Shown here: positions 1-64,000 of the stretch, in pieces
Numbering within the stretch: the stretch's first letter is position 1
Layout of the letters: each line of letters opens with the position of its first letter
Origin: Bacteroidota bacterium
GTDB taxonomy: Bacteria; Bacteroidota; Bacteroidia; Chitinophagales; Saprospiraceae
Assembly: GCA_030147525.1 (NCBI GenBank)
Contig: JASBVF010000016.1
Span: forward strand, 62,001 to 126,000
DNA: 64,000 nt
Direction: 5' to 3'
The notes under the pieces: model-generated
The model's database searches: none
The model's input: only the letters and a program-made list of their open reading frames with translations
What the model was told of the DNA's origin: nothing
Made by a program: the position numbers and the translations under genes

Positions 1-9
1 CTTATTTAC

Positions 10-804
10 GTGGGTTCCAAAATCGTTACGATCGACTTCGGGGTGCTGGATTCGAAAGAATACACCGTTTTTATTGAAGACGAGCTTTGCCACATCAAAC
101 TGGAGCGCCGGGGAGACGAGATGTATTATTTTTTTGAAATTGATAAAAAGGCAGATACGCCGAGAAACCGGGCCAGGAATGCGATGGAACGAAAGTTTGC
201 GAAGCAACTTTTTATTGCATTTGGATTTTTTGTGGCAATTATCACTGTGTTCGTGATCTGGAACCCGTTTGACAGAGGCACTTCGCCAACCAAAGCCGAG
301 CAGCTGCTGCTGAAGCAAGGCCGGGAAACAGTTGGAAAAGTGTTCATCAAAACCGGGGCCGAACAATCTGAAATCTCTTACCAGTTCGTCGCCAATAACC
401 AGGGATACTCGGCGCCTTCCGACCTTCCGGTAAAAGCTTCGATTTTGTTAAAAAACGGCATGCCACTCGAATCGGGCGATGAATTCGTTGTTCGCTACGT
501 ATCGTCTAAACCGGAAATCAGCAGGATTATGTTCAGCCGCCCGACGGAGCAGCAGGTCGAAGTTTACCTGCAACGGGCTGTTGAAAAACATCTTCAACTC
601 CATCCTGACGAGATACCCTCCATCGTAAAATGCATGGTGAAAGTAGCTTACCAGTTGAACGGCGTTGAAGGGGTCGCTGATTTTTACTTTCAGGATAAAT
701 CTCCAGAGGTTAATCCTGATCACAATGAAATCACCTTTCTTCGGCTGACCCGTGACTTGCCATTTCAAAAAAAAGTGGAGAAGGACTGCTGGGGTAAGCA
801 GTGA
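10..804 (+). CDS. Unknown single-pass membrane protein
   Basis: I do not recognise this protein. The 264-residue frame begins at a GTG at the edge of the window, and no stop lies between base 1 and that codon, so the true start may be upstream. A short polar N-terminal part of about 65 residues, rich in charged and aromatic residues, precedes one hydrophobic helix at about residues 66-86 (FFVAIITVFVIW). About 170 mostly soluble residues follow, probably on the far side of the membrane. No catalytic motif was seen. It ends 66 bp before scpB, and a TAnnTTTG promoter element lies between, so the two are probably transcribed separately. Confidence 0.6.
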   Translation: MGSKIVTIDFGVLDSKEYTVFIEDELCHIKLERRGDEMYYFFEIDKKADTPRNRARNAMERKFAKQLFIAFGFFVAIITVFVIWNPFDRGTSPTKAEQLLLKQGRETVGKVFIKTGAEQSEISYQFVANNQGYSAPSDLPVKASILLKNGMPLESGDEFVVRYVSSKPEISRIMFSRPTEQQVEVYLQRAVEKHLQLHPDEIPSIVKCMVKVAYQLNGVEGVADFYFQDKSPEVNPDHNEITFLRLTRDLPFQKKVEKDCWGKQ

Positions 805-815
805 TTTGAAATTGC

Positions 816-823
816 TACTTTTG
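816..823 (+). promoter_or_regulatory. Bacteroidota -7 promoter element for scpB
   Basis: TACTTTTG is an exact match to the Bacteroidota -7 consensus TAnnTTTG and lies about 48 bp before the scpB start. No convincing -33 TTTG lies at the usual spacing, so this rests on the -7 element alone. Confidence 0.45.
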
Positions 824-830
824 CCAAACG

Positions 831-866
831 ATTCACTCATTCTCACATTCACTCATTCGCTCATTG
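831..866. repeat. Octamer-periodic word repeat upstream of scpB
   Basis: Four octamers follow each other: ATTCACTC, ATTCTCAC, ATTCACTC and ATTCGCTC, then ATTG, ending four bases before the scpB start codon. The tract lies in the presumed 5' untranslated region. It is one of about ten tracts of this style in the window. Confidence 0.6.
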
Positions 867-870
867 TATT

Positions 871-1467
871 TTGGAAAAACTTGCGCAACATATCGAAGGG
901 CTGATTTTTGCAACGGATTCGCCCATTTCACCCGAAGAAATCAGGGAGTGCCTTACGGAAACTTTTGAAACGGAGTTTTCAGAAGCGGACATTGCCTCTT
1001 CCATCGAGCAGATAAAAGCCCGCTTCAGTGCGGATGATTTCGCCATTGAACTGGTGGAAATTGCTGGTGGTTTGCAGTTTATGACAAAGGGCGCCTACCA
1101 TGCTGTAATCGGCACCTGGTTGAAACAGACGACTAAAAAACGGCTTTCGCAGGCAGCCATCGAAACGCTTTCGATCATCGCCTACAAGCAGCCGGTGACA
1201 AAAACAGACCTCGAAGCCATCCGGGGTGTCAGCTGTGATTACTCTTTGCAGAAACTTCTGGAGAAGGAACTTGTTTCCATTGTCGGGCGCAGCGATGGGC
1301 CGGGCCGGCCGCTGCTCTACGGCACGAGTATCAAGTTCATGGATTACTTCGGACTGAAGAGTATGAACGACCTGCCCAAGCCGAAAGATTTCAAAGAACC
1401 GGACAGCGAAATCGGCGAGCGGGCGCCCATCGAGGAAGACGTGGAAACGGCGGATGGAGGAAATTGA
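871..1467 (+). CDS. scpB: Segregation and condensation protein B (ScpB)
   Basis: ScpB is the winged-helix kleisin-associated partner of SMC and ScpA and acts in chromosome compaction and segregation on the nucleoid. The start is TTG; the sequence opens with the typical ScpB beginning (EKLAQHIEGLIFATDSPIS) and has the conserved central part LSQAAIETLSIIAYKQPVTKTDLEAIRGVSCDYSLQ split over residues about 90-125, followed by the second winged helix with GRPLLYGT. At 198 residues it has family length. The acidic C-terminal tail of about 25 residues is variable in the family. scpA is not in the window. A DUF2480 gene follows 31 bp downstream. Confidence 0.93.
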   Translation: MEKLAQHIEGLIFATDSPISPEEIRECLTETFETEFSEADIASSIEQIKARFSADDFAIELVEIAGGLQFMTKGAYHAVIGTWLKQTTKKRLSQAAIETLSIIAYKQPVTKTDLEAIRGVSCDYSLQKLLEKELVSIVGRSDGPGRPLLYGTSIKFMDYFGLKSMNDLPKPKDFKEPDSEIGERAPIEEDVETADGGN

Positions 1468-1498
1468 AATTTAAAACTTGATTGAAATTCAGTAAATT
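1461..1498. repeat. Decayed octamer-style tract between scpB and the DUF2480 gene
   Basis: The gene junction is built of GAAATT-like words about 8 bp apart (GGAAATTG, AAATTTAA, TGAAATTC, AGTAAATT). It resembles the clearer tracts at 11785 and 31911 but is more degenerate, so it may be chance AT-rich sequence. Confidence 0.3.
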
Positions 1499-2017
1499 AT
1501 GCAAAATGTTGAGCAACCATTGGTGAACCGTGTAGCTGCCAGCGGACTCGTTACGCTGAAGCTGGAAGAATATTTCCCGAAGGAAGAGTTGGCACTCTTC
1601 GACCTGAAAAGCTTCCTGTTCATGGAGCTTATTTTAAAAGAAAAAGACTTTCGGGAAGCCCTGAAAGAACACGACTGGACGCAGTACGAAGGTAAAAACC
1701 TGGCTGTTTTCTGCTCGACGGATGCCATCATTCCCGTTTGGGCCTACATGCTGGTGACGGTGTACGCAACACCTCACGCCAAAGAAATTTTCCAGGGTAC
1801 GGCAGATGAATTCTACAAGCATATTTTTCAAAAAGCACTGGACCGGGTGGATCCATCCCAATACGAAGGCCAGCGAATCGTCATCAAAGGTTGCAGCGAT
1901 AAACCTGTGCCGCCATCGGCTTACGTGGAATTGACACGAAAATTGCAGCCATATGCCTTAAGCATTATGTATGGTGAGCCTTGCTCAACCGTACCTATTT
2001 TTAAACGACCGAAGTAG
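1499..2017 (+). CDS. DUF2480 family protein
   Basis: The 172-residue protein matches DUF2480, a Bacteroidota family of unknown function, along its whole length. Characteristic parts are VNRVAASGLVTLKLEEYFP near the N-terminus, FMELILKEKDFREALKEHDW at about residues 40-60, the cysteine-containing block CSTDAIIPVWAYML, the block VIKGCSDKPVPPSAYVELT, and the C-terminal SIMYGEPCSTVPIFK. The conserved cysteines in CSTD, KGCS and EPCST suggest a metal or cofactor site; that is my inference. It sits between scpB and a cell-wall lytic enzyme and was called from recalled family features, not from a search. Confidence 0.85.
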   Translation: MQNVEQPLVNRVAASGLVTLKLEEYFPKEELALFDLKSFLFMELILKEKDFREALKEHDWTQYEGKNLAVFCSTDAIIPVWAYMLVTVYATPHAKEIFQGTADEFYKHIFQKALDRVDPSQYEGQRIVIKGCSDKPVPPSAYVELTRKLQPYALSIMYGEPCSTVPIFKRPK

Positions 2018-2057
2018 CCCGGCTAACCTTTGTCCAGTTGAAAAAAATAACTACACA

Positions 2058-2954
2058 ATGGCCAGTTTCCTGAAATTTTACCTCGCCGCCATCGCCGCCT
2101 TCGTAACGGTTGCGATTTTTACAGCCTCAAAAGAAACGCCGCCAACGATCGGCAACGACCTTTTTTTTAATGTACCCCATGTCGATGCGGACGGTGATTA
2201 CTGGTTTGCAGGGGAGCGGGTACCCGTAGAAAATTTCGATGTGCGGGAACGGCTGGAGCGGGAGCTGATTCTCAACGCTTACCGGCATTCTTCCACGATT
2301 TTGAATCTGAAAAACAGCGCCCGCTTTTTTCCGGTGATTGAAAAAATACTAAAGGAAAACGGCATCCCCGACGATTTCAAATACGTCGCCGTGGCGGAAA
2401 GTGATTTTCGCAATGCGACCTCTCCGGCAGGCGCCAAGGGGATTTGGCAATTTATGGAAGGTACTGCCGAAGACTATGGATTGGAGGTTAGTGGCGATGT
2501 GGATGAGCGGATGCACCTTGAAAAGGCCACCCGTGCAGCCTGCCAGTATCTGAAAAAGTACAAGGAGCGTTTCGGGAGCTGGACACTCACCGCTGCGGCC
2601 TACAACATGGGTGCAAGAGGGTTGAGCAATGAAATGAGCAACCAAAAGTTCGACAATTTCTACGATCTCAACCTCAACGACGAGACCAATCGTTACATCT
2701 TCCGCATCGTTGCCATCAAGGAAATTCTGGAACATCCCGAAAAGTATGGCTTCGACCTCCGCAAAGAACAACTCTACCCGCCGCTCGACAATTTCGCACT
2801 CGTCACCGTCGATACGAGCATTGCCAACCTCGGCGATTTTGCCAAACAATTCGGCATCAGTTACCGCATGCTGAAATTGTACAATCCCTGGCTGCGTGAC
2901 TGGAAGTTAATGAATCCGAAGGGCAAGGTTTACGATATTAAAATTCCGAAGTAG
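2058..2954 (+). CDS. Lytic murein transglycosylase (SLT/GH23, MltD-like)
   Basis: The predicted enzyme cleaves the MurNAc-GlcNAc bond of peptidoglycan, forming 1,6-anhydroMurNAc ends, in the periplasm. The start at ATG 2058 (MASFLKFYLAAIAAFV) gives a clean signal peptide or N-terminal anchor; the frame is open further upstream but that part overlaps the DUF2480 gene. The GH23 signature is complete: catalytic Glu in VAVAESDF, then GAKGIWQFM and the AAYNMG motif about 60 residues later. The length of about 298 residues fits one SLT domain plus an extra C-terminal part of about 90 residues. No LysM repeat is obvious, although the C-terminal part (ANLGDFAKQFGISYRMLKLYNP) resembles a degenerate LysM-like segment. 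Confidence 0.88.
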   Translation: MASFLKFYLAAIAAFVTVAIFTASKETPPTIGNDLFFNVPHVDADGDYWFAGERVPVENFDVRERLERELILNAYRHSSTILNLKNSARFFPVIEKILKENGIPDDFKYVAVAESDFRNATSPAGAKGIWQFMEGTAEDYGLEVSGDVDERMHLEKATRAACQYLKKYKERFGSWTLTAAAYNMGARGLSNEMSNQKFDNFYDLNLNDETNRYIFRIVAIKEILEHPEKYGFDLRKEQLYPPLDNFALVTVDTSIANLGDFAKQFGISYRMLKLYNPWLRDWKLMNPKGKVYDIKIPK

Positions 2955-2966
2955 GGTTTGCTTGTG

Positions 2967-2997
2967 GTTTTGTCAAATTTTAGAAATTTGGCAAAAC
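2967..2997. terminator. 14-bp hairpin between transglycosylase and SDR genes
   Basis: GTTTTGTCAAATTT (2967-2980) pairs with AAATTTGGCAAAAC (2984-2997), with one G-T wobble and a 3-base loop. There is no long T run after it, so it may be a processing or weak termination structure. It ends 7 bp before the SDR start. Confidence 0.45.
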
Positions 2998-3004
2998 TTC
3001 TCAC

Positions 3005-3844
3005 ATGAAAACATTCCATCACAAAGTTGCCGTCATCACCGGCTCCGCCTCCGGCATCGGGCGTGAATTAGGCATCCAACTTGCTGCTGCCGGCGCCGCT
3101 GTCGCTCTGGCCGATGTCCACGAAGAACGCTTGCTTGAAACGGCCGGCATCATTAGCCAAGCCGGCGGTCTGGCTTCCACCCACCTCGTGGATGTTTCAA
3201 ATAAAGAACAGGTTGAAACGCTGGCAGACGACGTGCTGCGGCAGCACGGACAGTTGGACATCGTCGTCAACAATGCCGGGGTGGCGCTCGGCCTGATCTC
3301 CATCGAGGATTTGACTTACGATGAAATGGAGTGGCTGCTCGGCATCAACCTGTGGGGAGTGATTTATGGAACGAAAACTTTTTTACCGCACTTGAAAAAA
3401 CGGCCGGAAGCGGCGCTGGTCAATGTTTCCAGCGTCTTCGGTTTTTCGGGCATTCCCCTGCAAGGGGCTTACGTCGTTTCAAAATTCGGCGTCCGGGGCT
3501 TCACTGAAACGCTGCGGGGCGAGCTTTTGGATCAAAAAAATCTGCAAGTGATGGTGGTGCATCCCGGCGGCATCAAAACAAACATCGCCCGTGATGCCCG
3601 CCATCGAGACCTGGACGAGAACGGAATCAAACATTTCAATTCCCGTTTCGATAAAAACGCCCGCACCACGGCGGAAGAGGCTGCCCGGCAGATCATCGAA
3701 GGCATCCGCCGCCGGAAGCCGAGGGTGCTCATCGGCAGCGATGCCCGGTGGATGGACCGGCTGTCGAGGTTGTTTCCTTCGAAAGCTGTGGAGACATTTG
3801 CAAAAATGACGAAGCGATTTGACCAGGGCGGCGACTTTTTCTAA
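3005..3844 (+). CDS. Classical short-chain dehydrogenase/reductase
   Basis: This is an NAD(P)-dependent oxidoreductase of unknown substrate. The Rossmann motif TGSASGIG is at residues 12-19, NNAG at 89-92, and the catalytic residues are Ser142 or Ser143, Tyr156 and Lys160 (YVVSK). Asp37 in LADVHE, after the second beta strand, favours NAD over NADP. At 279 residues it is slightly longer than the 250-residue norm, with a helical, basic C-terminal extension (FPSKAVETFAKMTKRF) as seen in membrane-associated SDRs. Its stop overlaps that of the convergent ROK gene within the four bases CTAA. The chemistry is secure; the pathway is not known. Confidence 0.85.
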   Translation: MKTFHHKVAVITGSASGIGRELGIQLAAAGAAVALADVHEERLLETAGIISQAGGLASTHLVDVSNKEQVETLADDVLRQHGQLDIVVNNAGVALGLISIEDLTYDEMEWLLGINLWGVIYGTKTFLPHLKKRPEAALVNVSSVFGFSGIPLQGAYVVSKFGVRGFTETLRGELLDQKNLQVMVVHPGGIKTNIARDARHRDLDENGIKHFNSRFDKNARTTAEEAARQIIEGIRRRKPRVLIGSDARWMDRLSRLFPSKAVETFAKMTKRFDQGGDFF

Positions 3845-4755
3845 TCCACCGTCAGCAATGCTGCCCCGAAAACGCCGGCGCTGTCGCCGAGTTTTGGTTT
3901 TAAAAAAAGCGTCTCCACGCGGTGGTTATTGAAAATGTATTTTTTTACCTCCTCAGCGCCTTTCGAGTACAACAAATCGATATTGCCAACTCCGCCACCA
4001 ATTACGATCACGGCCGGGTCGATGATGTTGATGACGTTGGCGACAGCCTTTCCGAAAAAATGTATGAGCCTCTCCATCGTGGCTTTGGCCGCATCGTCGT
4101 TGCCTGCATGGTATCGCTCGACGATGGCGGGAAGCTTTAATTTTTGGCCGGATGTTTTAAAATAAAAATTCTCCAGGGCCGGCCCGGCAATGACTTTTTC
4201 CACGCAGCCGGATTTTCCGCAGTAGCACGGGCCGCCGCTCTCGTCGAGGAAATTGTGTCCCCATTCGCCGCCAATTCCGTGTTTGCCGGTCAGTACTTTT
4301 CCGTTGACGACAATGCCGCTGCCGGTTCCCGTACCCATGATGATGCCCCAGACGACTTCTGCGTTGGGCATGACCTCATGAGCTGCGCCCAATTTGGCTT
4401 CAGCCAGGGCAAAACAGTTGGCGTCGTTGGCCATTTCGAGCGGAATGCCCAGCAGGTTTTCCAGGTCTCTTTTGAAAGGCATGCCGTTCAGGCAAACGGT
4501 GTTGGAGTTTTTCAAAGTCTGGGTTTTCGGGTCCAGCGTACCCGGTGTGCCGATGCCGATTTTTTTGGGCTTGACGCCCACTTCGGCGATCATCGTTTCC
4601 ACTAATTTGTTGATTTGGAGAAGGATGTGCCGGTAGCCTTTTTCCTGCTCGGTGGGCAGGCGCATGCGTTTGAGTACACTCAGGCTTTTAAAGTCTTCGA
4701 GAACGACAGCTTCGATTTTGGTGCCGCCAAGGTCAATTCCCCAGATGGGTCCCAT
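3841..4755 (-). CDS. ROK family sugar kinase
   Basis: The protein is a probable cytoplasmic glucokinase-type or N-acetylhexosamine kinase. It has the N-terminal phosphate loop DLGGTK (residues 8-13), the catalytic Asp in ANDANC (Asp111), the second glycine loop GTGTGSG (141-147), the ROK signature around GGEWGH (162-167) and the zinc-binding CYCGKSGC (177-184). The 304-residue length is typical. ROK repressors carry an N-terminal helix-turn-helix; none is present, so this is an enzyme. Exact sugar specificity cannot be read from the sequence. A plausible promoter lies about 55-80 bp upstream on the same strand. Confidence 0.88.
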   Translation of the reverse strand: MGPIWGIDLGGTKIEAVVLEDFKSLSVLKRMRLPTEQEKGYRHILLQINKLVETMIAEVGVKPKKIGIGTPGTLDPKTQTLKNSNTVCLNGMPFKRDLENLLGIPLEMANDANCFALAEAKLGAAHEVMPNAEVVWGIIMGTGTGSGIVVNGKVLTGKHGIGGEWGHNFLDESGGPCYCGKSGCVEKVIAGPALENFYFKTSGQKLKLPAIVERYHAGNDDAAKATMERLIHFFGKAVANVINIIDPAVIVIGGGVGNIDLLYSKGAEEVKKYIFNNHRVETLFLKPKLGDSAGVFGAALLTVD

Positions 4756-4807
4756 GTTGAACGATTATTTTTTGGTGAGTGTTGAATAGTTGTTTTTCGG
4801 AGGGAGG

Positions 4808-4837
4808 GAAAGGTAAAAAAATCATGGAATGGGCAAA
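4808..4837 (-). promoter_or_regulatory. Probable promoter of the ROK kinase gene
   Basis: On the minus strand TTTG (4837-4834) is followed after 18 bases by TACCTTTC (4815-4808), one mismatch from the Bacteroidota TTTG/TAnnTTTG pair. It lies about 53 bp from the start codon. Confidence 0.4.
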
Positions 4838-4865
4838 AGAAGTATTTTTGGAAAAATGTGGTAGC

Positions 4866-4873
4866 TATGTTTG
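4866..4873 (+). promoter_or_regulatory. -7 promoter element for the VapBC-type operon
   Basis: TATGTTTG matches TAnnTTTG exactly, with a T-rich -33 region at 4845-4850. Predicted transcription would start near 4880, immediately before the hairpin at 4881-4916. Confidence 0.4.
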
Positions 4874-4880
4874 GAAAATG

Positions 4881-4916
4881 AAAAGCTCCGGCGAATCTCA
4901 AAATGCCGGGGCTTTT
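4881..4916 (+). terminator. Terminator-like hairpin in the leader of the toxin-antitoxin operon
   Basis: AAAAGCTCCGGC (4881-4892) pairs with GCCGGGGCTTTT (4905-4916), a 12-bp stem with one wobble and a 12-base loop. No plus-strand gene lies upstream for it to terminate, because the neighbouring ROK gene is divergent. It therefore probably sits at the 5' end of the antitoxin-toxin transcript. No short leader ORF was found with it. Confidence 0.5.
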
Positions 4917-4962
4917 CATTTTAGATATTTTGGTCGAATTTTGCTTGCTAAAATTTATTTAC

Positions 4963-5157
4963 ATGGAAACGAGTATAACTGTTAATGACCAATTGCTTAA
5001 AACTGCTTTACAACTGAGCGGTAAAAAAACAAAGAAAGAAGTGGTTGAGGAAGCTTTGAAACTGCTCATACAAATGATGAATCAGGAAACACTTCGAAGT
5101 TTGAGAGGGAAACTGAAGTGGGAAGGAGACCTTGACCAAATGAGGCTTGACGCATGA
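4963..5157 (+). CDS. VapB-family antitoxin (DUF2191-like)
   Basis: This small protein of 64 residues should bind and neutralise the downstream PIN toxin and repress the operon. It begins METSITVNDQLLKTALQLSG and continues KTKKEVVEEALKLL, the ribbon-helix-helix-type layout of the DUF2191/VapB antitoxins, with a helical toxin-binding C-terminal tail (QETLRSLRGKLKWEGD). The ATG at 4963 was chosen because it starts the conserved beta strand; the frame is open upstream through the leader hairpin. Its stop overlaps the toxin start in ATGA, indicating translational coupling. Confidence 0.85.
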   Translation: METSITVNDQLLKTALQLSGKKTKKEVVEEALKLLIQMMNQETLRSLRGKLKWEGDLDQMRLDA

Positions 5158-5543
5158 AACTGGTTGATTCTTCCGTTTGGATTGACTATTTCAATGGCGT
5201 TGTTTCAAGGGAAACAAACCTGCTCCATCAACTGTTGGCAAGCGAACCGGTTGTTGTAGGAGACATTATTTTATCAGAAGTTTTGAGAGGTTTCAATTTG
5301 GACGCTGATTTCAATAAAGCAAAGTCTGCTTTGTTAGCGCTGCCTGTCCTTGAACTTTGTGGTAAGGATATAGCAGTAAAAAGTGCAGAAAATTACCGGC
5401 TGTTAAGAACAAAGGGGGTAACCATTCGAAAAACTGTTGATATGATAATCGGTACGTTTTGTATTGAAAACGGTCTGCCACTGCTTCATTGCGACAAGGA
5501 TTTTGAACCAATGGAAAAACACCTCGGTTTAAAGGTTTTATAA
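5154..5543 (+). CDS. PIN-domain ribonuclease toxin (VapC family)
   Basis: The 129-residue protein is a PIN-domain endoribonuclease, the toxin of a type II pair; known VapC toxins cut tRNAs or rRNA in the cytoplasm. The acidic metal-binding residues of the fold are visible: Asp5 in VDSSVWIDYF, Glu42 in ILSEVLRGF, Asp96 in TVDMIIG, and Asp114 and Asp116 in HCDKDF. It is complete and of family length, so it is probably active. It overlaps the antitoxin gene by 4 bp. Such pairs are often horizontally acquired, though its base composition does not clearly differ from its neighbours. Confidence 0.9.
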   Translation: MKLVDSSVWIDYFNGVVSRETNLLHQLLASEPVVVGDIILSEVLRGFNLDADFNKAKSALLALPVLELCGKDIAVKSAENYRLLRTKGVTIRKTVDMIIGTFCIENGLPLLHCDKDFEPMEKHLGLKVL

Positions 5544-5566
5544 AAGTTTGAAATAACATACCTTCG
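5537..5566 (+). promoter_or_regulatory. Possible promoter for the ileS leader
   Basis: TACCTTCG (5559-5566) differs from TAnnTTTG by one base and has TTTT at 5537-5540 at 18-bp spacing. It lies 17 bp before the leader peptide start, where a promoter for the attenuator would be expected. Confidence 0.35.
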
Positions 5567-5583
5567 CCTCACAAAGAAAAAAC

Positions 5584-5643
5584 ATGTTACCATCTTCCAT
5601 CTTCATCAGCATTATTATTCGCTCGTTGCCCCGCAACTTGTAA
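5584..5643 (+). CDS. Isoleucine-rich leader peptide of ileS
   Basis: This 19-codon reading frame encodes MLPSSIFISIIIRSLPRNL. Five of its 19 residues are isoleucine (positions 6, 8, 10, 11 and 12), three of them in a row. It ends 28 bp before a strong terminator and about 107 bp before the isoleucyl-tRNA synthetase gene. This is the layout of a ribosome-sensed leader peptide: shortage of charged Ile-tRNA would stall the ribosome on the Ile codons. The peptide is not expected to have a function of its own. The call rests on composition, position and RNA pairing, with no experimental support here. Confidence 0.8.
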   Translation: MLPSSIFISIIIRSLPRNL

Positions 5644-5670
5644 GGTGCTGATGTTTTGAAGGAACGAAAA

Positions 5671-5704
5671 GCCCCGGCAGGTTGCGACTTGCCGGGGCTT
5701 TTTG
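5671..5704 (+). terminator. Intrinsic terminator inside the ileS leader
   Basis: GCCCCGGCA (5671-5679) pairs with TGCCGGGGC (5690-5698), a perfect 9-bp GC-rich stem with a 10-base loop, followed by TTTTTG. It lies between the leader peptide and ileS, so it acts as an attenuator and not as the end of the toxin gene only. Confidence 0.8.
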
Positions 5705-5750
5705 TTTTTCTATTTTTGCAAACTTTTTAAAAAGGATAAACAATTCCACC

Positions 5751-8700
5751 ATGTATCGTGAATTTAAAAACCTGAACCTCCCCGAAATCGACCGGGAACT
5801 CCTCGCCTTCTGGGAGCGGGAAAAAATCTTCGAAAAAAGCGTCGAACAACGCCCGAAAGACAACCGCTACGTCTTCTACGAAGGCCCGCCAAGCGCCAAC
5901 GGAAAGCCCGGTATCCACCACGTGATGGCCCGCACCATCAAGGATTTGTTCTGCCGCTACCAGACGCTGAAAGGCAAACGGGTGGAGCGCAAAGGCGGTT
6001 GGGACACTCACGGCTTGCCCATCGAACTCAGCGTGGAAAATGAACTCGGTATCACCAAGGAAGACATCGGCACCAAAATCTCGGTGGACGACTACAACCG
6101 TAAGTGCCGGGAAACGGTCATGCAGTACAAAGATTTGTGGGACGATATCACCCGTAAAATGGGCTACTGGGTGGACCTCGACAACCCCTACATCACCTAC
6201 GAAAACGAGTACATCGAAAGCGTGTGGTGGCTGCTGAAACAGCTGTACAGCAAGGACTTGCTCTACAAGGGCTACACCATTCAACCCTACTCGCCTGGGG
6301 CGGGCACCGGACTCAGTTCGCACGAGTTGAACCTGCCCGGCTGCTACAAGGAAGTGACGGATACGACCGCAGTGGCGCTTTTCAAAGTGGTGAAAAACGA
6401 GAAGTCGCAGTTCCTTTTTGAAAACGAAACGGAAGACGTCCGCATCGCCGCCTGGACGACTACGCCCTGGACGCTGCCTTCGAACACCGCCCTCACCGTC
6501 GGCCCGAAAATCGAGTACGTGAAGGTGAAAACCGTCAACCCGTACACCGACCAGCCCGTGAGCGTGGTCATGGCGGCGGAATTAGTGAAAAACTGGTTCG
6601 GCGCAAAGAACCAACCCGAAGTTTTGGAACAAAAAAATGGCATCACCGCAGCCCAACTCGAAGGCGTCCGCTACGAGCCGCTGCTCGATTTCGGCAACCC
6701 TATCGAGCCATTGCTGGGTTTTGACAGTGAAATGCACACCGATGCCTACCGGGTGCTCGTGGAGGATTTTGTGACCACCGAAGACGGTACCGGCGTGGTA
6801 CACACGGCCCCTAGCTTCGGTGCCGACGACATGAAGGCCGGTAAAAATAACGGCATCGGCGCCCTCACATTGGTGGACAAACAAGGGAAATTCAAGGATA
6901 CGGTCGGCGAGTTTTCCGGTCGGTATGTGAAAAATTACCTTGACGACCCCAACTGGGTCAATGTGGACATCGACATCGCCGTGAAACTCAAGCACGAGGG
7001 CAAGGCGCTCAATGTCGCAAAATACCCGCACAACTACCCGCACTGCTGGCGCACCGACAAGCCCGTACTTTACTACCCGCTCGACAGTTGGTTCGTCCGG
7101 GCGAGCGCCTGCAAGGAGCGCATGTTTGAACTCAATAAAACCATCAACTGGAAGCCTGCCAGCACCGGTGAAGGCCGCTTCGGCAAGTGGCTCGAAAACC
7201 TCCAGGACTGGAACCTCAGCCGCAGCCGCTACTGGGGCATCCCGCTCCCGATCTGGCGCACAGCGGATGGCAAACAGGAAAAATGCATCGGCTCGGTGGA
7301 GGAGTTGAGGGCTGAAATTGCGAAAGCGAACGAAAAACTCGGCTTCAGCCAGCAGGCGCCCGCCGACCTGCACCGGCCCTATATCGACGACGTGGTGCTG
7401 GTGGCTGAAAACGGAGAAGAAATGCGCCGTGAACTTGACCTCATCGACGTGTGGTTCGACAGCGGCTCCATGCCCTATGCTCAGTGGCACTACCCAATGG
7501 AGAACCAGGAGGTGTTTAAAAATAACTTCCCCGCCGACTTCATCGCCGAAGGCGTGGACCAGACCCGTGGCTGGTTTTACACCCTGCACGCCATCGCTAC
7601 GATGGTGTTCGACAGTGTGGCTTTTAAAAATGTCGTTTCCAACGGACTCGTGCTCGACAAGGATGGCAACAAAATGTCCAAGCGCCTCGGCAACGCCGTC
7701 GATCCGTTCGAGACGCTCGAAAAATATGGCACCGACGCCACTCGCTGGTACATGATCTCCAACGCTTCGCCGTGGGACAACCTGAAATTTGACCTGAAAG
7801 GCATCGAGGAAGTGCAGCGCAAGTTTTTCGGCACGCTTTACAACACGTACAGTTTCTTCGCCCTCTACGCCAACATCGACAACTGGACGATGGACGAAAT
7901 GAACGTGATGCCCTACGACAAGCGCACCGAACTCGACCGCTGGATTATTTCAAAACTCTACAGCCTCGTCGCCCTCTACAACGAAGCTATGGACGACTAC
8001 GAGCCGACGAAAGCCGCCCGTGCCATCGAGAACTTTGTGGATGAGCACCTGTCAAACTGGTACGTACGCCTCAGCCGCCGCAGATTCTGGAAGGGTGAAA
8101 TGAACGACGACAAGCAGGCAGCTTACCAGACGCTGTTCGAGTGCCTGATGGTGGTGGGTCAGCTCAGCGCCAGCCTTGCACCATTTTTCGCTGACTGGCT
8201 GTACCGCAATTTGACCTCACCCATCCGGGAAAAAGCGAAGGCGAACAACACGCCGCTGCGCCACGAGTCCGTCCACCTGAGCGACCTGACGAAGCCGGAG
8301 CCGGACAAAGTGGACAAGGAACTGGAACAGCGCATGGACTACGCCCAGCGCATTTCATCCCTCATTTTGTCGCTTCGCAAACGGGAAAATCTGCGGGTGC
8401 GCCAGCCGCTGCAAAAAGTGATGCTCCCGATCCTCGACGAGCGTTTCATCAAACAGGTGGAAGGCGTGAAAAACCTCATCCTGGCCGAGACGAACATCAA
8501 GGAAATCGAGTACGTGACTGACACGGCGGGCGTTATTTCGAAGAAAATCAAACCCAATTTCAAAACCCTCGGCAAGCGCCTCGGCAAGCACATGAAAGCT
8601 GCCTCCGCCGCCATCGGCGCTATGAGCCAGGACGATATTTCCGCCATTGAAAAATCCGGCGCTTACCTGCTGGAAGTCGATGGCGAAAAATACGACCTGA

Positions 8701-9059
8701 CGCTGGAGGACTTTGAAATCACTGCCGAAGACGTGCCAGGCTGGCTGGTCGCCACCGATGGCCCGCTCACCGTCGCCCTCGACGTGACGCTGACGGACGA
8801 ACTGCTCGCCGAAGGCACTGCCCGTGAGTTGGTGAATCGCATCCAGAACATCCGCAAGAGCAGCGATTTCAATGTGACGGATAAAATCCGGGTGCGCATC
8901 GAGAGCCACCCGAAACTGACGGAAGCGGTCGAGAAATTTGGCGACTACATCAGAGGTGAAGTGCTGGCGACTTCGCTGGCCCTGGCCGAAGGTGTCGATG
9001 GAGAAAAAGTCGAGCTATTCGAAGACCTGACGGTTGGGATCGAGGTGAGTTTGAACTGA
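5751..9059 (+). CDS. ileS: Isoleucyl-tRNA synthetase, type 2 (IleRS2) with GIHH motif
   Basis: This class I synthetase charges tRNA-Ile and edits misactivated valine. At 1102 residues it has the length of the eukaryote-like IleRS2 type and not of the roughly 930-residue IleRS1. The ATG at 5751 starts the conserved sequence (YREFKNLNLPEIDRELLAFWE). The class I signature, normally HIGH, aligns in PSANGKPGIHHV and reads GIHH at residues 54-57, with first and third residues exchanged. KMSKR is at about residues 641-645, GWDTHGLPIE is intact, the editing domain contains TTPWTLPSN, and DQTRGWFYTLH precedes the KMSKS loop. IleRS2 enzymes are known to be mupirocin tolerant, and GXHH variants have been reported as hyper-resistant. 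Transcription is predicted to be controlled by the leader attenuator. Confidence 0.95.
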   Translation: MYREFKNLNLPEIDRELLAFWEREKIFEKSVEQRPKDNRYVFYEGPPSANGKPGIHHVMARTIKDLFCRYQTLKGKRVERKGGWDTHGLPIELSVENELGITKEDIGTKISVDDYNRKCRETVMQYKDLWDDITRKMGYWVDLDNPYITYENEYIESVWWLLKQLYSKDLLYKGYTIQPYSPGAGTGLSSHELNLPGCYKEVTDTTAVALFKVVKNEKSQFLFENETEDVRIAAWTTTPWTLPSNTALTVGPKIEYVKVKTVNPYTDQPVSVVMAAELVKNWFGAKNQPEVLEQKNGITAAQLEGVRYEPLLDFGNPIEPLLGFDSEMHTDAYRVLVEDFVTTEDGTGVVHTAPSFGADDMKAGKNNGIGALTLVDKQGKFKDTVGEFSGRYVKNYLDDPNWVNVDIDIAVKLKHEGKALNVAKYPHNYPHCWRTDKPVLYYPLDSWFVRASACKERMFELNKTINWKPASTGEGRFGKWLENLQDWNLSRSRYWGIPLPIWRTADGKQEKCIGSVEELRAEIAKANEKLGFSQQAPADLHRPYIDDVVLVAENGEEMRRELDLIDVWFDSGSMPYAQWHYPMENQEVFKNNFPADFIAEGVDQTRGWFYTLHAIATMVFDSVAFKNVVSNGLVLDKDGNKMSKRLGNAVDPFETLEKYGTDATRWYMISNASPWDNLKFDLKGIEEVQRKFFGTLYNTYSFFALYANIDNWTMDEMNVMPYDKRTELDRWIISKLYSLVALYNEAMDDYEPTKAARAIENFVDEHLSNWYVRLSRRRFWKGEMNDDKQAAYQTLFECLMVVGQLSASLAPFFADWLYRNLTSPIREKAKANNTPLRHESVHLSDLTKPEPDKVDKELEQRMDYAQRISSLILSLRKRENLRVRQPLQKVMLPILDERFIKQVEGVKNLILAETNIKEIEYVTDTAGVISKKIKPNFKTLGKRLGKHMKAASAAIGAMSQDDISAIEKSGAYLLEVDGEKYDLTLEDFEITAEDVPGWLVATDGPLTVALDVTLTDELLAEGTARELVNRIQNIRKSSDFNVTDKIRVRIESHPKLTEAVEKFGDYIRGEVLATSLALAEGVDGEKVELFEDLTVGIEVSLN

Positions 9060-9066
9060 AAAAGCC

Positions 9067-9330
9067 ATGATTGTAACAAAAAAAGTCGCCGCACAGAAAA
9101 TATTCTCCTACCTCAACCACAAGGTTTCGCTTGACGAATTAGTGAATTGGGCAGAGACTGCGATCATGGAAGGAAACCTTGCTGAAAAGGACATGGAGGT
9201 GCTGATGTCAGTGCTGGGCCAATTAGGGCTTGCAGATGTCCGCTCCTTTGGACTTACCTGGGAGGATTGTCAGTCATTGATGAAAAAACTCGGATATTCG
9301 TTGCAGGTGGAGATGGAGGAAGCGGCATAA
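9067..9330 (+). CDS. Small unknown protein downstream of ileS
   Basis: I do not recognise this 87-residue protein. It starts 7 bp after the ileS stop and is probably co-transcribed with it. It is predicted to be entirely helical, with an amphipathic N-terminal half (KKVAAQKIFSYLNHKVSLDELVNWAE) and an acidic C-terminus; it has no signal peptide, membrane helix or cysteine motif. Proximity to ileS does not by itself imply a role in translation. Because it reads like a real protein and fills the space up to a strong hairpin, I take it to be a gene. Confidence 0.6.
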   Translation: MIVTKKVAAQKIFSYLNHKVSLDELVNWAETAIMEGNLAEKDMEVLMSVLGQLGLADVRSFGLTWEDCQSLMKKLGYSLQVEMEEAA

Positions 9331-9387
9331 ATCGATTTGACTTCGAAGTGAATTTGAACGATTTCACCGGAAAAAATGACAATACGC

Positions 9388-9430
9388 CATGAACGCCGGC
9401 AACAAATCGATTGTTGCCGGCCGTTTCATG
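9388..9430. terminator. Bidirectional hairpin between ileS operon and cytochrome gene
   Basis: CCGGCAACAA (9396-9405) pairs perfectly with TTGTTGCCGG (9411-9420), extended outward by CATGAA/TTCATG. It lies between two convergent genes and probably ends both transcripts, although T runs are short. Confidence 0.6.
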
Positions 9431-9473
9431 GACGCTCAAGTCAGATAGTTGAGCTTTTAAATCGAGAGGGAAT

Positions 9474-9923
9474 TTACTGTTGGATCGATTTCAGGTAAGC
9501 GACAATGTGGTCAATTTTTTCCTCAAGCACTTTGTCATCTGTAATGTTTTCCGACTTTTTGAAAGTTTCCCACCAGGCAGGCATTTCACCGGTTTCGTTG
9601 TGGCCGGGCACATTTTCAACACCCGCAATAATTTTAGCGATTTCTTCGTCCGGGAAAACTCCGTTCCGGCGCTGAGCGATGGTTCTCAGGTCGGATGGCG
9701 GCGCCTGAAGTTTGTCTGCCATATTTCCCTGCCCACTGCCATCTTCGCCGTGGCACATGACGCAGTAGGATTTATACCATTCTTCGCCTTCGGCAACGGG
9801 CGACTTGGCTTTGTCTTTTGAAATGTCGTTGCAGCTGAAGGCAAAAACGACGAGCCCAATCACGGAAATCAGCAGCCAGAAACTGCTGGATGTGGCTTTC
9901 CGTATTTGATTAACTTTTTTCAT
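9474..9923 (-). CDS. Lipoprotein monohaem cytochrome c
   Basis: The protein is probably an electron carrier anchored in the cell envelope. An N-terminal hydrophobic segment ends in VFAFSC, so Cys31 may be lipid modified. The haem site is CVMCH (Cys54, Cys57, His58) and GEMPAWW supplies the likely Met ligand. At 149 residues it holds a single class I cytochrome domain like those attached to sugar or alcohol dehydrogenases. Its redox partner is not evident from its neighbours; a much larger cytochrome-containing protein lies at 23.8-27.4 kb but is not linked to it. Confidence 0.85.
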   Translation of the reverse strand: MKKVNQIRKATSSSFWLLISVIGLVVFAFSCNDISKDKAKSPVAEGEEWYKSYCVMCHGEDGSGQGNMADKLQAPPSDLRTIAQRRNGVFPDEEIAKIIAGVENVPGHNETGEMPAWWETFKKSENITDDKVLEEKIDHIVAYLKSIQQ

Positions 9924-10036
9924 TTCACTGATAGTTTAAATTTCGGAGGAGACTTTTTTCAAACATTCGTTACACAAGTCTAACTGCTAATCGGAGGAAA
10001 CCGGGTGATTTTCGTCAATGCCCTCATTGTCATTTG

Positions 10037-10423
10037 TCAGTCATATTTTACCTGTTTCGCCCTTTGCCAATCCCGGTAATTTAACCAAACGCTCATGACC
10101 ACACTGACGATAAAAACGGCCAGTGTGCCGTAGTTAACCAGGTCGTGCGGCAGATCGGCCCCTGTGATTTCAAGAATCAGAAAATGGATGTAAGAGTTAC
10201 TGGTGTCGTGGTAGCCGAGTTGCCGCCGTACATCCCAGTGCCAGTCGGTGCAGAGGCAGTAGCCCCAGCCGTACCAGATACCCAGCCCGAACCACGACAG
10301 CGTCGTAAGCAGCAGCGTGGCCAAGTTCCATTTTCTCAGCTTCGCAAACATCCACCCGAACGTGTTGAAAAGCGTCCAGGAGGTGTGAAAAACGAAGAAG
10401 AAATAGTCGAGGAAGTGAAGCAT
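10037..10423 (-). CDS. DUF2784-like integral membrane protein
   Basis: The 128-residue protein has about four hydrophobic helices and matches my recollection of the DUF2784 family: an N-terminal FHTSWTLFNTFGW segment with an early His, then GLGIWYGWGYCLCTDWHW in the middle, followed by SYIHFLI. Function is unknown. It is divergent from the aromatic amino acid operon, with about 140 bp between its start and the first promoter element of that operon. The family assignment was made from memory of short motifs and is less certain than the membrane topology. Confidence 0.7.
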   Translation of the reverse strand: MLHFLDYFFFVFHTSWTLFNTFGWMFAKLRKWNLATLLLTTLSWFGLGIWYGWGYCLCTDWHWDVRRQLGYHDTSNSYIHFLILEITGADLPHDLVNYGTLAVFIVSVVMSVWLNYRDWQRAKQVKYD

Positions 10424-10538
10424 TTGACAGCAAATTTTAATGGTGAAACGGGTTTCTGAAAAGACAGTCTGCCCCGGAATATGAACAAAATCCAGCCTTT
10501 GGCGGTCGTAATTTTTTTTAATCGGATTTCGCTCTGCC

Positions 10539-10570
10539 CTTGCATCCCAAAAATTAATCGCCTAAGTTTG
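10539..10570 (+). promoter_or_regulatory. Promoter of the phenylalanine/tyrosine operon
   Basis: CTTG (10539-10542) and TAAGTTTG (10563-10570) are separated by 20 bases, matching the Bacteroidota -33/-7 pair (TTTG, about 19-20 bp, TAnnTTTG) with an exact -7. The first leader peptide starts 19 bp downstream, so the leader RNA would have a very short untranslated start. Confidence 0.6.
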
Positions 10571-10588
10571 TCGCACAATCAGTCAATC

Positions 10589-10642
10589 ATGAACCTGTTT
10601 TCGAACACATATTTTAGCTTTTACTTTTACGGTACTCCGTAA
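10589..10642 (+). CDS. Phe/Tyr leader peptide 1
   Basis: This 17-codon frame encodes MNLFSNTYFSFYFYGTP. It has four Phe and three Tyr codons, six of them within the last ten residues. A terminator follows 46 bp after its stop. Its end (YG, Thr, Pro, stop, then GGGAC) is the same as that of the second leader peptide 95 bp downstream, so the two modules look like a duplication. It resembles the pheL leader of enteric bacteria in composition. It should sense charged tRNA-Phe and tRNA-Tyr together, which suits an operon making both amino acids. Confidence 0.8.
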   Translation: MNLFSNTYFSFYFYGTP

Positions 10643-10687
10643 GGGACGGCTGAGTTTTGTTGTTCAACAGGTTTGAAAATAAAATTT

Positions 10688-10717
10688 AAAAGTCCCGCTT
10701 GACGGGGCTTTTTTTTT
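10688..10717 (+). terminator. Terminator of attenuator 1
   Basis: A 10-bp stem, AAAAGTCCCG (10688-10697) against CGGGGCTTTT (10703-10712) with one G-T wobble and a 5-base loop, is followed by an unbroken T run to 10717. Confidence 0.8.
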
Positions 10718-10736
10718 GCCTTAAACGCAAGTAACC

Positions 10737-10799
10737 ATGTTCCCTAACCACGCAAACTATTTCTTTTTTGGTTTTTATTTTTTCTATGGTTCGCCATGA
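10737..10799 (+). CDS. Phe/Tyr leader peptide 2
   Basis: This 20-codon frame encodes MFPNHANYFFFGFYFFYGSP, with seven Phe and three Tyr codons; nine of the last thirteen residues are Phe or Tyr. It starts 20 bp after the terminator of module 1 and ends 39 bp before a second, stronger terminator. The stop is followed at once by GGGACTTT, as in module 1. The composition is so extreme for a 20-residue frame, and so well matched to the operon's products, that a regulatory role is very likely. Confidence 0.85.
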   Translation: MFPNHANYFFFGFYFFYGSP

Positions 10800-10838
10800 G
10801 GGACTTTGGTTTTGTGTTTTTCAAAAAATGAAAAATCG

Positions 10839-10868
10839 AAAAAAGTCCCGCACCGCCGGGACTTTTTT
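10839..10868 (+). terminator. Terminator of attenuator 2
   Basis: A 12-bp stem, AAAAAAGTCCCG (10839-10850) against CGGGACTTTTTT (10857-10868) with a 6-base loop; the T run forms the end of the 3' arm. It lies 18 bp before the pheA start codon. Confidence 0.85.
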
Positions 10869-10886
10869 GTTTTAAAAAACTTCGAA

Positions 10887-11786
10887 ATGAACGTAACGAC
10901 AACGATAACCGAAAATTCAGAAGCGCCCGCCAGTATCGAGCCTGCCAGGCTTCGGGTCGCCATCCAGGGCGTGGCAGGCGCATTTCACGACATTGCCGCC
11001 CGGCAGTTTTTCGGCCACGACCGGGTGGAGATCATTCCTGCTCACACCTTCGAAGAGCTGGTGTTTTTGGTTGAAAATAATGGCGCCGACACCGGCCTCA
11101 TGGCTATCGAAAATACGCTCGCCGGCAGCATCATGAACAACTACCGGCTACTCTACCACGCCGGTTTGCAGGCCACCGGCGAGGTTTACCTCCGCATCCA
11201 CCAAAATCTGATGGCCCTCCCCGGCCAGTCCGTCGAAGACTTGACCGAAGTTTACTCCCACCCGATGGCAATTGCCCAGTGCGAAGTCTGGTTCAGGCAG
11301 TATCCGCACATCCGCCTCATAGAAGCGGAGGACACGGCCCTGAGTGCCCGCATGATCCGGGAAGGTCAGCTTTCCCACGCAGGTGCCATTGCCAGCGACC
11401 TTGCTGCCAGCATGTACGGCCTCGAAATCCTGGCTGGCAGTATTGAAACCAACAAAAAAAATTACACCCGCTTCCTGGTTTTAGAGCGTCAGCAGGAAGC
11501 TGCCGCCCGCACCGGTACCAACAAAGTTTCGATTTGTTTCGCCGTTTCCCACGAGGTCGGTAGCCTGCACCGGGTGCTGAGCGTGATGGCCGCCTACGAG
11601 CTGAATTTGACCAAAATCCAGTCCACGCCCATCATGGGAAAGCCGTGGGAATATTTCTTTTTCGTCGATTTCGTGTGCGCTGGGCAGATGGACTGGAAGC
11701 AAGCCGTTGAGGCCATCCGTCCGCTGACGGCCGATTTGAAAGTGCTGGGAGCTTACCCCCAGGGAAACCGCCAATTCAGAGATTGA
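10887..11786 (+). CDS. pheA: Prephenate dehydratase
   Basis: The enzyme converts prephenate to phenylpyruvate, the Phe-specific step. ATG 10887 was chosen because an upstream in-frame TTG would place the terminator inside the coding region. The catalytic domain starts RVAIQGVAGAFHDIAARQFFG and contains MAIENTLAGSI, YSHPMAIAQC and the catalytic motif TRF (NYTRFLVL) near residue 195. An ACT domain follows (HEVGSLHRVLSVMAAYELNLTKIQSTP); the usual Phe-binding ESRP is replaced by QSTP, so feedback by Phe may be altered. There is no chorismate mutase domain; that is fused to the DAHP synthase of the same operon. It is the first gene after the two attenuators. Confidence 0.93.
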   Translation: MNVTTTITENSEAPASIEPARLRVAIQGVAGAFHDIAARQFFGHDRVEIIPAHTFEELVFLVENNGADTGLMAIENTLAGSIMNNYRLLYHAGLQATGEVYLRIHQNLMALPGQSVEDLTEVYSHPMAIAQCEVWFRQYPHIRLIEAEDTALSARMIREGQLSHAGAIASDLAASMYGLEILAGSIETNKKNYTRFLVLERQQEAAARTGTNKVSICFAVSHEVGSLHRVLSVMAAYELNLTKIQSTPIMGKPWEYFFFVDFVCAGQMDWKQAVEAIRPLTADLKVLGAYPQGNRQFRD

Positions 11787-11866
11787 GAAATTGAGAAATT
11801 TGAAATTTTGAGACGCTGAAAATCAATTGGTTAGTAATTTCTCAATTTCGAATTTCTCAATTTCAA
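11785..11866. repeat. Octamer-word tract folding into a 21-bp hairpin between pheA and aminotransferase
   Basis: The left arm (11787-11807) and right arm (11844-11864) are inverted copies over 21 bp with one mismatch. Each arm is itself made of 8-bp words such as GAGAAATT repeated. The loop is 36 bases. It fills the whole gap inside the operon, so it probably tunes or protects the mRNA and does not simply end it. The 16 bases at 11785-11800 recur identically at 38231-38246. Confidence 0.7.
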
Positions 11867-13117
11867 ATGAATTTTAAAATGAGTGACCAACCGATCATAC
11901 AACCCGCCAAGCGGCTCGGCAACGTGCAGGAGTACTATTTTTCAAAAAAACTCCGTGAAATCGCTGACATGCGTAGCCGTGGCATCGATGTGCTGAACCT
12001 TGGCATCGGCAGTCCGGACCTGCCGCCTTCGCCGGAGGTGACGGCCCTGCTCGGAGAGCAGAGTTGCCTGCACGACGTCCACGCTTACCAGCCCTACCTC
12101 GGCGTACCCGAATTGCGGCAGGGCTTCGCTGCGTGGTACCGCCGTTTTTTCAATGTGGAACTGAATCCCGGCACTGAAATTCTGCCGCTCATCGGCTCGA
12201 AGGAGGGCATCGTTCACATCGCCATGACCTTCCTCGAAGCAGGCGATCAGGCCCTCGTGCCCAACCCCGGCTACCCGTCGTACCGGGCTGCCTCCGAACT
12301 GGCGGGCGCTGAAGTTGTGGAGTACAAATTGCAGGAGGAAAATGGCTGGCAACCCGACTTGGCGGCACTCGAAAAACTGGATTTGACCCAAGTCAAGATC
12401 ATGTGGGTCAACTACCCGAATATGCCCACCGGTGCCCGTGCTACCCGGCAGTTTTTTGAAAATTTGATCGCCTTCGGCAAGCGCCATAAAATCCTGATCG
12501 TCAACGACAACCCCTACAGTTTCATCCTCAATGACCGGCACCTGAGCCTGCTCTCCGTATCCGGGGCGAAAGAGGTGGCGCTTGAGTTGAACTCCCTCAG
12601 CAAGTCGCACAACATGGCCGGCTGGCGGGTGGGCATGTTGGCGGGCCGGGCGGACTACCTCTCGCATGTCATCCGTTTCAAAAGCAACATGGATTCCGGC
12701 ATGTTCAAGCCCGTGCAACTGGCTGCGGCGCTGGCCCTGCAGGCCGACGAGAATTGGTACGAAAACCTGAACGCCATTTACCGCAAACGCCGGGAGCGGG
12801 TGCATGAGCTACTCGGCCTGCTCGGTTGCACGTGGGAATCGGATTCGATGGGCATGTTCGTTTGGGCAAAAATCCCGGCAGGGTGGAGCAACGGCATCGC
12901 CCTGACGGATGCGATCCTCGAAAAAGCACATGTTTTCATCACCCCCGGCGGCATCTTCGGCTCGCAGGGAGATGGCTACATCCGGGTATCATTGTGCAGT
13001 CGGGAGGAAGTGTTCGAAGAGGCCATTTCAAGGATAAAAATGCACAGCGATTTGAACAGGGAACCCCATTCCTCAAAACCATCAAACCATCACGCCATCA
13101 AACCATCCACCGTATGA
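11867..13117 (+). CDS. PLP-dependent class I/II aminotransferase (aromatic operon)
   Basis: The enzyme probably transaminates phenylpyruvate and hydroxyphenylpyruvate to Phe and Tyr. Fold type I features are present: LGIGSPDLPPS, PNPGYPSYRAASELAGAEVV, the Asn/Asp/Tyr pocket in VNYPNMPTGARAT and VNDNPYSF, the PLP lysine in SLSKSHNMAGWRVG, and the Arg near the end in GYIRVSLC. The length of 416 residues is normal apart from the tail: the last 16 residues (SSKPSNHHAIKPSTV) are encoded by an 8-bp word repeat. A second possible start is ATG 11879. Its stop overlaps the tyrA start by 4 bp. Confidence 0.88.
   Translation: MNFKMSDQPIIQPAKRLGNVQEYYFSKKLREIADMRSRGIDVLNLGIGSPDLPPSPEVTALLGEQSCLHDVHAYQPYLGVPELRQGFAAWYRRFFNVELNPGTEILPLIGSKEGIVHIAMTFLEAGDQALVPNPGYPSYRAASELAGAEVVEYKLQEENGWQPDLAALEKLDLTQVKIMWVNYPNMPTGARATRQFFENLIAFGKRHKILIVNDNPYSFILNDRHLSLLSVSGAKEVALELNSLSKSHNMAGWRVGMLAGRADYLSHVIRFKSNMDSGMFKPVQLAAALALQADENWYENLNAIYRKRRERVHELLGLLGCTWESDSMGMFVWAKIPAGWSNGIALTDAILEKAHVFITPGGIFGSQGDGYIRVSLCSREEVFEEAISRIKMHSDLNREPHSSKPSNHHAIKPSTV
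13071..13110. repeat. In-gene octamer repeat encoding the aminotransferase tail
   Basis: Five octamers in a row: CCTCAAAA, CCATCAAA, CCATCACG, CCATCAAA, CCATCCAC. They encode most of the low-complexity C-terminal tail of the aminotransferase and end 3 bp before the tyrA start codon. Confidence 0.65.
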
Positions 13118-13953
13118 TTATCACCATCACCGGCATCGGACACATCGGCGGCAGCATGGCCATTACGCTGAAGGAGAACGGCTTTGCCGGGCACATTATC
13201 GGCGTGGATGCCAACACGGAGAGCCTCGACAAAGCGCTGCGCCGCCGCATCATCGACGAGGCGTGCAGCCTGGAGGAGGGCGTTGAAAAAGCAGACCTCG
13301 TCATCCTCGCCACCCCGGTGGATGCGATGCTGGAACTGCTGCCACGGATTTTGACTTTGGTAAAAAAACAGGTCGTGATCGACGTCGGCTCGACGAAAGA
13401 ATTGCTGTTGGAAAAAGTAAAAAACCACCCCAACCGGAAGCATTACGTGGCGACCCATCCGATGGCGGGAACCGAACATTCCGGCATCGAAGCGGCCATC
13501 CCAAAGCTGTTCGAAGGCAAGTACACCGTGCTCTGCGACGTGATCGACAGCGCTCCCGAAGCAGTGGCACGGGTGGAAAGCCTGTACCGCTCGATGAACA
13601 TGAAAATCGCTTACCTGAACGGCAAGGAGCACGACGTTCACACAGCCTACGTGTCGCACATTTCACACATCAGCTCCTTCGCCCTGGCGCTGACGGTGCT
13701 GGAAAAAGAGCGGGACGAGCAGCAGATTTTCGAGCTGGCAAGCAGCGGTTTCGCCTCCACGGTGCGCCTGGCGAAAAGCTCGCCCGGTATGTGGACGCCC
13801 ATTTTCCGGCAAAACCGGGACAACGTACTCGACGTGCTTGACGAGCACATCAGTGTGCTCTCCAAGTTCAGGAGCCTTTTGATTAAAAAAGATTTCGACC
13901 GCTTCCACCAACTGATGGAGGAGGCGAATGCAATAAGAAAAATTTTACCGTAA
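13114..13953 (+). CDS. tyrA: Prephenate dehydrogenase
   Basis: The enzyme oxidises prephenate to 4-hydroxyphenylpyruvate, the Tyr-specific step. The N-terminal Rossmann motif is ITGIGHIGGSMA, with an Asp (VDAN) at the end of the second strand favouring NAD. Substrate and catalytic parts include ATPVDAMLELLP, DVGSTKE, ATHPMAGTEHSG and VSHISHISSFALAL with the conserved histidines. It is 279 residues long, a monofunctional form without ACT or mutase domain. The start ATG overlaps the aminotransferase stop (ATGA), so the two are translationally coupled. It shares the two upstream attenuators. Confidence 0.93.
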   Translation: MIITITGIGHIGGSMAITLKENGFAGHIIGVDANTESLDKALRRRIIDEACSLEEGVEKADLVILATPVDAMLELLPRILTLVKKQVVIDVGSTKELLLEKVKNHPNRKHYVATHPMAGTEHSGIEAAIPKLFEGKYTVLCDVIDSAPEAVARVESLYRSMNMKIAYLNGKEHDVHTAYVSHISHISSFALALTVLEKERDEQQIFELASSGFASTVRLAKSSPGMWTPIFRQNRDNVLDVLDEHISVLSKFRSLLIKKDFDRFHQLMEEANAIRKILP

Positions 13954-14011
13954 ACCTTTGAAAATCTGGAAGTTCGGCCGCTTTCATTTTTTCAAAAAAA
14001 ATCGAACAGTC

Positions 14012-15136
14012 ATGAAATTTCAACCCGTTTTTGAAAAAACGACCCGCCCCGTGCTCATCGCCGGGCCGTGCAGCGCAGAAACCGAAGAGCAGGTACTCCA
14101 AACCGCCCGTGAGTTGGCGGCGCAGAACATCGACCTCTTCAGGGCAGGCATTTGGAAACCCCGCACCCGGCCGGGCGCTTTTGAAGGCGTCGGGACGGAA
14201 GGCTTGCGGTGGCTGCGCCGGGTGAAACAGGAAACCGGCCTGAAAACCACCACCGAAGTCGCCAACACGCAGCATGTGTTCGAGGCCCTGAAATACGGCA
14301 TCGACGTGCTCTGGATCGGCGCCCGCACGACGGTGAACCCGTTCTCGGTGCAGGAAATTGCCGATGCACTCAGCGGCGTGGACATTCCGGTTTTAATCAA
14401 AAATCCTGTGAACGCCGACCTGAAACTTTGGATGGGCGCCATTGAGCGCATTCACAAAGTTGGTATCCAGCGCATCGCCGTCGTGCATCGTGGATTCAGC
14501 CAGCACGGTGATTCGAGGTTTCGTAATGCGCCGCTCTGGCAGTTACCGATCGAATTGAAACGCCGCTACCCGGATCTGCAAATTATCTGCGACCACAGCC
14601 ACATCTGCGGCCGGCGGGATATTCTCGGCACTATCGCTCAGCGATCGCTCGACCTGAACTACGACGGGCTGATGACTGAGGTGCATCCCCGCCCCGACGA
14701 GGCATGGAGTGATGCCGAACAGCAGGTGACGCCGTTCCAGTACCAGGAAATGGTATCGCACCTCACTGCACGCCTTTCCACGACGGACGATGTAGAATTC
14801 CTGCATTCGCTGGATACTTTGCGCCATCAAATCGATGACGTGGATGAGCAATTGCTGCAATTATTGGGCTCCCGGATGAAACTGGCGGAGCAGATTGGTG
14901 AGTATAAAAAACGGAACAACATTTCCATTTTCCAGCCAAGTCGCTGGAATGAAATTCTGGAACATTCCGTCGAAAAAGGAAAGAAACTTGGGCTGAGCGA
15001 ATCGTTGGTGGCTGTTGTGCTGCGGGCGATTCACCAGGAATCCATCGTGCATCAGGAGCGAATCATGAATGAAAACCGGCCTGATTTGGTGAAAGATGAG
15101 CAGGAAGGGGATGAATTGGCGGCGGTGGTTCGATAG
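14012..15136 (+). CDS. Bifunctional DAHP synthase - chorismate mutase
   Basis: The N-terminal domain (about residues 1-260) is a DAHP synthase of the KDO8P-synthase-like type, the first step of the shikimate pathway, with VLIAGPCSAET, RAGIWKPRTRPGAFEG, LIKNPVNADLKLW, VHRGFSQHG and DHSHICGRRD. The C-terminal domain (about 275-360) is an AroQ chorismate mutase: LRHQIDDVDEQLLQLLGSRMKLAEQIGEYKKRN split around residue 290. ATG 14012 was preferred to an upstream ATG at 13958 because the conserved sequence starts there. Fusing the first pathway step to the mutase lets the mutase domain or its ligand control carbon entry; this arrangement is common in Bacteroidota. Confidence 0.93.
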   Translation: MKFQPVFEKTTRPVLIAGPCSAETEEQVLQTARELAAQNIDLFRAGIWKPRTRPGAFEGVGTEGLRWLRRVKQETGLKTTTEVANTQHVFEALKYGIDVLWIGARTTVNPFSVQEIADALSGVDIPVLIKNPVNADLKLWMGAIERIHKVGIQRIAVVHRGFSQHGDSRFRNAPLWQLPIELKRRYPDLQIICDHSHICGRRDILGTIAQRSLDLNYDGLMTEVHPRPDEAWSDAEQQVTPFQYQEMVSHLTARLSTTDDVEFLHSLDTLRHQIDDVDEQLLQLLGSRMKLAEQIGEYKKRNNISIFQPSRWNEILEHSVEKGKKLGLSESLVAVVLRAIHQESIVHQERIMNENRPDLVKDEQEGDELAAVVR

Positions 15137-15216
15137 GTTCAAAGTTTAAAAATTCAAGGGTTCAAGCGGCCGCTATTGTGCCAGTTTGAACCCTTGAACA
15201 ATTTTGAACCTTGAAC
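15137..15216. terminator. Bidirectional terminator hairpin made of TTCAA words
   Basis: The left arm (15137-15166) and right arm (15184-15216) are inverted copies built from repeated TTCAA/TTGAA words, including an exact 13-bp match (TTCAAGGGTTCAA). It lies between the convergent DAHP synthase and topoisomerase genes, starting the base after one stop codon and ending 6 bp before the other. Confidence 0.65.
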
Positions 15217-15222
15217 TAAAAA

Positions 15223-17130
15223 TCAAGCTTCGACCAGGTCTTCGACTTCTTCCTCTACTTTTTCCTCTTCCTTCGCCTGGTCAAGTTCCACCCGCAGGTT
15301 TTCGATGATAAACTCCTGCCGGTCTGGAGTATTCTTGCCCATGTAGTAGCTGAGAACCTGCTCAAGGTCGGTGTTGTCTTGAAGTACGACCGGCTCAAGG
15401 CGGATATTTTCGTTGATGAAATCTTTGAATTCGCCGGGCGATATTTCACCCAAGCCCTTGAATCGGGTAATCTCTGCTTTACCCCGCAGTTTACGGACGG
15501 CCTCCTGTTTTTCGGTCTCGTTGTAGCAGTAGTGGGTTACTTTTTTATCCCGCACCCGAAAGAGCGGTGTTTGCAAAATGTAGAGGTGACCATTGCGCAC
15601 CAGGTCAGGGAAAAACTGAAGGAAAAACGTGAGCAACAGCAGCCGGATGTGCATACCGTCCACATCGGCATCGGTGGCGATCACGACCCGGTTGTAGCGC
15701 AGGTCTTCGAGATCGTTTTCGATGTTGAGGGCATGCTGGAGGAGGTTTAGTTCCTCGTTTTGGTACACTATTTTTTTAGTCATCCCAAAACAGTTCAGCG
15801 GTTTACCCCGCAAACTGAACACTGCCTGCAACTCCACGTCACGTGATTTGGTGATGCTTCCGCTGGCTGAATCACCTTCGGTGATAAAAATGGTGGTAGC
15901 GTTGCGTTTGTCTTCGTCCGTTTTGCGCACGGGGTCATTGTAGTGAACCCGGCAGTCCCGGAGTTTTTTGTTGTGGAGGTTGGCTTTTTTAGCCCGTTCG
16001 TTGGCCAGTTTTTTGATGCCGGCGATCTCCTTGCGCTCCCGCTCCGACTGCTGGATGCGGCGCTGAAGTTCCTTGGCGACCTCCTCGTTTTTATGAAGAA
16101 AATTATCGAGTTCTTTTTCTAAAAAATCGTTGACAAACTTCCGTACCGATGGTCCATCCGGACCTATATCCAGCGAGCCGAGTTTGGTTTTGGTTTGCGA
16201 TTCAAACACCGGCTCCTCTACCCGAACGCTGACTGCGGCAACGATGGACGAGCGGATGTCCTTCGCATCGTAGTTTTTATTGTAAAACTTCCGCACCACG
16301 TTGACGATCGATTCCTTGAACGCATTCAGATGCGTGCCGCCTTGAGTTGTGTTCTGCCCGTTGACGAAGGAGTAGTACTGCTCGCCGTAGTGGTTGCCAT
16401 GCGACATGGCGATCTCGATGTCCTCGCCCATCAGGTGGATGATCGGGTATCGCAGCGTTTCCGCCTGCGTTTTGTTGGTGAGCATATCGAGCAGACCCCG
16501 CTTAGACTGATAGGTTTTGCCGTTGAAGTTGATCTTCAGCCCTGCATTTAGGTAGGCGTAGTTCCAAAGCTGTGTTTCGAGGTACTCGGTACGGAAGCTG
16601 TATTTTTTAAAAATCGTACCGTCAGGCCTGAAGGTCACGAGGGTGCCGTTGTCTTCGCTGATATTTTGTAGCTTGTGGTCCTTCGTAATTTCACCCTGGT
16701 GAAATTCGGCGATTTTCGCCTTGCCTTCCCGTACGGATTGCACTTTGAAATAATCGGACAGGGCATTCACGGCCTTGGTACCCACACCGTTGAGGCCGAC
16801 GGATTTTTTGAAAGCCTTGCTGTCGTACTTTCCGCCCGTGTTGATTTGTGAAACACATTCGACGACCTTGCCGAGCGGAATGCCCCGACCGTAGTCCCGT
16901 ACTTCGACCACGCCGTCTTTTACACTGATGTCGATTTGTTTGCCGTGGCCCATGACATACTCGTCGATGCAGTTGTCGATAACCTCCTTGAGCAGCACGT
17001 AAATACCGTCGTCTGCCGAGGAGCCGTCGCCGAGTTTGCCGATGTACATGCCGGGGCGCATGCGGATGTGCTCCCGCCAGTCAAGATGGCGAATATTGTC
17101 TTCTGTATAACTAATTGCTTGATTGGACAT
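15223..17130 (-). CDS. parE: DNA topoisomerase IV subunit B (type IIA, GyrB/ParE)
   Basis: This is the ATPase/TOPRIM subunit of a type IIA topoisomerase that decatenates or relaxes DNA. GHKL ATPase motifs are [16 protein letters not shown] and [14 protein letters not shown]; the transducer domain has the QTKTKLGS switch lysine loop; the TOPRIM part has [16 protein letters not shown] and [10 protein letters not shown]; the C-terminus has [10 protein letters not shown]. The 635-residue length and the diverged sequence favour ParE over GyrB. ATG 17130 is preferred; a TTG at 17157 is also in frame. The C-terminus ends in a Glu-rich tail of about 20 residues. The partner parA/parC gene is not within the window. 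Confidence 0.9.
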
Positions 17131-17309
17131 ATTTTTTTGAGCTTTTTTATAATCCAAATCCGGTCTTTGCTGTTTAGGCTATTCCAAGTAATATTCCTCG
17201 CAAAGCTAAGCTTTTTTCGATGTTAAAAACAACAAATTGTTTTGAAAATTAAAACAAAACCATATAACCACCTTTGAATTTTAACGAAACATACCACCTA
17301 CATCCTGCC

Positions 17310-17801
17310 ATGCGGTTGTTGCGCAAAGCCATCCAGCAGGAGCAACAGGCCAAAATGACCGTTTCTTTTCTTTTTATTGCTGGGGGAGGCGCATTCGGGT
17401 ATCTGTTTTTTGAACAAAAGAATATCCTGGCCACGTTCGGTTTGGCTAGTATACTGTTTGGATTGTATCTTCTTTGGGAAGTGATGCGCCGACCGAAACC
17501 CGAAGATGAGCTCCTCTGGAAACTGCTCATCAAACGCTCCCGCAAGATTGTCTGGGTTTTTCACGTTAACACACAGACTGTGCCGTTCGGCCTCTATCTT
17601 TGGGAGGAGGGCATGATGTATTTCAAATTGGCTGATGGAAGCGAAACCTCTATTGCGCTGCCCTCGAAAAAGTTGAGAATGGTATCGAAATTTTTAAACC
17701 GGTTGCTCCCGCATGCAGCGTTCGGATTCTCCTACGAGCGTCAGCGGCAGTTTGAGATAAATCCTGCCAATCTGTTGCGAATTAAAAAAGGCAAAAATTA
17801 G
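17310..17801 (+). CDS. Unknown protein with two membrane helices
   Basis: I do not recognise this protein. From ATG 17310 it is 163 residues long; a TTG at 17274 would add 12. Two hydrophobic segments lie close together near the N-terminus (VSFLFIAGGGAFGYLFF and ATFGLASILFGLYLLWEV), then a soluble, basic region of about 100 residues rich in aromatic residues. The layout resembles small membrane proteins with a cytosolic PH-like domain, but this is only a guess. It is followed 34 bp later by the gamma-carboxylase-like gene. Confidence 0.6.
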   Translation: MRLLRKAIQQEQQAKMTVSFLFIAGGGAFGYLFFEQKNILATFGLASILFGLYLLWEVMRRPKPEDELLWKLLIKRSRKIVWVFHVNTQTVPFGLYLWEEGMMYFKLADGSETSIALPSKKLRMVSKFLNRLLPHAAFGFSYERQRQFEINPANLLRIKKGKN

Positions 17802-17835
17802 TTTTCTTTGGGCTTCCATAATTTACCAGTCCCAA

Positions 17836-19221
17836 ATGAATTTTCTTTTCAAACCGGTTGATATTGCCTCCCTCGTTTTTTTTCGTGTCGTTTTTGGCAT
17901 TCTCGGCTTTGCTGATGTAACGGGCGTTTGGACGTATTATCACCTTTACAGAGGCTACTTCAATCCGGAAAAATTTCAGTTCAATTACATCGGTTTCGAG
18001 TGGGTGCAGCCATTTCCGGAACCTCTGATGTCTTTGTTTTTCATCGTCCTGATGATAGCGGCAGCCTTTATTGTTTTGGGTAAATGGTACCGGGTGAGTG
18101 CGATGGTTTTCGCAGCGGGTTTTACCTATACTTTTTTACTGGAAAAAGCAATTTACCTCAATCATGGCTATCTATTTTGCTGGCTTTCATGGATCATGAT
18201 TTTCCTGCCGGCCAACCGTCAGTGGTCGTGGGATGTACTGAAAAACCCTGGCATTCAAAGTGATCGGATTGAGCGCTGGAGTCTTTGGATACTGCCATTT
18301 TTGATGGGCTTGGTTTATTTTTATGGTGGCATCGCCAAGCTAAACGCAGACTGGCTGGACGGAAATCCACTCAAAATCTGGTTGAAAGCCTCCGGTGATA
18401 TGCCGCTCATCGGCTGGATTTGGGAGCAGGAGGCAACGGCCTACTTCATGGCATGGGGCGGTGTTTTGCTTGACCTGAGCGTGGCCTTTTTATTGATTTT
18501 TCGAAAAACAAGGACCTGGGCTCTTGGCTTCGTGCTGTTTTTTCACCTGACGAATACGCTGATTTTTCAAATCGGAATTTTTCCCTGGTTATCCATCTGC
18601 CTCAGTTTGCTGTTTTACCCCCCGGATTTTCCGAGGCGTGTTTTTAGTTTTTTGAAACAAAAAATAAAACGGCTGGAGCGGGTCGAGAGTTGGTGGGATC
18701 ATAGAATTGGTAGTGAGAGTTCAGGTCGTGAAGGTGATTTGCCTCCGGCATATCCTCGCCCGTTAGTGTTGGGGCTGTTGAGCGTGCTTGTGGCTTTTCA
18801 CCTGCTCCTGCCGTTGAGGCATTGGTATTTCAAGGGTGATGTGGCATGGACGGAGGAGGGACACCGCTACTCCTGGCGTATGATGCTTCGCACCAAGCGT
18901 GGTTACGGTTATTTTGAAATAAAAAACCCAAAAACGGGTGAAGTCACGAAAATCAATCCGGACGAATATCTCACCGACCGCCAGGTAGATAAACTTTTCA
19001 CCCACCCCGACATGATCCTGCAATTCGCTCATTACCTCCACGACTTGTGGGGCCGCCGTGGTGTACCCAACGCCGAAGTGTATGCCACAATCCGTGTGAG
19101 CCTGAATGGACGCAGAACGCAGCCCTTCGTCGATCCTGAGGTTGATCTGGCAAAGCAGAATTGGTCTTTTTTCAAAGAATCCTCCTGGGTAATGCATGCT
19201 GAAGCTGAGACGAAGGATTGA
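17836..19221 (+). CDS. Vitamin K-dependent gamma-carboxylase-like HTTM membrane protein
   Basis: The 461-residue protein has an N-terminal multi-helix HTTM domain (about residues 10-290) and a C-terminal soluble part, as in bacterial relatives of vitamin K-dependent gamma-glutamyl carboxylase. The characteristic segment FYGGIAKLNADWLDGNPLKIWL is present around residues 160-180, and His residues such as HGYLFCW and FFHLTN sit in the membrane region. Bacterial members are widespread in Bacteroidota and mostly uncharacterised; whether they carboxylate glutamate is unknown. Its stop codon abuts the stop of the convergent nitrilase gene with no spacer. Confidence 0.85.
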   Translation: MNFLFKPVDIASLVFFRVVFGILGFADVTGVWTYYHLYRGYFNPEKFQFNYIGFEWVQPFPEPLMSLFFIVLMIAAAFIVLGKWYRVSAMVFAAGFTYTFLLEKAIYLNHGYLFCWLSWIMIFLPANRQWSWDVLKNPGIQSDRIERWSLWILPFLMGLVYFYGGIAKLNADWLDGNPLKIWLKASGDMPLIGWIWEQEATAYFMAWGGVLLDLSVAFLLIFRKTRTWALGFVLFFHLTNTLIFQIGIFPWLSICLSLLFYPPDFPRRVFSFLKQKIKRLERVESWWDHRIGSESSGREGDLPPAYPRPLVLGLLSVLVAFHLLLPLRHWYFKGDVAWTEEGHRYSWRMMLRTKRGYGYFEIKNPKTGEVTKINPDEYLTDRQVDKLFTHPDMILQFAHYLHDLWGRRGVPNAEVYATIRVSLNGRRTQPFVDPEVDLAKQNWSFFKESSWVMHAEAETKD

Positions 19222-20151
19222 TCACCGTTTTACCTCGAATTTAAAAATATCAGGCCGTTGATAATGTCCGGACACATCCAATGTAAGGCGCTCACGAACC
19301 GGGTGTTGAAGGTCTGTTATGTCATGAAAAATAATTCCCTCTTTATCGAACTGGGGCTGAAGGTCATAAAAACCATCCGGAGCAACGACGCACGAACCGC
19401 CATTGAGTAGCCATTCATCCGGCTCATTGGCCAGTGAGTCGGGTATGTCGAGCTCCGGGGGGATATCCCTCACCCGCATGAGTTGGCCTACAGCAACGAC
19501 GAAGCAACGACCTTCGAAGGCATACTGGCGGCTGGCTACCTGATGCATTTCATGTACGGTTGGCCAGAGTGCAAGGTGAATGAATTCACCATGATTGTGA
19601 AGTGCCTGACGAGAAAGTGGCATAAAATGTTCCCAGCAAATAAGGCCACCGATCCTGCCAATGGAGGTTTTGGCAGATTTCAAGCCTCTCGCATCGCCAA
19701 GGGCGTAGAGCATTTTTTCGGTAAATGTGGGCATTAACTTACGATGATGGGTAACGAGTTTTCCGTCGGAATCGAACAGAAGGAAGGCGTTAAAAATGGA
19801 GCCATTGCCGGGGCCTCTCTCGACGACTTCATTGAGGCCGATACCAATGATGACGCCGAGCGATTTGGCGAGTTCGCCAAGCTGCCGGGTGGCAGGACCA
19901 GGTACGACAACGCCGTTTTGGTGCATTCGTGCGAAAACTTCTTTGGTTGGTTCATGCCCCCAAAGTGCGATATCCGGGCAGTAGTCGAGCCAGGCAGGGT
20001 AGCCGCAAAGCCATGTTTCACCAAAAACAATCAGTTGAGCCCCTCCGGCAGCTGCTTCTTTGATGAGGATTTCCAGTTTTTGCAGACTGAGGGGCAGGTT
20101 GAGATAGACAGGTCCCTCCTGTACAATAGCTATTCTAATGTTTGTTTTCAT
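19222..20151 (-). CDS. Carbon-nitrogen hydrolase, nitrilase branch
   Basis: The enzyme hydrolyses a nitrile or amide in the cytoplasm; the substrate is unknown. The Glu-Lys-Cys triad is visible: Glu in FGETWLCGYP near residue 45, Lys in HRKLMPTFTEK near 135, and Cys in GGLICWEHFMP near 168. The sequence around the cysteine (ICWEHFMP) is that of true nitrilases and cyanide-type hydrolases, not of omega-amidases. The 309-residue length is normal. It converges on the gamma-carboxylase-like gene, the two stop codons sharing the six bases TGATCA. Confidence 0.88.
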   Translation of the reverse strand: MKTNIRIAIVQEGPVYLNLPLSLQKLEILIKEAAAGGAQLIVFGETWLCGYPAWLDYCPDIALWGHEPTKEVFARMHQNGVVVPGPATRQLGELAKSLGVIIGIGLNEVVERGPGNGSIFNAFLLFDSDGKLVTHHRKLMPTFTEKMLYALGDARGLKSAKTSIGRIGGLICWEHFMPLSRQALHNHGEFIHLALWPTVHEMHQVASRQYAFEGRCFVVAVGQLMRVRDIPPELDIPDSLANEPDEWLLNGGSCVVAPDGFYDLQPQFDKEGIIFHDITDLQHPVRERLTLDVSGHYQRPDIFKFEVKR

Positions 20152-20239
20152 TGAGGTATTTCAGTTTGCTCATAGATTTGGTTTCAAGGTCGGGTAGTTC
20201 GATGATTTTTGCAAGAAATATGCGATATGATAAAAACAG

Positions 20240-20269
20240 GAAGGGCCATAACTTTCGTTACAGCCCTTC
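20240..20269 (-). terminator. Terminator of the helix-hairpin-helix repeat gene
   Basis: On the minus strand GAAGGGC pairs with GCCCTTC (20263-20269 with 20240-20246), enclosing a further 4-bp stem with a 4-base loop, and is followed by CTGTTTTT. Confidence 0.55.
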
Positions 20270-20290
20270 ATTTATGATGTTGACTAGATG

Positions 20291-21811
20291 TTACCCAGCC
20301 TTCATTAGTGCAGCCGCTTGTTCTGCCCAACCGGATGGATCACGGAAACGGCTCATTTTATTGGCTTCCAATATTTCATTAAAACGCTCAACACTTGTTG
20401 CAGCGACATCAGCATAGGATTTTATACCGTTTTTATTGAGTACTTCTATAACCTTGTCGCCGATACCTTTGATTTTTGAAAGGTCGTCATTAGCGCCTGA
20501 AGATTTTTTTGAAACAGGAGCCGGCATTTGCTTGACCTTCGGTGTTGCTACCAGGTCATTGGCCGCTACTTTTTTTTTTACTTCCGGCCCCGAAGAAGTG
20601 GCTGCCGCCTTTTTCGGTTGTTCTACGGATGCTTCGTCGAGAGTAGCTGCCTGCGCTGCCCATGTAGACGGGTTGCGGAACTTGCTCATGCCGTTAGCTT
20701 TGAGCAGTTCTTTGTAGCGTTCGAAGCTGGTGGCCGCCATATCGGCATAAGTAGTGATACCGTTAGCCTTGAGCATATCAGCGACTATATCGCCCACGCC
20801 TTTAACTTTAGTGAGGTCATCGCCGCCTTTTACAGCTTTTGTTTTACCTTTTTTTGCTGGCTTTGGTTTAGCCGGAGCTTTAGCCGCCTTAGATGCTGCC
20901 TTTTTCGGTTGCTCGACGGGTGCTTCGGCGAGAGTAGCTGCCTGCGCTGCCCAGGTAGACGGGTTCCGGAATTTGCTCATACCGTTTGCTTTGAGCAGTT
21001 CTTTATAGCGCTCAAAGCTGGTAGAGGCCATATCGGCATAGGTTGTGATACCGTTTGCCTTAAGCATATCAGCGACTATATCGCCCACGCCTTTAACCAT
21101 AGTGAGGTCATCGCCACCTTTTACAGCTTTTGTTTTACCTTTTTTTGCTGGCTTTGGTTTAGCCGGAGCTTTAGCCGCCTTAGGTGCTGCCTTTTTTGGT
21201 TGCTCGACGGGTGCTTCGGCGAGGGTAGCTGCCTGCGCTGCCCAGGTAGATGGGTTTCGGAACTTGCTCATGCCGTTAGCTTTGAGCAGTTCTTTGTAGC
21301 GTTCGAAGCTGGTTGCCGCCATATCAGCATAGGTGGTGATACCGTTAGCTTTGAGCATATCAGCGACAATATCACCCACGCCTTTAACTTTAGTGAGGTC
21401 ATCGCCACCTTTTACAGTTTTGGGCTTGCTTTTTTTCTTTGGAGTCGCAGCAGTTTTAGTAGCCTTCTTTTGTTCTTTTTTCTGTTTTGGCTTATTGCTT
21501 TCCTTGTTTTCTTCCTTACCTATAATTGCTGATGAAGAAGTCAACTCTTCGTTGACAAGCTCTTCAATCATTGAAATTTCCTGCTCAAAATTATCCAGCC
21601 CTTTTTGCAAAGCTTTGTATGCCTTTTTTGCATCCTTCTCTGCTGCAACGGCATGCTTATACATCTGCTTGAAGGACTTGAGGTGAGCTTTAAGGGCTTT
21701 TACTTCGGCCTCATATGCTGCTTTGGCATGTTTCCTTACTTTCTTTGCGCTCTCGTAGACCTGTTTCCGTTGTTCAAGTTCTATTTGAGAATTTGATAGT
21801 GAGTCTTTCAT
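20291..21811 (-). CDS. Coiled-coil protein with four helix-hairpin-helix repeats and H1-like linkers
   Basis: The 506-residue protein starts with about 100 residues of Lys/Ala/Glu-rich coiled coil, then four copies of a helix-hairpin-helix module (DDLTKVKGVGDIVADMLKAN, then GITTYADMAATSFERYKELL and NPSTWAAQAATL). Similar modules end many Bacteroidota ribosomal and DNA-binding proteins and bind DNA non-specifically through GxG turns. Copies 1-3 are almost identical (97 residues, 291 bp); copy 4 is divergent. Linkers are Ala/Pro/Lys-rich (KAAKAPAKPKPAKKGKTKAV), very like eukaryotic histone H1 tails. I infer a DNA- or RNA-bundling role, possibly nucleoid associated; no enzyme activity is expected. 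Confidence 0.8.
   Translation of the reverse strand: MKDSLSNSQIELEQRKQVYESAKKVRKHAKAAYEAEVKALKAHLKSFKQMYKHAVAAEKDAKKAYKALQKGLDNFEQEISMIEELVNEELTSSSAIIGKEENKESNKPKQKKEQKKATKTAATPKKKSKPKTVKGGDDLTKVKGVGDIVADMLKANGITTYADMAATSFERYKELLKANGMSKFRNPSTWAAQAATLAEAPVEQPKKAAPKAAKAPAKPKPAKKGKTKAVKGGDDLTMVKGVGDIVADMLKANGITTYADMASTSFERYKELLKANGMSKFRNPSTWAAQAATLAEAPVEQPKKAASKAAKAPAKPKPAKKGKTKAVKGGDDLTKVKGVGDIVADMLKANGITTYADMAATSFERYKELLKANGMSKFRNPSTWAAQAATLDEASVEQPKKAAATSSGPEVKKKVAANDLVATPKVKQMPAPVSKKSSGANDDLSKIKGIGDKVIEVLNKNGIKSYADVAATSVERFNEILEANKMSRFRDPSGWAEQAAALMKAG
20640..21420. repeat. Tandem 291-bp coding repeats
   Basis: Three nearly identical units of 291 bp lie within the helix-hairpin-helix gene; the same 12-base anchor occurs at 20738, 21029 and 21320. 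A fourth, older unit is anchored at 20407. The near identity implies recent duplication or ongoing homogenisation. Confidence 0.8.
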
Positions 21812-22549
21812 TGTAATTTTTTTTTGAAGATAAGGCTGGAAAGTCTGGGCTTATAGTTTATCAGCCTGATCTCCTGCTGATTTTGAAATTATGGATTGAT
21901 GCTTTTATACTTAAAATAGGTTATTTTGCAAGTGGTCGGGAGTCAAACAGATTGATTTTCAGGTAATTAAGGCTTGGCATCTTCGCAAATCACTTTTCTC
22001 TGGATATACACTGTTTTACTGTTCCTTTGTGTTATACTGTTACTTTTTTTGAAGCCAAAAGACTATATTACAACAAGTATTCAAGGCCAGGTATTTATGT
22101 AAAAAAACGCTTGATTGAGTATAAGAAAAGAGATATAGCCTTATTAAAGTTTAATAATAGCCATTAAATAGCCTGCTCTTTTATTCCTGAAAGAAAGTAA
22201 CTTTATAGTAAAGTCCGGTTTAATGGACTGAAATACAGATTTTTAGCCCGGTGCTGGCATCTCAGGTTAGAGGGCCTTAAACTGTTCAGTATGACGCTAT
22301 TTATTACTACACTTTAAACCTGAAAAGCCTTTAAAGTTGAATAAATATAACAAACATCAGTAGTTGCCGCCCAAATCTGGGGTTTCTCGTTTAGAGGTGA
22401 GCGATGGTTTCAACGGGTGGTACAGAGAGGGGTTGTTTCTTATGACTTGATTTTTAGGTTATTGGGTCAAATATAGTCTCTTTTCAGAAATAATGTATAT
22501 TGCTGTAAAAAAAATATACCAGGTCGTTCTGGGAGGTAAATAACTGACA
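21812..22549. other. 738-bp AT-rich gap without a recognised gene
   Basis: No open frame with protein-like composition was found on either strand. Two stretches of higher GC stand out from the AT-rich background, at about 22215-22290 (with a small AGTCC/GGACT hairpin) and 22365-22440. It should hold the promoters of the helix-hairpin-helix gene (minus) and of the thioredoxin-fold gene (plus). A structured RNA is possible but unproven. A GGGAGGT lies at about 22529-22536 but too far from the next start codon for a normal ribosome site. Confidence 0.4.
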
Positions 22550-23746
22550 ATGAATTTTTTATCTATTTTGAAAAAAGCATGGCTTTTTATGCTCATAGTG
22601 AGTGCGACACAGGTTTCTGCACAGGAGATAAGCTATGACAAAATTGTTTTCCAGGACAATCCGGAATGGAGCAAGGTGTTAAGGCAGGCCGGTAACTCAG
22701 GGAAGATTATTTTTTTGGATGGCTATACCAGTTGGTGTGCTCCATGTAAAAGAATGGAAAAGGAGGTGTTCACAAGGCCAACTGTTGCCAATTATTTCAA
22801 CCAAAAGTTTATCAATGTTAAGTATGACATGGAGGATAAGGAAGGCTCCAGCCTCAAGCGGTTATTCGATGTCAAAGTTTTTCCCACCTATCTTTTCATA
22901 AACCCAAAAGGGGAAGTGGTGCATAAAATTGTCGGGGCATATACGGAAAAGGACGATTTTCTCGAGTACGCCAGGTTAGCGGTGACGCCGGGTGAAAGTT
23001 ATGCTGAGTTGCAGCAACGTTACCAACGTGGAGAACGAAATTCAATGTTGATGTTCAGTTACTTGAGGGCGTTGAAGCTGGCGGGTGAGCAAGACAAAGA
23101 GGGCGATATTGCCAGTAGTTATCTGGCTCTGATGAACAAGGATCACTTTATGGATCAGGCATATTGGGAAATTATAAAGCACTTTCTGAATGATCCGCTA
23201 TCGAAGCCTTTCAGAGTATTGCTTGAAAACAGGGCAGAAATAGCAGCCGTTAACGGTGATGAGGAGGTAAATAGCCTGATCTATAAAATTTTGAATAACC
23301 AGATCAAGCTGAATTCGGCAGGGTATACCAAAGATGGTATCAATTTCGACCGGCAGGCGGAGAACGAGTTTATTGAACTACTAAGGCAATATGATTTTCC
23401 TCGTCAGCGTGAATTGCTTGCGAGATCAATGGCCACGCAATATCACAGGAAAGGAGATTGGCCCGGGTTTGTATTTCTGATGGATGCCATTCTGGACTTT
23501 AACCTGCTGGAAGAACACGAGACTCCGCTCAGGGAGATCGACCATTTCACTAATATCTTTGTGAATGTTATTTTGGATAGGGCGCTGTTGGAGCGGGCCT
23601 TGCGCTGGTCGGAGTATACCTGCCGCCATGAAAATAGTACATCGGAGAAGGCGAGATACCTGAAAACGAAAGGCGCTATTCTGGAAAAGCTGGGTCGAAA
23701 AAATGAGGCGGAAGAGGCCAGAGCTGAAGCTGCCAGGCTGCGATAG
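22550..23746 (+). CDS. Secreted thioredoxin-fold protein
   Basis: The protein is exported (signal peptide to about residue 24, SATQVSAQ) and begins with a thioredoxin domain of about 130 residues. The active site is SWCAPCKRM with Cys63 and Cys66, and the cis-Pro loop is VFPTYLFI. A helical region of about 250 residues follows, with TPR-like character (for example KARYLKTKGAILEKLGRKNEAEEARAEAARL in two helices at the end). Such proteins usually act as periplasmic disulfide reductases or maturation factors. The substrate is unknown. The gene follows a long non-coding stretch and is probably transcribed alone. Confidence 0.85.
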   Translation: MNFLSILKKAWLFMLIVSATQVSAQEISYDKIVFQDNPEWSKVLRQAGNSGKIIFLDGYTSWCAPCKRMEKEVFTRPTVANYFNQKFINVKYDMEDKEGSSLKRLFDVKVFPTYLFINPKGEVVHKIVGAYTEKDDFLEYARLAVTPGESYAELQQRYQRGERNSMLMFSYLRALKLAGEQDKEGDIASSYLALMNKDHFMDQAYWEIIKHFLNDPLSKPFRVLLENRAEIAAVNGDEEVNSLIYKILNNQIKLNSAGYTKDGINFDRQAENEFIELLRQYDFPRQRELLARSMATQYHRKGDWPGFVFLMDAILDFNLLEEHETPLREIDHFTNIFVNVILDRALLERALRWSEYTCRHENSTSEKARYLKTKGAILEKLGRKNEAEEARAEAARLR

Positions 23747-23767
23747 CCTCTTCCGCTAATAGCGATG

Positions 23768-26700
23768 TTATTTCAACTCCCGGATCTTGATGTTCCGGTA
23801 CCATACTTTATCCCCATGATCCTGCAAGGCGATTTTCCCACTCTTCGTTTTGCCGAAGGCAGGCATATCCTTGAATTTGCTACCTGCGATCAACTGCTTC
23901 CACTCGTCGCTGTTCATATCCACTTCCACCACTTTTCGACCGTTGAGCCAATGTTCCACTTTGCCGTTGCGATTGATGAGGCGGATTTTGTTCCACTGCC
24001 CTGCCGGTTTTACCGTTTCATATTTGCATGAAATGAGGTCGTACAAGTCGCCCGCCCGGTGCTTTTCAATCATGGCGTCGGGGTGGCAAGTGTTGTCAAG
24101 GACCTGCATTTCGGGGCCGGTGTGCCAGACATATTCGTATTTCGACGGGTCCTCAACGATGTTGTAAATGATGCCGCTGTTGCCGCAGGGGGCGATTTTC
24201 CATTCGAGGCGTAGTTCGTAGTTGGCGAATTCATCCGCCGTGACGATATCGCCGCCATCGGCAGCCTGCCAGCCCGCCTTGTTGCGGGCTTCGGCGTTGA
24301 GGTAGATGGCGCCGTCCTGCACGAGCCAGTCTTTGCCGGCGGCTGTTTTGCCGTAGCTGTGCCAGCCGTTCATGGTTTTACCATCAAAAAGCAATTTCCA
24401 GCCGGCCGCTTTTTCAGCTTCCGTCAACGTGTTGTCGGAGAGCTGGGGTGCCGTGCGTTTTTCACCCAAATTATCCTGCGGAATGTTGTTCATCGTGTAC
24501 CAGCCTTCAGTTGACCAAAGTTCGTTGCCGTTGGCGCTGATCCATGCGTTGGGCAGGTGGACGTAAATGACGTGGTCAGGCTTCATGCCTGCCAGCTCGA
24601 GGAACACTTTTTTGCGGTCTTCGCTGACGCTGGCGGAGAGGACATTCAGTTTTCCCAAACCCAATTTCGGGCCGCCGTACTCGGCAGTCGGTTTGTAGTA
24701 CCACTGCTGAATATCGTATTCGGCGGGATTCCAGCCGATGCCCTCTTCCAGCGGTTCAGTAAATTCGACCTCCACACCGTTCGTTTTCGCACGGATGGCC
24801 AGCATTTCGAAGGTGGGTTTTTCATTAAACTTCAACCGCTGCAAGCCATACCAGTCCTTGCCGCTGCCGTGCTGCCAGTTGCCGGGGTTGCCGACACCGC
24901 CGACGTAGAGCGCCCCGTCAGGTCCCCAGACCATGCGGTTGATGCCCGCCTCCAGTCCCTGGATGAAACGGAAGACTGCGCCCTGGTACTCGCCATCAAT
25001 TTTTTCAACAAAAACCCGCTTAACACCGCCGTGGGTCACTTCGCAATGGATCATCTGCCCTTTGTAAGGCCCGTCGTTGAGGGCGAGTGGGGTGGAAGGC
25101 GAGTTGCCGATTTCATCTTGCGGCAGCCAGACAACAGGTTTTTTTTCGGTCAAATTGGCGGTTCCCTCGAAGTCCACGGCCCGGCTGCCATAAAAAGCAC
25201 CCTGCTTGATGTGAACGATTTTGCTGCTGGGCAGCCAGTCGCCCTGGTTGTCGGCATTGAAAATTTCACCGTCCACACCGATACCGATGCCGTTGGGCGT
25301 CCGCAGGCCGGAAGTGATGAATTCAATATTGCCGTCCGCTTTTGAAATTTTGAAGGTACGGCCCCGGTCTTTCGGCTGCGTTGGAGCGCCTGCACCGCCG
25401 GGAAGAATGTCTGTGGCGAGACTGCCATAAAAATGCCCGTCTTTGAAAACCAGACCGAAGGCAAACTCATGGAAGTTGGAACTAACGCCCCAGCTGTTGC
25501 AAAGTGCGTAGTATTCGTCGATGACTTCGTCGCCATCGAGGTCGATCAGCTTGGTGAGTTCCTGTTTTTGTAAAACATAAATTTCACCGTCCACCACTTT
25601 CAGGCCGAGTGGCTCGGCGAGGCCGGAGGCAATTTTTTTGGCCTTCATTTTCGATGGGTCGCCGCTCGTAGCATTGTCGATGATGTAAACGCCGCCCTCG
25701 GCATCCCAAAGACTAATGACCAGACGCCCATCGGAAAGAAAATCCATGCCGCCGACTTTCGGGAAAAAATCATCCGGGCGGGCCTGTGCCAGATCGTAGC
25801 TCGGATGCACACCTGCGACGGGGAATTTGTCGCCCGGCACGGAGGCTTGTTTGCCAAAAGATGCCCCGGCAGCAGCGGCAGGGGTTTCATTTTTATCATG
25901 TGCCAACAATGCCGCAGGTACAATCTCAAACTGGCCGCCGCCATCGTCGAAGGATTTCCACTGGAGTGAAATCATATTTCCGCCGCCGCCTTCGAAGTAC
26001 TCCATTTTAAAAGGATGCAAACCTGCCTTGAGGGCCACCTCACCGTCCTTCGCCTCGTCGCCGTGCAGGCCGTCATGGTCGATGACGAGTTTATCGTCGA
26101 TGTGCAGGCGGCTACCATCGTCGCTGATGAGGCGGAAAACGTAGTTGTTGTCCTTCGGAATATTGAGGTAGCCTTCGGCAACGAGCCCGAAGTTGTCGGT
26201 CAGCTCGCCGAAATCCTGCGCCGTAGCGTGGAGCATGGGTACGATGCCTTCGAAAACCGGTGCCGGGTAAGGCTGCATGTCAGCCAGTTTCGTCAGGTTT
26301 TTATTGTACTGATAAACTTTCACCACTGCGCCGGGGAAGATATCGCCTTCAGAAATATCCGCAGTTGCATCCTGCATAGGCAGGTTTTTCTCGGCTTCAG
26401 GAATGCTGGAGAGCTTGGCTTCTTCCACGCTGTCGAGGCTCATGATGTAACTCACCATGATGTTCAGGTCGTTGTCTGGCAGGTCGGCGTGGGGTGTCAT
26501 GGCTGCCTGCCCCCAGACGCCGGAGCCGCCGTTTCTCACCTTAGCGACGAGCATGGCGATGTTGTCGGGGGTGTTTCGGTATTTTTTTGCCACATCCACG
26601 TAAGATGGGCCAACGGTAGCAACGTAAGTGTTGTGGCAGGTCTTGCAATCGTTCCGGGCGATGACCCGCAGGCCGAGCGGAATGTTTTCACCATCTTCGG

Positions 26701-27448
26701 CGCCTGCGATTTTATTGGAGTTTTCGATCAGTGGTTTTTTAGTAAAATAGGCCGCAAAGCGGGTCGTACCGTTGGACTTCAGACCGAGGCGGCCGTCCAG
26801 GTCGATGCCTTTCAGGTTTTTGAAATCCCGGTCTGCTTTGTTTTCCACCTTCCAGTCGCCGTCCGTTTCGATGGCATTTTCAAAAGAAACGGAGGAAACA
26901 TTGGTTTGTAAAACAACCTGCGCTCCATCGGGTACGCCCTCGGTTTTGAAGGTGCGTTCGAAGCCGGTCTGACCGCCGGAGTTGGTGACATATTCTGGTC
27001 GTTCAGACACTTTGATGAGGCTGCCGTTGTCGAGTTTCAGTTCGTAATTGAACCAGACCTGACCTTTTTCAAAACGATGACCACGGTATTGAAATTCGGG
27101 CGTCGTCTCCTGCCCGTTTTTTACGATGCGCCAGGGTTTTTCAAATTTGTTGACCATCCAACTGTTGCCCAGCGAGGAAGGCTGTGGCCCGTGCGCCGTC
27201 GTGTACACGGCTCCGTCGAAATTGACGCCACCTTTCCAGGCTTTGTACAGTGCGCCGGTTTGGGTTTGGTAGGCAACGAACAGGTCATCGTTCAGGGCGA
27301 CTGTTGCGATGCGGGGCATGGAGTCGAGCACCGACCGGAAAACCCAGGGATCATGTGGCCGCTGGATATTGGCAGTTTTGTCTTTTTGGCAGGATGCGAA
27401 TAGCAGGAGCGAAGCCCCGAAAAGGAAGAGGCGAAAATTAAGTTTCAT
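23768..27448 (-). CDS. Large lipoprotein: cytochrome c, PA14, propeller and DUF1080 domains
   Basis: The 1226-residue protein starts at ATG 27448 with a lipoprotein signal (LLLFASC, Cys20). Domains in order: an N-terminal unknown beta-rich part; a cytochrome c domain with CKTCH (Cys268, Cys271, His272) and Met317; a PA14-like carbohydrate-binding domain at about 370-490 (FRLISDDGSRLHIDDKLV); a six-bladed propeller at about 530-930 like those of sorbosone dehydrogenases and PVC-type proteins (GGMDFLSDGRLVISLWD); and a C-terminal DUF1080/3-keto-glycoside hydrolase-like domain at about 1030-1226 (GWKLLFDGKTMNGWHSYG). I infer a surface enzyme oxidising and cleaving a glycoside. Each domain type is known; this combination is typical of Planctomycetes and some Bacteroidota. 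Confidence 0.85.
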   Translation of the reverse strand: MKLNFRLFLFGASLLLFASCQKDKTANIQRPHDPWVFRSVLDSMPRIATVALNDDLFVAYQTQTGALYKAWKGGVNFDGAVYTTAHGPQPSSLGNSWMVNKFEKPWRIVKNGQETTPEFQYRGHRFEKGQVWFNYELKLDNGSLIKVSERPEYVTNSGGQTGFERTFKTEGVPDGAQVVLQTNVSSVSFENAIETDGDWKVENKADRDFKNLKGIDLDGRLGLKSNGTTRFAAYFTKKPLIENSNKIAGAEDGENIPLGLRVIARNDCKTCHNTYVATVGPSYVDVAKKYRNTPDNIAMLVAKVRNGGSGVWGQAAMTPHADLPDNDLNIMVSYIMSLDSVEEAKLSSIPEAEKNLPMQDATADISEGDIFPGAVVKVYQYNKNLTKLADMQPYPAPVFEGIVPMLHATAQDFGELTDNFGLVAEGYLNIPKDNNYVFRLISDDGSRLHIDDKLVIDHDGLHGDEAKDGEVALKAGLHPFKMEYFEGGGGNMISLQWKSFDDGGGQFEIVPAALLAHDKNETPAAAAGASFGKQASVPGDKFPVAGVHPSYDLAQARPDDFFPKVGGMDFLSDGRLVISLWDAEGGVYIIDNATSGDPSKMKAKKIASGLAEPLGLKVVDGEIYVLQKQELTKLIDLDGDEVIDEYYALCNSWGVSSNFHEFAFGLVFKDGHFYGSLATDILPGGAGAPTQPKDRGRTFKISKADGNIEFITSGLRTPNGIGIGVDGEIFNADNQGDWLPSSKIVHIKQGAFYGSRAVDFEGTANLTEKKPVVWLPQDEIGNSPSTPLALNDGPYKGQMIHCEVTHGGVKRVFVEKIDGEYQGAVFRFIQGLEAGINRMVWGPDGALYVGGVGNPGNWQHGSGKDWYGLQRLKFNEKPTFEMLAIRAKTNGVEVEFTEPLEEGIGWNPAEYDIQQWYYKPTAEYGGPKLGLGKLNVLSASVSEDRKKVFLELAGMKPDHVIYVHLPNAWISANGNELWSTEGWYTMNNIPQDNLGEKRTAPQLSDNTLTEAEKAAGWKLLFDGKTMNGWHSYGKTAAGKDWLVQDGAIYLNAEARNKAGWQAADGGDIVTADEFANYELRLEWKIAPCGNSGIIYNIVEDPSKYEYVWHTGPEMQVLDNTCHPDAMIEKHRAGDLYDLISCKYETVKPAGQWNKIRLINRNGKVEHWLNGRKVVEVDMNSDEWKQLIAGSKFKDMPAFGKTKSGKIALQDHGDKVWYRNIKIRELK

Positions 27449-27504
27449 ACACAAAGTGAGTTTTTGATCAAAATTAGGTGGGTTAAAGGTAATAAAACAC
27501 TTTT

Positions 27505-27535
27505 GACAGGATGGTCACACTGATTTTTTATGATC
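27505..27535 (+). repeat. Left 31-bp inverted repeat of the GxxExxY cassette
   Basis: Starts GACAGGATGG and ends TTTATGATC. It lies just past the 3' end of the GxxExxY gene (stop at 27551) and is the exact reverse complement of 27990-28020. Confidence 0.9.
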
Positions 27536-27550
27536 TTTTATGATTTGGGG

Positions 27551-27952
27551 TTAGATAGATAGGTTTTGTTTGTAATTGTTGGTCAACACTCTCCGTTTGT
27601 GTTGTGGTTTTTCTCCAAAATTAAGCAAGAGGCCAACCTCAATTGGTGTTGCTTTCAGGTAGTTGACGAGCTGCGCCTCGTGTTCAGTAATCAGGGCCTC
27701 CATGGCTTTTAGTTCAATGATGATTTTTTCTTCGACCACCAGGTCCGCAAAATAGTTGCCGACTTTCTCACCGTCATAAAACACATCAATCTTGACTTGA
27801 TGTAATACGCCCAAGCCCATTTTCTTAAGTTCAATAGCCATTGAATTCTCATAAACTTTTTCGAGGAAACCATGTCCGAGCGTATTGTAAACCTTGTAAA
27901 ATGCTTTGATAATCAAGCTGGTAAGTTCCGAATGTAGATAGTTTGCACTCAT
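27551..27952 (-). CDS. GxxExxY family protein
   Basis: The 133-residue protein has the family motif in GHGFLEKVYENSMAIEL, where GxxExxY is G-F-L-E-K-V-Y, followed by a PD-(D/E)XK-nuclease-like core: ADLVVEEKIIIELKAMEAL with Asp, Glu and Lys in the usual spacing, and a final NFG...(K)RRV strand. Function is unknown; members occur in many copies in Bacteroidota genomes. ATG 27952 (MSANYLHSELT) was chosen over an upstream ATG at 27976 because the conserved part starts there. It is the only gene inside the 31-bp inverted repeats and is read in the same direction as comEC. Confidence 0.85.
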   Translation of the reverse strand: MSANYLHSELTSLIIKAFYKVYNTLGHGFLEKVYENSMAIELKKMGLGVLHQVKIDVFYDGEKVGNYFADLVVEEKIIIELKAMEALITEHEAQLVNYLKATPIEVGLLLNFGEKPQHKRRVLTNNYKQNLSI

Positions 27953-27989
27953 GATAATTGAAAATTTAAAAATCATAATAAATCATAAC

Positions 27990-28020
27990 GATCATAAAAA
28001 ATCAGTGTGACCATCCTGTC
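27990..28020 (-). repeat. Right 31-bp inverted repeat of the GxxExxY cassette
   Basis: Exact reverse complement of 27505-27535. Bases 28002-28020 encode the final residues and stop codon of comEC (MTGWSH, then TGA), so the repeat forms the end of that gene. Confidence 0.9.
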
Positions 28021-30134
28021 ATACCCGTGCGCAAATCCAGCACAAACGCCCCCTCCTCATTCACATCAAAATAATCCACCCCCAGTTGCTCGCATACGGT
28101 TTTCCATTTTTCGAGCTGCCATTTTTTATTCGAGGCATCGAAAATGATAGTTTTGAAATCGAAAACTTCCAGCAGATCCTCCATCGTCACTTTCGGAGTA
28201 CCACGGACGAGCAGGTAGTCCACTTTGATTTTTTCATCCGTGGGAAATGCAGCCGGCTTGGTCACAATAAAAAGCCGTGTATCGTAAAACTGGACGAAGC
28301 CATTTTGATAAAACCACCGGTCAAACACATGCGCCGAGGTATCTTCCAACTGAAAAGTTTTTACCTCCCCGATACCGTTGACATTCCTGAAGCCTTCCGT
28401 TGTAAACCCCAGCGATTTTTGATTAACCTCTTGATTAACAATCGAGTACGCTGTTCTTTCATCCAGAAAATCAATCGCCGTATGTTTGTAAATATGATAG
28501 ATTGCAAGCTTTTGGGTTTGGTGGTTCTCCAGTGCTGTGAATGCATAATTTAAACTTACAAGCAGCAGCAGCGATGCTGATGTCAGCACCCAGCTGAACT
28601 TTTTTGAGCTGACGGCAGCCATGATGCCTGAAAGTGCCAGGTAAAGAATCAGCGTAATATTCATACTGATCCAGATTCCTTCCATCACTGCGCCGGGCAT
28701 TTTCTGAATGAAAATAACGCTCTGATTGCCGAGCCAAAGTAACCCCCAAAGCAACTTGCCAACCCAGATAGCGCCAACCTGCCAGGTAGCTTCCGTCAAC
28801 AACAGCAAGAGCCCAAGCCCAAGTTCTATTCCTGCAAGTGGTACCAGCAGCAGGCTCGACAGCCAGAAATAGGTCGGAAACTGATTAAAATAATACAGCG
28901 TGAGGGGCAGCGTCATCAGTTGCGCAGCAAGCGAAACGCAGATGAGCTGCCAGCAGTAGTCCAGCCATTTATTTTCGAGAATCAACAGCCGGCTGAATTT
29001 TGACTGAAAATAAACAATGCCAAAAACGGCCAGATACGACAGTTGAAAACTTACGCTCGCCAGCCAGTACGGATTGTAAACCAGCAGGCAAAATGCGCTG
29101 GCTGCCAGTGTGTTGTAAAAATTTTTATTGCGGTACATCGCTTCCCCAATCGTCACGAAACTGAACATCACCGTAGCCCGGATGACCGATGGCGAAGCGC
29201 CCGTAACCAGCGCAAACGACCAGATGGCCAGCAGGATGAGCAGTGCTTTGGAGTAGCGCCAGGCCGGGGTTTGCCATCTGACCCGTTTCAGGAAAAAATT
29301 CAAAATGAGAAAAACAATGCCGACGTGCAGCCCCGAAACTGCCAGCACATGCATGGCGCCGGTTTGCGAGTAGGCCGTCAAAATTTCTTCCGGCACTTCG
29401 TCCCGATAACCCAGAATGAGAGCGGCTCCCACTGAAAATTCGTTGGGAGTAGAGAGGTGTTTTCGCAAGGTTTGACTGAAATAATTCTGTAACGAAATAG
29501 CCTTGCCAAACAGGGAAAATCCTTCTTGCTTTTTGGCAAGCGCCCAATTTTCGTGTTTCACAAAAGCCTGATAATGAATATTTTGAAAATGAAGATAGCG
29601 CTGGTAGTCGAAAGCGTTCGGATTTTTCGGTGGCTCCACCAGTGTTACTTTTCCGGTGAAAACGAGTTGGTCGCCGTAGCGCAATTTTTCTGAGGAGCTG
29701 TCTCTGGCAAGGTAGAGCAACAGATTGCCGGTGCAGGGATCAATTTTGTCAGATCCTGTTCCTGTTGCGTAGGTTTTAAGCTCAATTTTTATCCATTCTT
29801 CCTTTTTTACGGGGGCGTCGTTCACCGTCCCGACGATGACTCTTTCGTGAACAACAGGATGGATTTTGCTGAAATGTGAGTCGTGGTTCAACTCCTGGTG
29901 ATGCATGGTTAACCAGTACCCAAATATCAGAAAAGTCAGACTTAGTAAAACTCCGTATAACCACCTGTGACGGTACAGTCCTCTGACTTTTGAGTGAAGC
30001 AGGGTGGTGAGGGCCAATCCGCCCAAGATTAGCGGGGCGCCGGGGAGTTTTACGTTAAAAAATATGGCCAAAAGTATACCTGGGACGAAGGGCAGGAGTA
30101 AGCGCACGAAGGGGAGTTCTCGCCAGTTGAGCAT
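28002..30134 (-). CDS. comEC: ComEC/Rec2 family DNA-uptake channel protein
   Basis: ComEC forms the inner-membrane channel for single-stranded DNA in natural transformation. The 710-residue protein has N-terminal membrane helices (about 1-75), a soluble OB-like DUF4131 part with the characteristic NPNAFDYQRYLHFQNI, and the Competence domain starting at HVLAVSGLHVGIVF with about ten helices to residue 530. The C-terminal 180 residues replace the metallo-beta-lactamase-like domain of longer ComEC proteins, without its HxHxDH motif, as is common in Bacteroidota. The last residues are encoded by the 31-bp repeat, suggesting that the original C-terminus was replaced. Confidence 0.9.
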   Translation of the reverse strand: MLNWRELPFVRLLLPFVPGILLAIFFNVKLPGAPLILGGLALTTLLHSKVRGLYRHRWLYGVLLSLTFLIFGYWLTMHHQELNHDSHFSKIHPVVHERVIVGTVNDAPVKKEEWIKIELKTYATGTGSDKIDPCTGNLLLYLARDSSSEKLRYGDQLVFTGKVTLVEPPKNPNAFDYQRYLHFQNIHYQAFVKHENWALAKKQEGFSLFGKAISLQNYFSQTLRKHLSTPNEFSVGAALILGYRDEVPEEILTAYSQTGAMHVLAVSGLHVGIVFLILNFFLKRVRWQTPAWRYSKALLILLAIWSFALVTGASPSVIRATVMFSFVTIGEAMYRNKNFYNTLAASAFCLLVYNPYWLASVSFQLSYLAVFGIVYFQSKFSRLLILENKWLDYCWQLICVSLAAQLMTLPLTLYYFNQFPTYFWLSSLLLVPLAGIELGLGLLLLLTEATWQVGAIWVGKLLWGLLWLGNQSVIFIQKMPGAVMEGIWISMNITLILYLALSGIMAAVSSKKFSWVLTSASLLLLVSLNYAFTALENHQTQKLAIYHIYKHTAIDFLDERTAYSIVNQEVNQKSLGFTTEGFRNVNGIGEVKTFQLEDTSAHVFDRWFYQNGFVQFYDTRLFIVTKPAAFPTDEKIKVDYLLVRGTPKVTMEDLLEVFDFKTIIFDASNKKWQLEKWKTVCEQLGVDYFDVNEEGAFVLDLRTGMTGWSH

Positions 30135-30271
30135 TTCTCAAGGTATGTTTTCGTTAAAGTTTTGGGTACGACGAGCCGAACTTAGAACATTCTTTTTTTT
30201 CAGTAAAATATTTCTTCTTGATATAAATGCGGCGAGCAGATGAGTGGGCGGGAGCGGGTTTTCTTAATTTC

Positions 30272-30313
30272 AAAAAAAAAGGATGGCCGCTTTGACCATC
30301 CCGTTTTTTTTTT
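30272..30313 (-). terminator. Terminator downstream of yqeY
   Basis: GGATGG (30281-30286) pairs with CCATCC (30296-30301), flanked by nine A on one side and ten T on the other. It can act in both directions and overlaps the last codon of the yqeY-like gene. Confidence 0.75.
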
Positions 30314-30758
30314 AGCTCAACAGTCTCCGTACGACCTGCGAGATGAGTTTTCCGTCGGCCTTTCCGGCCAATTCTTTCGTTGCGGCACCCATCACTTTGC
30401 CCATATCTTTCATGCCTTCGGCGCCTGTGTCTGCGATGATTTTTTTCAAAACCACTTCCAGTTCTGCCTCATCGAGCTGCTTGGGCAGGTATTTTTCGAT
30501 GACGTCGATTTCCTCCCGCTCAACGACGGCGAGGTCTTCACGGCCTTGTTTTTCGTAAATTTCGAGGCTGTCTCTGCGCTGTTTGACCAGTTTCTGGAGG
30601 ATTTTGATTTCCTTTTCGTCGTTAATCTCCTCGCCGCTGCCGTCTGTTTTCGCCAGCAGGATGGCAGCTTTGATGGCACGGATGCCCCGCTTAGAGGCTT
30701 CGTCTTTGTTTTTCATGGCTTCTTTGAGGTCGTTCATGATGCGTTCTTCCAGCGTCAT
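30312..30758 (-). CDS. GatB/YqeY domain protein
   Basis: The 148-residue protein matches the YqeY family along its length: TLEERIMNDLKEAMKNKDE at the start, RAIKAAILLAKTD, then EKEIKILQKLVKQRRDSLEIYEKQGREDL split around residue 60, EIDVIEKYLPKQL, and DMGKVMGAATKELAGKADGK near the end. The fold is the tRNA-binding helical domain found at the C-terminus of GatB, where it helps to bind tRNA during amidation. The role of the free-standing form is unclear. It is divergent from lpxD. Confidence 0.92.
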   Translation of the reverse strand: MTLEERIMNDLKEAMKNKDEASKRGIRAIKAAILLAKTDGSGEEINDEKEIKILQKLVKQRRDSLEIYEKQGREDLAVVEREEIDVIEKYLPKQLDEAELEVVLKKIIADTGAEGMKDMGKVMGAATKELAGKADGKLISQVVRRLLS

Positions 30759-30835
30759 AATTTGAAATGTTTTTGGTGAAAGTAATCGTTGGGAGTAAAA
30801 GTGGAAGGAGTTTACAGGTTTAAAAATTAAACTCG

Positions 30836-30867
30836 TTCGCTGAAATCCACTCCTGCAACTAATTTTG
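30836..30867 (+). promoter_or_regulatory. Promoter of lpxD
   Basis: TTCG (30836-30839) and TAATTTTG (30860-30867) are 20 bp apart; the -7 is an exact TAnnTTTG. The lpxD start lies about 98 bp downstream, leaving a leader that contains a heptad repeat and a small CCCGAA/TTCGGG hairpin. Confidence 0.5.
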
Positions 30868-30900
30868 CTCTCCTAACGCCGTAAAATTATTGAAAGTTCT

Positions 30901-30950
30901 GCGTTCGAACGAACAACGAACAATGAACAATCCCGAAATGAATTCGGGAC
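30901..30950. repeat. Heptad word repeat and small hairpin in the lpxD leader
   Basis: GAAC words recur every 7 bp (GAACAAC, GAACAAT, GAACAAT) after an initial GAAC, then CCCGAA and TTCGGG form a 6-bp hairpin at about 30932-30948. Same style as the octamer tracts elsewhere in the window. Confidence 0.5.
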
Positions 30951-30964
30951 AAGCTAAACAACGA

Positions 30965-31903
30965 ATGAAATTTCTGCAACCCATCCCCGTCAAAGAAATC
31001 GCCCGCAAGATCGGGGCAACGCTCATCGGCGACGACACGCTGCTCGCCTCCGGCATCAACGAAATTCACAAGGTCGAGCCCGGCGACATCATGTTCGTGG
31101 ACAACCAGAAATATTTCAAAAAAGCGCTCGACTCGGCGGCCACCATTATTATTTTAAATGAAAAAACAGACTGCCCACCCGGCAAGGCGCTGCTCGTCTG
31201 CGAAAATCCGTTCGAGGCTTACGACGGCCTCGTCCGGGAGTTCCGCCCGTTCCGGCCGCTGAGTGAAACGATCAGCGAGAGTGCATTCATCCATCCCTCA
31301 GCGGTCATCGAACCGGGCGTCATCATCGGGCAGCAGGTGGTCATCGGACGCAATTGCTACCTCCAGGCGAACGCTTACATCGGCGATTTTACCCACATCG
31401 GCAGCCACGTGACCATTCAGGCTGGGGCCATCATCGGCACCGACGCATTTTATTTTCAAAAAAATCCGGACGGTTTTAAAAAATGGCGCTCTGGCGGCCG
31501 GGTCGTCATTGAAGATCATGTGGACATTGGTGCTGGGTGTACCATCAACCGGGGCGTTTCCGGCGACACGGTCATTGGCGAAGGCACTAAAATCGACTGC
31601 CAGGTACACATCGGCCATGGCGCCGTCATTGGTAAAAATTGCCTGATCGCCGGTCAGGTCGGCATCGGCGGCAAGGCGGTACTCGAAGACAATGTGGTGC
31701 TCTACGGCCAGGTCGGCGTGGCGGCACGGGTACGCATCGGCAAGGGCGCTGTGGTAAGTGCCAAGTCGGGCGTTTCAAAAAATCTGGAGGGTGGGAAAGC
31801 CTACTTCGGTATTCCAGCTGAGGAGATTCGCCTGCGGCAACGCCAGTTGGCGGCACTGCGGCAGTTGCCTGATTTTTTAAAAAGTTACACTGAGGACGAG
31901 TGA
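30965..31903 (+). CDS. lpxD: UDP-3-O-acylglucosamine N-acyltransferase
   Basis: LpxD adds the second acyl chain to UDP-3-O-acylglucosamine in lipid A synthesis at the cytoplasmic side of the inner membrane. From ATG 30965 it has 312 residues: an N-terminal uridine-binding domain (EIARKIGATLIGDDTLLASG, NPFEAYDGLVREF), then about ten left-handed parallel beta-helix hexapeptide turns (IHPSAVIEPGVIIGQQVVIG, VTIQAGAIIGTDAFYF) and a C-terminal helix. The catalytic His lies in CQVHIGHGAVIGKNCLIAG. Bacteroidota often have two LpxD paralogues; this one could be either. The gene ends 9 bp before a 23-bp perfect hairpin. Confidence 0.9.
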   Translation: MKFLQPIPVKEIARKIGATLIGDDTLLASGINEIHKVEPGDIMFVDNQKYFKKALDSAATIIILNEKTDCPPGKALLVCENPFEAYDGLVREFRPFRPLSETISESAFIHPSAVIEPGVIIGQQVVIGRNCYLQANAYIGDFTHIGSHVTIQAGAIIGTDAFYFQKNPDGFKKWRSGGRVVIEDHVDIGAGCTINRGVSGDTVIGEGTKIDCQVHIGHGAVIGKNCLIAGQVGIGGKAVLEDNVVLYGQVGVAARVRIGKGAVVSAKSGVSKNLEGGKAYFGIPAEEIRLRQRQLAALRQLPDFLKSYTEDE

Positions 31904-31912
31904 CTGGAGGGT

Positions 31913-31968
31913 GAAATTATGAAATTGGAAATTGCTGGGAGAGTGGCAATTTCCAATTTCATAATTTC
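31913..31968. terminator. Perfect 23-bp hairpin between lpxD and HMG-CoA reductase genes
   Basis: Bases 31913-31935 and 31946-31968 are perfect inverted copies with a 10-base loop. The arms are made of AAATT words 7-8 bp apart, as in other tracts of the window. It lies between convergent genes and is a likely bidirectional terminator. Confidence 0.75.
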
Positions 31969-31973
31969 CAATT

Positions 31974-33320
31974 TCAAACCTTCACCCCAGCCCCTTCCCT
32001 GACGGCATCGAGGTACTCCCGTACCCCGGTGAACGACACCACCTTTCCTTCGAAATGCTGCATCACTTTTTCCGACTCCTGCTCATTGGCGCCGAGGTGA
32101 TTGAGGATGTTCGCAAGGTGCATTTTCATGTGCCCCTGCTGAATGCCCGTGGTGACGAGTGAACGCACGGCGGCGAAGTTTTGCGCCAGCCCAACACAGG
32201 CGATGATTTCCATCAATTCTTCGGCGGAAGGATGGCCGAGCAACTCCAGCGAATGCTTGGCGATGGGGTGGAGTTTGGTTAAACCGCCCACCGTGCCGAG
32301 CGCCAGCGGAATATCAAGCCAGAAGCGGAAAATGCCGTTTTCCACGGTGCACTGGCTGAGGCTTCGGTACTGCCCGTCACGGGCGGCGTAGGTGTGGGCA
32401 CAGGCTTCGATGGCCCGGAAGTCGTTGGCGGTGGCGAGTACCACGGCGTCGATGCCGTTGAAAATTCCTTTGTTGTGGGTAGTGGCCCGGTGGGGGTCGA
32501 GGCGGGCGATGCGGACGGCTTTGGCAAATTTTTCTGCCAGGCTTTGCGCTGTGTACCCACCTGAAAATGTGCCCAAATCGGCAACCGGGCACTCTACCCA
32601 GGCCCGCACGAGACACTCCGGCGTGTAGTTCGAGAGGATGGACATGATGATGTTCACGTCCCGCTCTTCGTTTTCATCGAAAATGGGGTGGAAGGAGATG
32701 AACCGGTCGAGCGTTTTGGCAAATTCTTCGAGCACGGAGTTGATGAAATTCGCTCCCATGCTGTCACGGGTGTCGAAGGAGACTTTGAGTTGGTAGAGGT
32801 TCGGTTCGAGGTGGGTGAGGTTGACGAGTTCGATGTCGAGCACGCCGCCGCCCCGTTTTTCCATGTTGGCGGTGATGGGTGCTGCGTCCTTGCGAAGTTC
32901 TTCTTTCAATTCATCGAAAACGCTTTCCAGCTTTTCTGCTTTTCCCCGCCAGGAAAAATGCACCTGACCTAACTTTTTCATTCCCAGTACTTTGGCGTGA
33001 AAGCCGCCACGATCGAGCCAGTATTTCGCAGCGCTGGAAGCCGCTGCCACCACCGAGCTTTCCTCGATAACCATCGGCACGGCGTAGGTCTTGCCATTGA
33101 TCAAAAAATTGGGCGCAATGCCGAAAGGCATGGGGAAATTGCTGATCGTGTTTTCACTGAAACCATCGAGCAGGCGCTGCTGCTCCTTGTCGTGATGCCA
33201 CCAGCTTTTCAGCTCGTGCATGACGTGTTCCGGGTCTTTGAAAAAATTCTCGACCACCCATTTGATCTTGCCGGTCTTCGAGAGTTTGGAGAAGCCGGAA
33301 ATTGTTTTGTTGCTGCTCAT
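31974..33320 (-). CDS. HMG-CoA reductase, class II (degradative type)
   Basis: The enzyme interconverts HMG-CoA and mevalonate. Class II features are present: PMVIEESSVVAAASSAAKYW with the catalytic Glu (Glu86/87), DTRDSMGANFINSVLEEF with the DxxxGxN cofactor motif, HNKGIFNGIDAVVLATANDF with the catalytic Lys, and a C-terminal GHMKMHLANIL with the catalytic His. Its 448 residues fit class II. With the adjacent type 2 IPP isomerase it most likely serves the mevalonate route to isoprenoids, despite the degradative family label. It has no membrane domain. The two genes are 15 bp apart and form an operon. Confidence 0.92.
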   Translation of the reverse strand: MSSNKTISGFSKLSKTGKIKWVVENFFKDPEHVMHELKSWWHHDKEQQRLLDGFSENTISNFPMPFGIAPNFLINGKTYAVPMVIEESSVVAAASSAAKYWLDRGGFHAKVLGMKKLGQVHFSWRGKAEKLESVFDELKEELRKDAAPITANMEKRGGGVLDIELVNLTHLEPNLYQLKVSFDTRDSMGANFINSVLEEFAKTLDRFISFHPIFDENEERDVNIIMSILSNYTPECLVRAWVECPVADLGTFSGGYTAQSLAEKFAKAVRIARLDPHRATTHNKGIFNGIDAVVLATANDFRAIEACAHTYAARDGQYRSLSQCTVENGIFRFWLDIPLALGTVGGLTKLHPIAKHSLELLGHPSAEELMEIIACVGLAQNFAAVRSLVTTGIQQGHMKMHLANILNHLGANEQESEKVMQHFEGKVVSFTGVREYLDAVREGAGVKV

Positions 33321-33335
33321 TTTTCCTTGCTGACG

Positions 33336-34403
33336 TTATTTCACTTTTAAAAATGCGTTCGCTAATTCCAGCCCCTGCACCTGCGACTCCACGTAGGCAT
33401 GGAGCTCCTCGTAGCTGCCTCGTGCATGTTTCAAAAAACCGGATGCCTGGCCGTACACGCTGTTCAGTTTCAGTTTGTTGATGAGGTAAAATCCATCCAG
33501 AAAATTGCGTACCCCGCCGGAGATGATGACCTGGCGGCACAACATTTTTTCACCCAACTCCTCCATGATTTTATTGGTGAAACCCACCATTTCCTCCGCC
33601 GTGTGGCCCACGTGGGCAAGCTGGCGGTAGATTTCCTGTTTCACCGGTTCGCTGCGCAACAATTCGAGTTTGGCGAAGTTAGTGCCGCCGCTGGCGGCAA
33701 AATCGACGGCTTGCAGGGGCAGTTGGAAGAGCGCTTTCAGGCTCTCGTACCCCATGCCCTGCCCGACTTCCTTCACGATGACGGGCACGTCCATTTTTTC
33801 CAAAAAAGTGGAAATCGTTTCGAGGGGCGGTTTTTTGAAACGGTCGCCTTCGGGTTGCAGCCACTCCTGTAGCGGGTTCACGTGGATGATGAGGCCGTCG
33901 GCCTGCAACTTTCCGAGCAGGTCGCTCACCCGCCAAAGTTCCTGGTTTTCAATGAGTTGTTCGAGCTGCGCAATGCCGAGGTTAGCGTAGAGCGGAAGGT
34001 CGTCGCCGATGAGGTGGCGGACGTCGAAGTCGGGCAATGTTTCATCACTGAATAACAGCGACCGGCATGAGCCGAGACCCATGCCCATGCCGAAGTCCCG
34101 GCAGGCCCGTGCGAGGTTGTGGTTGATGGTGTTAGCCCATTCGGTGCCGCCGGTCATGCTCGATACCCAAACAGGTACCCACAAAGTTTTGCCCAGAAAA
34201 GGAAAGGGGTTGAGGCTGCCTTCTTCCGGGTGAGCGGCGAGCAGCGGTTCGTAGTAAAACCGGTTGTCCATTTCACCCTGCTCCACCTGCGAGCGGAAGG
34301 CGAGTTCGATGTGATCACGTTTGCGGGACGCCGCAGTCGGGTCTTCATCCTGCCACACGGTCGTTTTTTCTTCGAGTTTATCCATTGTTGCTTGCATCGG
34401 CAA
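33336..34403 (-). CDS. fni: Isopentenyl-diphosphate isomerase, type 2
   Basis: The FMN- and NADPH-dependent enzyme interconverts IPP and DMAPP. Family features are the start RKRDHIELAFRSQVE, WVSSMTGGTEWANTINHNLA, LGIAQLEQL, IHVNPLQEWLQPEGDR, PVIVKEVGQGMG with the catalytic region, FAASGGTNFAKLE and ISGGVRNFLDG for FMN phosphate binding. The length of 355 residues is normal. Either ATG 34403 or ATG 34385 may be used. Type 2 isomerase is essential in organisms using the mevalonate pathway, in agreement with the neighbouring HMG-CoA reductase. Confidence 0.92.
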   Translation of the reverse strand: MPMQATMDKLEEKTTVWQDEDPTAASRKRDHIELAFRSQVEQGEMDNRFYYEPLLAAHPEEGSLNPFPFLGKTLWVPVWVSSMTGGTEWANTINHNLARACRDFGMGMGLGSCRSLLFSDETLPDFDVRHLIGDDLPLYANLGIAQLEQLIENQELWRVSDLLGKLQADGLIIHVNPLQEWLQPEGDRFKKPPLETISTFLEKMDVPVIVKEVGQGMGYESLKALFQLPLQAVDFAASGGTNFAKLELLRSEPVKQEIYRQLAHVGHTAEEMVGFTNKIMEELGEKMLCRQVIISGGVRNFLDGFYLINKLKLNSVYGQASGFLKHARGSYEELHAYVESQVQGLELANAFLKVK

Positions 34404-34532
34404 TGATTTTCAAAGGTACGTTAAATCATTGAGAGCCAAACAATGGATACCTCCTTTGGTTCATGCTGTGCTGCATGGCCAATTTGAAAAAGCTGCGATT
34501 TTAAATGGCTGAAATTATTGCCCAATCGACTG

Positions 34533-34772
34533 TCAGTGGGAAGAGTGAATTTTCTCTTTGATGGATTGGACGAGGGAAGGCGAGACTTTCTTTCGGTGGA
34601 TGCGACTGCGAATAAATTCCCGGAATGATTGCTCCCGGCTTAACATTTCACGATACGAGGGGTTGGTTTTTATTTCTTCGAGCATTTCTCTTTCCATGTC
34701 GGGGGTCAGTTGATTGTCAAGCAAAAGATTCATTCGTGTGACAAAATCCTGGCTGTTTTGAATGTTTTTCAT
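34533..34772 (-). CDS. Small helical protein, possible anti-sigma factor
   Basis: The 79-residue protein has no membrane helix and no cysteines. Its sequence (RMNLLLDNQLTPDMEREMLEEIKTNP, then SYREMLSREQSFREFIRSRI) resembles the N-terminal domain of anti-sigma factors of the zinc-finger HC2 type that have lost the zinc ligands. It lies about 255 bp downstream of an ECF sigma factor gene on the same strand, with a terminator-like hairpin between. A role in binding that sigma factor is my inference from shape and position. Confidence 0.6.
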   Translation of the reverse strand: MKNIQNSQDFVTRMNLLLDNQLTPDMEREMLEEIKTNPSYREMLSREQSFREFIRSRIHRKKVSPSLVQSIKEKIHSSH

Positions 34773-34977
34773 CGCTCATCGCATTTGTAAACCCTCCACC
34801 GGACACCGGAAACCAATCACTCCAACAACGGGTTACGATGCCGCCGCCTCCTACCTCCGGTGAGCCAACCGGACAGGGCACTGCGACGAAAATCGTGTTG
34901 AAAGGTGAATAAATCATGGTTGATTATCAGTGATTTAAGCCGTTGGGCAGGTTTGGTTCAGAAATAGAATTTTAAGT

Positions 34978-35022
34978 AAAAAAAACCAAATGGCTGGACG
35001 GCACGGTGGCCATCCAACCATT
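34978..35022 (-). terminator. Terminator after the sigma factor gene
   Basis: On the minus strand an imperfect 9-bp stem (AATGG-TGGA at 34989-34998 against TCCA-CCATT at 35013-35022) is followed by a run of T corresponding to the A run at 34978-34985. Confidence 0.5.
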
Positions 35023-35027
35023 CTTCG

Positions 35028-35609
35028 TTATCCTCTTTTGTCCTCGTATCCGAGGTTTTCAGCGTATTCTTTCAGTTTCGTCTTCAACATATTCCGGGCA
35101 CGGTGCAGCCTGGAGCGCACGGTACCGATTGGGATGTCGAGGATCTTTGCAATTTCTTCGTAGGTGAAATCTTCCACATCGGACAGCAAAATCACGGTGC
35201 GGAAGTCCACTGCCAATTGGTTAATGGCCATGGTGACCTCGTCGCCCATCAGGAACTGAAACATCTCCTGGCGCATGTCGAGGCTGCCGGTCAGCGGCGT
35301 ATCTTCCTTGTCCTGGTGGGTGATGTAATCCTGCAACTCCACCCGGTTCGGCGTTCTGACCCGCTTGCGGTACTCGTTGATGAAGGCATTTTTGGCAATG
35401 GTGAAAAGCCAGGCCTTGGCATTGGTACCTTCTTCGTACCGGGCGATGAAGCGCCACGCCTTGAGCAGTGCCTCCTGGAAGAGGTCATTGGCATCTTCTT
35501 CGTTACCGGTCAGGTGGTACGAGAAGTTGTAAAGCGCATCGGCATGAGGCATGAATTCCTCATCGAAGATTCGCTCGAAATGCGTGGTTTCGTTGGTCAT
35601 TAGTAACAT
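35028..35609 (-). CDS. ECF-type RNA polymerase sigma factor
   Basis: This sigma-70 family factor of the extracytoplasmic-function group directs RNA polymerase to a specific regulon. Sigma region 2 spans about residues 20-90 (FEEDAN-like NEEDANDLFQEALLKAWRF, TNAKAWLFTIAKNAFINEYRK) and region 4 about 125-185 (AINQLAVDFRTVILLSDVEDFTYEEIAKILDIPIGTVRSRLHRAR in two helices plus turn). The length of 193 residues is normal. ATG 35597 is an alternative start four codons later. A small helical protein downstream could be its anti-sigma factor. It is separated from the upstream chaperone gene by a terminator. Confidence 0.92.
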   Translation of the reverse strand: MLLMTNETTHFERIFDEEFMPHADALYNFSYHLTGNEEDANDLFQEALLKAWRFIARYEEGTNAKAWLFTIAKNAFINEYRKRVRTPNRVELQDYITHQDKEDTPLTGSLDMRQEMFQFLMGDEVTMAINQLAVDFRTVILLSDVEDFTYEEIAKILDIPIGTVRSRLHRARNMLKTKLKEYAENLGYEDKRG

Positions 35610-35747
35610 AAATCGCTCGTTTTCAGTTGATAAAATGCCGTCTTCCGCTTTCCAATGCGCTGCAGGTGGGGAAACAGCACTTTTCGCTGATTAAGTTCCG
35701 GGCGATTGATTTTTTTTCACCAAAGTCGAAAAAAAGTTTTTAAAAAA

Positions 35748-35778
35748 CAAAAGGGCCACCCATTGGGCAGCCCTTTTG
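35748..35778 (-). terminator. Terminator of the PpiD-like gene
   Basis: CAAAAGGGC (35748-35756) pairs with GCCCTTTTG (35770-35778), a perfect 9-bp stem, followed on the minus strand by TTTTTTAAAAAC. Confidence 0.75.
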
Positions 35779-35802
35779 TTTTTCAAAATATTGAAAGATG
35801 GA

Positions 35803-37974
35803 TCAGAAAAATCTTGACCGGTTGTCTTCGATTTCTGCATTTCCACGAAGCGCTTGCATGATCCTGGACCTGGCCATCGTGCGCACGCTTTGCTGGCTCG
35901 ACTGACGTACCTGTGCGATGTTGCCTGCGGGAGCCGGAGCCGGTTTGTTCGTTGGTTTTACAACGTAGACACCACTACCGCCAACGATCGGTTCTGAAAT
36001 TTGATTCAAATCAATTTTGAAGGCAGTTGCCACGACTTTAGGTTCGGAAGCTCCGGCTTTCTGGATGAAAGCAGATGCAAAACTTACGTTGCTTGCCGTA
36101 TCAACTTGAACGGAAAAGGTACCTGCAATAGCGCCCAAGTCATTTTTACCTGCAATGCGTTGCTTGATTACTTCGCCTTTTTTGCGATTGATGACTTGCG
36201 GCTCGATTTCATCTTTTACATCCTCCCAGGAAGGAATACCTGCTGGCCGAATGCTTTTCAAACCGGCAACTACGTATTTGCTAACGTAGAACTCTCCCTG
36301 ATTTTGAAAGCTGTAAACCTGAGGTGAGATGTTGCCAATTTCTGCAGGCTCAGAATTGATGTCTGAACCGAATGCCCAGCGGATCATCTCTCTAGAGCCT
36401 TGTCCGACTCCCAGGCTGCCGACAGCGTAGTCGTTTGCTTTGAGGGCAGGGGACGTTTCAACCTGAAATCCTTTTTCTGCAGCTAACTTCCGAAGGTCTT
36501 CAAGTGATTTACTTTCTTCCTCAAGTTGAAGCGCCTGCTCCCGAACCATGTCTTGTGTTTCCTGGCTCGGAATAATATCCTGAGAAATATAGGCAACCTG
36601 AACAGATGGTTCGCTGTCGCCAAATTTACGGTCAGTAACCTGGATCAGGTGAACACCGAATTGTGTGGTTACAGAATAAACTTTACCGGGTTCTGCTTTA
36701 AAAAAGCATACGTCGTTGAATTCCTTTACCATCGTGCCCTGGCTGAAGAACCCGAGGTCGCCGCCCTGGCTGGCGTTGGATGGGTCTTCACTAAAGTTGG
36801 CAGCGAGTGAGTCGAAAGATGCCGCTCCGGTCTCGATCAGATTTTTCAGGCTGTCGATGGTGTTGACGGCGGCCAGGTAAGAAACATTATCAGTCGCACG
36901 GCGAAGGATGTGCCTTGCTTTCACAGAATCCGGAACCACTTTCTTACCCAGCAGTTTAACTGCCTTGTAGCTGTTAAGGTCAAGGTAAGGACCATAGACA
37001 GAGCCGACGGGCATTTGGAAAATTGTGTCAGCAATTGCCGGGCTGAGTGCATCCTTTTTGAAATATGCCTCGTCGATCGTGCCGTAGTTATTTTCAACAA
37101 ATAGCGAATCGTCTTCAGCTGCTGCAAAGTTTTCTACAAGATCGGCAATATTTTTACGAATAGTAGCGGAGTCTTTTGCCGTAGGCACGACGTTGAAAGC
37201 TACATACTCCAGTTTGCGGGTCTCTTCGTCTTGCTTGAACTGGGTCTTATTTTCTTCGAAATAAGCTTTGTAATCTTCATCAGAAAGCGATAATTCCGAG
37301 TTCTGGATTTCATCAAAAGGCACCTGGACGTAGAGAAAATCTACAAGTTGATTTTGCTCGTTAGCAATGGCCTCGGCCATCCAGGTAGGTGTGTACATGC
37401 CTTTTTCAACCATTCTGGAAATCTTGGTTTGAAGGCGGTCCTTGATGATTTCTCTTTCCTGGTGTGCCCAGCGGTATTTGAAATCCGGCACCAGTTGCCC
37501 TTCCTGAATCATCTGATCAACCTTGCTGGTCGTGATGATGTCTTTGAGTTGGTTCAACTGCTCACGATCAACCTGACGGGTGTTCGGATTTTGATAGCGG
37601 CTGGTAATGATTGGGCTGAGCTTCGAATTGTCTTCACTGAACTGCAACTCCAATAATTCAGACTTACTTACGCCCAGACCGATTGCATCGGCTTCTTTCT
37701 GAACGATGGCCTGGTCAACAAAGAAATTCCACAGGAATGTACGGTCGCTGAATCCGTCGCTGCTGGCATTGCGATACAGCATGTCGTGAACCCGGCTGAA
37801 TTCCTGGTATTCAATTTTTTGTCCTTCGATTTCGCCGAGCTCAGTGCGGCTGCCACCGAATAAACTTTGATTAGGATTGTCAAACATCAACATTGCGATG
37901 AACAAAATCAATGCTCCAGCCAGCGTACCGACCAGTAACCACTTCTGTTTTCTAATTTTTCCAATCAGAGCCAT
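35803..37974 (-). CDS. PpiD-like peptidyl-prolyl isomerase / periplasmic chaperone
   Basis: The 723-residue protein has one N-terminal membrane helix (KWLLVGTLAGALILFIAMLMF) and a large periplasmic part that helps folding of outer-membrane and secreted proteins. A SurA_N-like helical domain is at about residues 45-260 and a parvulin-type rotamase domain at about 345-450 (VKARHILRRA, FSEDPSNASQGGDLGFFSQGTMVKEF, FGVHLIQVTDRK). A second, degenerate parvulin-like part and a coiled tail follow. Domain order is that of PpiD and not of soluble SurA. It is transcribed alone, with a terminator after it. Confidence 0.9.
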   Translation of the reverse strand: MALIGKIRKQKWLLVGTLAGALILFIAMLMFDNPNQSLFGGSRTELGEIEGQKIEYQEFSRVHDMLYRNASSDGFSDRTFLWNFFVDQAIVQKEADAIGLGVSKSELLELQFSEDNSKLSPIITSRYQNPNTRQVDREQLNQLKDIITTSKVDQMIQEGQLVPDFKYRWAHQEREIIKDRLQTKISRMVEKGMYTPTWMAEAIANEQNQLVDFLYVQVPFDEIQNSELSLSDEDYKAYFEENKTQFKQDEETRKLEYVAFNVVPTAKDSATIRKNIADLVENFAAAEDDSLFVENNYGTIDEAYFKKDALSPAIADTIFQMPVGSVYGPYLDLNSYKAVKLLGKKVVPDSVKARHILRRATDNVSYLAAVNTIDSLKNLIETGAASFDSLAANFSEDPSNASQGGDLGFFSQGTMVKEFNDVCFFKAEPGKVYSVTTQFGVHLIQVTDRKFGDSEPSVQVAYISQDIIPSQETQDMVREQALQLEEESKSLEDLRKLAAEKGFQVETSPALKANDYAVGSLGVGQGSREMIRWAFGSDINSEPAEIGNISPQVYSFQNQGEFYVSKYVVAGLKSIRPAGIPSWEDVKDEIEPQVINRKKGEVIKQRIAGKNDLGAIAGTFSVQVDTASNVSFASAFIQKAGASEPKVVATAFKIDLNQISEPIVGGSGVYVVKPTNKPAPAPAGNIAQVRQSSQQSVRTMARSRIMQALRGNAEIEDNRSRFF

Positions 37975-38285
37975 GTGCTTTACACTTTTATTTTTTGCCT
38001 TAAAATACGAAAAGAATGCTTCGACACCTTTTACGGAGCATTCTTACAAGTGTTTATCAAAAGGTAAAAAAAATGATTTTTAAAAAGCTGATTTAAAAAG
38101 ATTTATCCCGGAGAGAATTACTCAGCTTAATGAGAAAATTGTGCTTCCGGAAAAATCCAGGCAAAGGTAATGTCTTTGGGCAGGAAATCAAAATTTTACA
38201 GAAGGAGAGGAAGTAAGATATCAGGAAAATGAGAAATTGAGAAATTGATTTAAATTTTCAATTTCCCAATTTCTCTTGCCAGGAC
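37975..38285. other. 311-bp gap upstream of the PpiD-like gene
   Basis: No gene was seen. The gap holds the upstream region of the PpiD-like gene (minus strand) and, near 38231-38275, the hairpin that ends the citrate synthase transcript. Confidence 0.5.
38231..38275. terminator. Octamer-word hairpin after citrate synthase
   Basis: Bases 38231-38248 and 38258-38275 are inverted copies over 18 bp with one wobble and a 9-base loop. The left arm is two copies of GAGAAATT plus GA; its first 16 bases are identical to 11785-11800 in the aromatic operon. Confidence 0.7.
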
Positions 38286-39611
38286 TTATGCCGGGACTGC
38301 TGCTTTTTGATCAGCAACGAATTGTTTTACCCAATCCAGATTGACTGACTTGGGCCGTTCGAGCGGGAGTCCGAGTGCCCTTGACCAGCATTGAGCGGCC
38401 AGTACACCCATGGCACGTGATACGCCAAAAAGTACGGTATAAAAACTGAATTGATCCAGACCGTAGTGTACCAGCATAGCGCCGGAGTGGGCATCTACGT
38501 TAGGCCAGGGGTTTTTTACTTTCCCTAAACCCTGGAGGATGCCGGGCACGACCTCAAATATTTTCCAGACTACATTGACGATTTCGTCGTCTGAGATGTA
38601 TTTTTTAGCAAATTCCATTTGTGCAATGAAACGAGGGTCCGGTTTTCTCAACACCGCATGGCCGTAGCCGGGAATTACTTTTCCGGAGGAAATCGTTTCG
38701 TGAACATAGTTGGAGATTTGTTCAACGCTAGGTTCCCGGGTGCCGATCTTGTTCACCATTTCAAATATCCACTTGATGACTTCCTGGTTTGCCAGACCGT
38801 GCAGTGGACCGGCGAGTGAATTCATTGCACCAGCGAAAGAAATGTAAGGATCAGCCAAAGTTGACCCGATGAGGTGCATCGTGTGAGCAGAAGCATTTCC
38901 ACCTTCATGGTCAGCATGGATTGTCATGTAAAGGCGCATCAGGTCCTTAAAATCATCACTCTTTGATACGCCTAACATGTGGGCGAAATTGGCTGCCCAG
39001 TCAAGTGAATGATTAGGCTGAATGTGGTTGCTCCCATGGAAACTTCTGCGGTAGATGTAAGCTGCTACCCTTGGAAGTTTGGCGATGAGGTTCATGGCGT
39101 CCTCGTAAGCTGCGTCCCAATATTCAGTTTTGCCCATGCCCTCGTCGTAACGGCGGGCAAAACAGGATTCGGTTTGCATAGAGGTGATGGCCAGTGAAAA
39201 CTGAGTCATCGGGTGAGCACTCAGCGGGAGCTGATCGAGGAGGCGGAAGGTGTGCTCTGGCACATTGCTTCGCTTCGCCCATTCCTTGCTTAGCCAGGCA
39301 ACTTCTTCCTCTGTTGGAATTTCATCCGTCATCATCAGCCAGAAGAGGCCTTCGGGAAGGGGTTCTCTACCTTCACCTTTTGGGAGTTTCTCCTGGAGTT
39401 CAGGGATGGAGTAACCTCTGAAGCGAATACCTTCATTAGCGTCGAGCAGCGAAGGCTCCCACAGCATCATGATGATGCCACGAGCGCCACCGAAAACCTG
39501 GCTCAGATTCACTTCGGCTACTTTCAAATTTTTGTTTTCTGCGAGGAGTTCTTTTGCCTCTTGCTTTACCTGGAAAGACTTTTGGAAAAATTTCTTTTTA
39601 AGCGGGTCCAT
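38286..39611 (-). CDS. gltA: Citrate synthase, mitochondrial (eukaryotic) type
   Basis: The enzyme condenses oxaloacetate and acetyl-CoA at the entry of the TCA cycle. The 441-residue sequence follows animal mitochondrial citrate synthase closely and not the shorter or hexameric bacterial forms: EGIRFRGYSIPELQEKLP, EPLPEGLFWLMMT, PTEEEVAWLSKEWAKR, HADHEGGNASAHT, GPLHGLANQEV with the catalytic His, VIPGYGHAVLRKPDPRF, and KNPWPNVDAHSG with the catalytic Asp, then YTVLFGVSRAMGVLA and ERPKS. The mitochondrial presequence is of course absent. This eukaryote-like type is known from a few bacterial groups including some Bacteroidota. Confidence 0.93.
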   Translation of the reverse strand: MDPLKKKFFQKSFQVKQEAKELLAENKNLKVAEVNLSQVFGGARGIIMMLWEPSLLDANEGIRFRGYSIPELQEKLPKGEGREPLPEGLFWLMMTDEIPTEEEVAWLSKEWAKRSNVPEHTFRLLDQLPLSAHPMTQFSLAITSMQTESCFARRYDEGMGKTEYWDAAYEDAMNLIAKLPRVAAYIYRRSFHGSNHIQPNHSLDWAANFAHMLGVSKSDDFKDLMRLYMTIHADHEGGNASAHTMHLIGSTLADPYISFAGAMNSLAGPLHGLANQEVIKWIFEMVNKIGTREPSVEQISNYVHETISSGKVIPGYGHAVLRKPDPRFIAQMEFAKKYISDDEIVNVVWKIFEVVPGILQGLGKVKNPWPNVDAHSGAMLVHYGLDQFSFYTVLFGVSRAMGVLAAQCWSRALGLPLERPKSVNLDWVKQFVADQKAAVPA

Positions 39612-39739
39612 TTATTTTGTGATGATTTTATCAGGTTAGAAGTTTACTGTTTTAAACTTAACGCCGGCGTTACAATATGGTTTGGCGGTTAAAGTCGTAA
39701 AAGTAGAAATTTTACTGCCTTTTGTGGGTAGGGGTTATT

Positions 39740-39775
39740 GAAAAAGCGGTGCGGAATGACCACACCGCTTTTTTC
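39740..39775 (-). terminator. Terminator downstream of the small secreted protein gene
   Basis: GAAAAAGCGGTG (39740-39751) pairs with CACCGCTTTTTTC (39763-39775); the stem contains its own A and T runs and so can act in both directions. Confidence 0.75.
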
Positions 39776-39796
39776 AACTGGTTAAATCGATAGCGT

Positions 39797-40225
39797 TCAC
39801 TGCAACGACTCGAGATCAATCTCCAGCATTTTGCTGTTAATTTCTTCCTGCGAGGCGCCTGAAGCTTTCAATTCTTTGTTTGCCAATGCCTTTTGCTCCC
39901 TCAGTGTCTTTTGCTGCTGGCGAAGAAGGGGGATTTGCGATTTTGTCAAAATTCTTTCAAGTGATTTATCATTGGCAAATTGTAATGCTCTGACTTTTTG
40001 GGCATAGAGCTCCTGGTCAGAGGCTTTCAATGGTTCGATTTCGGCCAGATTTCGATACTTGCGCTCCTGGGTTTTCAGCACTTCAGCTTGTTGGTCTGAG
40101 GTGAGGTTGTATAACTGAACGAGCTTTTCGGTTGTTTTTTGGGCTGGGGTTTCTCCGGCCTTGGCCTGAGCAGCCAATCCTCCGGCAAAAAACAGGAAAG
40201 CGAGGCTAAGAATCACATTTTTCAT
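39797..40225 (-). CDS. Secreted helical protein, Spy/CpxP-like
   Basis: The 142-residue protein has a clear signal peptide (MKNVILSLAFLFFAGGLAAQ) and a charged, fully helical mature part of about 120 residues. It contains the pattern LYNLTSDQQAEVLKTQERKYR and repeated heptads (LLRQQQKTLREQKALANKEL), similar to periplasmic chaperones of the Spy/CpxP type that many Bacteroidota encode. No LTxxQ motif pair is exact, although LTSDQ resembles it. It probably acts in the periplasm, perhaps in stress response; this remains an inference. Confidence 0.7.
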   Translation of the reverse strand: MKNVILSLAFLFFAGGLAAQAKAGETPAQKTTEKLVQLYNLTSDQQAEVLKTQERKYRNLAEIEPLKASDQELYAQKVRALQFANDKSLERILTKSQIPLLRQQQKTLREQKALANKELKASGASQEEINSKMLEIDLESLQ

Positions 40226-40345
40226 AATTGTCTGTGTTTGATGAAATACTTTTGCCGCTAAATTACAACTTGTAAAATAACACTACGTCAGGCTGCTTGA
40301 TTTTATCTGATAAAAAGTAAAGCGTTTGGCAAAAACAGTTAAGAT

Positions 40346-40933
40346 TTGGTCATTGTCCAGGAAATTTTAATTAGTGAGGATGTTTTGAAAGAGCATTTTC
40401 GCTGCAACCTTGATGCCTGTAAAGGCGCATGCTGCTGGGAAGGTGACTTCGGCGCTCCGCTGGAGCCGGCTGAAATGGAAACGCTCGAAAAAATCTACCC
40501 TGACATCAAACCTTTTCTTCGCCCGGAGGGTATTCGGGTGCTTGAAGAGCAAGGGCTGTTTGTTTATTTCAAAGGCTTGAAGGACTTTGGAACGCCCTTG
40601 CTGGATGACGGTGCATGTGCATTCCTGACGTTTGAAAAAAACGGTGTTGCAAAGTGTGGTATTGAAAAAGCTTTCGAAGAGGGTGCTACGGACTTCAGGA
40701 AACCCATCTCCTGCCATCTTTACCCCATCCGTGTTTCAAAAAATGAAAAGGCAGGTTTTGAGGCCTTGAATTACGACCGCTGGGATATTTGCTCCGCTGC
40801 TTGTACGGCTGGAAAAAAAGAGCAGATCCCTGTTTTTCGCTTTGCGAAAGCTGCCCTGATACGCAAGTATGGTGAGGAATTTTACGAAGAGTTGGAAGCG
40901 GTGGCCAACTATCTGGAAGCAGAAAAATCCTGA
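40346..40933 (+). CDS. DUF3109 family cysteine-rich protein
   Basis: The 195-residue protein has the cysteine pattern of DUF3109, related to the YkgJ-type zinc/iron-chelating cluster: CNLDACKGACCWEGDFGAPL near residues 20-38, then DGACAFLTF, CGIEKAF, ISCHLYPIRV and WDICSAAC near the end. The cysteines probably bind a metal ion or an iron-sulfur cluster; the biological role is unknown. The start is TTG 40346. Its stop codon lies inside the 5' arm of a bidirectional terminator shared with the convergent gene. Confidence 0.88.
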   Translation: MVIVQEILISEDVLKEHFRCNLDACKGACCWEGDFGAPLEPAEMETLEKIYPDIKPFLRPEGIRVLEEQGLFVYFKGLKDFGTPLLDDGACAFLTFEKNGVAKCGIEKAFEEGATDFRKPISCHLYPIRVSKNEKAGFEALNYDRWDICSAACTAGKKEQIPVFRFAKAALIRKYGEEFYEELEAVANYLEAEKS

Positions 40934-40960
40934 ACAGCCAGGGCCATTCAGGATTTTTCT
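40921..40960. terminator. Bidirectional terminator overlapping the DUF3109 stop
   Basis: Bases 40921-40934 and 40947-40960 are perfect inverted copies over 14 bp (AGAAAAATCCTGAA), with T runs on both strands. It ends two convergent genes. Confidence 0.85.
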
Positions 40961-40981
40961 GCTTAGAAAATATTGTCTTTG

Positions 40982-41638
40982 TTAAAAAACGTAGGCCAAC
41001 GATGCGCCGATGAAAAGGTACCAGTCGTTTTTATCAGGGTTTCCATTTTTTTTCACCCCGTCAATGTAGTCGTTGAAGGTAGCACGCCAGCCCCACTCGA
41101 AGCCAAGAGATACTGCTTCGTAAGCATCGAGGCGGATACCAACCAGGAAAGGGACGGCAAGAGAGGTGGATTTCGCACCTGCTTCTGGAAATTTATTCGC
41201 ATCAGCGGGATCAGTCACCGATACTTCTGAATCAACTTTCACGAACCCTATCCCTGTAGCAACGTAAGGCGATACGCTTGCTTTGAAGACGCCGCCATAA
41301 GCATAGCGGTCTCTTCCGAGCGGGTGAAATTCTCCCATGGCGCTGACTTCTAAAAGATTAGAATTGAAGCTCCATCCGCGGTCTTTACGCATGCCGGTTG
41401 AGTTGGCATCGCTTCCCGATACCAAGCCATAGTAGGCGCTTCCTTTTACTTTAAACCTGGCTGATACATGATATCTGGCAAAAGCTCCGAACGAAAGGCT
41501 TGTTTCCCCGATTTCTACGGGATCTTCCGCCAGGTCGCCCTGATAGTTAGCGAAACCTGTAAATAATCCAACTTCCAGGTTTTGAGCATCCACGAGAGCA
41601 GCGTACGCAATAAATGCAAATACCAATAATTTTTTCAT
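40982..41638 (-). CDS. Outer membrane beta-barrel protein (DUF6089-like)
   Basis: From ATG 41638 it has 218 residues with a signal peptide (MKKLLVFAFIAYAALVDAQ). The mature protein consists of alternating beta strands with aromatic girdles (LEVGLFTGFANYQGDL, FGAFARYHVSARFKVKGSAYYG, YGGVFKASVSPYVATGIGF, AVSLGFEWGWRATFNDYIDG) and ends in a phenylalanine after ASLAYVF, the classical barrel end. The opening strand with NYQGDL is typical of DUF6089 proteins in Bacteroidota. It probably forms an 8-10-strand barrel in the outer membrane, with structural or porin function. Confidence 0.8.
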   Translation of the reverse strand: MKKLLVFAFIAYAALVDAQNLEVGLFTGFANYQGDLAEDPVEIGETSLSFGAFARYHVSARFKVKGSAYYGLVSGSDANSTGMRKDRGWSFNSNLLEVSAMGEFHPLGRDRYAYGGVFKASVSPYVATGIGFVKVDSEVSVTDPADANKFPEAGAKSTSLAVPFLVGIRLDAYEAVSLGFEWGWRATFNDYIDGVKKNGNPDKNDWYLFIGASLAYVF

Positions 41639-41802
41639 GTCAATTTTTTGTTTTGTTGTTCTCCTACTCATGAGAACCCTGAGTACGAAAGCGAAACAGG
41701 AGCTGTAGATGATCCATTTTATTTAATGGGGAGGTGACAAGAGATGGGCAAATATTCGGAGGGGCGAAGCTATCGAAAATTACCCATCTCAAAGATTAAT
41801 TT

Positions 41803-44800
41803 TTACACGTTAACAGCCAGTGCTTTTGTATGAATCATTTCGAGCACTTTCTTCGCTGCCTGCAAATTACCCACTCTCTCCTTCACCATAATCAGGCTAC
41901 GGGGTGATTTTTTCAAACTCAGGCCATATTGTAACCCTTTCGAACCGATGAACTGAAATACTCCCTGGAACACCGGACTGTCGTAATACGGCGATTGTGG
42001 GTTTTCCACAAAATAACAACGTAATTTGTTGTTTTTCAAAATGATGCGCTCGAACCCCAGCTCTCGTGCAGCCCACCTCAGCCGCAACCCGTCGAACAAC
42101 TCCAGAACCGGCTCGGGCACCCGTCCGAAACGATCCCGCAACTGTGCTTCGAACTGCTCCAATTCTGTCTCAGTTTCCAATTGGTCGAGTGCCGTGTAGA
42201 GGCTAAGTCGCTCTGAGATACTACTTACGTAATCGTCAGGAATATGCATTTCGACGTCCGTGTCGATGTTTACGTCACGGACGTAGTACCTTTTCTTATC
42301 AAGCTCTTCTTTGAAAACGTCCTTGAAATCCGTCTCCTTCAGCTCCTGCACTGCCTCTTCCAGGATGCGCTGGAACGTCTCGTAACCAATGTCAGCAATG
42401 AAGCCGCTCTGCTCGGCGCCAAGTAAATTTCCTGCTCCCCGGATGTCGAGATCCCGCATTGCAATTTCAAAACCACTCCCGAGATCGCTGTGCTCTTCGA
42501 TCGTTTTAAGCCGTTTGCGGGCATCGTGTGTAAGCACCGATATCGGCGGAGTAAAAAGGTAGCAATACGCTTTTTTGTTCGATCGTCCGATGCGGCCCCG
42601 CAACTGATGCAGGTCGCTGAGGCCGAATTGATGGGCGTCATTGATGATCATCGTGTTGGCGTTCGGAATGTCGAGGCCGGTCTCGATGATGTTGGTGCAA
42701 ACGAGCACGTCAAACTTTTTATCGATGAAATCCACCAACGTACTTTCCAGCTTGTCCGAATCCATTTGCCCATGTGCCACGGCTACGTCCACGTCCGGGC
42801 AAAGACGTTTGATCAGGGCAGCCACATCGGCCAGTGTTTTCACCCGGTTGTGTACAAAAAATACCTGCCCTCCCCGATATACTTCCTTGTAAATGGCATC
42901 TTTGATAATCTCCTCACTCATCACCCGAATTTCGGTGTGAATGGGTTGCCGGTTGGGCGGCGGCGTACGGATGATGGAGAGGTCACGAGCGGCCATCAAC
43001 GAAAATTGCAGGGTCCGGGGAATTGGTGTCGCCGTGAGCGTGAGCGTATCTACGTTGACTTTGAAGTTGCGCAACTTTTCTTTGGCGGAAACGCCGAATT
43101 TTTGCTCCTCGTCAATGACGAGCAGGCCCAAATCCTTGAATTTCAAGTCTTTACTCAACAGTGCATGTGTGCCGATGAGGATGTCCACTTTCCCCTCTTT
43201 CGTATTTTGAAAAATTTCCCGCTTTTGGGCTGCCGTTTTAAAACGGTTGACATACTCGATGTTTAAGTCAAAATCAGCCAGTCGCTCGCTGAACGTTTTG
43301 TAATGTTGCAAAGCCAGGATCGTCGTGGGTACGAGGATGGCCACCTGCTTGCCGTCTGTCACTGCTTTGAAGGTCCCCCGAATGGCAACTTCCGTTTTAC
43401 CAAAGCCTACATCACCGCAAATGAGCCGGTCCATCGGGTAGGGTTTCATCATGTCCTCCTTCACGGCAATGGTCGCTTTTTCCTGGTCGGGCGTGTCTTC
43501 GTAGATGAACGAAGATTCCAGCTCTGCCTGGAGGTAGTTGTCGGGCGGGAAGGCATGGCCGGGCGCAGCTTTCCGCAGGGCGTAAAGTTTGATCAGTTCC
43601 TTTGCAATGTCCTTGACCTTCTTTTTCGTGCGGTTTTTCAGCGTTTGCCAGGCGTCGGAGCCGAGCTTGCTGAGGGCGGGCGGGGTGCCGTCCTTGCCGG
43701 TGTATTTTGAAATTTTGTGCAGCGAGTTGATGCTCACGTAGAGCACGTCGTTGTTTTTGTAAAAAATGCGCACCGACTCCTGCGTATGGTCATTGACCGT
43801 GATTTTTTCCAGTCCGGAATATTTCCCCACCCCGTGGTCGATGTGTACCACGAAGTCGCCCGGCTGTAATTCCCGCAACAGCTTGAGGTTCAGTGCCTTG
43901 TCGGCCGTGAAGCCCTGCCGCAGCCGGTAGTGGTGATGCCGCTGGAAAATCTGGTGGTCGGTGTAGCAGGCAATTTTCAGATCCATATCCACGAATCCCT
44001 CGTGAATGGCTTTCATCGCCGGCTCGAATTTCACATGCGCCTCCAGGTCTTCGAAAATGGCGTAAAACCGCTCGATCTGCTTGGGGTTGTCCGTGAAAAT
44101 AAAATTCTCGATGCCCTCCGCCGTGTTAGCGTTCAGGTTTTCGATGAGCAGGGAGAAGTTTTTATTGAAACTGGGTTGAGATTTTCCATTGAAAAGGATT
44201 GGGGGGTTGGGGGATTGAAGGATTGAAGTGCCGCCAAGGTCAATGATGGAAAACTTCAGCACATCCTCCGCGACTTCGTGCGGGCGGATGAAGGCCCGGT
44301 CCCGGAAGATTTCGCCCAACTCGCTCTCGTCCATCAGCGGCAGGCTTTTGGCGAACTCTTCGGCTTTTTCGAAGCAGTTTTGCAACTTTTCCGTGAGCAT
44401 TTGCATGTCTTTCAACCAGACCACCGTTTCCGGTCGCAATACGCCCAGCAGCGAGACCTTCTGTTCCCGTTTGAATTTGGTATTGATATTTGGCACGATG
44501 GACACCTTGCCAATATTCTGCACCGACAGCTGCGTCAGCGGATCGAATGTGCGGATACTTTCCACGTCCTCATCGAAGAGTTCGATACGGTAGGGGTAGT
44601 CGTTTCCGTAGGAAAAAATATCAACGATACCACCCCGGATGCTGAACTGCCCCGGCTCGTACACAAAATCTTCCCGCCGAAAGCCGTATTCGACGAGCAT
44701 TTCGATGATAAAATCGATGTTCAGCGTTGACCCGACCTTGATTTCGATACGCGTTTCTTCCAGCACCGACGGTGCCACCACTTTTTCAAACAGCGCCTCA

Positions 44801-45186
44801 GGGTACGTCACGATGATTTCCGGTGAGCCGCCGGGCGAGGTAATTTTATTAATGGTTTCCGTCCGTTCCAGCACGTTTGTGCTGTTAAGTTCTTCGAAAT
44901 ACATCGGTCGTTTGAACGAATCGGGGAAGAATCGGACGGGCTTGTTTTCAAGGATATTGGCAAGATTGTTTTGCAGGTAGGCGGCCTCTTCCTTGTCATT
45001 GGCGATCCAAAGATTTGGTCGTGGATCGGCGAGGTAGGCTCCCGCCAGGACAAAGGCTTCCTGCGCACCAGCCGTTCCATTGATCTGTACAACGGTGGGC
45101 GATGTTGGCGTTCGGAGCGCCTCGACAAGTTTTTGCGTCCGGCGGTCGTCACGGTAGAGGGCGAGGATACGGTCGATATTTTTCAC
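41803..45186 (-). CDS. mfd: Transcription-repair coupling factor
   Basis: Mfd removes stalled RNA polymerase and recruits UvrA. Domains in order: UvrB-like N-terminal part (about 1-340), an RNA polymerase-interacting Tudor-like domain around FVVHIDHGVGKYSGLEKI (about 470), the RecG-like translocase (DRLICGDVGFGKTEVAIRGTFKA, DEEQKFGV, TATPIPRTL, LRGRIGRS) and the C-terminal TRCF domain. GTG 45186 is preferred as start; a GTG at 45243 is in frame but lies before the -7 element at 45193-45200, so that RNA would not contain it. If so, the mRNA is nearly leaderless. An 8-bp word repeat adds a short loop near residue 325. Confidence 0.93.
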   Translation of the reverse strand: MKNIDRILALYRDDRRTQKLVEALRTPTSPTVVQINGTAGAQEAFVLAGAYLADPRPNLWIANDKEEAAYLQNNLANILENKPVRFFPDSFKRPMYFEELNSTNVLERTETINKITSPGGSPEIIVTYPEALFEKVVAPSVLEETRIEIKVGSTLNIDFIIEMLVEYGFRREDFVYEPGQFSIRGGIVDIFSYGNDYPYRIELFDEDVESIRTFDPLTQLSVQNIGKVSIVPNINTKFKREQKVSLLGVLRPETVVWLKDMQMLTEKLQNCFEKAEEFAKSLPLMDESELGEIFRDRAFIRPHEVAEDVLKFSIIDLGGTSILQSPNPPILFNGKSQPSFNKNFSLLIENLNANTAEGIENFIFTDNPKQIERFYAIFEDLEAHVKFEPAMKAIHEGFVDMDLKIACYTDHQIFQRHHHYRLRQGFTADKALNLKLLRELQPGDFVVHIDHGVGKYSGLEKITVNDHTQESVRIFYKNNDVLYVSINSLHKISKYTGKDGTPPALSKLGSDAWQTLKNRTKKKVKDIAKELIKLYALRKAAPGHAFPPDNYLQAELESSFIYEDTPDQEKATIAVKEDMMKPYPMDRLICGDVGFGKTEVAIRGTFKAVTDGKQVAILVPTTILALQHYKTFSERLADFDLNIEYVNRFKTAAQKREIFQNTKEGKVDILIGTHALLSKDLKFKDLGLLVIDEEQKFGVSAKEKLRNFKVNVDTLTLTATPIPRTLQFSLMAARDLSIIRTPPPNRQPIHTEIRVMSEEIIKDAIYKEVYRGGQVFFVHNRVKTLADVAALIKRLCPDVDVAVAHGQMDSDKLESTLVDFIDKKFDVLVCTNIIETGLDIPNANTMIINDAHQFGLSDLHQLRGRIGRSNKKAYCYLFTPPISVLTHDARKRLKTIEEHSDLGSGFEIAMRDLDIRGAGNLLGAEQSGFIADIGYETFQRILEEAVQELKETDFKDVFKEELDKKRYYVRDVNIDTDVEMHIPDDYVSSISERLSLYTALDQLETETELEQFEAQLRDRFGRVPEPVLELFDGLRLRWAARELGFERIILKNNKLRCYFVENPQSPYYDSPVFQGVFQFIGSKGLQYGLSLKKSPRSLIMVKERVGNLQAAKKVLEMIHTKALAVNV
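44196..44228. repeat. Octamer repeat inside mfd
   Basis: On the plus strand GGATTGGG, GGGTTGGG, GGATTGAA, GGATTGAA and G follow in tandem within the mfd coding sequence. They encode the short segment ILQSPNPPIL, in frame, in the UvrB-like region, which looks like an insertion. Confidence 0.6.
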
Positions 45187-45192
45187 GGGTGG

Positions 45193-45200
45193 CAAAGGTA
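45193..45200 (-). promoter_or_regulatory. -7 promoter element of mfd
   Basis: The minus strand reads TACCTTTG, an exact TAnnTTTG, ending 6 bp before the GTG at 45186. A T-rich stretch upstream may serve as -33. Transcription would begin at or next to the start codon. Confidence 0.5.
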
Positions 45201-45264
45201 TTAAAAAATGGGCCTCAAAAATCCGGCTCCGGGGTACTAACACGCTGCTTTCGATTTGGTTATT

Positions 45265-46455
45265 TTAACTGCAAATTTTCTCCACCGCCCCATTCACCAC
45301 CCCGCAAGCCTGCCTGATCTCCTCCTCCGAAATCGTCAGCGGCGGCGCAATGCGCAGGCTTCGGTCGTTGAACAAAAACCAGTCGGTCACCACGCCGCTT
45401 TCCAGGCATTCGAGGATCACTTTTCGTAAAATTTCAAACTCGCCAACCTCCACCGCCATCAGCAGCCCGGCACTGCGAACTTCCCGAATGGCCGGGTGAT
45501 TGAGTAGCTGCCGGAAGAGCGCTTCTTTTTCCTTCACCTTTTTTATCAAATCACTTTCAGTTAAAAATTTCAGCGTAGCAAGCGCTGCAGCACAGCAAAC
45601 CGGGTGCCCGCCGAACGTGGTGATGTGCCCCAGCGGCGGGTTCACGCTCAGTGAATCCATCACTTCCTTCGAAGCAACGAATGCACCGATGGGCATGCCG
45701 CCGCCCATTCCTTTCGCCAGCAGTAAAATATCAGGTACGATGCCGTACTGCTCGAAAGCCCAAAGCGAACCAGTGCGGCCGTAGCCCGCCTGAATTTCAT
45801 CCAATACCAGCAGGGCACCCACGTCCGTGCAGCGCTGGCGCAGTTTTTTTAAAAAATCATGTTGGGGCAAACGGACACCTGCTTCGGCCTGCACCGTTTC
45901 GAGGATGACGCAGGCGGTGTGGCAGGTGATTTTTTCAAGATCATTTTCACTATTAAAATCGATGTGCCGGATGCCGGGCAGCAGTGGGTGGAATGCCTGG
46001 GTGAAAAATTTCGGGGACATGAGGCTGGCGGCGCCCTGCGTGCTGCCGTGGTAAGCCTCCCGGCAGGCGATGATTTCCGCCCGGCCGGTGAAGCGCTTGG
46101 CCAGTTTCATCGCCCCTTCGGTGGCCTCGCTGCCGGAGTTGACGAAATAAACGCTGTCGAGCGGGGCGGGCAGGTGGCGGGCCAGCAGTTCAGCCAGTTG
46201 TACCTGCGGCGAGAGAACGTACTCGCCGTACACGAGCGTGTGGAGGTAGTGGTCGGCCTGTGTTTTCACAGCCTCCACCACGGCCGGATGCCGGTGGCCG
46301 AGCACGCTGACGCTGATGCCGGCGATGAGGTCGAGGTATTTTTTACCGGAGCGGTCGAAGAGAAAAGAACCTTCTGCCCGTTCGATTTCGAGCATCATGG
46401 GGATGTCGCTGGTTTGGGCGATGTGTTGGAGGAAGCGTTGGCGTAAGGTGGACAT
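45265..46455 (-). CDS. Class III PLP aminotransferase (ornithine/acetylornithine type)
   Basis: The 396-residue protein is a fold type I, class III aminotransferase. Seen features are NSGSEATEGAMKLAKRFTGR (PLP phosphate contacts), AYHGSTQGAASLM, ILETVQAEAGV, LLVLDEIQAGYGRTG and the PLP lysine in LLLAKGMGGGMPIGAF, then TTFGGHPVCCAAAL. Substrate may be ornithine, acetylornithine or another omega-amino acid; the neighbours (mfd and a sensor kinase) give no pathway clue. It is a single-gene unit divergent from the sensor kinase gene. Confidence 0.88.
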   Translation of the reverse strand: MSTLRQRFLQHIAQTSDIPMMLEIERAEGSFLFDRSGKKYLDLIAGISVSVLGHRHPAVVEAVKTQADHYLHTLVYGEYVLSPQVQLAELLARHLPAPLDSVYFVNSGSEATEGAMKLAKRFTGRAEIIACREAYHGSTQGAASLMSPKFFTQAFHPLLPGIRHIDFNSENDLEKITCHTACVILETVQAEAGVRLPQHDFLKKLRQRCTDVGALLVLDEIQAGYGRTGSLWAFEQYGIVPDILLLAKGMGGGMPIGAFVASKEVMDSLSVNPPLGHITTFGGHPVCCAAALATLKFLTESDLIKKVKEKEALFRQLLNHPAIREVRSAGLLMAVEVGEFEILRKVILECLESGVVTDWFLFNDRSLRIAPPLTISEEEIRQACGVVNGAVEKICS

Positions 46456-46599
46456 TTTTATCTTTTTTGAGGGGCAAAATTGCAGGTAATTATTGTCATT
46501 GAAAATTATTGGGGAAGGACTTAAATTTCATCGAAAAAATACCAAAGCAGAAAATTAGCCATCAGGAGCCGGGACCTGTTAAAGAAAAATTGACACCCA

Positions 46600-49422
46600 A
46601 TGAAAAAACCGCCCTGTATTTGTGCGCTGCTGCTTTGCGCCCTTCCATTTGCCGGACTTTTTAGTCAATCCAATCAATTTGACATTCGTCAACTGAGGAA
46701 TTCGTATGACCTGAACGAAAATCTTTTCATCCTGCCCGTCAATGAGGATACGCTGGAACTGGCTGAGCTGCAAGCCCCGGAGTGGGACAGCCGCTTCGGT
46801 CCCTTCAACGTGTTTCTAGCTGAAAATTATCCCGGAGCAAAACACCCCGTCTGGCTCAATGCAGAAAAAACGTACTGGTGCCGGGTTGTTTTAAACAATC
46901 ACCTTACGGAAAATACACCCCTGAAAGATTGGATTTTATTTACCGGCAAAAGCAATGTCACGGAGGTCTGGATGATCCACCCAAATGGTATGGTTGAAGG
47001 CCCCAAACAAACGGGGCTGATGGTACCTGCAAACCGCAAAGGTTTCACTTTTGGAAATCAGGAACAGGAGCGGGTGCGGTTGAGTTTGCCGGCAGCAGCT
47101 TCCGTGACACTATTTATAAAGGTGAAAACTCCGAACCTTCGAAGACCGTGGATCGATGTGCGTCTGACGGCGGAAGATTATTTCCACAACTGGGATTTTG
47201 TTATCAAGACGAGAAAGAACTGGTTGTTCATCGGGTTTCTTCTGACCTTCAGCCTGATCAATCTGATCCTGTTTTTGGGTACGCAGGACCGGGCGTTTCT
47301 CTACCACTTCCTGTTTCAGGTGGGTATTTTCATTTACCTGCTGGAGTTTTTTTACATGCTGTACGACATCGTCTGGCTGAGAGACCATCCAATCTTCGTA
47401 CAAACGGTCATCTACCTTTCGCTCTGCGGGATGGATATGGCTTACCTTCAGTTCATCCGCACGTACATGAACCTGCGTAAGTATTTTCCAAAGTGGGATG
47501 CAGTTTTTAAAACACTTTTGGCCACGAGGTTTTTGCTCACGGCTGGCGTCGTAGTACTGTTTTACACGACGAACAACATGCCGCTTTCGGATAACATTAC
47601 GGCGATTTACATGATTGCACAATACGCCGGTGCCGGGATTTTGCTGCTGATATTCAGCCGGAGGGATTTCAAAAGCCTGTTCCTCATTGCCGGCACGTTC
47701 ATGTTCATTTTAGGGGTAGTGCTGAACGCCTTTTCGGTTATCATTGGAACAGGGGTAAGGTTTGCCTATACGCAAGTGGGGGTGATCGGAGAGGTGTTGC
47801 TGTTTACGCTGGGACTTGGCTATCGCATGAAAGTTTTAATAAAAGAACAACGGGACACCCAGCGGCTGAGAGATCTGGACGATTTTAAAACTAAATTTTA
47901 CACGAACATCACCCATGAGTTCAGGACGCCGCTGACCGTCATCCAGGGCATGACGGCACAGTTGCGAAGCGAACTCAATCTGCCTGCACTACAGGCAAAA
48001 CTGGACCTCCTGTCTTCCAACGGAGACTACCTGCTACGGCTCGTTAACCGAATGCTCGCTTTGGCAAAACTGCAATCTGGCAAAACCGAACTGAATCTTC
48101 GCCGGGGCGACGTCATTGAGTTTTTACGGTATCTCACTTTTTCTTTCCAGGCATTTGCCCTGGGGAAAGACATCCACATCCGTTTTTTGACCGAAATGGA
48201 AAAATTCGATATGGATTTCGACGCCGGAAAGTTGCAGGACGTGATGACTAACCTGGTCTCGAACGCCATAAAGTTTACCCAACGGGGCGGGAAGGTCACC
48301 GTTTTGGTAAAACAGGAGCAGCAAAGCAACAGTGGCGAGCAACTCAAAATCGAGGTGAAGGACACCGGCGTTGGGATGAGCCAGGATGAAATGACACATA
48401 TTTTCGAACGTTTCTACCGGGGTAGCGCTGCCAGGAAAACGGGCCAGGGGACAGGCCTTGGCCTTGCGATTACCCGGGAGTTGGTTAAGTTGATGCAGGG
48501 AAAGATAGAAGTGGAAAGTAAAGATGGTGCCGGTTCATCTTTCTCTGTTTTGCTGCCGGTGACCCGCCGGGCCGCAGTGGCTGAGTTTGAAACGCTACCT
48601 CTGACTTCCTCCATAGATAAGCAGGGCGTGCCTGAAGGGCTGCTGGAAGATGCTGTGAACTTTAACGATGAGAAACCACTCGCTCTGGTTGTGGAAGACA
48701 ACTACGACGTCATGCAGTTTGAGAAACATCTGCTCGAAAAAGACTACTACGTGGCTTCGGCAAGCAACGGAGACGAGGGGATTAAAAAAGCTGTTGAACT
48801 CGTTCCGGATGTTGTCATCAGCGACGTTGTCATGCCCGTGAAAGACGGTCTGGAGCTTTGCCGCACCCTGAAATCTGATGAAAGGACAAGCCATATTCCC
48901 ATTATTTTACTGACGGCCAAAGCCAGTACGGAAGACCGTCTCGCAGGCTTGGAGTGCGGCGCCGACGCTTACCTCGTGAAGCCTTTCAATCGGGAAGAGT
49001 TGTTTTTGTATCTGCGTAATTTTTTAAACATGCGCCAACAGCTGCGGGAGCGTTTCAAAAAAATGAACGATGAAAAAAATGAATCGGTCGCTGGCTTTCC
49101 GGCAGAGCATGCGTTCATTTCAAAAGTGCGGGGAATTATCGAAGAAAATATTGAAGACGAAGACTTTGGTGTTCTGCAACTCTGCCACAAGCTTGGCATG
49201 AGCCGCTCTCAATTGCATCGTAAAATCACGGCTTTGACCGGTGATTCCACCTCGCGCCTGATCAATGATTTCCGACTCTCTTTGGCAAAAAAACTACTCA
49301 CTACAACTGAACTCAATGTCTCCGAAGTTGCTTACCGTACCGGCGTTGAGCCTAACTACTTTTCCAGAATATTCAAGGAGTATACCGGCCTTACGCCCAC
49401 GGAATTCCGGGAGCAGGTATGA
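46600..49422 (+). CDS. Hybrid two-component regulator: 7TM sensor, histidine kinase, receiver, AraC domain
   Basis: The 940-residue protein contains a whole signalling route. A signal peptide precedes an extracellular 7TMR-DISM type 2 ligand-binding domain (about 25-185), then seven membrane helices (about 205-420). The kinase core has the phosphate-accepting His in NITHEFRTPLTVIQG (about 438), the N box NLVSNAIKFTQRGG, DTGVGM and GTGLGLAI. The receiver has LVVEDNYDVMQ, the phosphorylated Asp in VISDVVMPVKDG (about 742) and LLTAKAS/KPF. The C-terminal AraC helix-turn-helix (about 840-940) ends SEVAYRTGVEPNYFSRIF and EYTGLTPTEFREQV. Such proteins bind extracellular sugars or other ligands and switch nearby genes; the SDR/epimerase cluster downstream is a possible target. 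Confidence 0.93.
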   Translation: MKKPPCICALLLCALPFAGLFSQSNQFDIRQLRNSYDLNENLFILPVNEDTLELAELQAPEWDSRFGPFNVFLAENYPGAKHPVWLNAEKTYWCRVVLNNHLTENTPLKDWILFTGKSNVTEVWMIHPNGMVEGPKQTGLMVPANRKGFTFGNQEQERVRLSLPAAASVTLFIKVKTPNLRRPWIDVRLTAEDYFHNWDFVIKTRKNWLFIGFLLTFSLINLILFLGTQDRAFLYHFLFQVGIFIYLLEFFYMLYDIVWLRDHPIFVQTVIYLSLCGMDMAYLQFIRTYMNLRKYFPKWDAVFKTLLATRFLLTAGVVVLFYTTNNMPLSDNITAIYMIAQYAGAGILLLIFSRRDFKSLFLIAGTFMFILGVVLNAFSVIIGTGVRFAYTQVGVIGEVLLFTLGLGYRMKVLIKEQRDTQRLRDLDDFKTKFYTNITHEFRTPLTVIQGMTAQLRSELNLPALQAKLDLLSSNGDYLLRLVNRMLALAKLQSGKTELNLRRGDVIEFLRYLTFSFQAFALGKDIHIRFLTEMEKFDMDFDAGKLQDVMTNLVSNAIKFTQRGGKVTVLVKQEQQSNSGEQLKIEVKDTGVGMSQDEMTHIFERFYRGSAARKTGQGTGLGLAITRELVKLMQGKIEVESKDGAGSSFSVLLPVTRRAAVAEFETLPLTSSIDKQGVPEGLLEDAVNFNDEKPLALVVEDNYDVMQFEKHLLEKDYYVASASNGDEGIKKAVELVPDVVISDVVMPVKDGLELCRTLKSDERTSHIPIILLTAKASTEDRLAGLECGADAYLVKPFNREELFLYLRNFLNMRQQLRERFKKMNDEKNESVAGFPAEHAFISKVRGIIEENIEDEDFGVLQLCHKLGMSRSQLHRKITALTGDSTSRLINDFRLSLAKKLLTTTELNVSEVAYRTGVEPNYFSRIFKEYTGLTPTEFREQV

Positions 49423-49453
49423 ATATTGTAAAATTCCTATCTTTTTGAAAATC

Positions 49454-49473
49454 AATGACTTGAGTCATTTTTT
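49454..49473 (+). terminator. Probable terminator after the hybrid regulator
   Basis: AATGAC (49454-49459) and GTCATT (49464-49469) form a 6-bp stem with a 4-base loop, followed by six T. Confidence 0.5.
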
Positions 49474-49573
49474 AATGTATTGTGCAACATGAATGCTGTG
49501 ATGAAAACTACGGCTGCCATATGCGTGCTATGATTTGGAACAAGAGTATAGTGTACGCGCCTTCCACTGACCT

Positions 49574-49581
49574 TATCTTTG
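49574..49581 (+). promoter_or_regulatory. -7 promoter element of the SDR/DUF6134/epimerase cluster
   Basis: TATCTTTG is an exact TAnnTTTG about 140 bp before the SDR start. No clear -33 was found, as expected if an activator is needed. Confidence 0.4.
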
Positions 49582-49662
49582 GTAAACAGCCCTGAAGTAA
49601 CCACAAGAACCCAAAATCCTGAAAACAATTCCCCAATAACCGGCTCCTAAAAAACCAGTCCT

Positions 49663-49693
49663 CCTGCCGGGGTTGTCAAAAAATTCCGGCAGG
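49663..49693 (+). promoter_or_regulatory. Stem-loop in the SDR leader RNA
   Basis: CCTGCCGG (49663-49670) and CCGGCAGG (49686-49693) form a perfect 8-bp GC-rich stem with a 15-base loop in the 5' untranslated region, 27 bp before the start codon. It has no T run, so is more likely a translational or stability element than a terminator. Confidence 0.4.
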
Positions 49694-49720
49694 TATTTCA
49701 GAACCGGAAAAACTCAGATC

Positions 49721-50530
49721 ATGAAACTGGAAGGCAAAGTTGCAATCATCACCGGATCGTCGAGAGGGATTGGTAAAACTATTGCCTGGCGACTGGGTAA
49801 GGAAGGCGCTAAAGTGGTCGTCAATGGCCGAAAAGAGTCCCGGCTTTCAAACACACTGGCATTTCTGAAAAACGAAGGTATCGAAGCCGCCGCCTGTGCG
49901 GCAGACGTTTCGATCCCCGAAGATTGCCGGAAACTGGTGGAATATGCCGTCAATGAATTCGGAAGTGTGGATATCCTCGTCAACAATGCGGGCGTGGGAT
50001 CGAGAGGGTATTTTGAAAATACAAATCCGGACGTTTTTCGCCAGCTGGTGAATATCAACATTTTAGGCTCCGTTTACCCGACGCTCGAAGCGATACCGGA
50101 TTTAAAGAAAAATAAAGGCAGCGTCATCTTCATCTCATCGCTGGCCGGCTTCCGGGGTATGCCCGACAAAGCTCCCTACTGTATGACCAAAATGGCGCAA
50201 ACCTCGCTGGCCGAGTCGCTTCACAATGAATTGATGCAAGCGGGCGTCCACGTTGGCATCGTTTACGTGAATGCTACGGTGAATGATCCTGAAAAACGGG
50301 TGCTGAATGCGGACGGTTCCTGGAAACCCCTGCTGCAAAGAAACAGCATCTGGCTGGATACCCAGGAAGACGTGGCACGTGTGGTTTTGAATATGATTAA
50401 AAAACGACAGTTCAAGTCCATCGTCGGGCTGAAGGGTAAGTTCTACTACCTGCTGCAAAAGCTGGTGCCCTGGTTCGTCGATTTCACCTTCCGGCACAAC
50501 CTGGAAGTGATCGAAGAACTGGACGAGTGA
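49721..50530 (+). CDS. Classical short-chain dehydrogenase/reductase (FabG-like)
   Basis: This oxidoreductase starts at ATG 49721 (MKLEGKVAIITGSSRGIGK). The cofactor loop TGSSRGIG is at residues 11-18, Arg37 (NGRKES) suggests NADP, NNAG is at 88-91, and the catalytic Ser139 or Ser140, Tyr153 and Lys157 are present in unusual context (PYCMTK). At 269 residues it is like 3-oxoacyl-ACP reductases but has a basic C-terminal part after residue 220 (FKSIVGLKGKFYYLLQKLVPWF) that may touch a membrane. It heads a three-gene cluster with a DUF6134 protein and an epimerase-like protein, 35 and 51 bp apart. The substrate is unknown. Confidence 0.88.
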   Translation: MKLEGKVAIITGSSRGIGKTIAWRLGKEGAKVVVNGRKESRLSNTLAFLKNEGIEAAACAADVSIPEDCRKLVEYAVNEFGSVDILVNNAGVGSRGYFENTNPDVFRQLVNINILGSVYPTLEAIPDLKKNKGSVIFISSLAGFRGMPDKAPYCMTKMAQTSLAESLHNELMQAGVHVGIVYVNATVNDPEKRVLNADGSWKPLLQRNSIWLDTQEDVARVVLNMIKKRQFKSIVGLKGKFYYLLQKLVPWFVDFTFRHNLEVIEELDE

Positions 50531-50565
50531 GCCTGCAACCCATTTTTTCATCAAAAAAATAAGCC

Positions 50566-51153
50566 ATGTTCTGGATCACATTTTTTGAAATATTGATGCT
50601 CGGGCTGCTTGCAGCGCCAAATGACGAGGTGATTTTGTTCGACGTCATTTTGCGGGACAAGGTGGTCGGTGAACTAAGGGCGGTGAAAACCACAACGGCC
50701 ACCCAAACCACTTACCATAGTTTTACGAACATCCGTACCAGTTTCATCACAAAACTGGAGGTGGATTACACGACCCGGGTGGTTTACCGGGAGGGTACCC
50801 TGGCAGATGCAAAGGTGGACATATCAGTCAATGGCAGAACCTTCACAGATACGCACACGAAACTGGTGAACGGCCAATACCAGTTTTTCAAAAGCGGCAA
50901 ACTGGAAAAGACACTGGATTTGCCCATCCGGTACTCTTCCATTCAGCTCATTTTCGAGGAACCGTCTCTGATTGCCAGGGCCTACTCGGAGGAGAGCGGC
51001 GGATTTTTCACCATCGAAAAAACAGAGCGAAATATCTACGAGAAAGTCAATTCAAGAGGTAAAAAGAGCATTTATGAATACCAAAACCGGGCTTTGAAAA
51101 GCATCGACCTGGATGCAGGGCTGATCAGTTTTGAAATGGTGCTCAAGGACTGA
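50566..51153 (+). CDS. DUF6134-like secreted protein
   Basis: The 195-residue protein starts with a hydrophobic segment (MFWITFFEILMLGLLAAP), a probable signal peptide. The rest is beta-rich: DVILRDKVVGELRAVKTTTATQTTYHSF as two strands, then repeated strands with Arg and Tyr (KLEVDYTTRVVYREGTLADAKVDI), the pattern of DUF6134 proteins of Bacteroidota, which resemble a lipid-binding or DUF3108-like barrel. Function is unknown. It lies between the SDR and an epimerase-like gene, so the three products may act on the same envelope lipid or sugar. Confidence 0.7.
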   Translation: MFWITFFEILMLGLLAAPNDEVILFDVILRDKVVGELRAVKTTTATQTTYHSFTNIRTSFITKLEVDYTTRVVYREGTLADAKVDISVNGRTFTDTHTKLVNGQYQFFKSGKLEKTLDLPIRYSSIQLIFEEPSLIARAYSEESGGFFTIEKTERNIYEKVNSRGKKSIYEYQNRALKSIDLDAGLISFEMVLKD

Positions 51154-51204
51154 AGCCTGCCTGACCGGTAGTTTTCAAAACCGGTTTTCAAAAAATATTA
51201 AATC

Positions 51205-52233
51205 ATGACAACCCTGATAACCGGCGCCAATGGCTATATCGGTAGCCATCTGGTCGATCAACTATTGCAAAACGGGTACGGCGTCAATACCCTGATTCTT
51301 GAAGGTACCGATGCATCGATACTTGAGAACAAACCCGTCAAAATTTTTTTCGGTGATGTCCTAAGTCCCGAAAGCGTGGAACAGGCTGTAGAGGGCTGCG
51401 AAACGGTATTTCACCTGGCCTCCCTCGTCGGAATTTGGAATAAAAATTCCGGGTTGTTTCACAAAATTAATGTTGAAGGCACGGAAAATCTGCTGCGAGC
51501 CTGCTGGCGACAGGGTGTTCGGCGGGTGTTGATTTGTTCTTCGTGCGGGATTTTCGGACCCTCGAAAAATGGGGAGTCTGTGAATGAAAAACGCTTGGGC
51601 AGCATCCGGCTCTCCGATCCTTACGAAGTTTCAAAATACCGTCAGGTAGAGTTAGGTAAACGCTACATCGGGAAGGGACTTGAGGTGGTTTTTGTTTATC
51701 CCACCCGCGTGTTTGGGGCTGGCATCCGTAGCGATGGGAATTCGCTCACCTCCATACTCGAAGGTGTGGCCAACGGTACCTGGCGCATCATCCTGGGCAG
51801 CGGAAAAAACGTGGCGAATTACATTTTTGTAAATGACGTAGTGCAAGGCATGCTGCTGGCGATGGAAAAAGGGACGAATGGCGAAGGCTATATTCTTGGG
51901 GGCTCAAATGTGACGTACAACCAACTGTTTAGGTTGTTGCAGCGCATTACCGGTAAGCAGATCAGACTGTTGAAGGTACCATACTCTGTGCTTCGGGCAG
52001 TTGCTTTTTTTGAAGAAATCCGGGCAAAAATTACCTGCAAAAAACCATTTATCACCGCCCATGCTGCCAGGAAATATACCTCTGACTGGCCTGTTTCCAC
52101 TCAGAAAATACAGCAACTCGGCTTCCTGCCGACGCCGCTGGAGGAGGCTCTGCGCCTTACCATCCTGCCGGACAAACCTTCCATTTCCGGAAGCCTTGCC
52201 GGCGCAGAGCCTTTGCTGCAAAGGGCTGTTTAA
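51205..52233 (+). CDS. NAD-dependent epimerase/dehydratase (extended SDR)
   Basis: This 342-residue extended SDR has TGANGYIG at residues 6-13, GDVLSPESV for adenine contact, FHLASLVG, the catalytic Ser112 or Ser113 (CSSCGIFG), and Tyr140 and Lys144 in PYEVSKYRQVE. The C-terminal half (YIFVNDVVQGMLLAMEKGTNGEGYILGG) is typical of hopanoid-associated sugar epimerase or 3-beta-hydroxysteroid dehydrogenase-like proteins. The product could be a nucleotide-sugar epimerase or an isoprenoid/steroid-like oxidoreductase. It ends the SDR/DUF6134/epimerase cluster. Confidence 0.85.
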   Translation: MTTLITGANGYIGSHLVDQLLQNGYGVNTLILEGTDASILENKPVKIFFGDVLSPESVEQAVEGCETVFHLASLVGIWNKNSGLFHKINVEGTENLLRACWRQGVRRVLICSSCGIFGPSKNGESVNEKRLGSIRLSDPYEVSKYRQVELGKRYIGKGLEVVFVYPTRVFGAGIRSDGNSLTSILEGVANGTWRIILGSGKNVANYIFVNDVVQGMLLAMEKGTNGEGYILGGSNVTYNQLFRLLQRITGKQIRLLKVPYSVLRAVAFFEEIRAKITCKKPFITAHAARKYTSDWPVSTQKIQQLGFLPTPLEEALRLTILPDKPSISGSLAGAEPLLQRAV

Positions 52234-52421
52234 TCCTCTGATAATTTTTATTTCAGTGAAAAAGTGAATAGGCAGAGGCCGGCTTTTTGTATTTACCGGA
52301 TGTTAAGCTTCGTTTAAAATTTATGAAATGGCCACGTTGCATTTCCTCTTACATCCGCTTGCCCGCCGTCGAAACATTGGGTAGTTTACTCCAAAATCAG
52401 GCAGGGTTGTTAAAAGTTAGA

Positions 52422-52429
52422 TAGTTTTG
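52422..52429 (+). promoter_or_regulatory. -7 promoter element of the DUF5686 gene
   Basis: TAGTTTTG is an exact TAnnTTTG about 200 bp before the start codon. No -33 at proper spacing was seen. Confidence 0.4.
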
Positions 52430-52561
52430 CACTGATTTTAAAGCAAGGGCAACTTTTTAGGTACTGACAAGTTTTTGTTTAGCAAAAAGCCTTTAAAATA
52501 TTTTCGATAGCCTACTTAACTACCAACTTAAGATTATTGGCCCCGCAAATTACTCCTGCCT

Positions 52562-52595
52562 GGAGGGCAACTAAAAATCCGGCAGAAAGCCCTCC
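52562..52595 (+). promoter_or_regulatory. Stem-loop in the DUF5686 leader RNA
   Basis: GGAGGGC (52562-52568) and GCCCTCC (52589-52595) pair perfectly over 7 bp with a 20-base loop, 35 bp before the start codon. It lacks a T run. Confidence 0.35.
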
Positions 52596-52630
52596 GAAAA
52601 CACCAATACCAAAATGAAGAAATAGGATTT

Positions 52631-55213
52631 ATGGACTTTGTGAAAATCAAAAATCAACTGTTTTTAGGCCTGTTTTTGTGTTTGTTTGCGAGCGCAGGTT
52701 TTTCTCAAAAAATGACAACGGTGAAAGGGCTGGTCGTTGATGCCGACACCAAAGAGCCGCTGCCGTTTGTCAATATTGCCTTCCTGGGTACTACCATTGG
52801 TACCACAACGGAAATGGATGGTACCTACCTTATCGAGTCGAAGTGGGCGACTGATTCTATTCAGGTTTCTTACGTGGGCTACGAAATGCAGACGGTCGGT
52901 ATTCAGCTTGGAGCGAAGCAGGAGGTGAATGTGGCGCTGGTGCCGGTTTCTATTAAAATTTCAACCGTTGAGGTGAAAGCTAAGCGGGGCGGTTACAAGC
53001 GCCGGGGAAATCCAGCGGTGGAGTTGATGAAAAATGTTATCGACCACAAGAGTGACAATCGCATGGAAGCGCTGGATTATTATGCTTACGATAAGTACGA
53101 GAAGGTTCAGTTTGACATCAATAACTTTGACCCCGACAAGCTGAAGAAAAAGCGGGCGTTCAAGAATTTTCAGTTTCTATTCGATTACGTGGATACCTCC
53201 GAGTTTAACGGGAAACCCTTCCTGCCTTTTTTTATTCAGGAAACGTCTGCTAAAGTTTATTACCGAAAAAGCCCGGAGAGCAAGAAAGAATTCAGGGAAG
53301 GTGTGAAAGTAACAGGTCTGCAGGATTACATAGACCTGGAGGATATGACGACGATGTTGGATGTGCTTTATCAGAAAGTAAACATCTACGACGACAACGT
53401 TCGAATTCTTGACTTGCCGTTCATGAGCCCGCTCAGCCCGCTGGCGAATACCTACTACCGTTTTTACATCACTGACACGGCTGCCGTAGTGAATAATTAT
53501 CCCTGCACGAAGATATCGTTCATGCCGGTTAACAATCAGAATATTGCCTTCAAAGGCGATCTGTACATTCTTCGGGATTCGAGTTATGCTGTGGTGAAAG
53601 CAGATTTTGGTATCACCCGGCAAATTAACCTCAATTTCATCCAGGATTTAAAACTCGTGCAGGAGTTCGAAAAAATGGACGGTGTCTGGGCGATCAGTGA
53701 TGACAGGTTGTTCATCGATTTTGCCCCCTTCAAAAAAGGAACCGGAATCTACGGAACCAGGGTAGTGTCTTACCAGGATTTTATCCTCAATGAAAAAGCG
53801 GATGATAAGTTTTACGGTGGAACTGACAACGTCATCGAAGCCGATAGTGCCTACAAACGGGACGCCGAGTTCTGGAGCGAGGCCCGGCATGATACGCTTT
53901 CAGCCAAGGAAGAAGGCATTTATGAAATGATCGACACCTTGAAAAGAGTGCCGACTTTTAAAACTGTGCTGAATGTGCTGACCCTGCTTGGTACTGGCTA
54001 CAAAGCATTCGGACCGGTTGATGTGGGGCCCATCGCCGCTTTTTACAGTTTTAACCCGGTTGAAGGCTTGCGTCTGAAAGTTGGTGGTGAAACCAACCTG
54101 AAGATGCACCCCAAAATGATGTTTGCAGGCTACGCAGCTTATGGCTTTAAAGATGAGGAGTGGAAATACGGAGGGGCTTTCACCTACTCTTTCAGGGAGA
54201 ATTTTAAACAAAACCCGAGACATTATTTCCGGCTGGCCTATCAGCGGGATGTTAATCTCGTGGGCCAGATTCTTGAGTTTTCAAGGGCGGACAACTTCTT
54301 TTTGTCTTTTCAGCGGGGCAGCATCGACCGGATGTTGTTCATCGATAAATATTCGGCGGAATATTTTCTTGAGTTGGACAACAATCTTTCCTGGCAACTC
54401 AACTACACCAACATGAACCAGGAAGCGATCGGCTCGCTTCAACTCAACCGGTACAACCCAATTACCAATGAGCTGGAATCACTGCCTGAAATTCGTACCA
54501 GTGAGCTGAGTTTTCAGATGCGTTTTGCTCCCAATGAGCAATACGTACAGGGCCGCTCATACCGAATGCCGTTTTTCAATAAATATCCTGTCTTCACCTT
54601 CCGGTTTACGGCAGGCATGAAGGACTGGCTGGGTGGACAATACGAATACCAGGGCGCTTCGCTCAATATTTTCAAACGATTCTACATGTCGCTGTTGGGT
54701 TCGATGCGGATAGATGCTGAAATTGGAAAATTTTGGGGTGAGGGTATTCCCTATTTTATGTTGCATTTGCCGAAGGCAAACCAAAGTTACGCCTACCGTA
54801 CGACCTCTTTCAACATGATGAATTACCAGGAGTTTGTGAGTGACGAATACGCCTGGCTGATGGTCGAGCATAATTTTAACGGGTTTATTTTTAATAAAAT
54901 CCCATTGCTACGCAAAGCAAAGCTGCGTGAAGTAATCACGTTCAAAGCAATTTATGGCAACCTGACTGACGACAATAATCCAAATACCAATCCTGAATTT
55001 ATTCAATTTGTAAAAACCGACGACGGAAGGCCGGTCTCCTACAACCTGCAGGAGAAACCCTACATGGAGGCCAGTGTCGGGGTAGGCAACATCGTTAAAT
55101 TCCTTCGGATTGATGTACTGCGCAGGCTCACTTACCTTGACAATCCTGAAGTTCCTACCATGTTTGGTGTGAAAGGACTTGGGCTGAGGGCAAGAGTAAA
55201 ATTCGAATTCTAA
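52631..55213 (+). CDS. DUF5686 outer-membrane protein with carboxypeptidase-like domain
   Basis: The 860-residue protein has a signal peptide (LFLGLFLCLFASAGFSQ), a carboxypeptidase regulatory-like beta-sandwich domain (about 28-115; VKGLVVDADTKEPLPFVNIAF, GTTTEMDGTYLIES, VSYVGYEMQTV) as found on TonB-dependent receptors, and the DUF5686 region from about residue 120 (GNPAVELMKNVIDHKSDNR). The C-terminal half is a series of amphipathic beta strands ending FGVKGLGLRARVKFEF, so an outer-membrane barrel is likely. Function is unknown; the family is abundant in Bacteroidota. It stands as a single transcription unit with a long leader. Confidence 0.88.
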   Translation: MDFVKIKNQLFLGLFLCLFASAGFSQKMTTVKGLVVDADTKEPLPFVNIAFLGTTIGTTTEMDGTYLIESKWATDSIQVSYVGYEMQTVGIQLGAKQEVNVALVPVSIKISTVEVKAKRGGYKRRGNPAVELMKNVIDHKSDNRMEALDYYAYDKYEKVQFDINNFDPDKLKKKRAFKNFQFLFDYVDTSEFNGKPFLPFFIQETSAKVYYRKSPESKKEFREGVKVTGLQDYIDLEDMTTMLDVLYQKVNIYDDNVRILDLPFMSPLSPLANTYYRFYITDTAAVVNNYPCTKISFMPVNNQNIAFKGDLYILRDSSYAVVKADFGITRQINLNFIQDLKLVQEFEKMDGVWAISDDRLFIDFAPFKKGTGIYGTRVVSYQDFILNEKADDKFYGGTDNVIEADSAYKRDAEFWSEARHDTLSAKEEGIYEMIDTLKRVPTFKTVLNVLTLLGTGYKAFGPVDVGPIAAFYSFNPVEGLRLKVGGETNLKMHPKMMFAGYAAYGFKDEEWKYGGAFTYSFRENFKQNPRHYFRLAYQRDVNLVGQILEFSRADNFFLSFQRGSIDRMLFIDKYSAEYFLELDNNLSWQLNYTNMNQEAIGSLQLNRYNPITNELESLPEIRTSELSFQMRFAPNEQYVQGRSYRMPFFNKYPVFTFRFTAGMKDWLGGQYEYQGASLNIFKRFYMSLLGSMRIDAEIGKFWGEGIPYFMLHLPKANQSYAYRTTSFNMMNYQEFVSDEYAWLMVEHNFNGFIFNKIPLLRKAKLREVITFKAIYGNLTDDNNPNTNPEFIQFVKTDDGRPVSYNLQEKPYMEASVGVGNIVKFLRIDVLRRLTYLDNPEVPTMFGVKGLGLRARVKFEF

Positions 55214-55272
55214 GCCGGAAACTCCCGGTTTGCTTAAACACGATTTTCTGAATGGTTGCGAGAATTAGTCAC

Positions 55273-55280
55273 TACTTTTG
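55273..55280 (+). promoter_or_regulatory. -7 promoter element of the CDP-alcohol phosphotransferase gene
   Basis: TACTTTTG matches TAnnTTTG exactly, 31 bp before the ATG at 55311. It overlaps an in-frame ATG at 55278, which argues against that earlier start. Confidence 0.5.
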
Positions 55281-55310
55281 CCACATTTCGCAAACTCATC
55301 CCACCTTACT

Positions 55311-56024
55311 ATGAGTGAGAACCTGCTAAAAAAATATGGACAGCCCCTGGTTTACAGGGTCATCAATCCTTTGATTGATTTGCTGGTAAAATGGAAGGTG
55401 CAACCTAACACCATTACTACTACCGGTTTGATTATTAACACCCTGGCAACTATCATTTTTATTTATGGTGGTGAAACAGGGGAGCGAAACGATCACTCCT
55501 ACATAGGTTGGGCCGGCGGAGTCATCCTTTTTGCCGGTTTGTTTGACATGATTGACGGGAGGTTGGCCAGGGTAGGAAAAATGGCATCAAAATTCGGGGC
55601 ATTGTATGACTCGGTGCTGGACCGGTACAGCGAAATGATCATGTTTCTTGGCATTTGCTGGTATCTGGTAGCACAAAGCTACTTTCTGAGTTCTTTGTTT
55701 GCTTTCATTGCAATGATTGGCTCAGTTATGGTGAGTTATGTAAGAGCCAGGGCGGAAGGCCTTGGAGCGCACGCTGATGTTGGCATTATGCAGCGGCCCG
55801 AACGGGTGATCATCATCGGGGTTTCAGCCATTGCCTGCGGTGTTTTTTCTTCAATCGGGGGCTCCGAAGTGAAAATAACGGTGGACTGGCTGCCGATTCC
55901 GCTGTTCGAAACCATCACTATCTTCACCTTTCCGCTGGTTGTGATGGCTGTATTGACCAACGTTACGGCTATCAACCGGCTGATGTACAGCAAAAAAGAA
56001 CTGGAAAACAACGAAAAATTTTAG
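55311..56024 (+). CDS. CDP-alcohol phosphatidyltransferase family protein
   Basis: This integral membrane enzyme transfers a phosphatidyl or similar group from a CDP-alcohol. From ATG 55311 it has 237 residues and about six membrane helices. The family signature is complete: Asp79, Asp82, Gly83, Ala86, Arg87, Gly96, Asp100 and Asp104, in FDMIDGRLAR and FGALYDSVLD, with exact family spacing. The likely product is a phosphatidyl-alcohol such as phosphatidylinositol or its phosphate, but the acceptor cannot be read from the sequence. The next gene follows 57 bp later. Confidence 0.9.
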   Translation: MSENLLKKYGQPLVYRVINPLIDLLVKWKVQPNTITTTGLIINTLATIIFIYGGETGERNDHSYIGWAGGVILFAGLFDMIDGRLARVGKMASKFGALYDSVLDRYSEMIMFLGICWYLVAQSYFLSSLFAFIAMIGSVMVSYVRARAEGLGAHADVGIMQRPERVIIIGVSAIACGVFSSIGGSEVKITVDWLPIPLFETITIFTFPLVVMAVLTNVTAINRLMYSKKELENNEKF

Positions 56025-56081
56025 CACAACTTTGGCAAGCGTCAATTGAAATTTTTGATTGCTTAAATTCATCAACTTATC

Positions 56082-56660
56082 ATGAACCGGTTTATCATCG
56101 TTTTTCTGTTTTCAGGAATTTTCTCTTTCGGTGCCATGGCCCAAAGCAAGGCCAGCGCACCTGTTGAAGAAGTGCTGCCTAGATCAAGGCCCAAAGATTT
56201 TCCCGTTCCTCCCAAAAAGGACAATTCGCTTTTTTACATTCAGCGAAACAAGAATACAAATACCATCGTCTACGACGCCAACCTGCTCAGCGACGGCTCG
56301 TACGATCCCTCAAAACCCATCGACGTTTACTGGTTGCGTTATGGCAGCACAGGCGACAGAGCCGAGCTCAGCTGGCTGCAACGCACTTTTGCCTATGGAT
56401 ATAAGGCAAAAGAAGATCGCAATGTCAAGGATAGCTACTGGGCGACCCTCACTGCCTACGACGGTCGTAAAATTCACCTCGAAAAAAAGGATGGAAAACC
56501 GGTTGCAACCATGACCATCAAAGGAAAATACTGCCGGTTAACACACATCTGGGTGTATGCTGAAGAAACCGGCGCCTGGCCCAACGTTTTACACGTCGAT
56601 ATTCACGGAGTGGACATGATTACCGGGAAACCTTACATGGAGCGAATCAATAACAAATAA
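56082..56660 (+). CDS. DUF4833 domain secreted protein
   Basis: The 192-residue protein has a signal peptide (FLFSGIFSFGAMAQ) and the DUF4833 pattern: SLFYIQRNKNTNTIVYDANLL, KPIDVYWLRYGSTGDRAELSWLQRTFAYGYKAK in two parts, and IKGKYCRLTHIWVYAEE near the end. Function is unknown; the domain is probably an all-beta periplasmic fold. It lies next to the CDP-alcohol phosphotransferase gene and may be co-transcribed with it. A perfect 30-bp palindrome ends the unit. Confidence 0.8.
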   Translation: MNRFIIVFLFSGIFSFGAMAQSKASAPVEEVLPRSRPKDFPVPPKKDNSLFYIQRNKNTNTIVYDANLLSDGSYDPSKPIDVYWLRYGSTGDRAELSWLQRTFAYGYKAKEDRNVKDSYWATLTAYDGRKIHLEKKDGKPVATMTIKGKYCRLTHIWVYAEETGAWPNVLHVDIHGVDMITGKPYMERINNK

Positions 56661-56680
56661 GCCATCAGACACTGATGGAA

Positions 56681-56717
56681 AAGGTGCCGCCGGGATCCCG
56701 GCGGCACCTTTTTTTAT
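56681..56717. terminator. Perfect 30-bp palindromic terminator
   Basis: Bases 56681-56710 read the same on both strands (centre GGGATCCC), with T runs on either side. It separates convergent DUF4833 and CotH genes. A small CATCAG/CTGATG hairpin precedes it at about 56663-56677. Confidence 0.85.
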
Positions 56718-59020
56718 CGCTGAAGCAACACTTTTTTTATTATCGCCTTCCCGTCGTTCATTTTTATTTCAATGAAATAAAAACCCTGTGGTAAGTGACC
56801 GGTATGCAGTGATGCATTGTTTTGACCCAAATTTTTCTCTTCAAAAATCACCGTTCCGACAGCGTTGTGCAAGCGAATTGTAGATGCTGTTGACGGCGCC
56901 TGCCATTCAGTTTTTAAAATTTCACCAAAAGGGTTAGGGTAAATTTTTACCCCAAACGCCTCACTTTCAACATCGTCGGCGGACAGGGGGTATAGGTTTT
57001 CTGCTCCCGGGGTGGCTTCCACCAACTGGAATGGCCCCGTCCCGTTCGGGAGTCTGCCGTAGGCTTTGTCGGATTCCTGAAGCGGGAAGTCAATCCCGTC
57101 GATCAGGGCAAAATTGTTGGCTGCGTCCGCAAAAATTCCCGCAAACTCGCCGCCTGCGCTCAGCTTGAAATTGGTGTGAAAAAGACCCTGGTCTTCGTCG
57201 TTGTCTGCCCAGAAAACGAGGTGCTCGCCCGGCTGAATCCAGAGGTCAGGCATCTGCCATTTGTCGGGTGTGCCCTGGTCATCGGAGAGGTAGTAGTTGC
57301 CGAGGTAGATGGGCACGTCGCTCAGGCTGAAAATTTCCAGCCAGTCGTCAAATTCACCGGCCTCATCGGCGAAGGTCGTGTTGTTGCTGGCCATGATTTC
57401 ATTCACCACCAGCGGCACGGCCGTGTTGCCGATGTAAATATTTTCAAAACCGCAAACCGGTTGGCGGCTCTGCTTGCCGGTGTTGTCCGAAGCCTGTACG
57501 AAGTATTCCAGCAGTGCCGTTTCGTTCAATGGTGGAATGAGGGCACCGAACAACTTGTCGCCGGCACTGCCGTCGGCGTGTTGGCCGTCGTCGTACATGG
57601 GTACGCAGGTCAGGTTCTGGCCGTTGAGTTGGTAGCAAACCTCCATGCTGGCAATGCTGCCGTCGTCTTCGCCTTTGGCCGTGATGGAAATGTCCTGCAG
57701 GGAATTGGGAAAATTGTTGGATACGCCTGTCACGATTGGGGCAATGTTGTTCAGCTGCAATTGCGACAGCGCCGAGGCTTTCCGCTCGTTGACAAACTCT
57801 TTCAAGCCAACCGGGGTATGAAAAAACGGCAGCCCCGTTTCAAAAGAACTTTGAAACTGCGCAAATGTGAATCCATAGTCCAGCGGCCGGTAAGGGTCGG
57901 CCTGTGCTGAAGGCGAAATCATGGTTCTGAGATCGTCGAGGTAAGTGAAAAATGTGCTGTTGAATATTTCACCGATAAATTTATTCAGGTAGAAGGAGAA
58001 CCGGTCCCGGTATTCCGGCACCATCAGCAGGCGCTTGTAAATCGGGCGGGGCTCGCCGGAGGCCCAGTTGTAAATATCCCGGGATGCCCAGTCGATGTTG
58101 AACCAGTCGATGCCGAAGGTATTGTCGAGGTCGTAGGGGATGTATTCGAATTTTCCATTAGCCTCGTTGTGGTAGAGGTAAAAATTATTTTTGTTAAAAA
58201 TCGGTCCGTCCCAATTGCCGGAAAGGATATCGAAAGCCGCCGCCCGCAGGAAGCCGTCCACGTTGAACACCTGCTCCAGTTCGCAAGGCAATTCTGCCAG
58301 CGGCGTGTTGTTCAGAATATCGATAAAATTGGCAAGGTCCGAATAGTCGTCTTCGTCTTCGTTGATGGTAAGTTCGTAGGCCCGGCGGCCGCCAAATTCC
58401 TCTTTGTAGAGGTCGGGGTTGGAGCCTTTGTACACCAGGTCGGCGGGCCAGAGGCATTTAAAAAGGTTGCCGTCGTTGTTGCCGAAACGCAGTTGCACGA
58501 ACTCCTCGTCGATGTGCTCCACATTGATGTACAATCCGAAAAAGTTGCCGTTGACATAAAATTCCACATGATTGGCCCTCGGCGCAGGCACTTCCATCCG
58601 GCGCAGCAGGTCCCAGCAGATTTTTGAGCGGGCCACAGCGGGGTCGTTGTGTTCGCCGTTGAGGTTGAGTTTTTCAAGACCTGCCCACTTGCGGCCCGGC
58701 TCGTAAGTGTTGAAGGAAACTTTGAAAGATTTTTTTTCAGCTTGCCGGGAGGTGTTGCCCCGCAAGCGAAACCCGACATTCTCCACGGTGTCCTTCATTT
58801 CACCATTATCAAAAATAAATGTGGCGTGCCAGTGGTAGTTGCTTTCCTCGTTGCCCGGAGCCAGCAGGATGTTCAGCGAATCCGGAGGCAGGAGGATGTC
58901 CACCCGGGGAATTACGTCGTCTTTGAAAACGGGCGGAAGGGCGGGGAAGGGGGTTTGCGCCAGCAAAAAATACGGCAGCAGAATGGCCAGCGTCAGCCAG
59001 GTGTGTCGGAGTGCTTTCAT
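56714..59020 (-). CDS. CotH kinase-family protein with LTD domain and type IX sorting tail
   Basis: From ATG 59020 the protein has 768 residues with a signal peptide (LTLAILLPYFLLAQ). The CotH kinase-like domain is at about residues 35-430 (GFRLRGNTSRQAEKKSFKVSF, LNLNGEHNDPAVAR, NGNFFGLYINVEHIDEEFV, FEYIPYDLDNTFGID with the metal-binding Asp). A lamin-tail domain follows at about 555-675 (VVNEIMASNNTTFADEAGEFDDWLEIF split in two). The last 80 residues are a type IX secretion sorting domain (VKIYPNPFGEIL, PQGFYFIEIKMNDGKAI). I infer a surface-exposed protein kinase or phosphate-transferring enzyme acting on secreted proteins. The frame runs on upstream of the start but lacks protein character there. 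Confidence 0.88.
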   Translation of the reverse strand: MKALRHTWLTLAILLPYFLLAQTPFPALPPVFKDDVIPRVDILLPPDSLNILLAPGNEESNYHWHATFIFDNGEMKDTVENVGFRLRGNTSRQAEKKSFKVSFNTYEPGRKWAGLEKLNLNGEHNDPAVARSKICWDLLRRMEVPAPRANHVEFYVNGNFFGLYINVEHIDEEFVQLRFGNNDGNLFKCLWPADLVYKGSNPDLYKEEFGGRRAYELTINEDEDDYSDLANFIDILNNTPLAELPCELEQVFNVDGFLRAAAFDILSGNWDGPIFNKNNFYLYHNEANGKFEYIPYDLDNTFGIDWFNIDWASRDIYNWASGEPRPIYKRLLMVPEYRDRFSFYLNKFIGEIFNSTFFTYLDDLRTMISPSAQADPYRPLDYGFTFAQFQSSFETGLPFFHTPVGLKEFVNERKASALSQLQLNNIAPIVTGVSNNFPNSLQDISITAKGEDDGSIASMEVCYQLNGQNLTCVPMYDDGQHADGSAGDKLFGALIPPLNETALLEYFVQASDNTGKQSRQPVCGFENIYIGNTAVPLVVNEIMASNNTTFADEAGEFDDWLEIFSLSDVPIYLGNYYLSDDQGTPDKWQMPDLWIQPGEHLVFWADNDEDQGLFHTNFKLSAGGEFAGIFADAANNFALIDGIDFPLQESDKAYGRLPNGTGPFQLVEATPGAENLYPLSADDVESEAFGVKIYPNPFGEILKTEWQAPSTASTIRLHNAVGTVIFEEKNLGQNNASLHTGHLPQGFYFIEIKMNDGKAIIKKVLLQR

Positions 59021-59055
59021 TTTTCTTTTTTTGATGAACTTTAAAATTAGGAAGG

Positions 59056-60156
59056 TCAGGCTTGTTCCGTTAACTCCCCGTACAGTTTTTTCATGTTCGA
59101 AATTGTGTCCCGTATATTGAAATTCGTGATGATTTGCTCCCTGGCCTGGCGGCCAAACTCCTGGCAAAGCGCCCGGTCGTGGTACAATTTCAAAATCGCT
59201 TCCGCAATCGCCTTCGGGGCTTTCGGCGGTACGACGAGACCGCATTTTTCTTCAATCACCAGCCCCCGGTTGCCGGGAATGTCCGTGATGACGGGCGCCA
59301 CGCCCAATGACATAGCTTCGATCACCGCCTTGGTCGTTGCCTCCCCGAAGAGCGAAGTGAGCAAAAAAACATCACTCGCTGCTACGATATTCAGTACGTC
59401 GGTACGGTAGCCGGGCAGGTGAATTTTATTTCGGTTTGGGCTTTGTTCAATCAGCTTACGGTTCCCGCCGGCATCCATGTTTTTACCCACCAGCAAAAAA
59501 TGAATGGGCAATTCCGGCGGTAACAGGTACGTCGATTGGAGCAGGTAGGGGATGCCTTTCATCCGGCGGTTGTTCGCAACGCAGGTCACCCAAAACGCAT
59601 CCGCCGGAATGCCTTCCATTCGGTTGCGGTCGATGGGGCTGATGTCAGCGTACCAATCCGGCGAGTGCCCTTTATGAATGGTGACAGCCTTGCTTTTTTT
59701 GAAAAAAAGCTGGCGATGGAGCAACTCCTCGATGGCACTGGCGATGCAGGTAATTTTATCGACCCGGGGGTGCAGGTATTTGAGGTAGGCGGTTGGATCG
59801 TACCAGTGGATGTTTCCGGTGAAGCCCCGGTAAAGCACCACTTTTACGGACAGACCCTTCGCCGCCTGGATACCGTTGAGGATGGCTTTCCCGTTGAAAA
59901 GATGGAGTATGTCGTGTTTTCCGGCTGTCAGCTCACTTCTGATTCGCTGAATTTCGGCTCTGTCCAGCTTTTTTTCAGGGTGAAAATCGATGACCCGGAT
60001 GCCCGCCTCCCGGAATTTTTTCACGTAGGCAGCGTCCCCGTAAGTCATAATTTCCACTTCAACTCCCGCCTTTTTCAGTCCGATGAAAAGTTCCGCCTCC
60101 GGGCGTACGGAGTTCGTTTCACGATAATTGCTGATAACGAGGACTTTTATTTTCAT
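59056..60156 (-). CDS. Family 4 glycosyltransferase
   Basis: This GT-B fold enzyme transfers a sugar from a nucleotide sugar, probably in polysaccharide or glycolipid synthesis. ATG 60156 (MKIKVLVISNYRE) was chosen; a start at 60186 would lie inside the -7 element. The C-terminal domain has the EX7E-type donor motif in SLFGEATTKAVIEAMSLGVAPVITDIPGNRG in two parts, then CGLVVPPKAPKAIAEAILKLY. The N-terminal domain has HILHLFNGKAILNGIQAA and the loop FTGNIHWYDPTAYLKY. It is 366 residues long. It is divergent from purD, with back-to-back promoters. Confidence 0.88.
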   Translation of the reverse strand: MKIKVLVISNYRETNSVRPEAELFIGLKKAGVEVEIMTYGDAAYVKKFREAGIRVIDFHPEKKLDRAEIQRIRSELTAGKHDILHLFNGKAILNGIQAAKGLSVKVVLYRGFTGNIHWYDPTAYLKYLHPRVDKITCIASAIEELLHRQLFFKKSKAVTIHKGHSPDWYADISPIDRNRMEGIPADAFWVTCVANNRRMKGIPYLLQSTYLLPPELPIHFLLVGKNMDAGGNRKLIEQSPNRNKIHLPGYRTDVLNIVAASDVFLLTSLFGEATTKAVIEAMSLGVAPVITDIPGNRGLVIEEKCGLVVPPKAPKAIAEAILKLYHDRALCQEFGRQAREQIITNFNIRDTISNMKKLYGELTEQA

Positions 60157-60183
60157 AAAATTCAGGTTGAAATACGGTTGGGG

Positions 60184-60191
60184 CAAAGGTA
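60184..60191 (-). promoter_or_regulatory. -7 promoter element of the glycosyltransferase gene
   Basis: The minus strand reads TACCTTTG, an exact TAnnTTTG, 27 bp before the ATG at 60156. Confidence 0.5.
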
Positions 60192-60227
60192 GTCATCCCT
60201 GCTGGCAGGAGTTGTCACGCCAACTTT

Positions 60228-60235
60228 TATCTTTG
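60228..60235 (+). promoter_or_regulatory. -7 promoter element of purD
   Basis: TATCTTTG is an exact TAnnTTTG, 35 bp before the purD start and 36 bp from the divergent element at 60184-60191. Confidence 0.5.
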
Positions 60236-60245
60236 CCCAACTTCG

Positions 60246-60270
60246 CTAATCGTTAAATCGTAAATCGTTC
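60246..60270. repeat. Word repeat in the purD leader
   Basis: AATCG recurs at 60248, 60256 and 60263, 7-8 bp apart, ending at the start codon. Same style as the tracts before scpB and lpxD. Confidence 0.4.
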
Positions 60271-61542
60271 ATGAAAATATTACTCCTCGGCAGCGGCGGC
60301 AGGGAGCATGCCTTCGCCTGGAAGCTCAGCCAAAGCCCGCTTTGCAAGAAATTATACATCGCCCCCGGTAACGCCGGGACTGCAACCTGTGGTGAAAACG
60401 TTGATCTCGACAACGAGGACAACGCCGCCATCCATGATTTTGTAGTCAACAACGCCATCGACATAGTCGTCGTCGGACCGGAAGCGCCGCTCGTCAACGG
60501 CGTCTGGAATTACCTCCGCAAAATGCGCAGTAGTTCCCACATCCCTGTCATCGGGCCGTCGTTGCAGGGTGCCAAGCTGGAAGGCAGCAAGAGTTACGCT
60601 AAAAAATTCATGCAGGAATTCGGCATTCCGACGGCGGGCTACCGGGAATATTTTGCGACGAAAACTATCGCTGCCGTCAATTTTTTAAAGAAAAAAGCCA
60701 CCGTGCCCATCGTGCTGAAAGCTGACGGACTGGCTGCCGGCAAAGGCGTCGTCATCTGCCAGAGCCGTGAAGAAGCGGTCGCTGAAATGCAGGAAATGCT
60801 CAGCGGAAAGTTTGGCGAAGCCAGCCGCAAGGTCGTGATCGAGGAATTCCTGAGCGGCATTGAGTTCAGCGTGTTTGTGCTGACGGATGGCGATTCTTAT
60901 AAAATTTTGCCAGTCGCCAAGGACTACAAACGTATCGGAGAAGGCGACACCGGGCCGAACACCGGTGGCATGGGGGCCGTTTCCCCGCCGCCGTTCGTGG
61001 ATGAAGTTTTGATGAAAAAAGTCGAGGATCGCATCATCAAACCCACGATCGCCGGTTTGAAAAAAAGACAAATCGAGTACCAGGGCTTCATTTTTCTCGG
61101 CCTCATCAAAGTGGGCGACGACCCGTTCGTCATCGAATACAACTGCCGCATGGGCGACCCGGAGACGGAAGTCGTGCTGCCCCGCCTGAAAAATGACCTC
61201 GTCGAACTGCTGCTCGCCGTGAGGGACCGCCGCCTCGACCGGGTCAACATCGAAGAGGACGAACGTGCCGCCACGACGATCATCCTTGCCAGCGGCGGCT
61301 ATCCTGGCAGCTACGCCAAAGGCAAAGCCATCACCGGGCTGGATAAAGTGGAAGGCAGCATCGTTTTTCACGCAGGCACGAAAGCCGCCAACGGCCAGGT
61401 CGTTACTAACGGCGGGCGGGTGCTGGCGGTTACTTCCTTCGGCGAGACTTTCCGGGATGCGCTGGCGGTTTCGAATAAAAATGCGGAGGTGATCAAGTTC
61501 GACGGGAAATATTTCAGGAAGGATATCGGGTTTGATTTGTGA
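60271..61542 (+). CDS. purD: Phosphoribosylamine-glycine ligase
   Basis: PurD joins phosphoribosylamine and glycine using ATP, the second step of purine synthesis. The 423-residue protein shows MKILLLGSGGREHAFAWKLSQSP, APGNAGTA, VVGPEAPLVNGV, GPSLQGAKLEGSKSYAKKFM, ATP-grasp parts VLKADGLAAGKGVVICQ and IEEFLSGIEFSVFVLTDG, DYKRIGEGDTGPNTGGMGAVSPPPF and EYNCRMGDPETEVVLPRL. It is complete and of normal length. No other pur gene lies next to it. Confidence 0.95.
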   Translation: MKILLLGSGGREHAFAWKLSQSPLCKKLYIAPGNAGTATCGENVDLDNEDNAAIHDFVVNNAIDIVVVGPEAPLVNGVWNYLRKMRSSSHIPVIGPSLQGAKLEGSKSYAKKFMQEFGIPTAGYREYFATKTIAAVNFLKKKATVPIVLKADGLAAGKGVVICQSREEAVAEMQEMLSGKFGEASRKVVIEEFLSGIEFSVFVLTDGDSYKILPVAKDYKRIGEGDTGPNTGGMGAVSPPPFVDEVLMKKVEDRIIKPTIAGLKKRQIEYQGFIFLGLIKVGDDPFVIEYNCRMGDPETEVVLPRLKNDLVELLLAVRDRRLDRVNIEEDERAATTIILASGGYPGSYAKGKAITGLDKVEGSIVFHAGTKAANGQVVTNGGRVLAVTSFGETFRDALAVSNKNAEVIKFDGKYFRKDIGFDL

Positions 61543-61738
61543 GTGAAAAAGTTGGCGGCAACACTTTCCCTGTTTTACCGGAAAGCTAAAATTCCATTAC
61601 AATTGATGGTTCTCCCCCTACGTATTGGCTCCCTAAAAACCGACATGGTCGGTTGTTAAATTTATTGGCACTTCTTGGCGGAATAAAAGATAATGTTTTT
61701 CTTTGGCGAAATAATTCACCATTAAACTATATAGTATC

Positions 61739-61876
61739 ATGCGTTCTCCAAAATTATTTCTCGCCTTTGTAGTTTTTGCTGCTATTTTCGTTTTTTCCTG
61801 TAAGAAAGATGCCGACAGCCTTTTGAACAGTACACAGTCTTCTGTTACTTCACCCAATCCAAGTGGGGGGGGGTAG
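61739..61876 (+). CDS. Lipoprotein signal peptide fragment, out of frame with the protease gene
   Basis: This 45-codon frame encodes a lipoprotein signal (AFVVFAAIFVFSC, Cys21) followed by KKDADSLLNSTQSSVTSPNP and then Ser-Gly-Gly-Gly, ending in TAG right after a run of nine G. One extra G (or two fewer) would join it in frame with the 617-residue protein downstream, whose reading frame is open from the G run onward (VEIRSTDSEYQ before its first ATG). I read the two as one gene, 61739-63759, now in the off state or broken, or else a base-calling error in the homopolymer. Confidence 0.75.
   Translation: MRSPKLFLAFVVFAAIFVFSCKKDADSLLNSTQSSVTSPNPSGGG
61865..61873 (+). repeat. Run of nine G at the lipoprotein frame junction
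   Basis: Nine consecutive G lie between the signal-peptide frame and the body of the protease-like gene. G9 gives a stop directly after the run; G10 or G7 would give one continuous lipoprotein. Runs of this kind are typical slippage sites. Confidence 0.85.
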
Positions 61877-61905
61877 AAATTAGAAGTACCGATTCGGAAT
61901 ATCAA

Positions 61906-63759
61906 ATGATGGTTCTTGGCCAAAAACGCAACAATCCTTACTCGGTTGCTGTCATGACACAGGCTTGGAACAATCTTTACGATCCTGATGTGACCGCACT
62001 GCCTGCTACCGATCTTTACGTTCGTTTCCTTCCCGCTGATCTTCAGGAATACAAAGAACTTCTCGAACTGGAAGAAACCCGTGACCTTGACTTCGACGAC
62101 TATCCCCTTGATTATGAGATTATTGAGGAAGGTGGGTGGTATCACGATCCATCCATTCCGGATGACCGGCCGACCTGGCAATACACGGTGGTCCCGCCCA
62201 ATTTTGAGTTTCCCAACATTCATTATGAAATACTGGAGGAGTTGGTACTGGCTCCCTATTATTCCTACCTCACAGCAGAGGCATACAGAATTACGGGCAA
62301 TGACTATGAATCGGAGGGCAATCCGGAAATTCCCTGCGATCCACAGTATTGCGGCTCTTGGCCATGTTGTCTTTTGGTGGCTATGCCATGCAATGAACCT
62401 TGCGGAAACGATCCGGCCTGTGTGCCCGGCGCTCCCGATTGGCCGAAATGCCTTGAGATTATCATCGGCGGTGGCGGTGGTGGTGGCCAGAGTACGAACG
62501 ATTGTGATTGCCCCATACCCTCCAACACCAGATTCCCAGCCGGTTGTATCCAGGTAGAGGATACCCAATTGGGTAATGAAGGTGTGCGACACTTGAAAGT
62601 AGTGGTCAAAGACGGGTTATTCCAACGGGTAAGGACGGAAACCGACGACAATGGCTGTTTCTTAGTAGAGAAACAGCATAGCAAGAAGGTGAAGATTAAG
62701 ATCAAGTTTCAGAATGAGAAGGCCAGGTTTAGAGCGATACGGGAACTTGAAATCGATAATATTTTAGAGTATGCTCAGGTTATGAAGCATCGGATAATTT
62801 TGAATAATCCGCCATACAATAATGTGCATGTTCTGTACAATCAAAACAACAATCTTTCATCGCACGAAAGAGCCAGATGGTATGCTTCAACGGGCAATAA
62901 TGCTTTGCACGAATACTATGAGTTTGCTGGTCAGGACGGGATAACACTGCCACCACAAACACTAGATGTACTTATTACGCCAAGTGTAGAAGGCGAAGCG
63001 GCACCCATGTTCGACGAAATGAGCGTGAACCCTCTAACATTGATTAATGGAACTGCACAGTTATACTATTTTATGAACTGGGAGCAGGCATGGCCACCGT
63101 TTACACCTGGTCTTGGAGCATTCACCACGTTACTCACAGCGTATCTAGCTTTTTGGGCACCTGATATCGTCTATAATCACGGGGGCGAGAATGAACCATC
63201 TGATCAAATAAAGGATACCTACTACCATGAATTCGCTCATGCATCTCATTACAATGCATTGAACAGCAATCAGTATTGGATGAATAACATTCTTTACGTT
63301 TGGGACCAGGGAGGCTATGGAAATGGAACACAACCCGGAGCTGGAAGGTGTGCTGTAATCGAAATGTGGGGATTTCACATGGGGCCAACTTATGCTGATA
63401 GGCAATATGAGCTTGATCATAGCTTTGAACTACCGTCGGCCCCTTTGCTCGACAGACAACAAAACAGGCATGTCAATCGGCTTGAAAGAAGAGGAGACTA
63501 CCGAATTATTGCGGGATTCATACCTGGAGGGCTTTGTCACGATCTTATTGACGACAATTTTAATCCTTTACCAGGGGCCTCTGAAAACGTCAATATTACG
63601 AACGACGACGTAACTGGTTATCAAAATGCCAGTATTTTTACAAAAATGACGTCAAATATTTCCTCGCCGTCGAATTTGAGAGATCAATTGAAGACTGTCT
63701 TGCCAACTGGTATAACAGGAGTTGATATTGACGACTTATTTAGCGACTATGGTTGGTGA
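61906..63759 (+). CDS. Zincin-type metalloprotease-like surface protein
   Basis: The 617-residue frame lacks its own signal peptide, which lies upstream in another frame. The N-terminal 200 residues resemble Bacteroidota surface lipoproteins (NPYSVAVMTQAWNNL, LTAEAYRITGNDYE) and contain a Gly-rich spacer and several Cys (CDPQYCGSWPCC, CDCPIPSN). A carboxypeptidase-regulatory-like part follows at about 210-270 (EGVRHLKVVVKDG, TDDNGCFLV). The zinc motif is HExxH in TYYHEFAHASHY (about 443-447), with a possible third ligand Glu in VIEMWGFHMG 40 residues later. I infer a secreted protease-like enzyme anchored to the outer membrane once the frame is restored. Relatives of the N-terminal part are unnamed. 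Confidence 0.75.
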   Translation: MMVLGQKRNNPYSVAVMTQAWNNLYDPDVTALPATDLYVRFLPADLQEYKELLELEETRDLDFDDYPLDYEIIEEGGWYHDPSIPDDRPTWQYTVVPPNFEFPNIHYEILEELVLAPYYSYLTAEAYRITGNDYESEGNPEIPCDPQYCGSWPCCLLVAMPCNEPCGNDPACVPGAPDWPKCLEIIIGGGGGGGQSTNDCDCPIPSNTRFPAGCIQVEDTQLGNEGVRHLKVVVKDGLFQRVRTETDDNGCFLVEKQHSKKVKIKIKFQNEKARFRAIRELEIDNILEYAQVMKHRIILNNPPYNNVHVLYNQNNNLSSHERARWYASTGNNALHEYYEFAGQDGITLPPQTLDVLITPSVEGEAAPMFDEMSVNPLTLINGTAQLYYFMNWEQAWPPFTPGLGAFTTLLTAYLAFWAPDIVYNHGGENEPSDQIKDTYYHEFAHASHYNALNSNQYWMNNILYVWDQGGYGNGTQPGAGRCAVIEMWGFHMGPTYADRQYELDHSFELPSAPLLDRQQNRHVNRLERRGDYRIIAGFIPGGLCHDLIDDNFNPLPGASENVNITNDDVTGYQNASIFTKMTSNISSPSNLRDQLKTVLPTGITGVDIDDLFSDYGW

Positions 63760-63762
63760 TAC

Positions 63763-63921
63763 ATATCAGCCCGATCAGTAACAAACTTTACCGGATTTAT
63801 AGAAGGATATGGATAGGTTGTACAAAGCCAGAGCCATGTACATTTATATACTTCTCAGTCTCAGTTGATGGAATGTACAAAACCTGATTCGTTGAAGTAT
63901 AAATACTGATCGGGCTGATAT
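63763..63921. repeat. 18-bp perfect inverted repeat spanning 159 bp
   Basis: Bases 63763-63780 and 63904-63921 are perfect inverted copies (ATATCAGCCCGATCAGTA), separated by 123 bp that contain no gene but have two further partly complementary GGTT/TGTACA segments. It fills the gap between the protease-like gene and the next gene. It could be a terminator, a decayed small mobile element or a recombination site. Confidence 0.65.
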
Positions 63922-63962
63922 TATCTAAGAGCTTTCTTTATGCTTATCCAAAATATAAAAAC

Positions 63963-64000
63963 ATGAAACTGAATAAAGCCTTTTCTCTTTTATTTCTAAC
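63963..64000 (+). CDS. Start of a further gene, cut by the window end
   Basis: ATG 63963 begins MKLNKAFSLLFL, which looks like the start of a signal peptide or lipoprotein signal. Only 12 complete codons are visible, so nothing can be said of the product. It lies 41 bp after the 18-bp inverted repeat. Confidence 0.4.
   Translation, partial: MKLNKAFSLLFL

Follow-up and report, generated by a model that had tools for sequence, protein, structure and literature searches.

Why should a single operon for aromatic amino acids be preceded by two leader-peptide modules, one behind the other, and what would such an arrangement sense? The question is posed by a short region upstream of pheA in the window, by which we mean the whole 64,000-nucleotide stretch of DNA analysed. 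An earlier note had proposed that an attenuator was duplicated, and the copies set in series, ahead of an operon making Phe and Tyr, and comparison among 172 pheA loci leaves this as the best reading. The leader ORFs, the terminators, the covariation of the pairing arms and of a hairpin that we call P1, the footprint geometry and the single promoter motif all support it, and from these features of the sequence we conclude that two ribosome-mediated transcription attenuators, in series on one transcript, very probably control the operon.

The locus and its counterparts in relatives

From promoter to last gene, the locus comprises:

10540–10570, plus strand: putative promoter of the Bacteroidota type, with TTG at 10540–10542 (−33 region) and TAAGTTTG at 10563–10570 (−7 element, TAnnTTTG)
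10589–10642, plus strand: leader peptide ORF 1, MNLFSNTYFSFYFYGTP and stop, 17 residues with 7 Phe/Tyr codons, kept in relatives
10628–10641, plus strand: P1 hairpin of module 1, UACGG-UACU-CCGUA (fold, covariation, de novo consensus)
10643–10647, plus strand: anti-arm 1, GGGAC, directly after the ORF 1 stop; partner at 10692–10696
10643–10696, plus strand: antiterminator hairpin 1, in which GGGAC:GUCCC closes a long internal A+U-rich helix
10688–10717, plus strand: intrinsic terminator 1 (T1), stem at 10688–10712 and U run (pattern scan, fold)
10737–10799, plus strand: leader peptide ORF 2, MFPNHANYFFFGFYFFYGSP and stop, 20 residues with 10 Phe/Tyr codons, kept in relatives
10785–10798, plus strand: P1 hairpin of module 2, UAUGG-UUCG-CCAUG (fold of the truncated transcript, covariation)
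10800–10807, plus strand: anti-arm 2, GGGACUUU, which opens with GGGAC (10800–10804) directly after the ORF 2 stop; partner at 10842–10849
10839–10868, plus strand: intrinsic terminator 2 (T2), stem and U run (fold)
10887–11786, plus strand: pheA, prephenate dehydratase (Pfam PDT, 4e-55; ACT at 21.8 bits, below the cut-off of 27)
11867–13117, plus strand: class I/II aminotransferase (Pfam Aminotran_1_2, 7e-58)
13111–13953, plus strand: tyrA, prephenate dehydrogenase (Pfam PDH_N, 3e-36; PDH_C, 7e-24)
14015–15136, plus strand: DAHP synthase-chorismate mutase fusion of the aroF/aroG type (Pfam DAHP_synth_1, 3e-38; CM_2, 6e-25)

The peptides of 17 and 20 residues with 7 and 10 Phe/Tyr codons had been described in the earlier note with the right counts and coordinates; Phe and Tyr make up 7/17 of the residues encoded by ORF 1 and 10/20 of those encoded by ORF 2. 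The terminator claimed after each leader was likewise recovered, T1 by scan and fold of the plus strand and T2 by the plus-strand fold: for the T2 stem the pattern scan lists the minus strand only, and on the plus strand the fold shows a stem with UUUUUU after it. The Pfam assignments (PDT, Aminotran_1_2, PDH_N/PDH_C and DAHP_synth_1 with CM_2) bear out the view that the operon makes both Phe and Tyr, and indicate that it also feeds the shared pathway.

TAnnTTTG, which we take to be the Bacteroidota −7 promoter consensus, identifies a putative promoter at 10563. No further TAnnTTTG lies between 10401 and 10890 of the window, in keeping with the earlier claim of one promoter ahead of both leaders. 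A scan for promoters of the sigma-70 type gave just a weak match on the minus strand, and the TAnnTTTG motif was adopted instead.

Regions upstream of pheA were drawn from 80 named contigs, from the 104 of 150 family genomes in which PheA was matched, and from further stretches. The 183 loci and the window, less six duplicates and six loci with under 300 nt of upstream sequence, gave 172 regions, 100 of them from the same family (window included) and 72 from the named set; one fragment match (G039) was left out, and family names for the genomes with G handles were taken from their placement and from the named contigs. A strict detector, which calls a module where an aromatic ORF is accompanied by an intrinsic terminator and by an anti-arm that matches the 5′ arm of that terminator, found at least one module in 142/172 loci (84/100 family, 58/72 named) and two modules in series in 31/100 and 13/72, with 0/172 in the reverse complements and 0/172 in each of three Markov sets. 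A looser detector found at least one module in 88 family and 58 named loci and two modules in 31 and 14, with 1/172 in each of two controls. Two modules were called by either detector in 34/100 family and 14/72 named loci, and by both detectors in 28 and 13. The earlier note had thought two modules for one operon unusual; in the lineage of the window, at 31/100 by the strict and 34/100 by either detector, they are not. Strict detection left 16/100 family and 14/72 named loci with no module, the named ones being 11 of a Prolixibacteraceae clade, two rumen Bacteroidales and L043. Two module calls among Prolixibacteraceae of the named set (L056 and L058) are weak and probably false.

The modules extend beyond these two sets. 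A phylum sample was drawn from the matches listed: of its 60 pheA loci, 38 carry a single module and none carries two. A module occurs in 34/40 loci of this sample that come from the same order or class and in 4/20 more distant ones, and the wrong-strand control gave 1/60. All 16 loci fetched from group f5 in this sample, presumably Flavobacteriaceae, have one module. Model R1 recovered the two known modules in the window's own genome, with E 2.6e-11 and 5.8e-9 against 0.16 for the next hit, and for 31 of 61 family genomes it gave a hit at E 0.01 or better. It also matched seven places away from pheA, of which L225 (aminotransferase-tyrA) and L230 (asnA) are plausible; the matches at L224, L226, L227, L228 and L229 appear to be ordinary terminators or gene ends and were rejected as modules. 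The earlier note had suggested a search for modules upstream of pheA in relatives, with a test for covariation: modules recur, anti-arm and terminator arm co-vary, and the leader peptides are conserved in close relatives, a genome of the same genus (G061, locus L126) having two modules. The note's own refuting condition, peptides not conserved among close relatives, therefore did not hold.

In each of 44 two-module loci, whose upstream module we call M1 and whose module nearer the genes we call M2, both modules are complete and no TAnnTTTG separates them, in agreement with a single transcript. In 35 of the 44 the motif lies at most 110 nt upstream of the M1 ATG, and in 26 of these 35 at 25–33 nt; it lies upstream of the module in 57/98 single-module loci. 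The gap between M1 and M2 (median 25.5 nt) holds the motif in 0/44 loci, though a promoter of another type may lie there.

Pairing arms, spacing and the ribosome as probable sensor

In module 1, GGGAC (10643–10647) is complementary to GTCCC (10692–10696) over 5 bp; in module 2, GGGACTTT directly after the stop is complementary to AAAGTCCC (10842–10849) over 8 bp. That the GGGAC following each stop matches the 5′ arm of its own terminator over these lengths had been pointed out in the earlier note, and both sequence and folds agree. The note made no mention of the long helix inside the antiterminator. Across 60 modules the mean pairing score of the anti-arm with its own terminator arm was 17.3, against 13.1 ± 0.3 (maximum 14.3) in 200 swaps of anti-arms among modules, the best-pairing arm being picked anew in each swap. 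Some arm pairs are unlike GGGAC/GTCCC, such as GGAACCA:TGGTTCC (L092) and GGAGCTACT:AGTAGCTCC (L094), and GTGGAGCT:AGTTCCAC is a further co-varying example.

The analyses of folds, spacing, hairpin, protector and stop position cover modules with GC-rich arms (148 of 186; 32/38 in the phylum sample and 23/29 for hisG), and the permutation tests ignore kinship among loci. Given 22 gene-distal leaders that end before the 3′ arm of the terminator, RNAalifold predicted both the antiterminator and P1 without guidance, and 5 of the 11 pairs showed compensatory changes. These leaders form alignment A2 (22 of 30 gene-distal modules), which omits near-copies and diverged and stop-shifted modules; alignment A1 comprises 52 of 60 modules. 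In transcripts ending at the 5′ arm of the terminator, the antiterminator had a mean probability of 0.93 and exceeded 0.5 in 143/148 modules, against 0.23 with the arm shuffled; in the window the values for truncated transcripts were 0.998 (module 1) and 0.967 (module 2). Antiterminator 1, folded in the truncated transcript, had a z of −3.95, and 0/200 shuffles were equally stable. In full transcripts the mean probability was 0.21 (above 0.5 in 30/148 modules); the comparison with the truncated folds is partly circular, since whichever stretch paired best had been taken as the anti-arm. Antiterminator and intrinsic terminator are thus predicted to be mutually exclusive.

The front edge of a ribosome lies about 11–12 nt beyond the A-site codon. 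A distance of 12–15 nt from the P site has also been cited (PMC3641672). In 143/148 modules with GC-rich arms the anti-arm starts 6–16 nt after the last aromatic codon (mean 11.3 ± 3.0 nt), and among all 186 modules 158 fall in this range, against 31% with shuffled spacers. The distance from stop to arm is loose, the stop lying anywhere from 108 nt downstream of the arm start to 6 nt upstream (−108 to +6). Since the distance from codon to arm is close to that of the front edge, a stalled ribosome would leave the arm free and one moving further would cover it. This spacing rule is the strongest sign of the ribosome as sensor: the regulatory codons appear to be placed so that a stalled ribosome would free, and a finishing ribosome would cover, the antiterminator strand. 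Pairs of terminator and antiterminator occur in many non-ribosomal switches, and one could suppose that a protein or ligand runs these terminators and that the ORFs are incidental. We regard this as extremely unlikely, as the aromatic ORFs recur in the same position across strongly diverged DNA, the codon-to-arm distance is tight, and neither the window nor 19 related loci gave a match at the gathering score of any Rfam family.

Under the preferred reading, that of two ribosome-mediated attenuators, a ribosome in the cell would translate the Phe/Tyr-rich leader of each module while RNA polymerase runs ahead. A ribosome finishing the leader peptide would cover the anti-arm and so lead to termination, the OFF state. 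When Phe- or Tyr-tRNA runs short, the ribosome would stall at one of the aromatic codons before its leading edge reaches the anti-arm, which would allow P1 and the antiterminator to form next to each other and polymerase to read through. We infer that charged Phe-tRNA and Tyr-tRNA are what the modules sense. Full expression would need readthrough at both terminators, so that the leak would be multiplied down and the response made steeper. P1 may keep polymerase paused until the ribosome arrives.

A division of labour, in which one module senses Phe and the other Tyr and the pair forms an AND gate, would draw on the slightly unequal F:Y ratios of the family set, 1.63 in M1 and 1.28 in M2. In the named set, however, the order is reversed (1.05 in M1 and 1.31 in M2), Phe and Tyr are mixed through both peptides, and M1 and M2 both have Tyr as the last aromatic residue in 23/31 family loci. 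Codon make-up gives no support to separate sensing, and such a gate seems very improbable.

What an untranslated leader would do depends on the anti-arm having, or lacking, a protector strand upstream. No strand 1 of the classical four-segment trp/phe layout (1:2, 2:3, 3:4) was found in the window or the family set: pairing of the anti-arm with the upstream leader, less that of shuffled sequence, averaged −0.25 in the family set (p 0.09, 89 modules), and in the window the pairing was 8.0 (shuffled 10.1) and 11.5 (shuffled 10.7). The named set shows a small protector-like excess of +0.73 (p 0.006, 59 modules); the value for the phylum sample is +0.54 (p 0.26, 32 modules among the matches listed), and the lack of a protector may not hold outside the window's family. 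Given that P1 and the antiterminator are compatible and that the truncated transcript folds as the antiterminator, an untranslated leader is predicted to read through; and as the anti-arm has no detectable upstream competitor in the window's family, such a leader should be ON by default. In E. coli an untranslated leader terminates, strand 1 taking up strand 2 (superattenuation). Super-attenuation is mentioned by name in PMC1183508. If the ON default is true, the response to a failure of translation would be opposite in direction to that of E. coli.

The P1 hairpin beside the antiterminator strand

P1 is a five-pair hairpin formed by the last Tyr codon, three further codons and the stop, and it adjoins the anti-arm. 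It did not figure in the earlier note, and neither did the lack of a detectable protector in the family. In module 2 it is missing from the lowest-energy fold of the full-length RNA and present in the truncated transcript. Covariation was assessed in 71 Saprospiraceae-type modules picked regardless of pairing; this unselected set was relied on instead of a count of 96.9% paired, for which modules had been pre-selected for at least 4/5 pairs. The third base of the Tyr codon and the third base three codons on are Watson–Crick partners in 66/71 modules (expected 35.4), and the next two stem positions are paired in 65/71 (expected 56.3) and 50/71 (expected 32.3), each with 0/5000 permutations; the two pairs set by the Tyr and stop codons (U-A and A-U) are almost uninformative. 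Three control position pairs, involving the two adjacent wobble positions in the loop and the Tyr codon before the stem, stayed at chance level in the same 71 modules. The third base of the Tyr codon differs between M1 and M2 in 9 of 19 two-module genomes (window included), and in 7 of these 9 a Watson–Crick partner is kept in both modules, which argues that the pairing is not caused by genome base composition.

Could P1 be a by-product of selection on a peptide ending in Tyr-Gly-x-Pro, rather than a separate RNA element? Gly-x-Pro is the commonest amino-acid pair of the stem (40/71), and hisG leaders lack such a hairpin (4/23 at the equivalent place, shuffled 0.10). Yet synonymous third bases co-vary, and the stem survives paired amino-acid substitutions, as in Ala-x-Ala, Glu-x-Ser, Asp-x-Ser and Thr-x-Val, with Ala-x-Pro and Val-x-Ser as exceptions that do not keep it. 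Judged by eye, P1 also persists where the stop has moved into the loop or the frame has shifted (L084 M1, L102 M1, L087 M1, L088 and L104 M1). A hairpin stands beside the anti-arm in 67/89 family, 30/59 named and 25/32 phylum-sample modules (the last among the matches listed), against 12–16% in shuffles, and the 25 from the phylum sample have peptide ends of another type. A mere by-product is on this evidence very unlikely, and we treat P1 as an RNA element.

The same hisG figures led us to reject P1 as a general attenuator part; in these leaders the codon-to-arm distance is also looser (13/23 within 6–16 nt). Extension of the hairpin layout to other amino-acid operons is unsupported by the hisG leaders, and the claim was narrowed to pheA. 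The pause consensus (Y−1 G+1) after the P1 stop had values of 0.21–0.24 at offsets 9–10 and 0.22–0.30 at offsets 15–17 in 67 modules; its enrichment at a set distance from P1 is weak at best, so that a role in pausing is not supported by this count. P1 may serve as a polymerase pause, as coaxial support, or as both.

Two modules in series, and known systems

In the 44 two-module loci the arms pair better within than across modules in 37, equally in 2 and better across in 5. Cross-talk of the M1 anti-arm with T2 was considered, the arms being partly interchangeable (GGGAC/GUCCC occurs twice in the window), yet the excess of within-module pairing speaks against it. Among 32 Saprospiraceae-type two-module loci, M1 is nearest to the M1 of another genome in 32/32, M2 is nearest to an M2 in 27/32, and M1 is closest to the M2 of its own genome in none. 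M1s thus group with M1s and M2s with M2s, which suggests that the doubling in these loci is old and that either module was lost later. M1 and M2 appear to be largely separate old lines here, although modules of the same genome are more similar (30.0) than M1 and M2 of different genomes (23.5), which counts against a clean split.

On a PheA tree of 101 rows, 34 of them with two modules, the two-module state needs 12 changes, against 28.6 in shuffles. Single modules in relatives stand either in the M1 place far from pheA (full view in L003, L105, L103 and L118) or near pheA, so either module can be lost. Such turnover would suit a reading in which one module works and its partner has survived by chance as a degenerating copy. 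We judge this very unlikely, since in both modules of the window the ORF is intact, P1 is present, the arms match and the terminator carries a U tract, pairing is better within the module in 37/44 loci, and nearest matches of like with like (32/32 for M1, 27/32 for M2) speak for long upkeep of both. Two functional attenuators in series remain the preferred reading. Marinifilaceae/Marinilabiliales lines and a group of Bacteroidales MAGs, with another type of peptide end, also show the two-module state, and these may be separate doublings. Other operons offer a comparison: hisG is preceded by one His-rich module in 29/53 loci (36 if codons are counted more loosely) and by two in no locus, and one genome (G021) has two Asn-rich leaders in series upstream of asnA (Pfam AsnA, 1e-101), the only tandem among 22 AsnA loci, one other of which has a single Asn leader.

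As to what a second module might gain, basal readthrough of the trp attenuator has been put at 10–15%, mainly from release of the ribosome at the stop codon (PMC1183508). The stops of both modules in the window sit right against the anti-arm, the layout most open to such a release leak, and attenuators in series would multiply the leak down. An association of two modules with a stop before the anti-arm is not claimed. In the family set the stop precedes the arm in 21/23 M1 modules, against 27/43 single ones (p 0.019), and in 18/23 M2 modules (p 0.27); in the named set the figures are 4/5 for M1 (p 0.16) and 1/12 for M2, against 17/42 single modules (p 0.044, in the opposite direction), p values that are mixed and uncorrected, ignore kinship and concern GC-rich arms only.

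A broader model can be offered tentatively, and we would give it somewhat less than an even chance. The pheA leaders of Bacteroidota, at least in the window's family, may have a distinct layout in which a hairpin adjoins the antiterminator strand and a protector is missing; untranslated, they would be ON, and only a ribosome finishing the peptide would turn them OFF, the reverse of E. coli superattenuation. Two such units would have been kept in series for a long time as a multiplicative filter, perhaps against the ribosome-release leak, and same-codon attenuators in series would be a habit of the wider lineage, as the asnA tandem of G021 would illustrate.

Attenuation is a textbook case from enteric bacteria, and in E. 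coli and Salmonella pheL supplies a Phe-rich leader peptide with competing antiterminator and terminator that controls prephenate dehydratase. The window shares with pheL-pheA the aromatic leader peptide, the competition between antiterminator and terminator and the prephenate dehydratase target; it differs from pheL in that its leaders combine Tyr codons with Phe codons, its modules number two, its hairpin lies beside the anti-arm rather than overlapping it, and no protector was detected in the family. Rfam Phe_leader (RF01859) is the top match for module 2, at 36.3 bits (E 1.1e-4, 301 bases searched), and module 1 scores 23.8 bits (E 0.066); both values fall below the gathering score of 55, and the module 2 alignment has many broken pairs. 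Tandem riboswitches and tandem T-boxes also place copies in series on a transcript, and bind their ligand or tRNA directly, whereas the sensor here would be the translating ribosome. Bacteroidota make weak use of Shine-Dalgarno sequences. This phylum seems to use attenuation on pheA with the parts arranged in another way, and hisG and some asnA genes have leaders of their own. Two-module loci could act as natural constructs for measuring the product rule of serial attenuators, the geometry of leaders across many genomes as a natural ruler for the front edge of the ribosome, and a covariance model could annotate leaders which, in the window and 19 loci, lack a match at the Rfam gathering score.

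Several reports come close to this arrangement. In Flavobacterium psychrophilum, structured and transcribed 5′ elements upstream of pheA and hisG are conserved in Flavobacteriaceae and have no Rfam hits, and there are strong clues for leader-peptide attenuation at amino-acid operons (PMC9723704); its section on 5′ cis-regulatory RNAs gives no leader sequences, mechanism or tandem arrangement. Leader-peptide-like sORFs occur in long 5′ UTRs of Bacteroides thetaiotaomicron, where the example named in the pertinent passage, BT_4401, is a hypothetical protein and phenylalanine goes unmentioned (PMC7366714). The Bacteroid-trp motif (RF01692), a candidate cis-regulatory RNA of Bacteroidota whose name suggests trp genes (PMC2864571), gave no match near the modules even when E values as high as 10 were allowed. 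The phrase ‘two attenuators’ is used in a paper on msrD (PMC10314930), and metE, an example of copies in series, is mentioned as having two terminator sites (PMC3641672). Searches of open-licence literature turned up no report of two leader-peptide attenuators of the same specificity in series, and Vitreschak et al. (2004) could hold cases. The mgtCBR operon of Salmonella has two short leader ORFs in series, each acting on transcription of the one operon, mgtM responding to ATP and mgtP to proline with effects reported as additive, and with stem-loops that its authors describe as unlike intrinsic terminators (PMC3641672). There the signals are two different ones, whereas both modules of the window have the same codon type and intrinsic terminators. 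Leader-peptide attenuation, a conserved 5′ element at pheA (PMC9723704) and tandem attenuators for two signals (PMC3641672) were thus known before, and the locus described here is a variant design.

Antiterminator and promoter region in the window

Modules of the Saprospiraceae type carry a conserved U run 13-16 nt 3′ of the stop codon (0.60-0.82 T over 67 modules). In the predicted fold of window module 1, this run pairs with the A-rich stretch ahead of the terminator, giving a long internal antiterminator helix. Upstream of leader 1 lies a divergent gene:

10037-10423, minus strand: DUF2784 gene

The space between this gene and leader 1 presumably houses both promoters.

Loci with one or apparently no module, and a possible leader before aminotransferase-tyrA

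At two pheA loci, L105 and L003, only module 1 is left upstream of the gene, and between terminator 1 and pheA short palindromic repeats of the CCCACGA...TCGTGGG type occupy the expected place of module 2. Among the 13 Prolixibacteraceae rows (L056, L058, L063-L065, L068-L071, L074, L077-L079), 11 showed no pheA attenuator module and the remaining two, L056 and L058, are weak calls; this clade thus appears to do without a pheA attenuator.

In one relative (G035), pheA and an aminotransferase-tyrA pair, identified by Pfam, lie on separate contigs. The pair (L225, G035:C86) follows a reading frame rich in Tyr and Phe that has a P1-like hairpin. An ATG from which this frame could start was not seen; it may begin at a GTG.

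Leaders of asnA and hisG

Amino acid-rich leaders also precede two other genes:

L230 / L351 (G021:C5), L230 281-590: tandem Asn-rich leaders, gene downstream from 727
L311, window's own genome, C9 near 52570: His-rich leader MNFINNHIHHHHFSSPQSGEQLWF, upstream of hisG

The gene downstream of the Asn leaders is asnA (Pfam AsnA, 1e-101), preceded by MNISSNNNNINYNEYFFKRSVG and then MNTNFKNRFNNNNNNNLYSRFPSGY, both Asn-rich and each followed by a terminator. This pair is a candidate for a second same-codon tandem attenuator. Two Asn leaders in series were seen in G021 only (1/22 AsnA loci) and a single one at L294 alone, the other 20 of the 22 having none.

Upstream regions of hisG (L296-L348, L311 among them) encode a His-rich leader peptide with a terminator and matching anti-arm. 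One such module was present at 29 of the 53 hisG loci, and two in series at none of the 53. As a rule, hisG leaders lack a hairpin abutting the anti-arm, and the distance from last regulatory codon to anti-arm is less tightly held in them than in the pheA modules.
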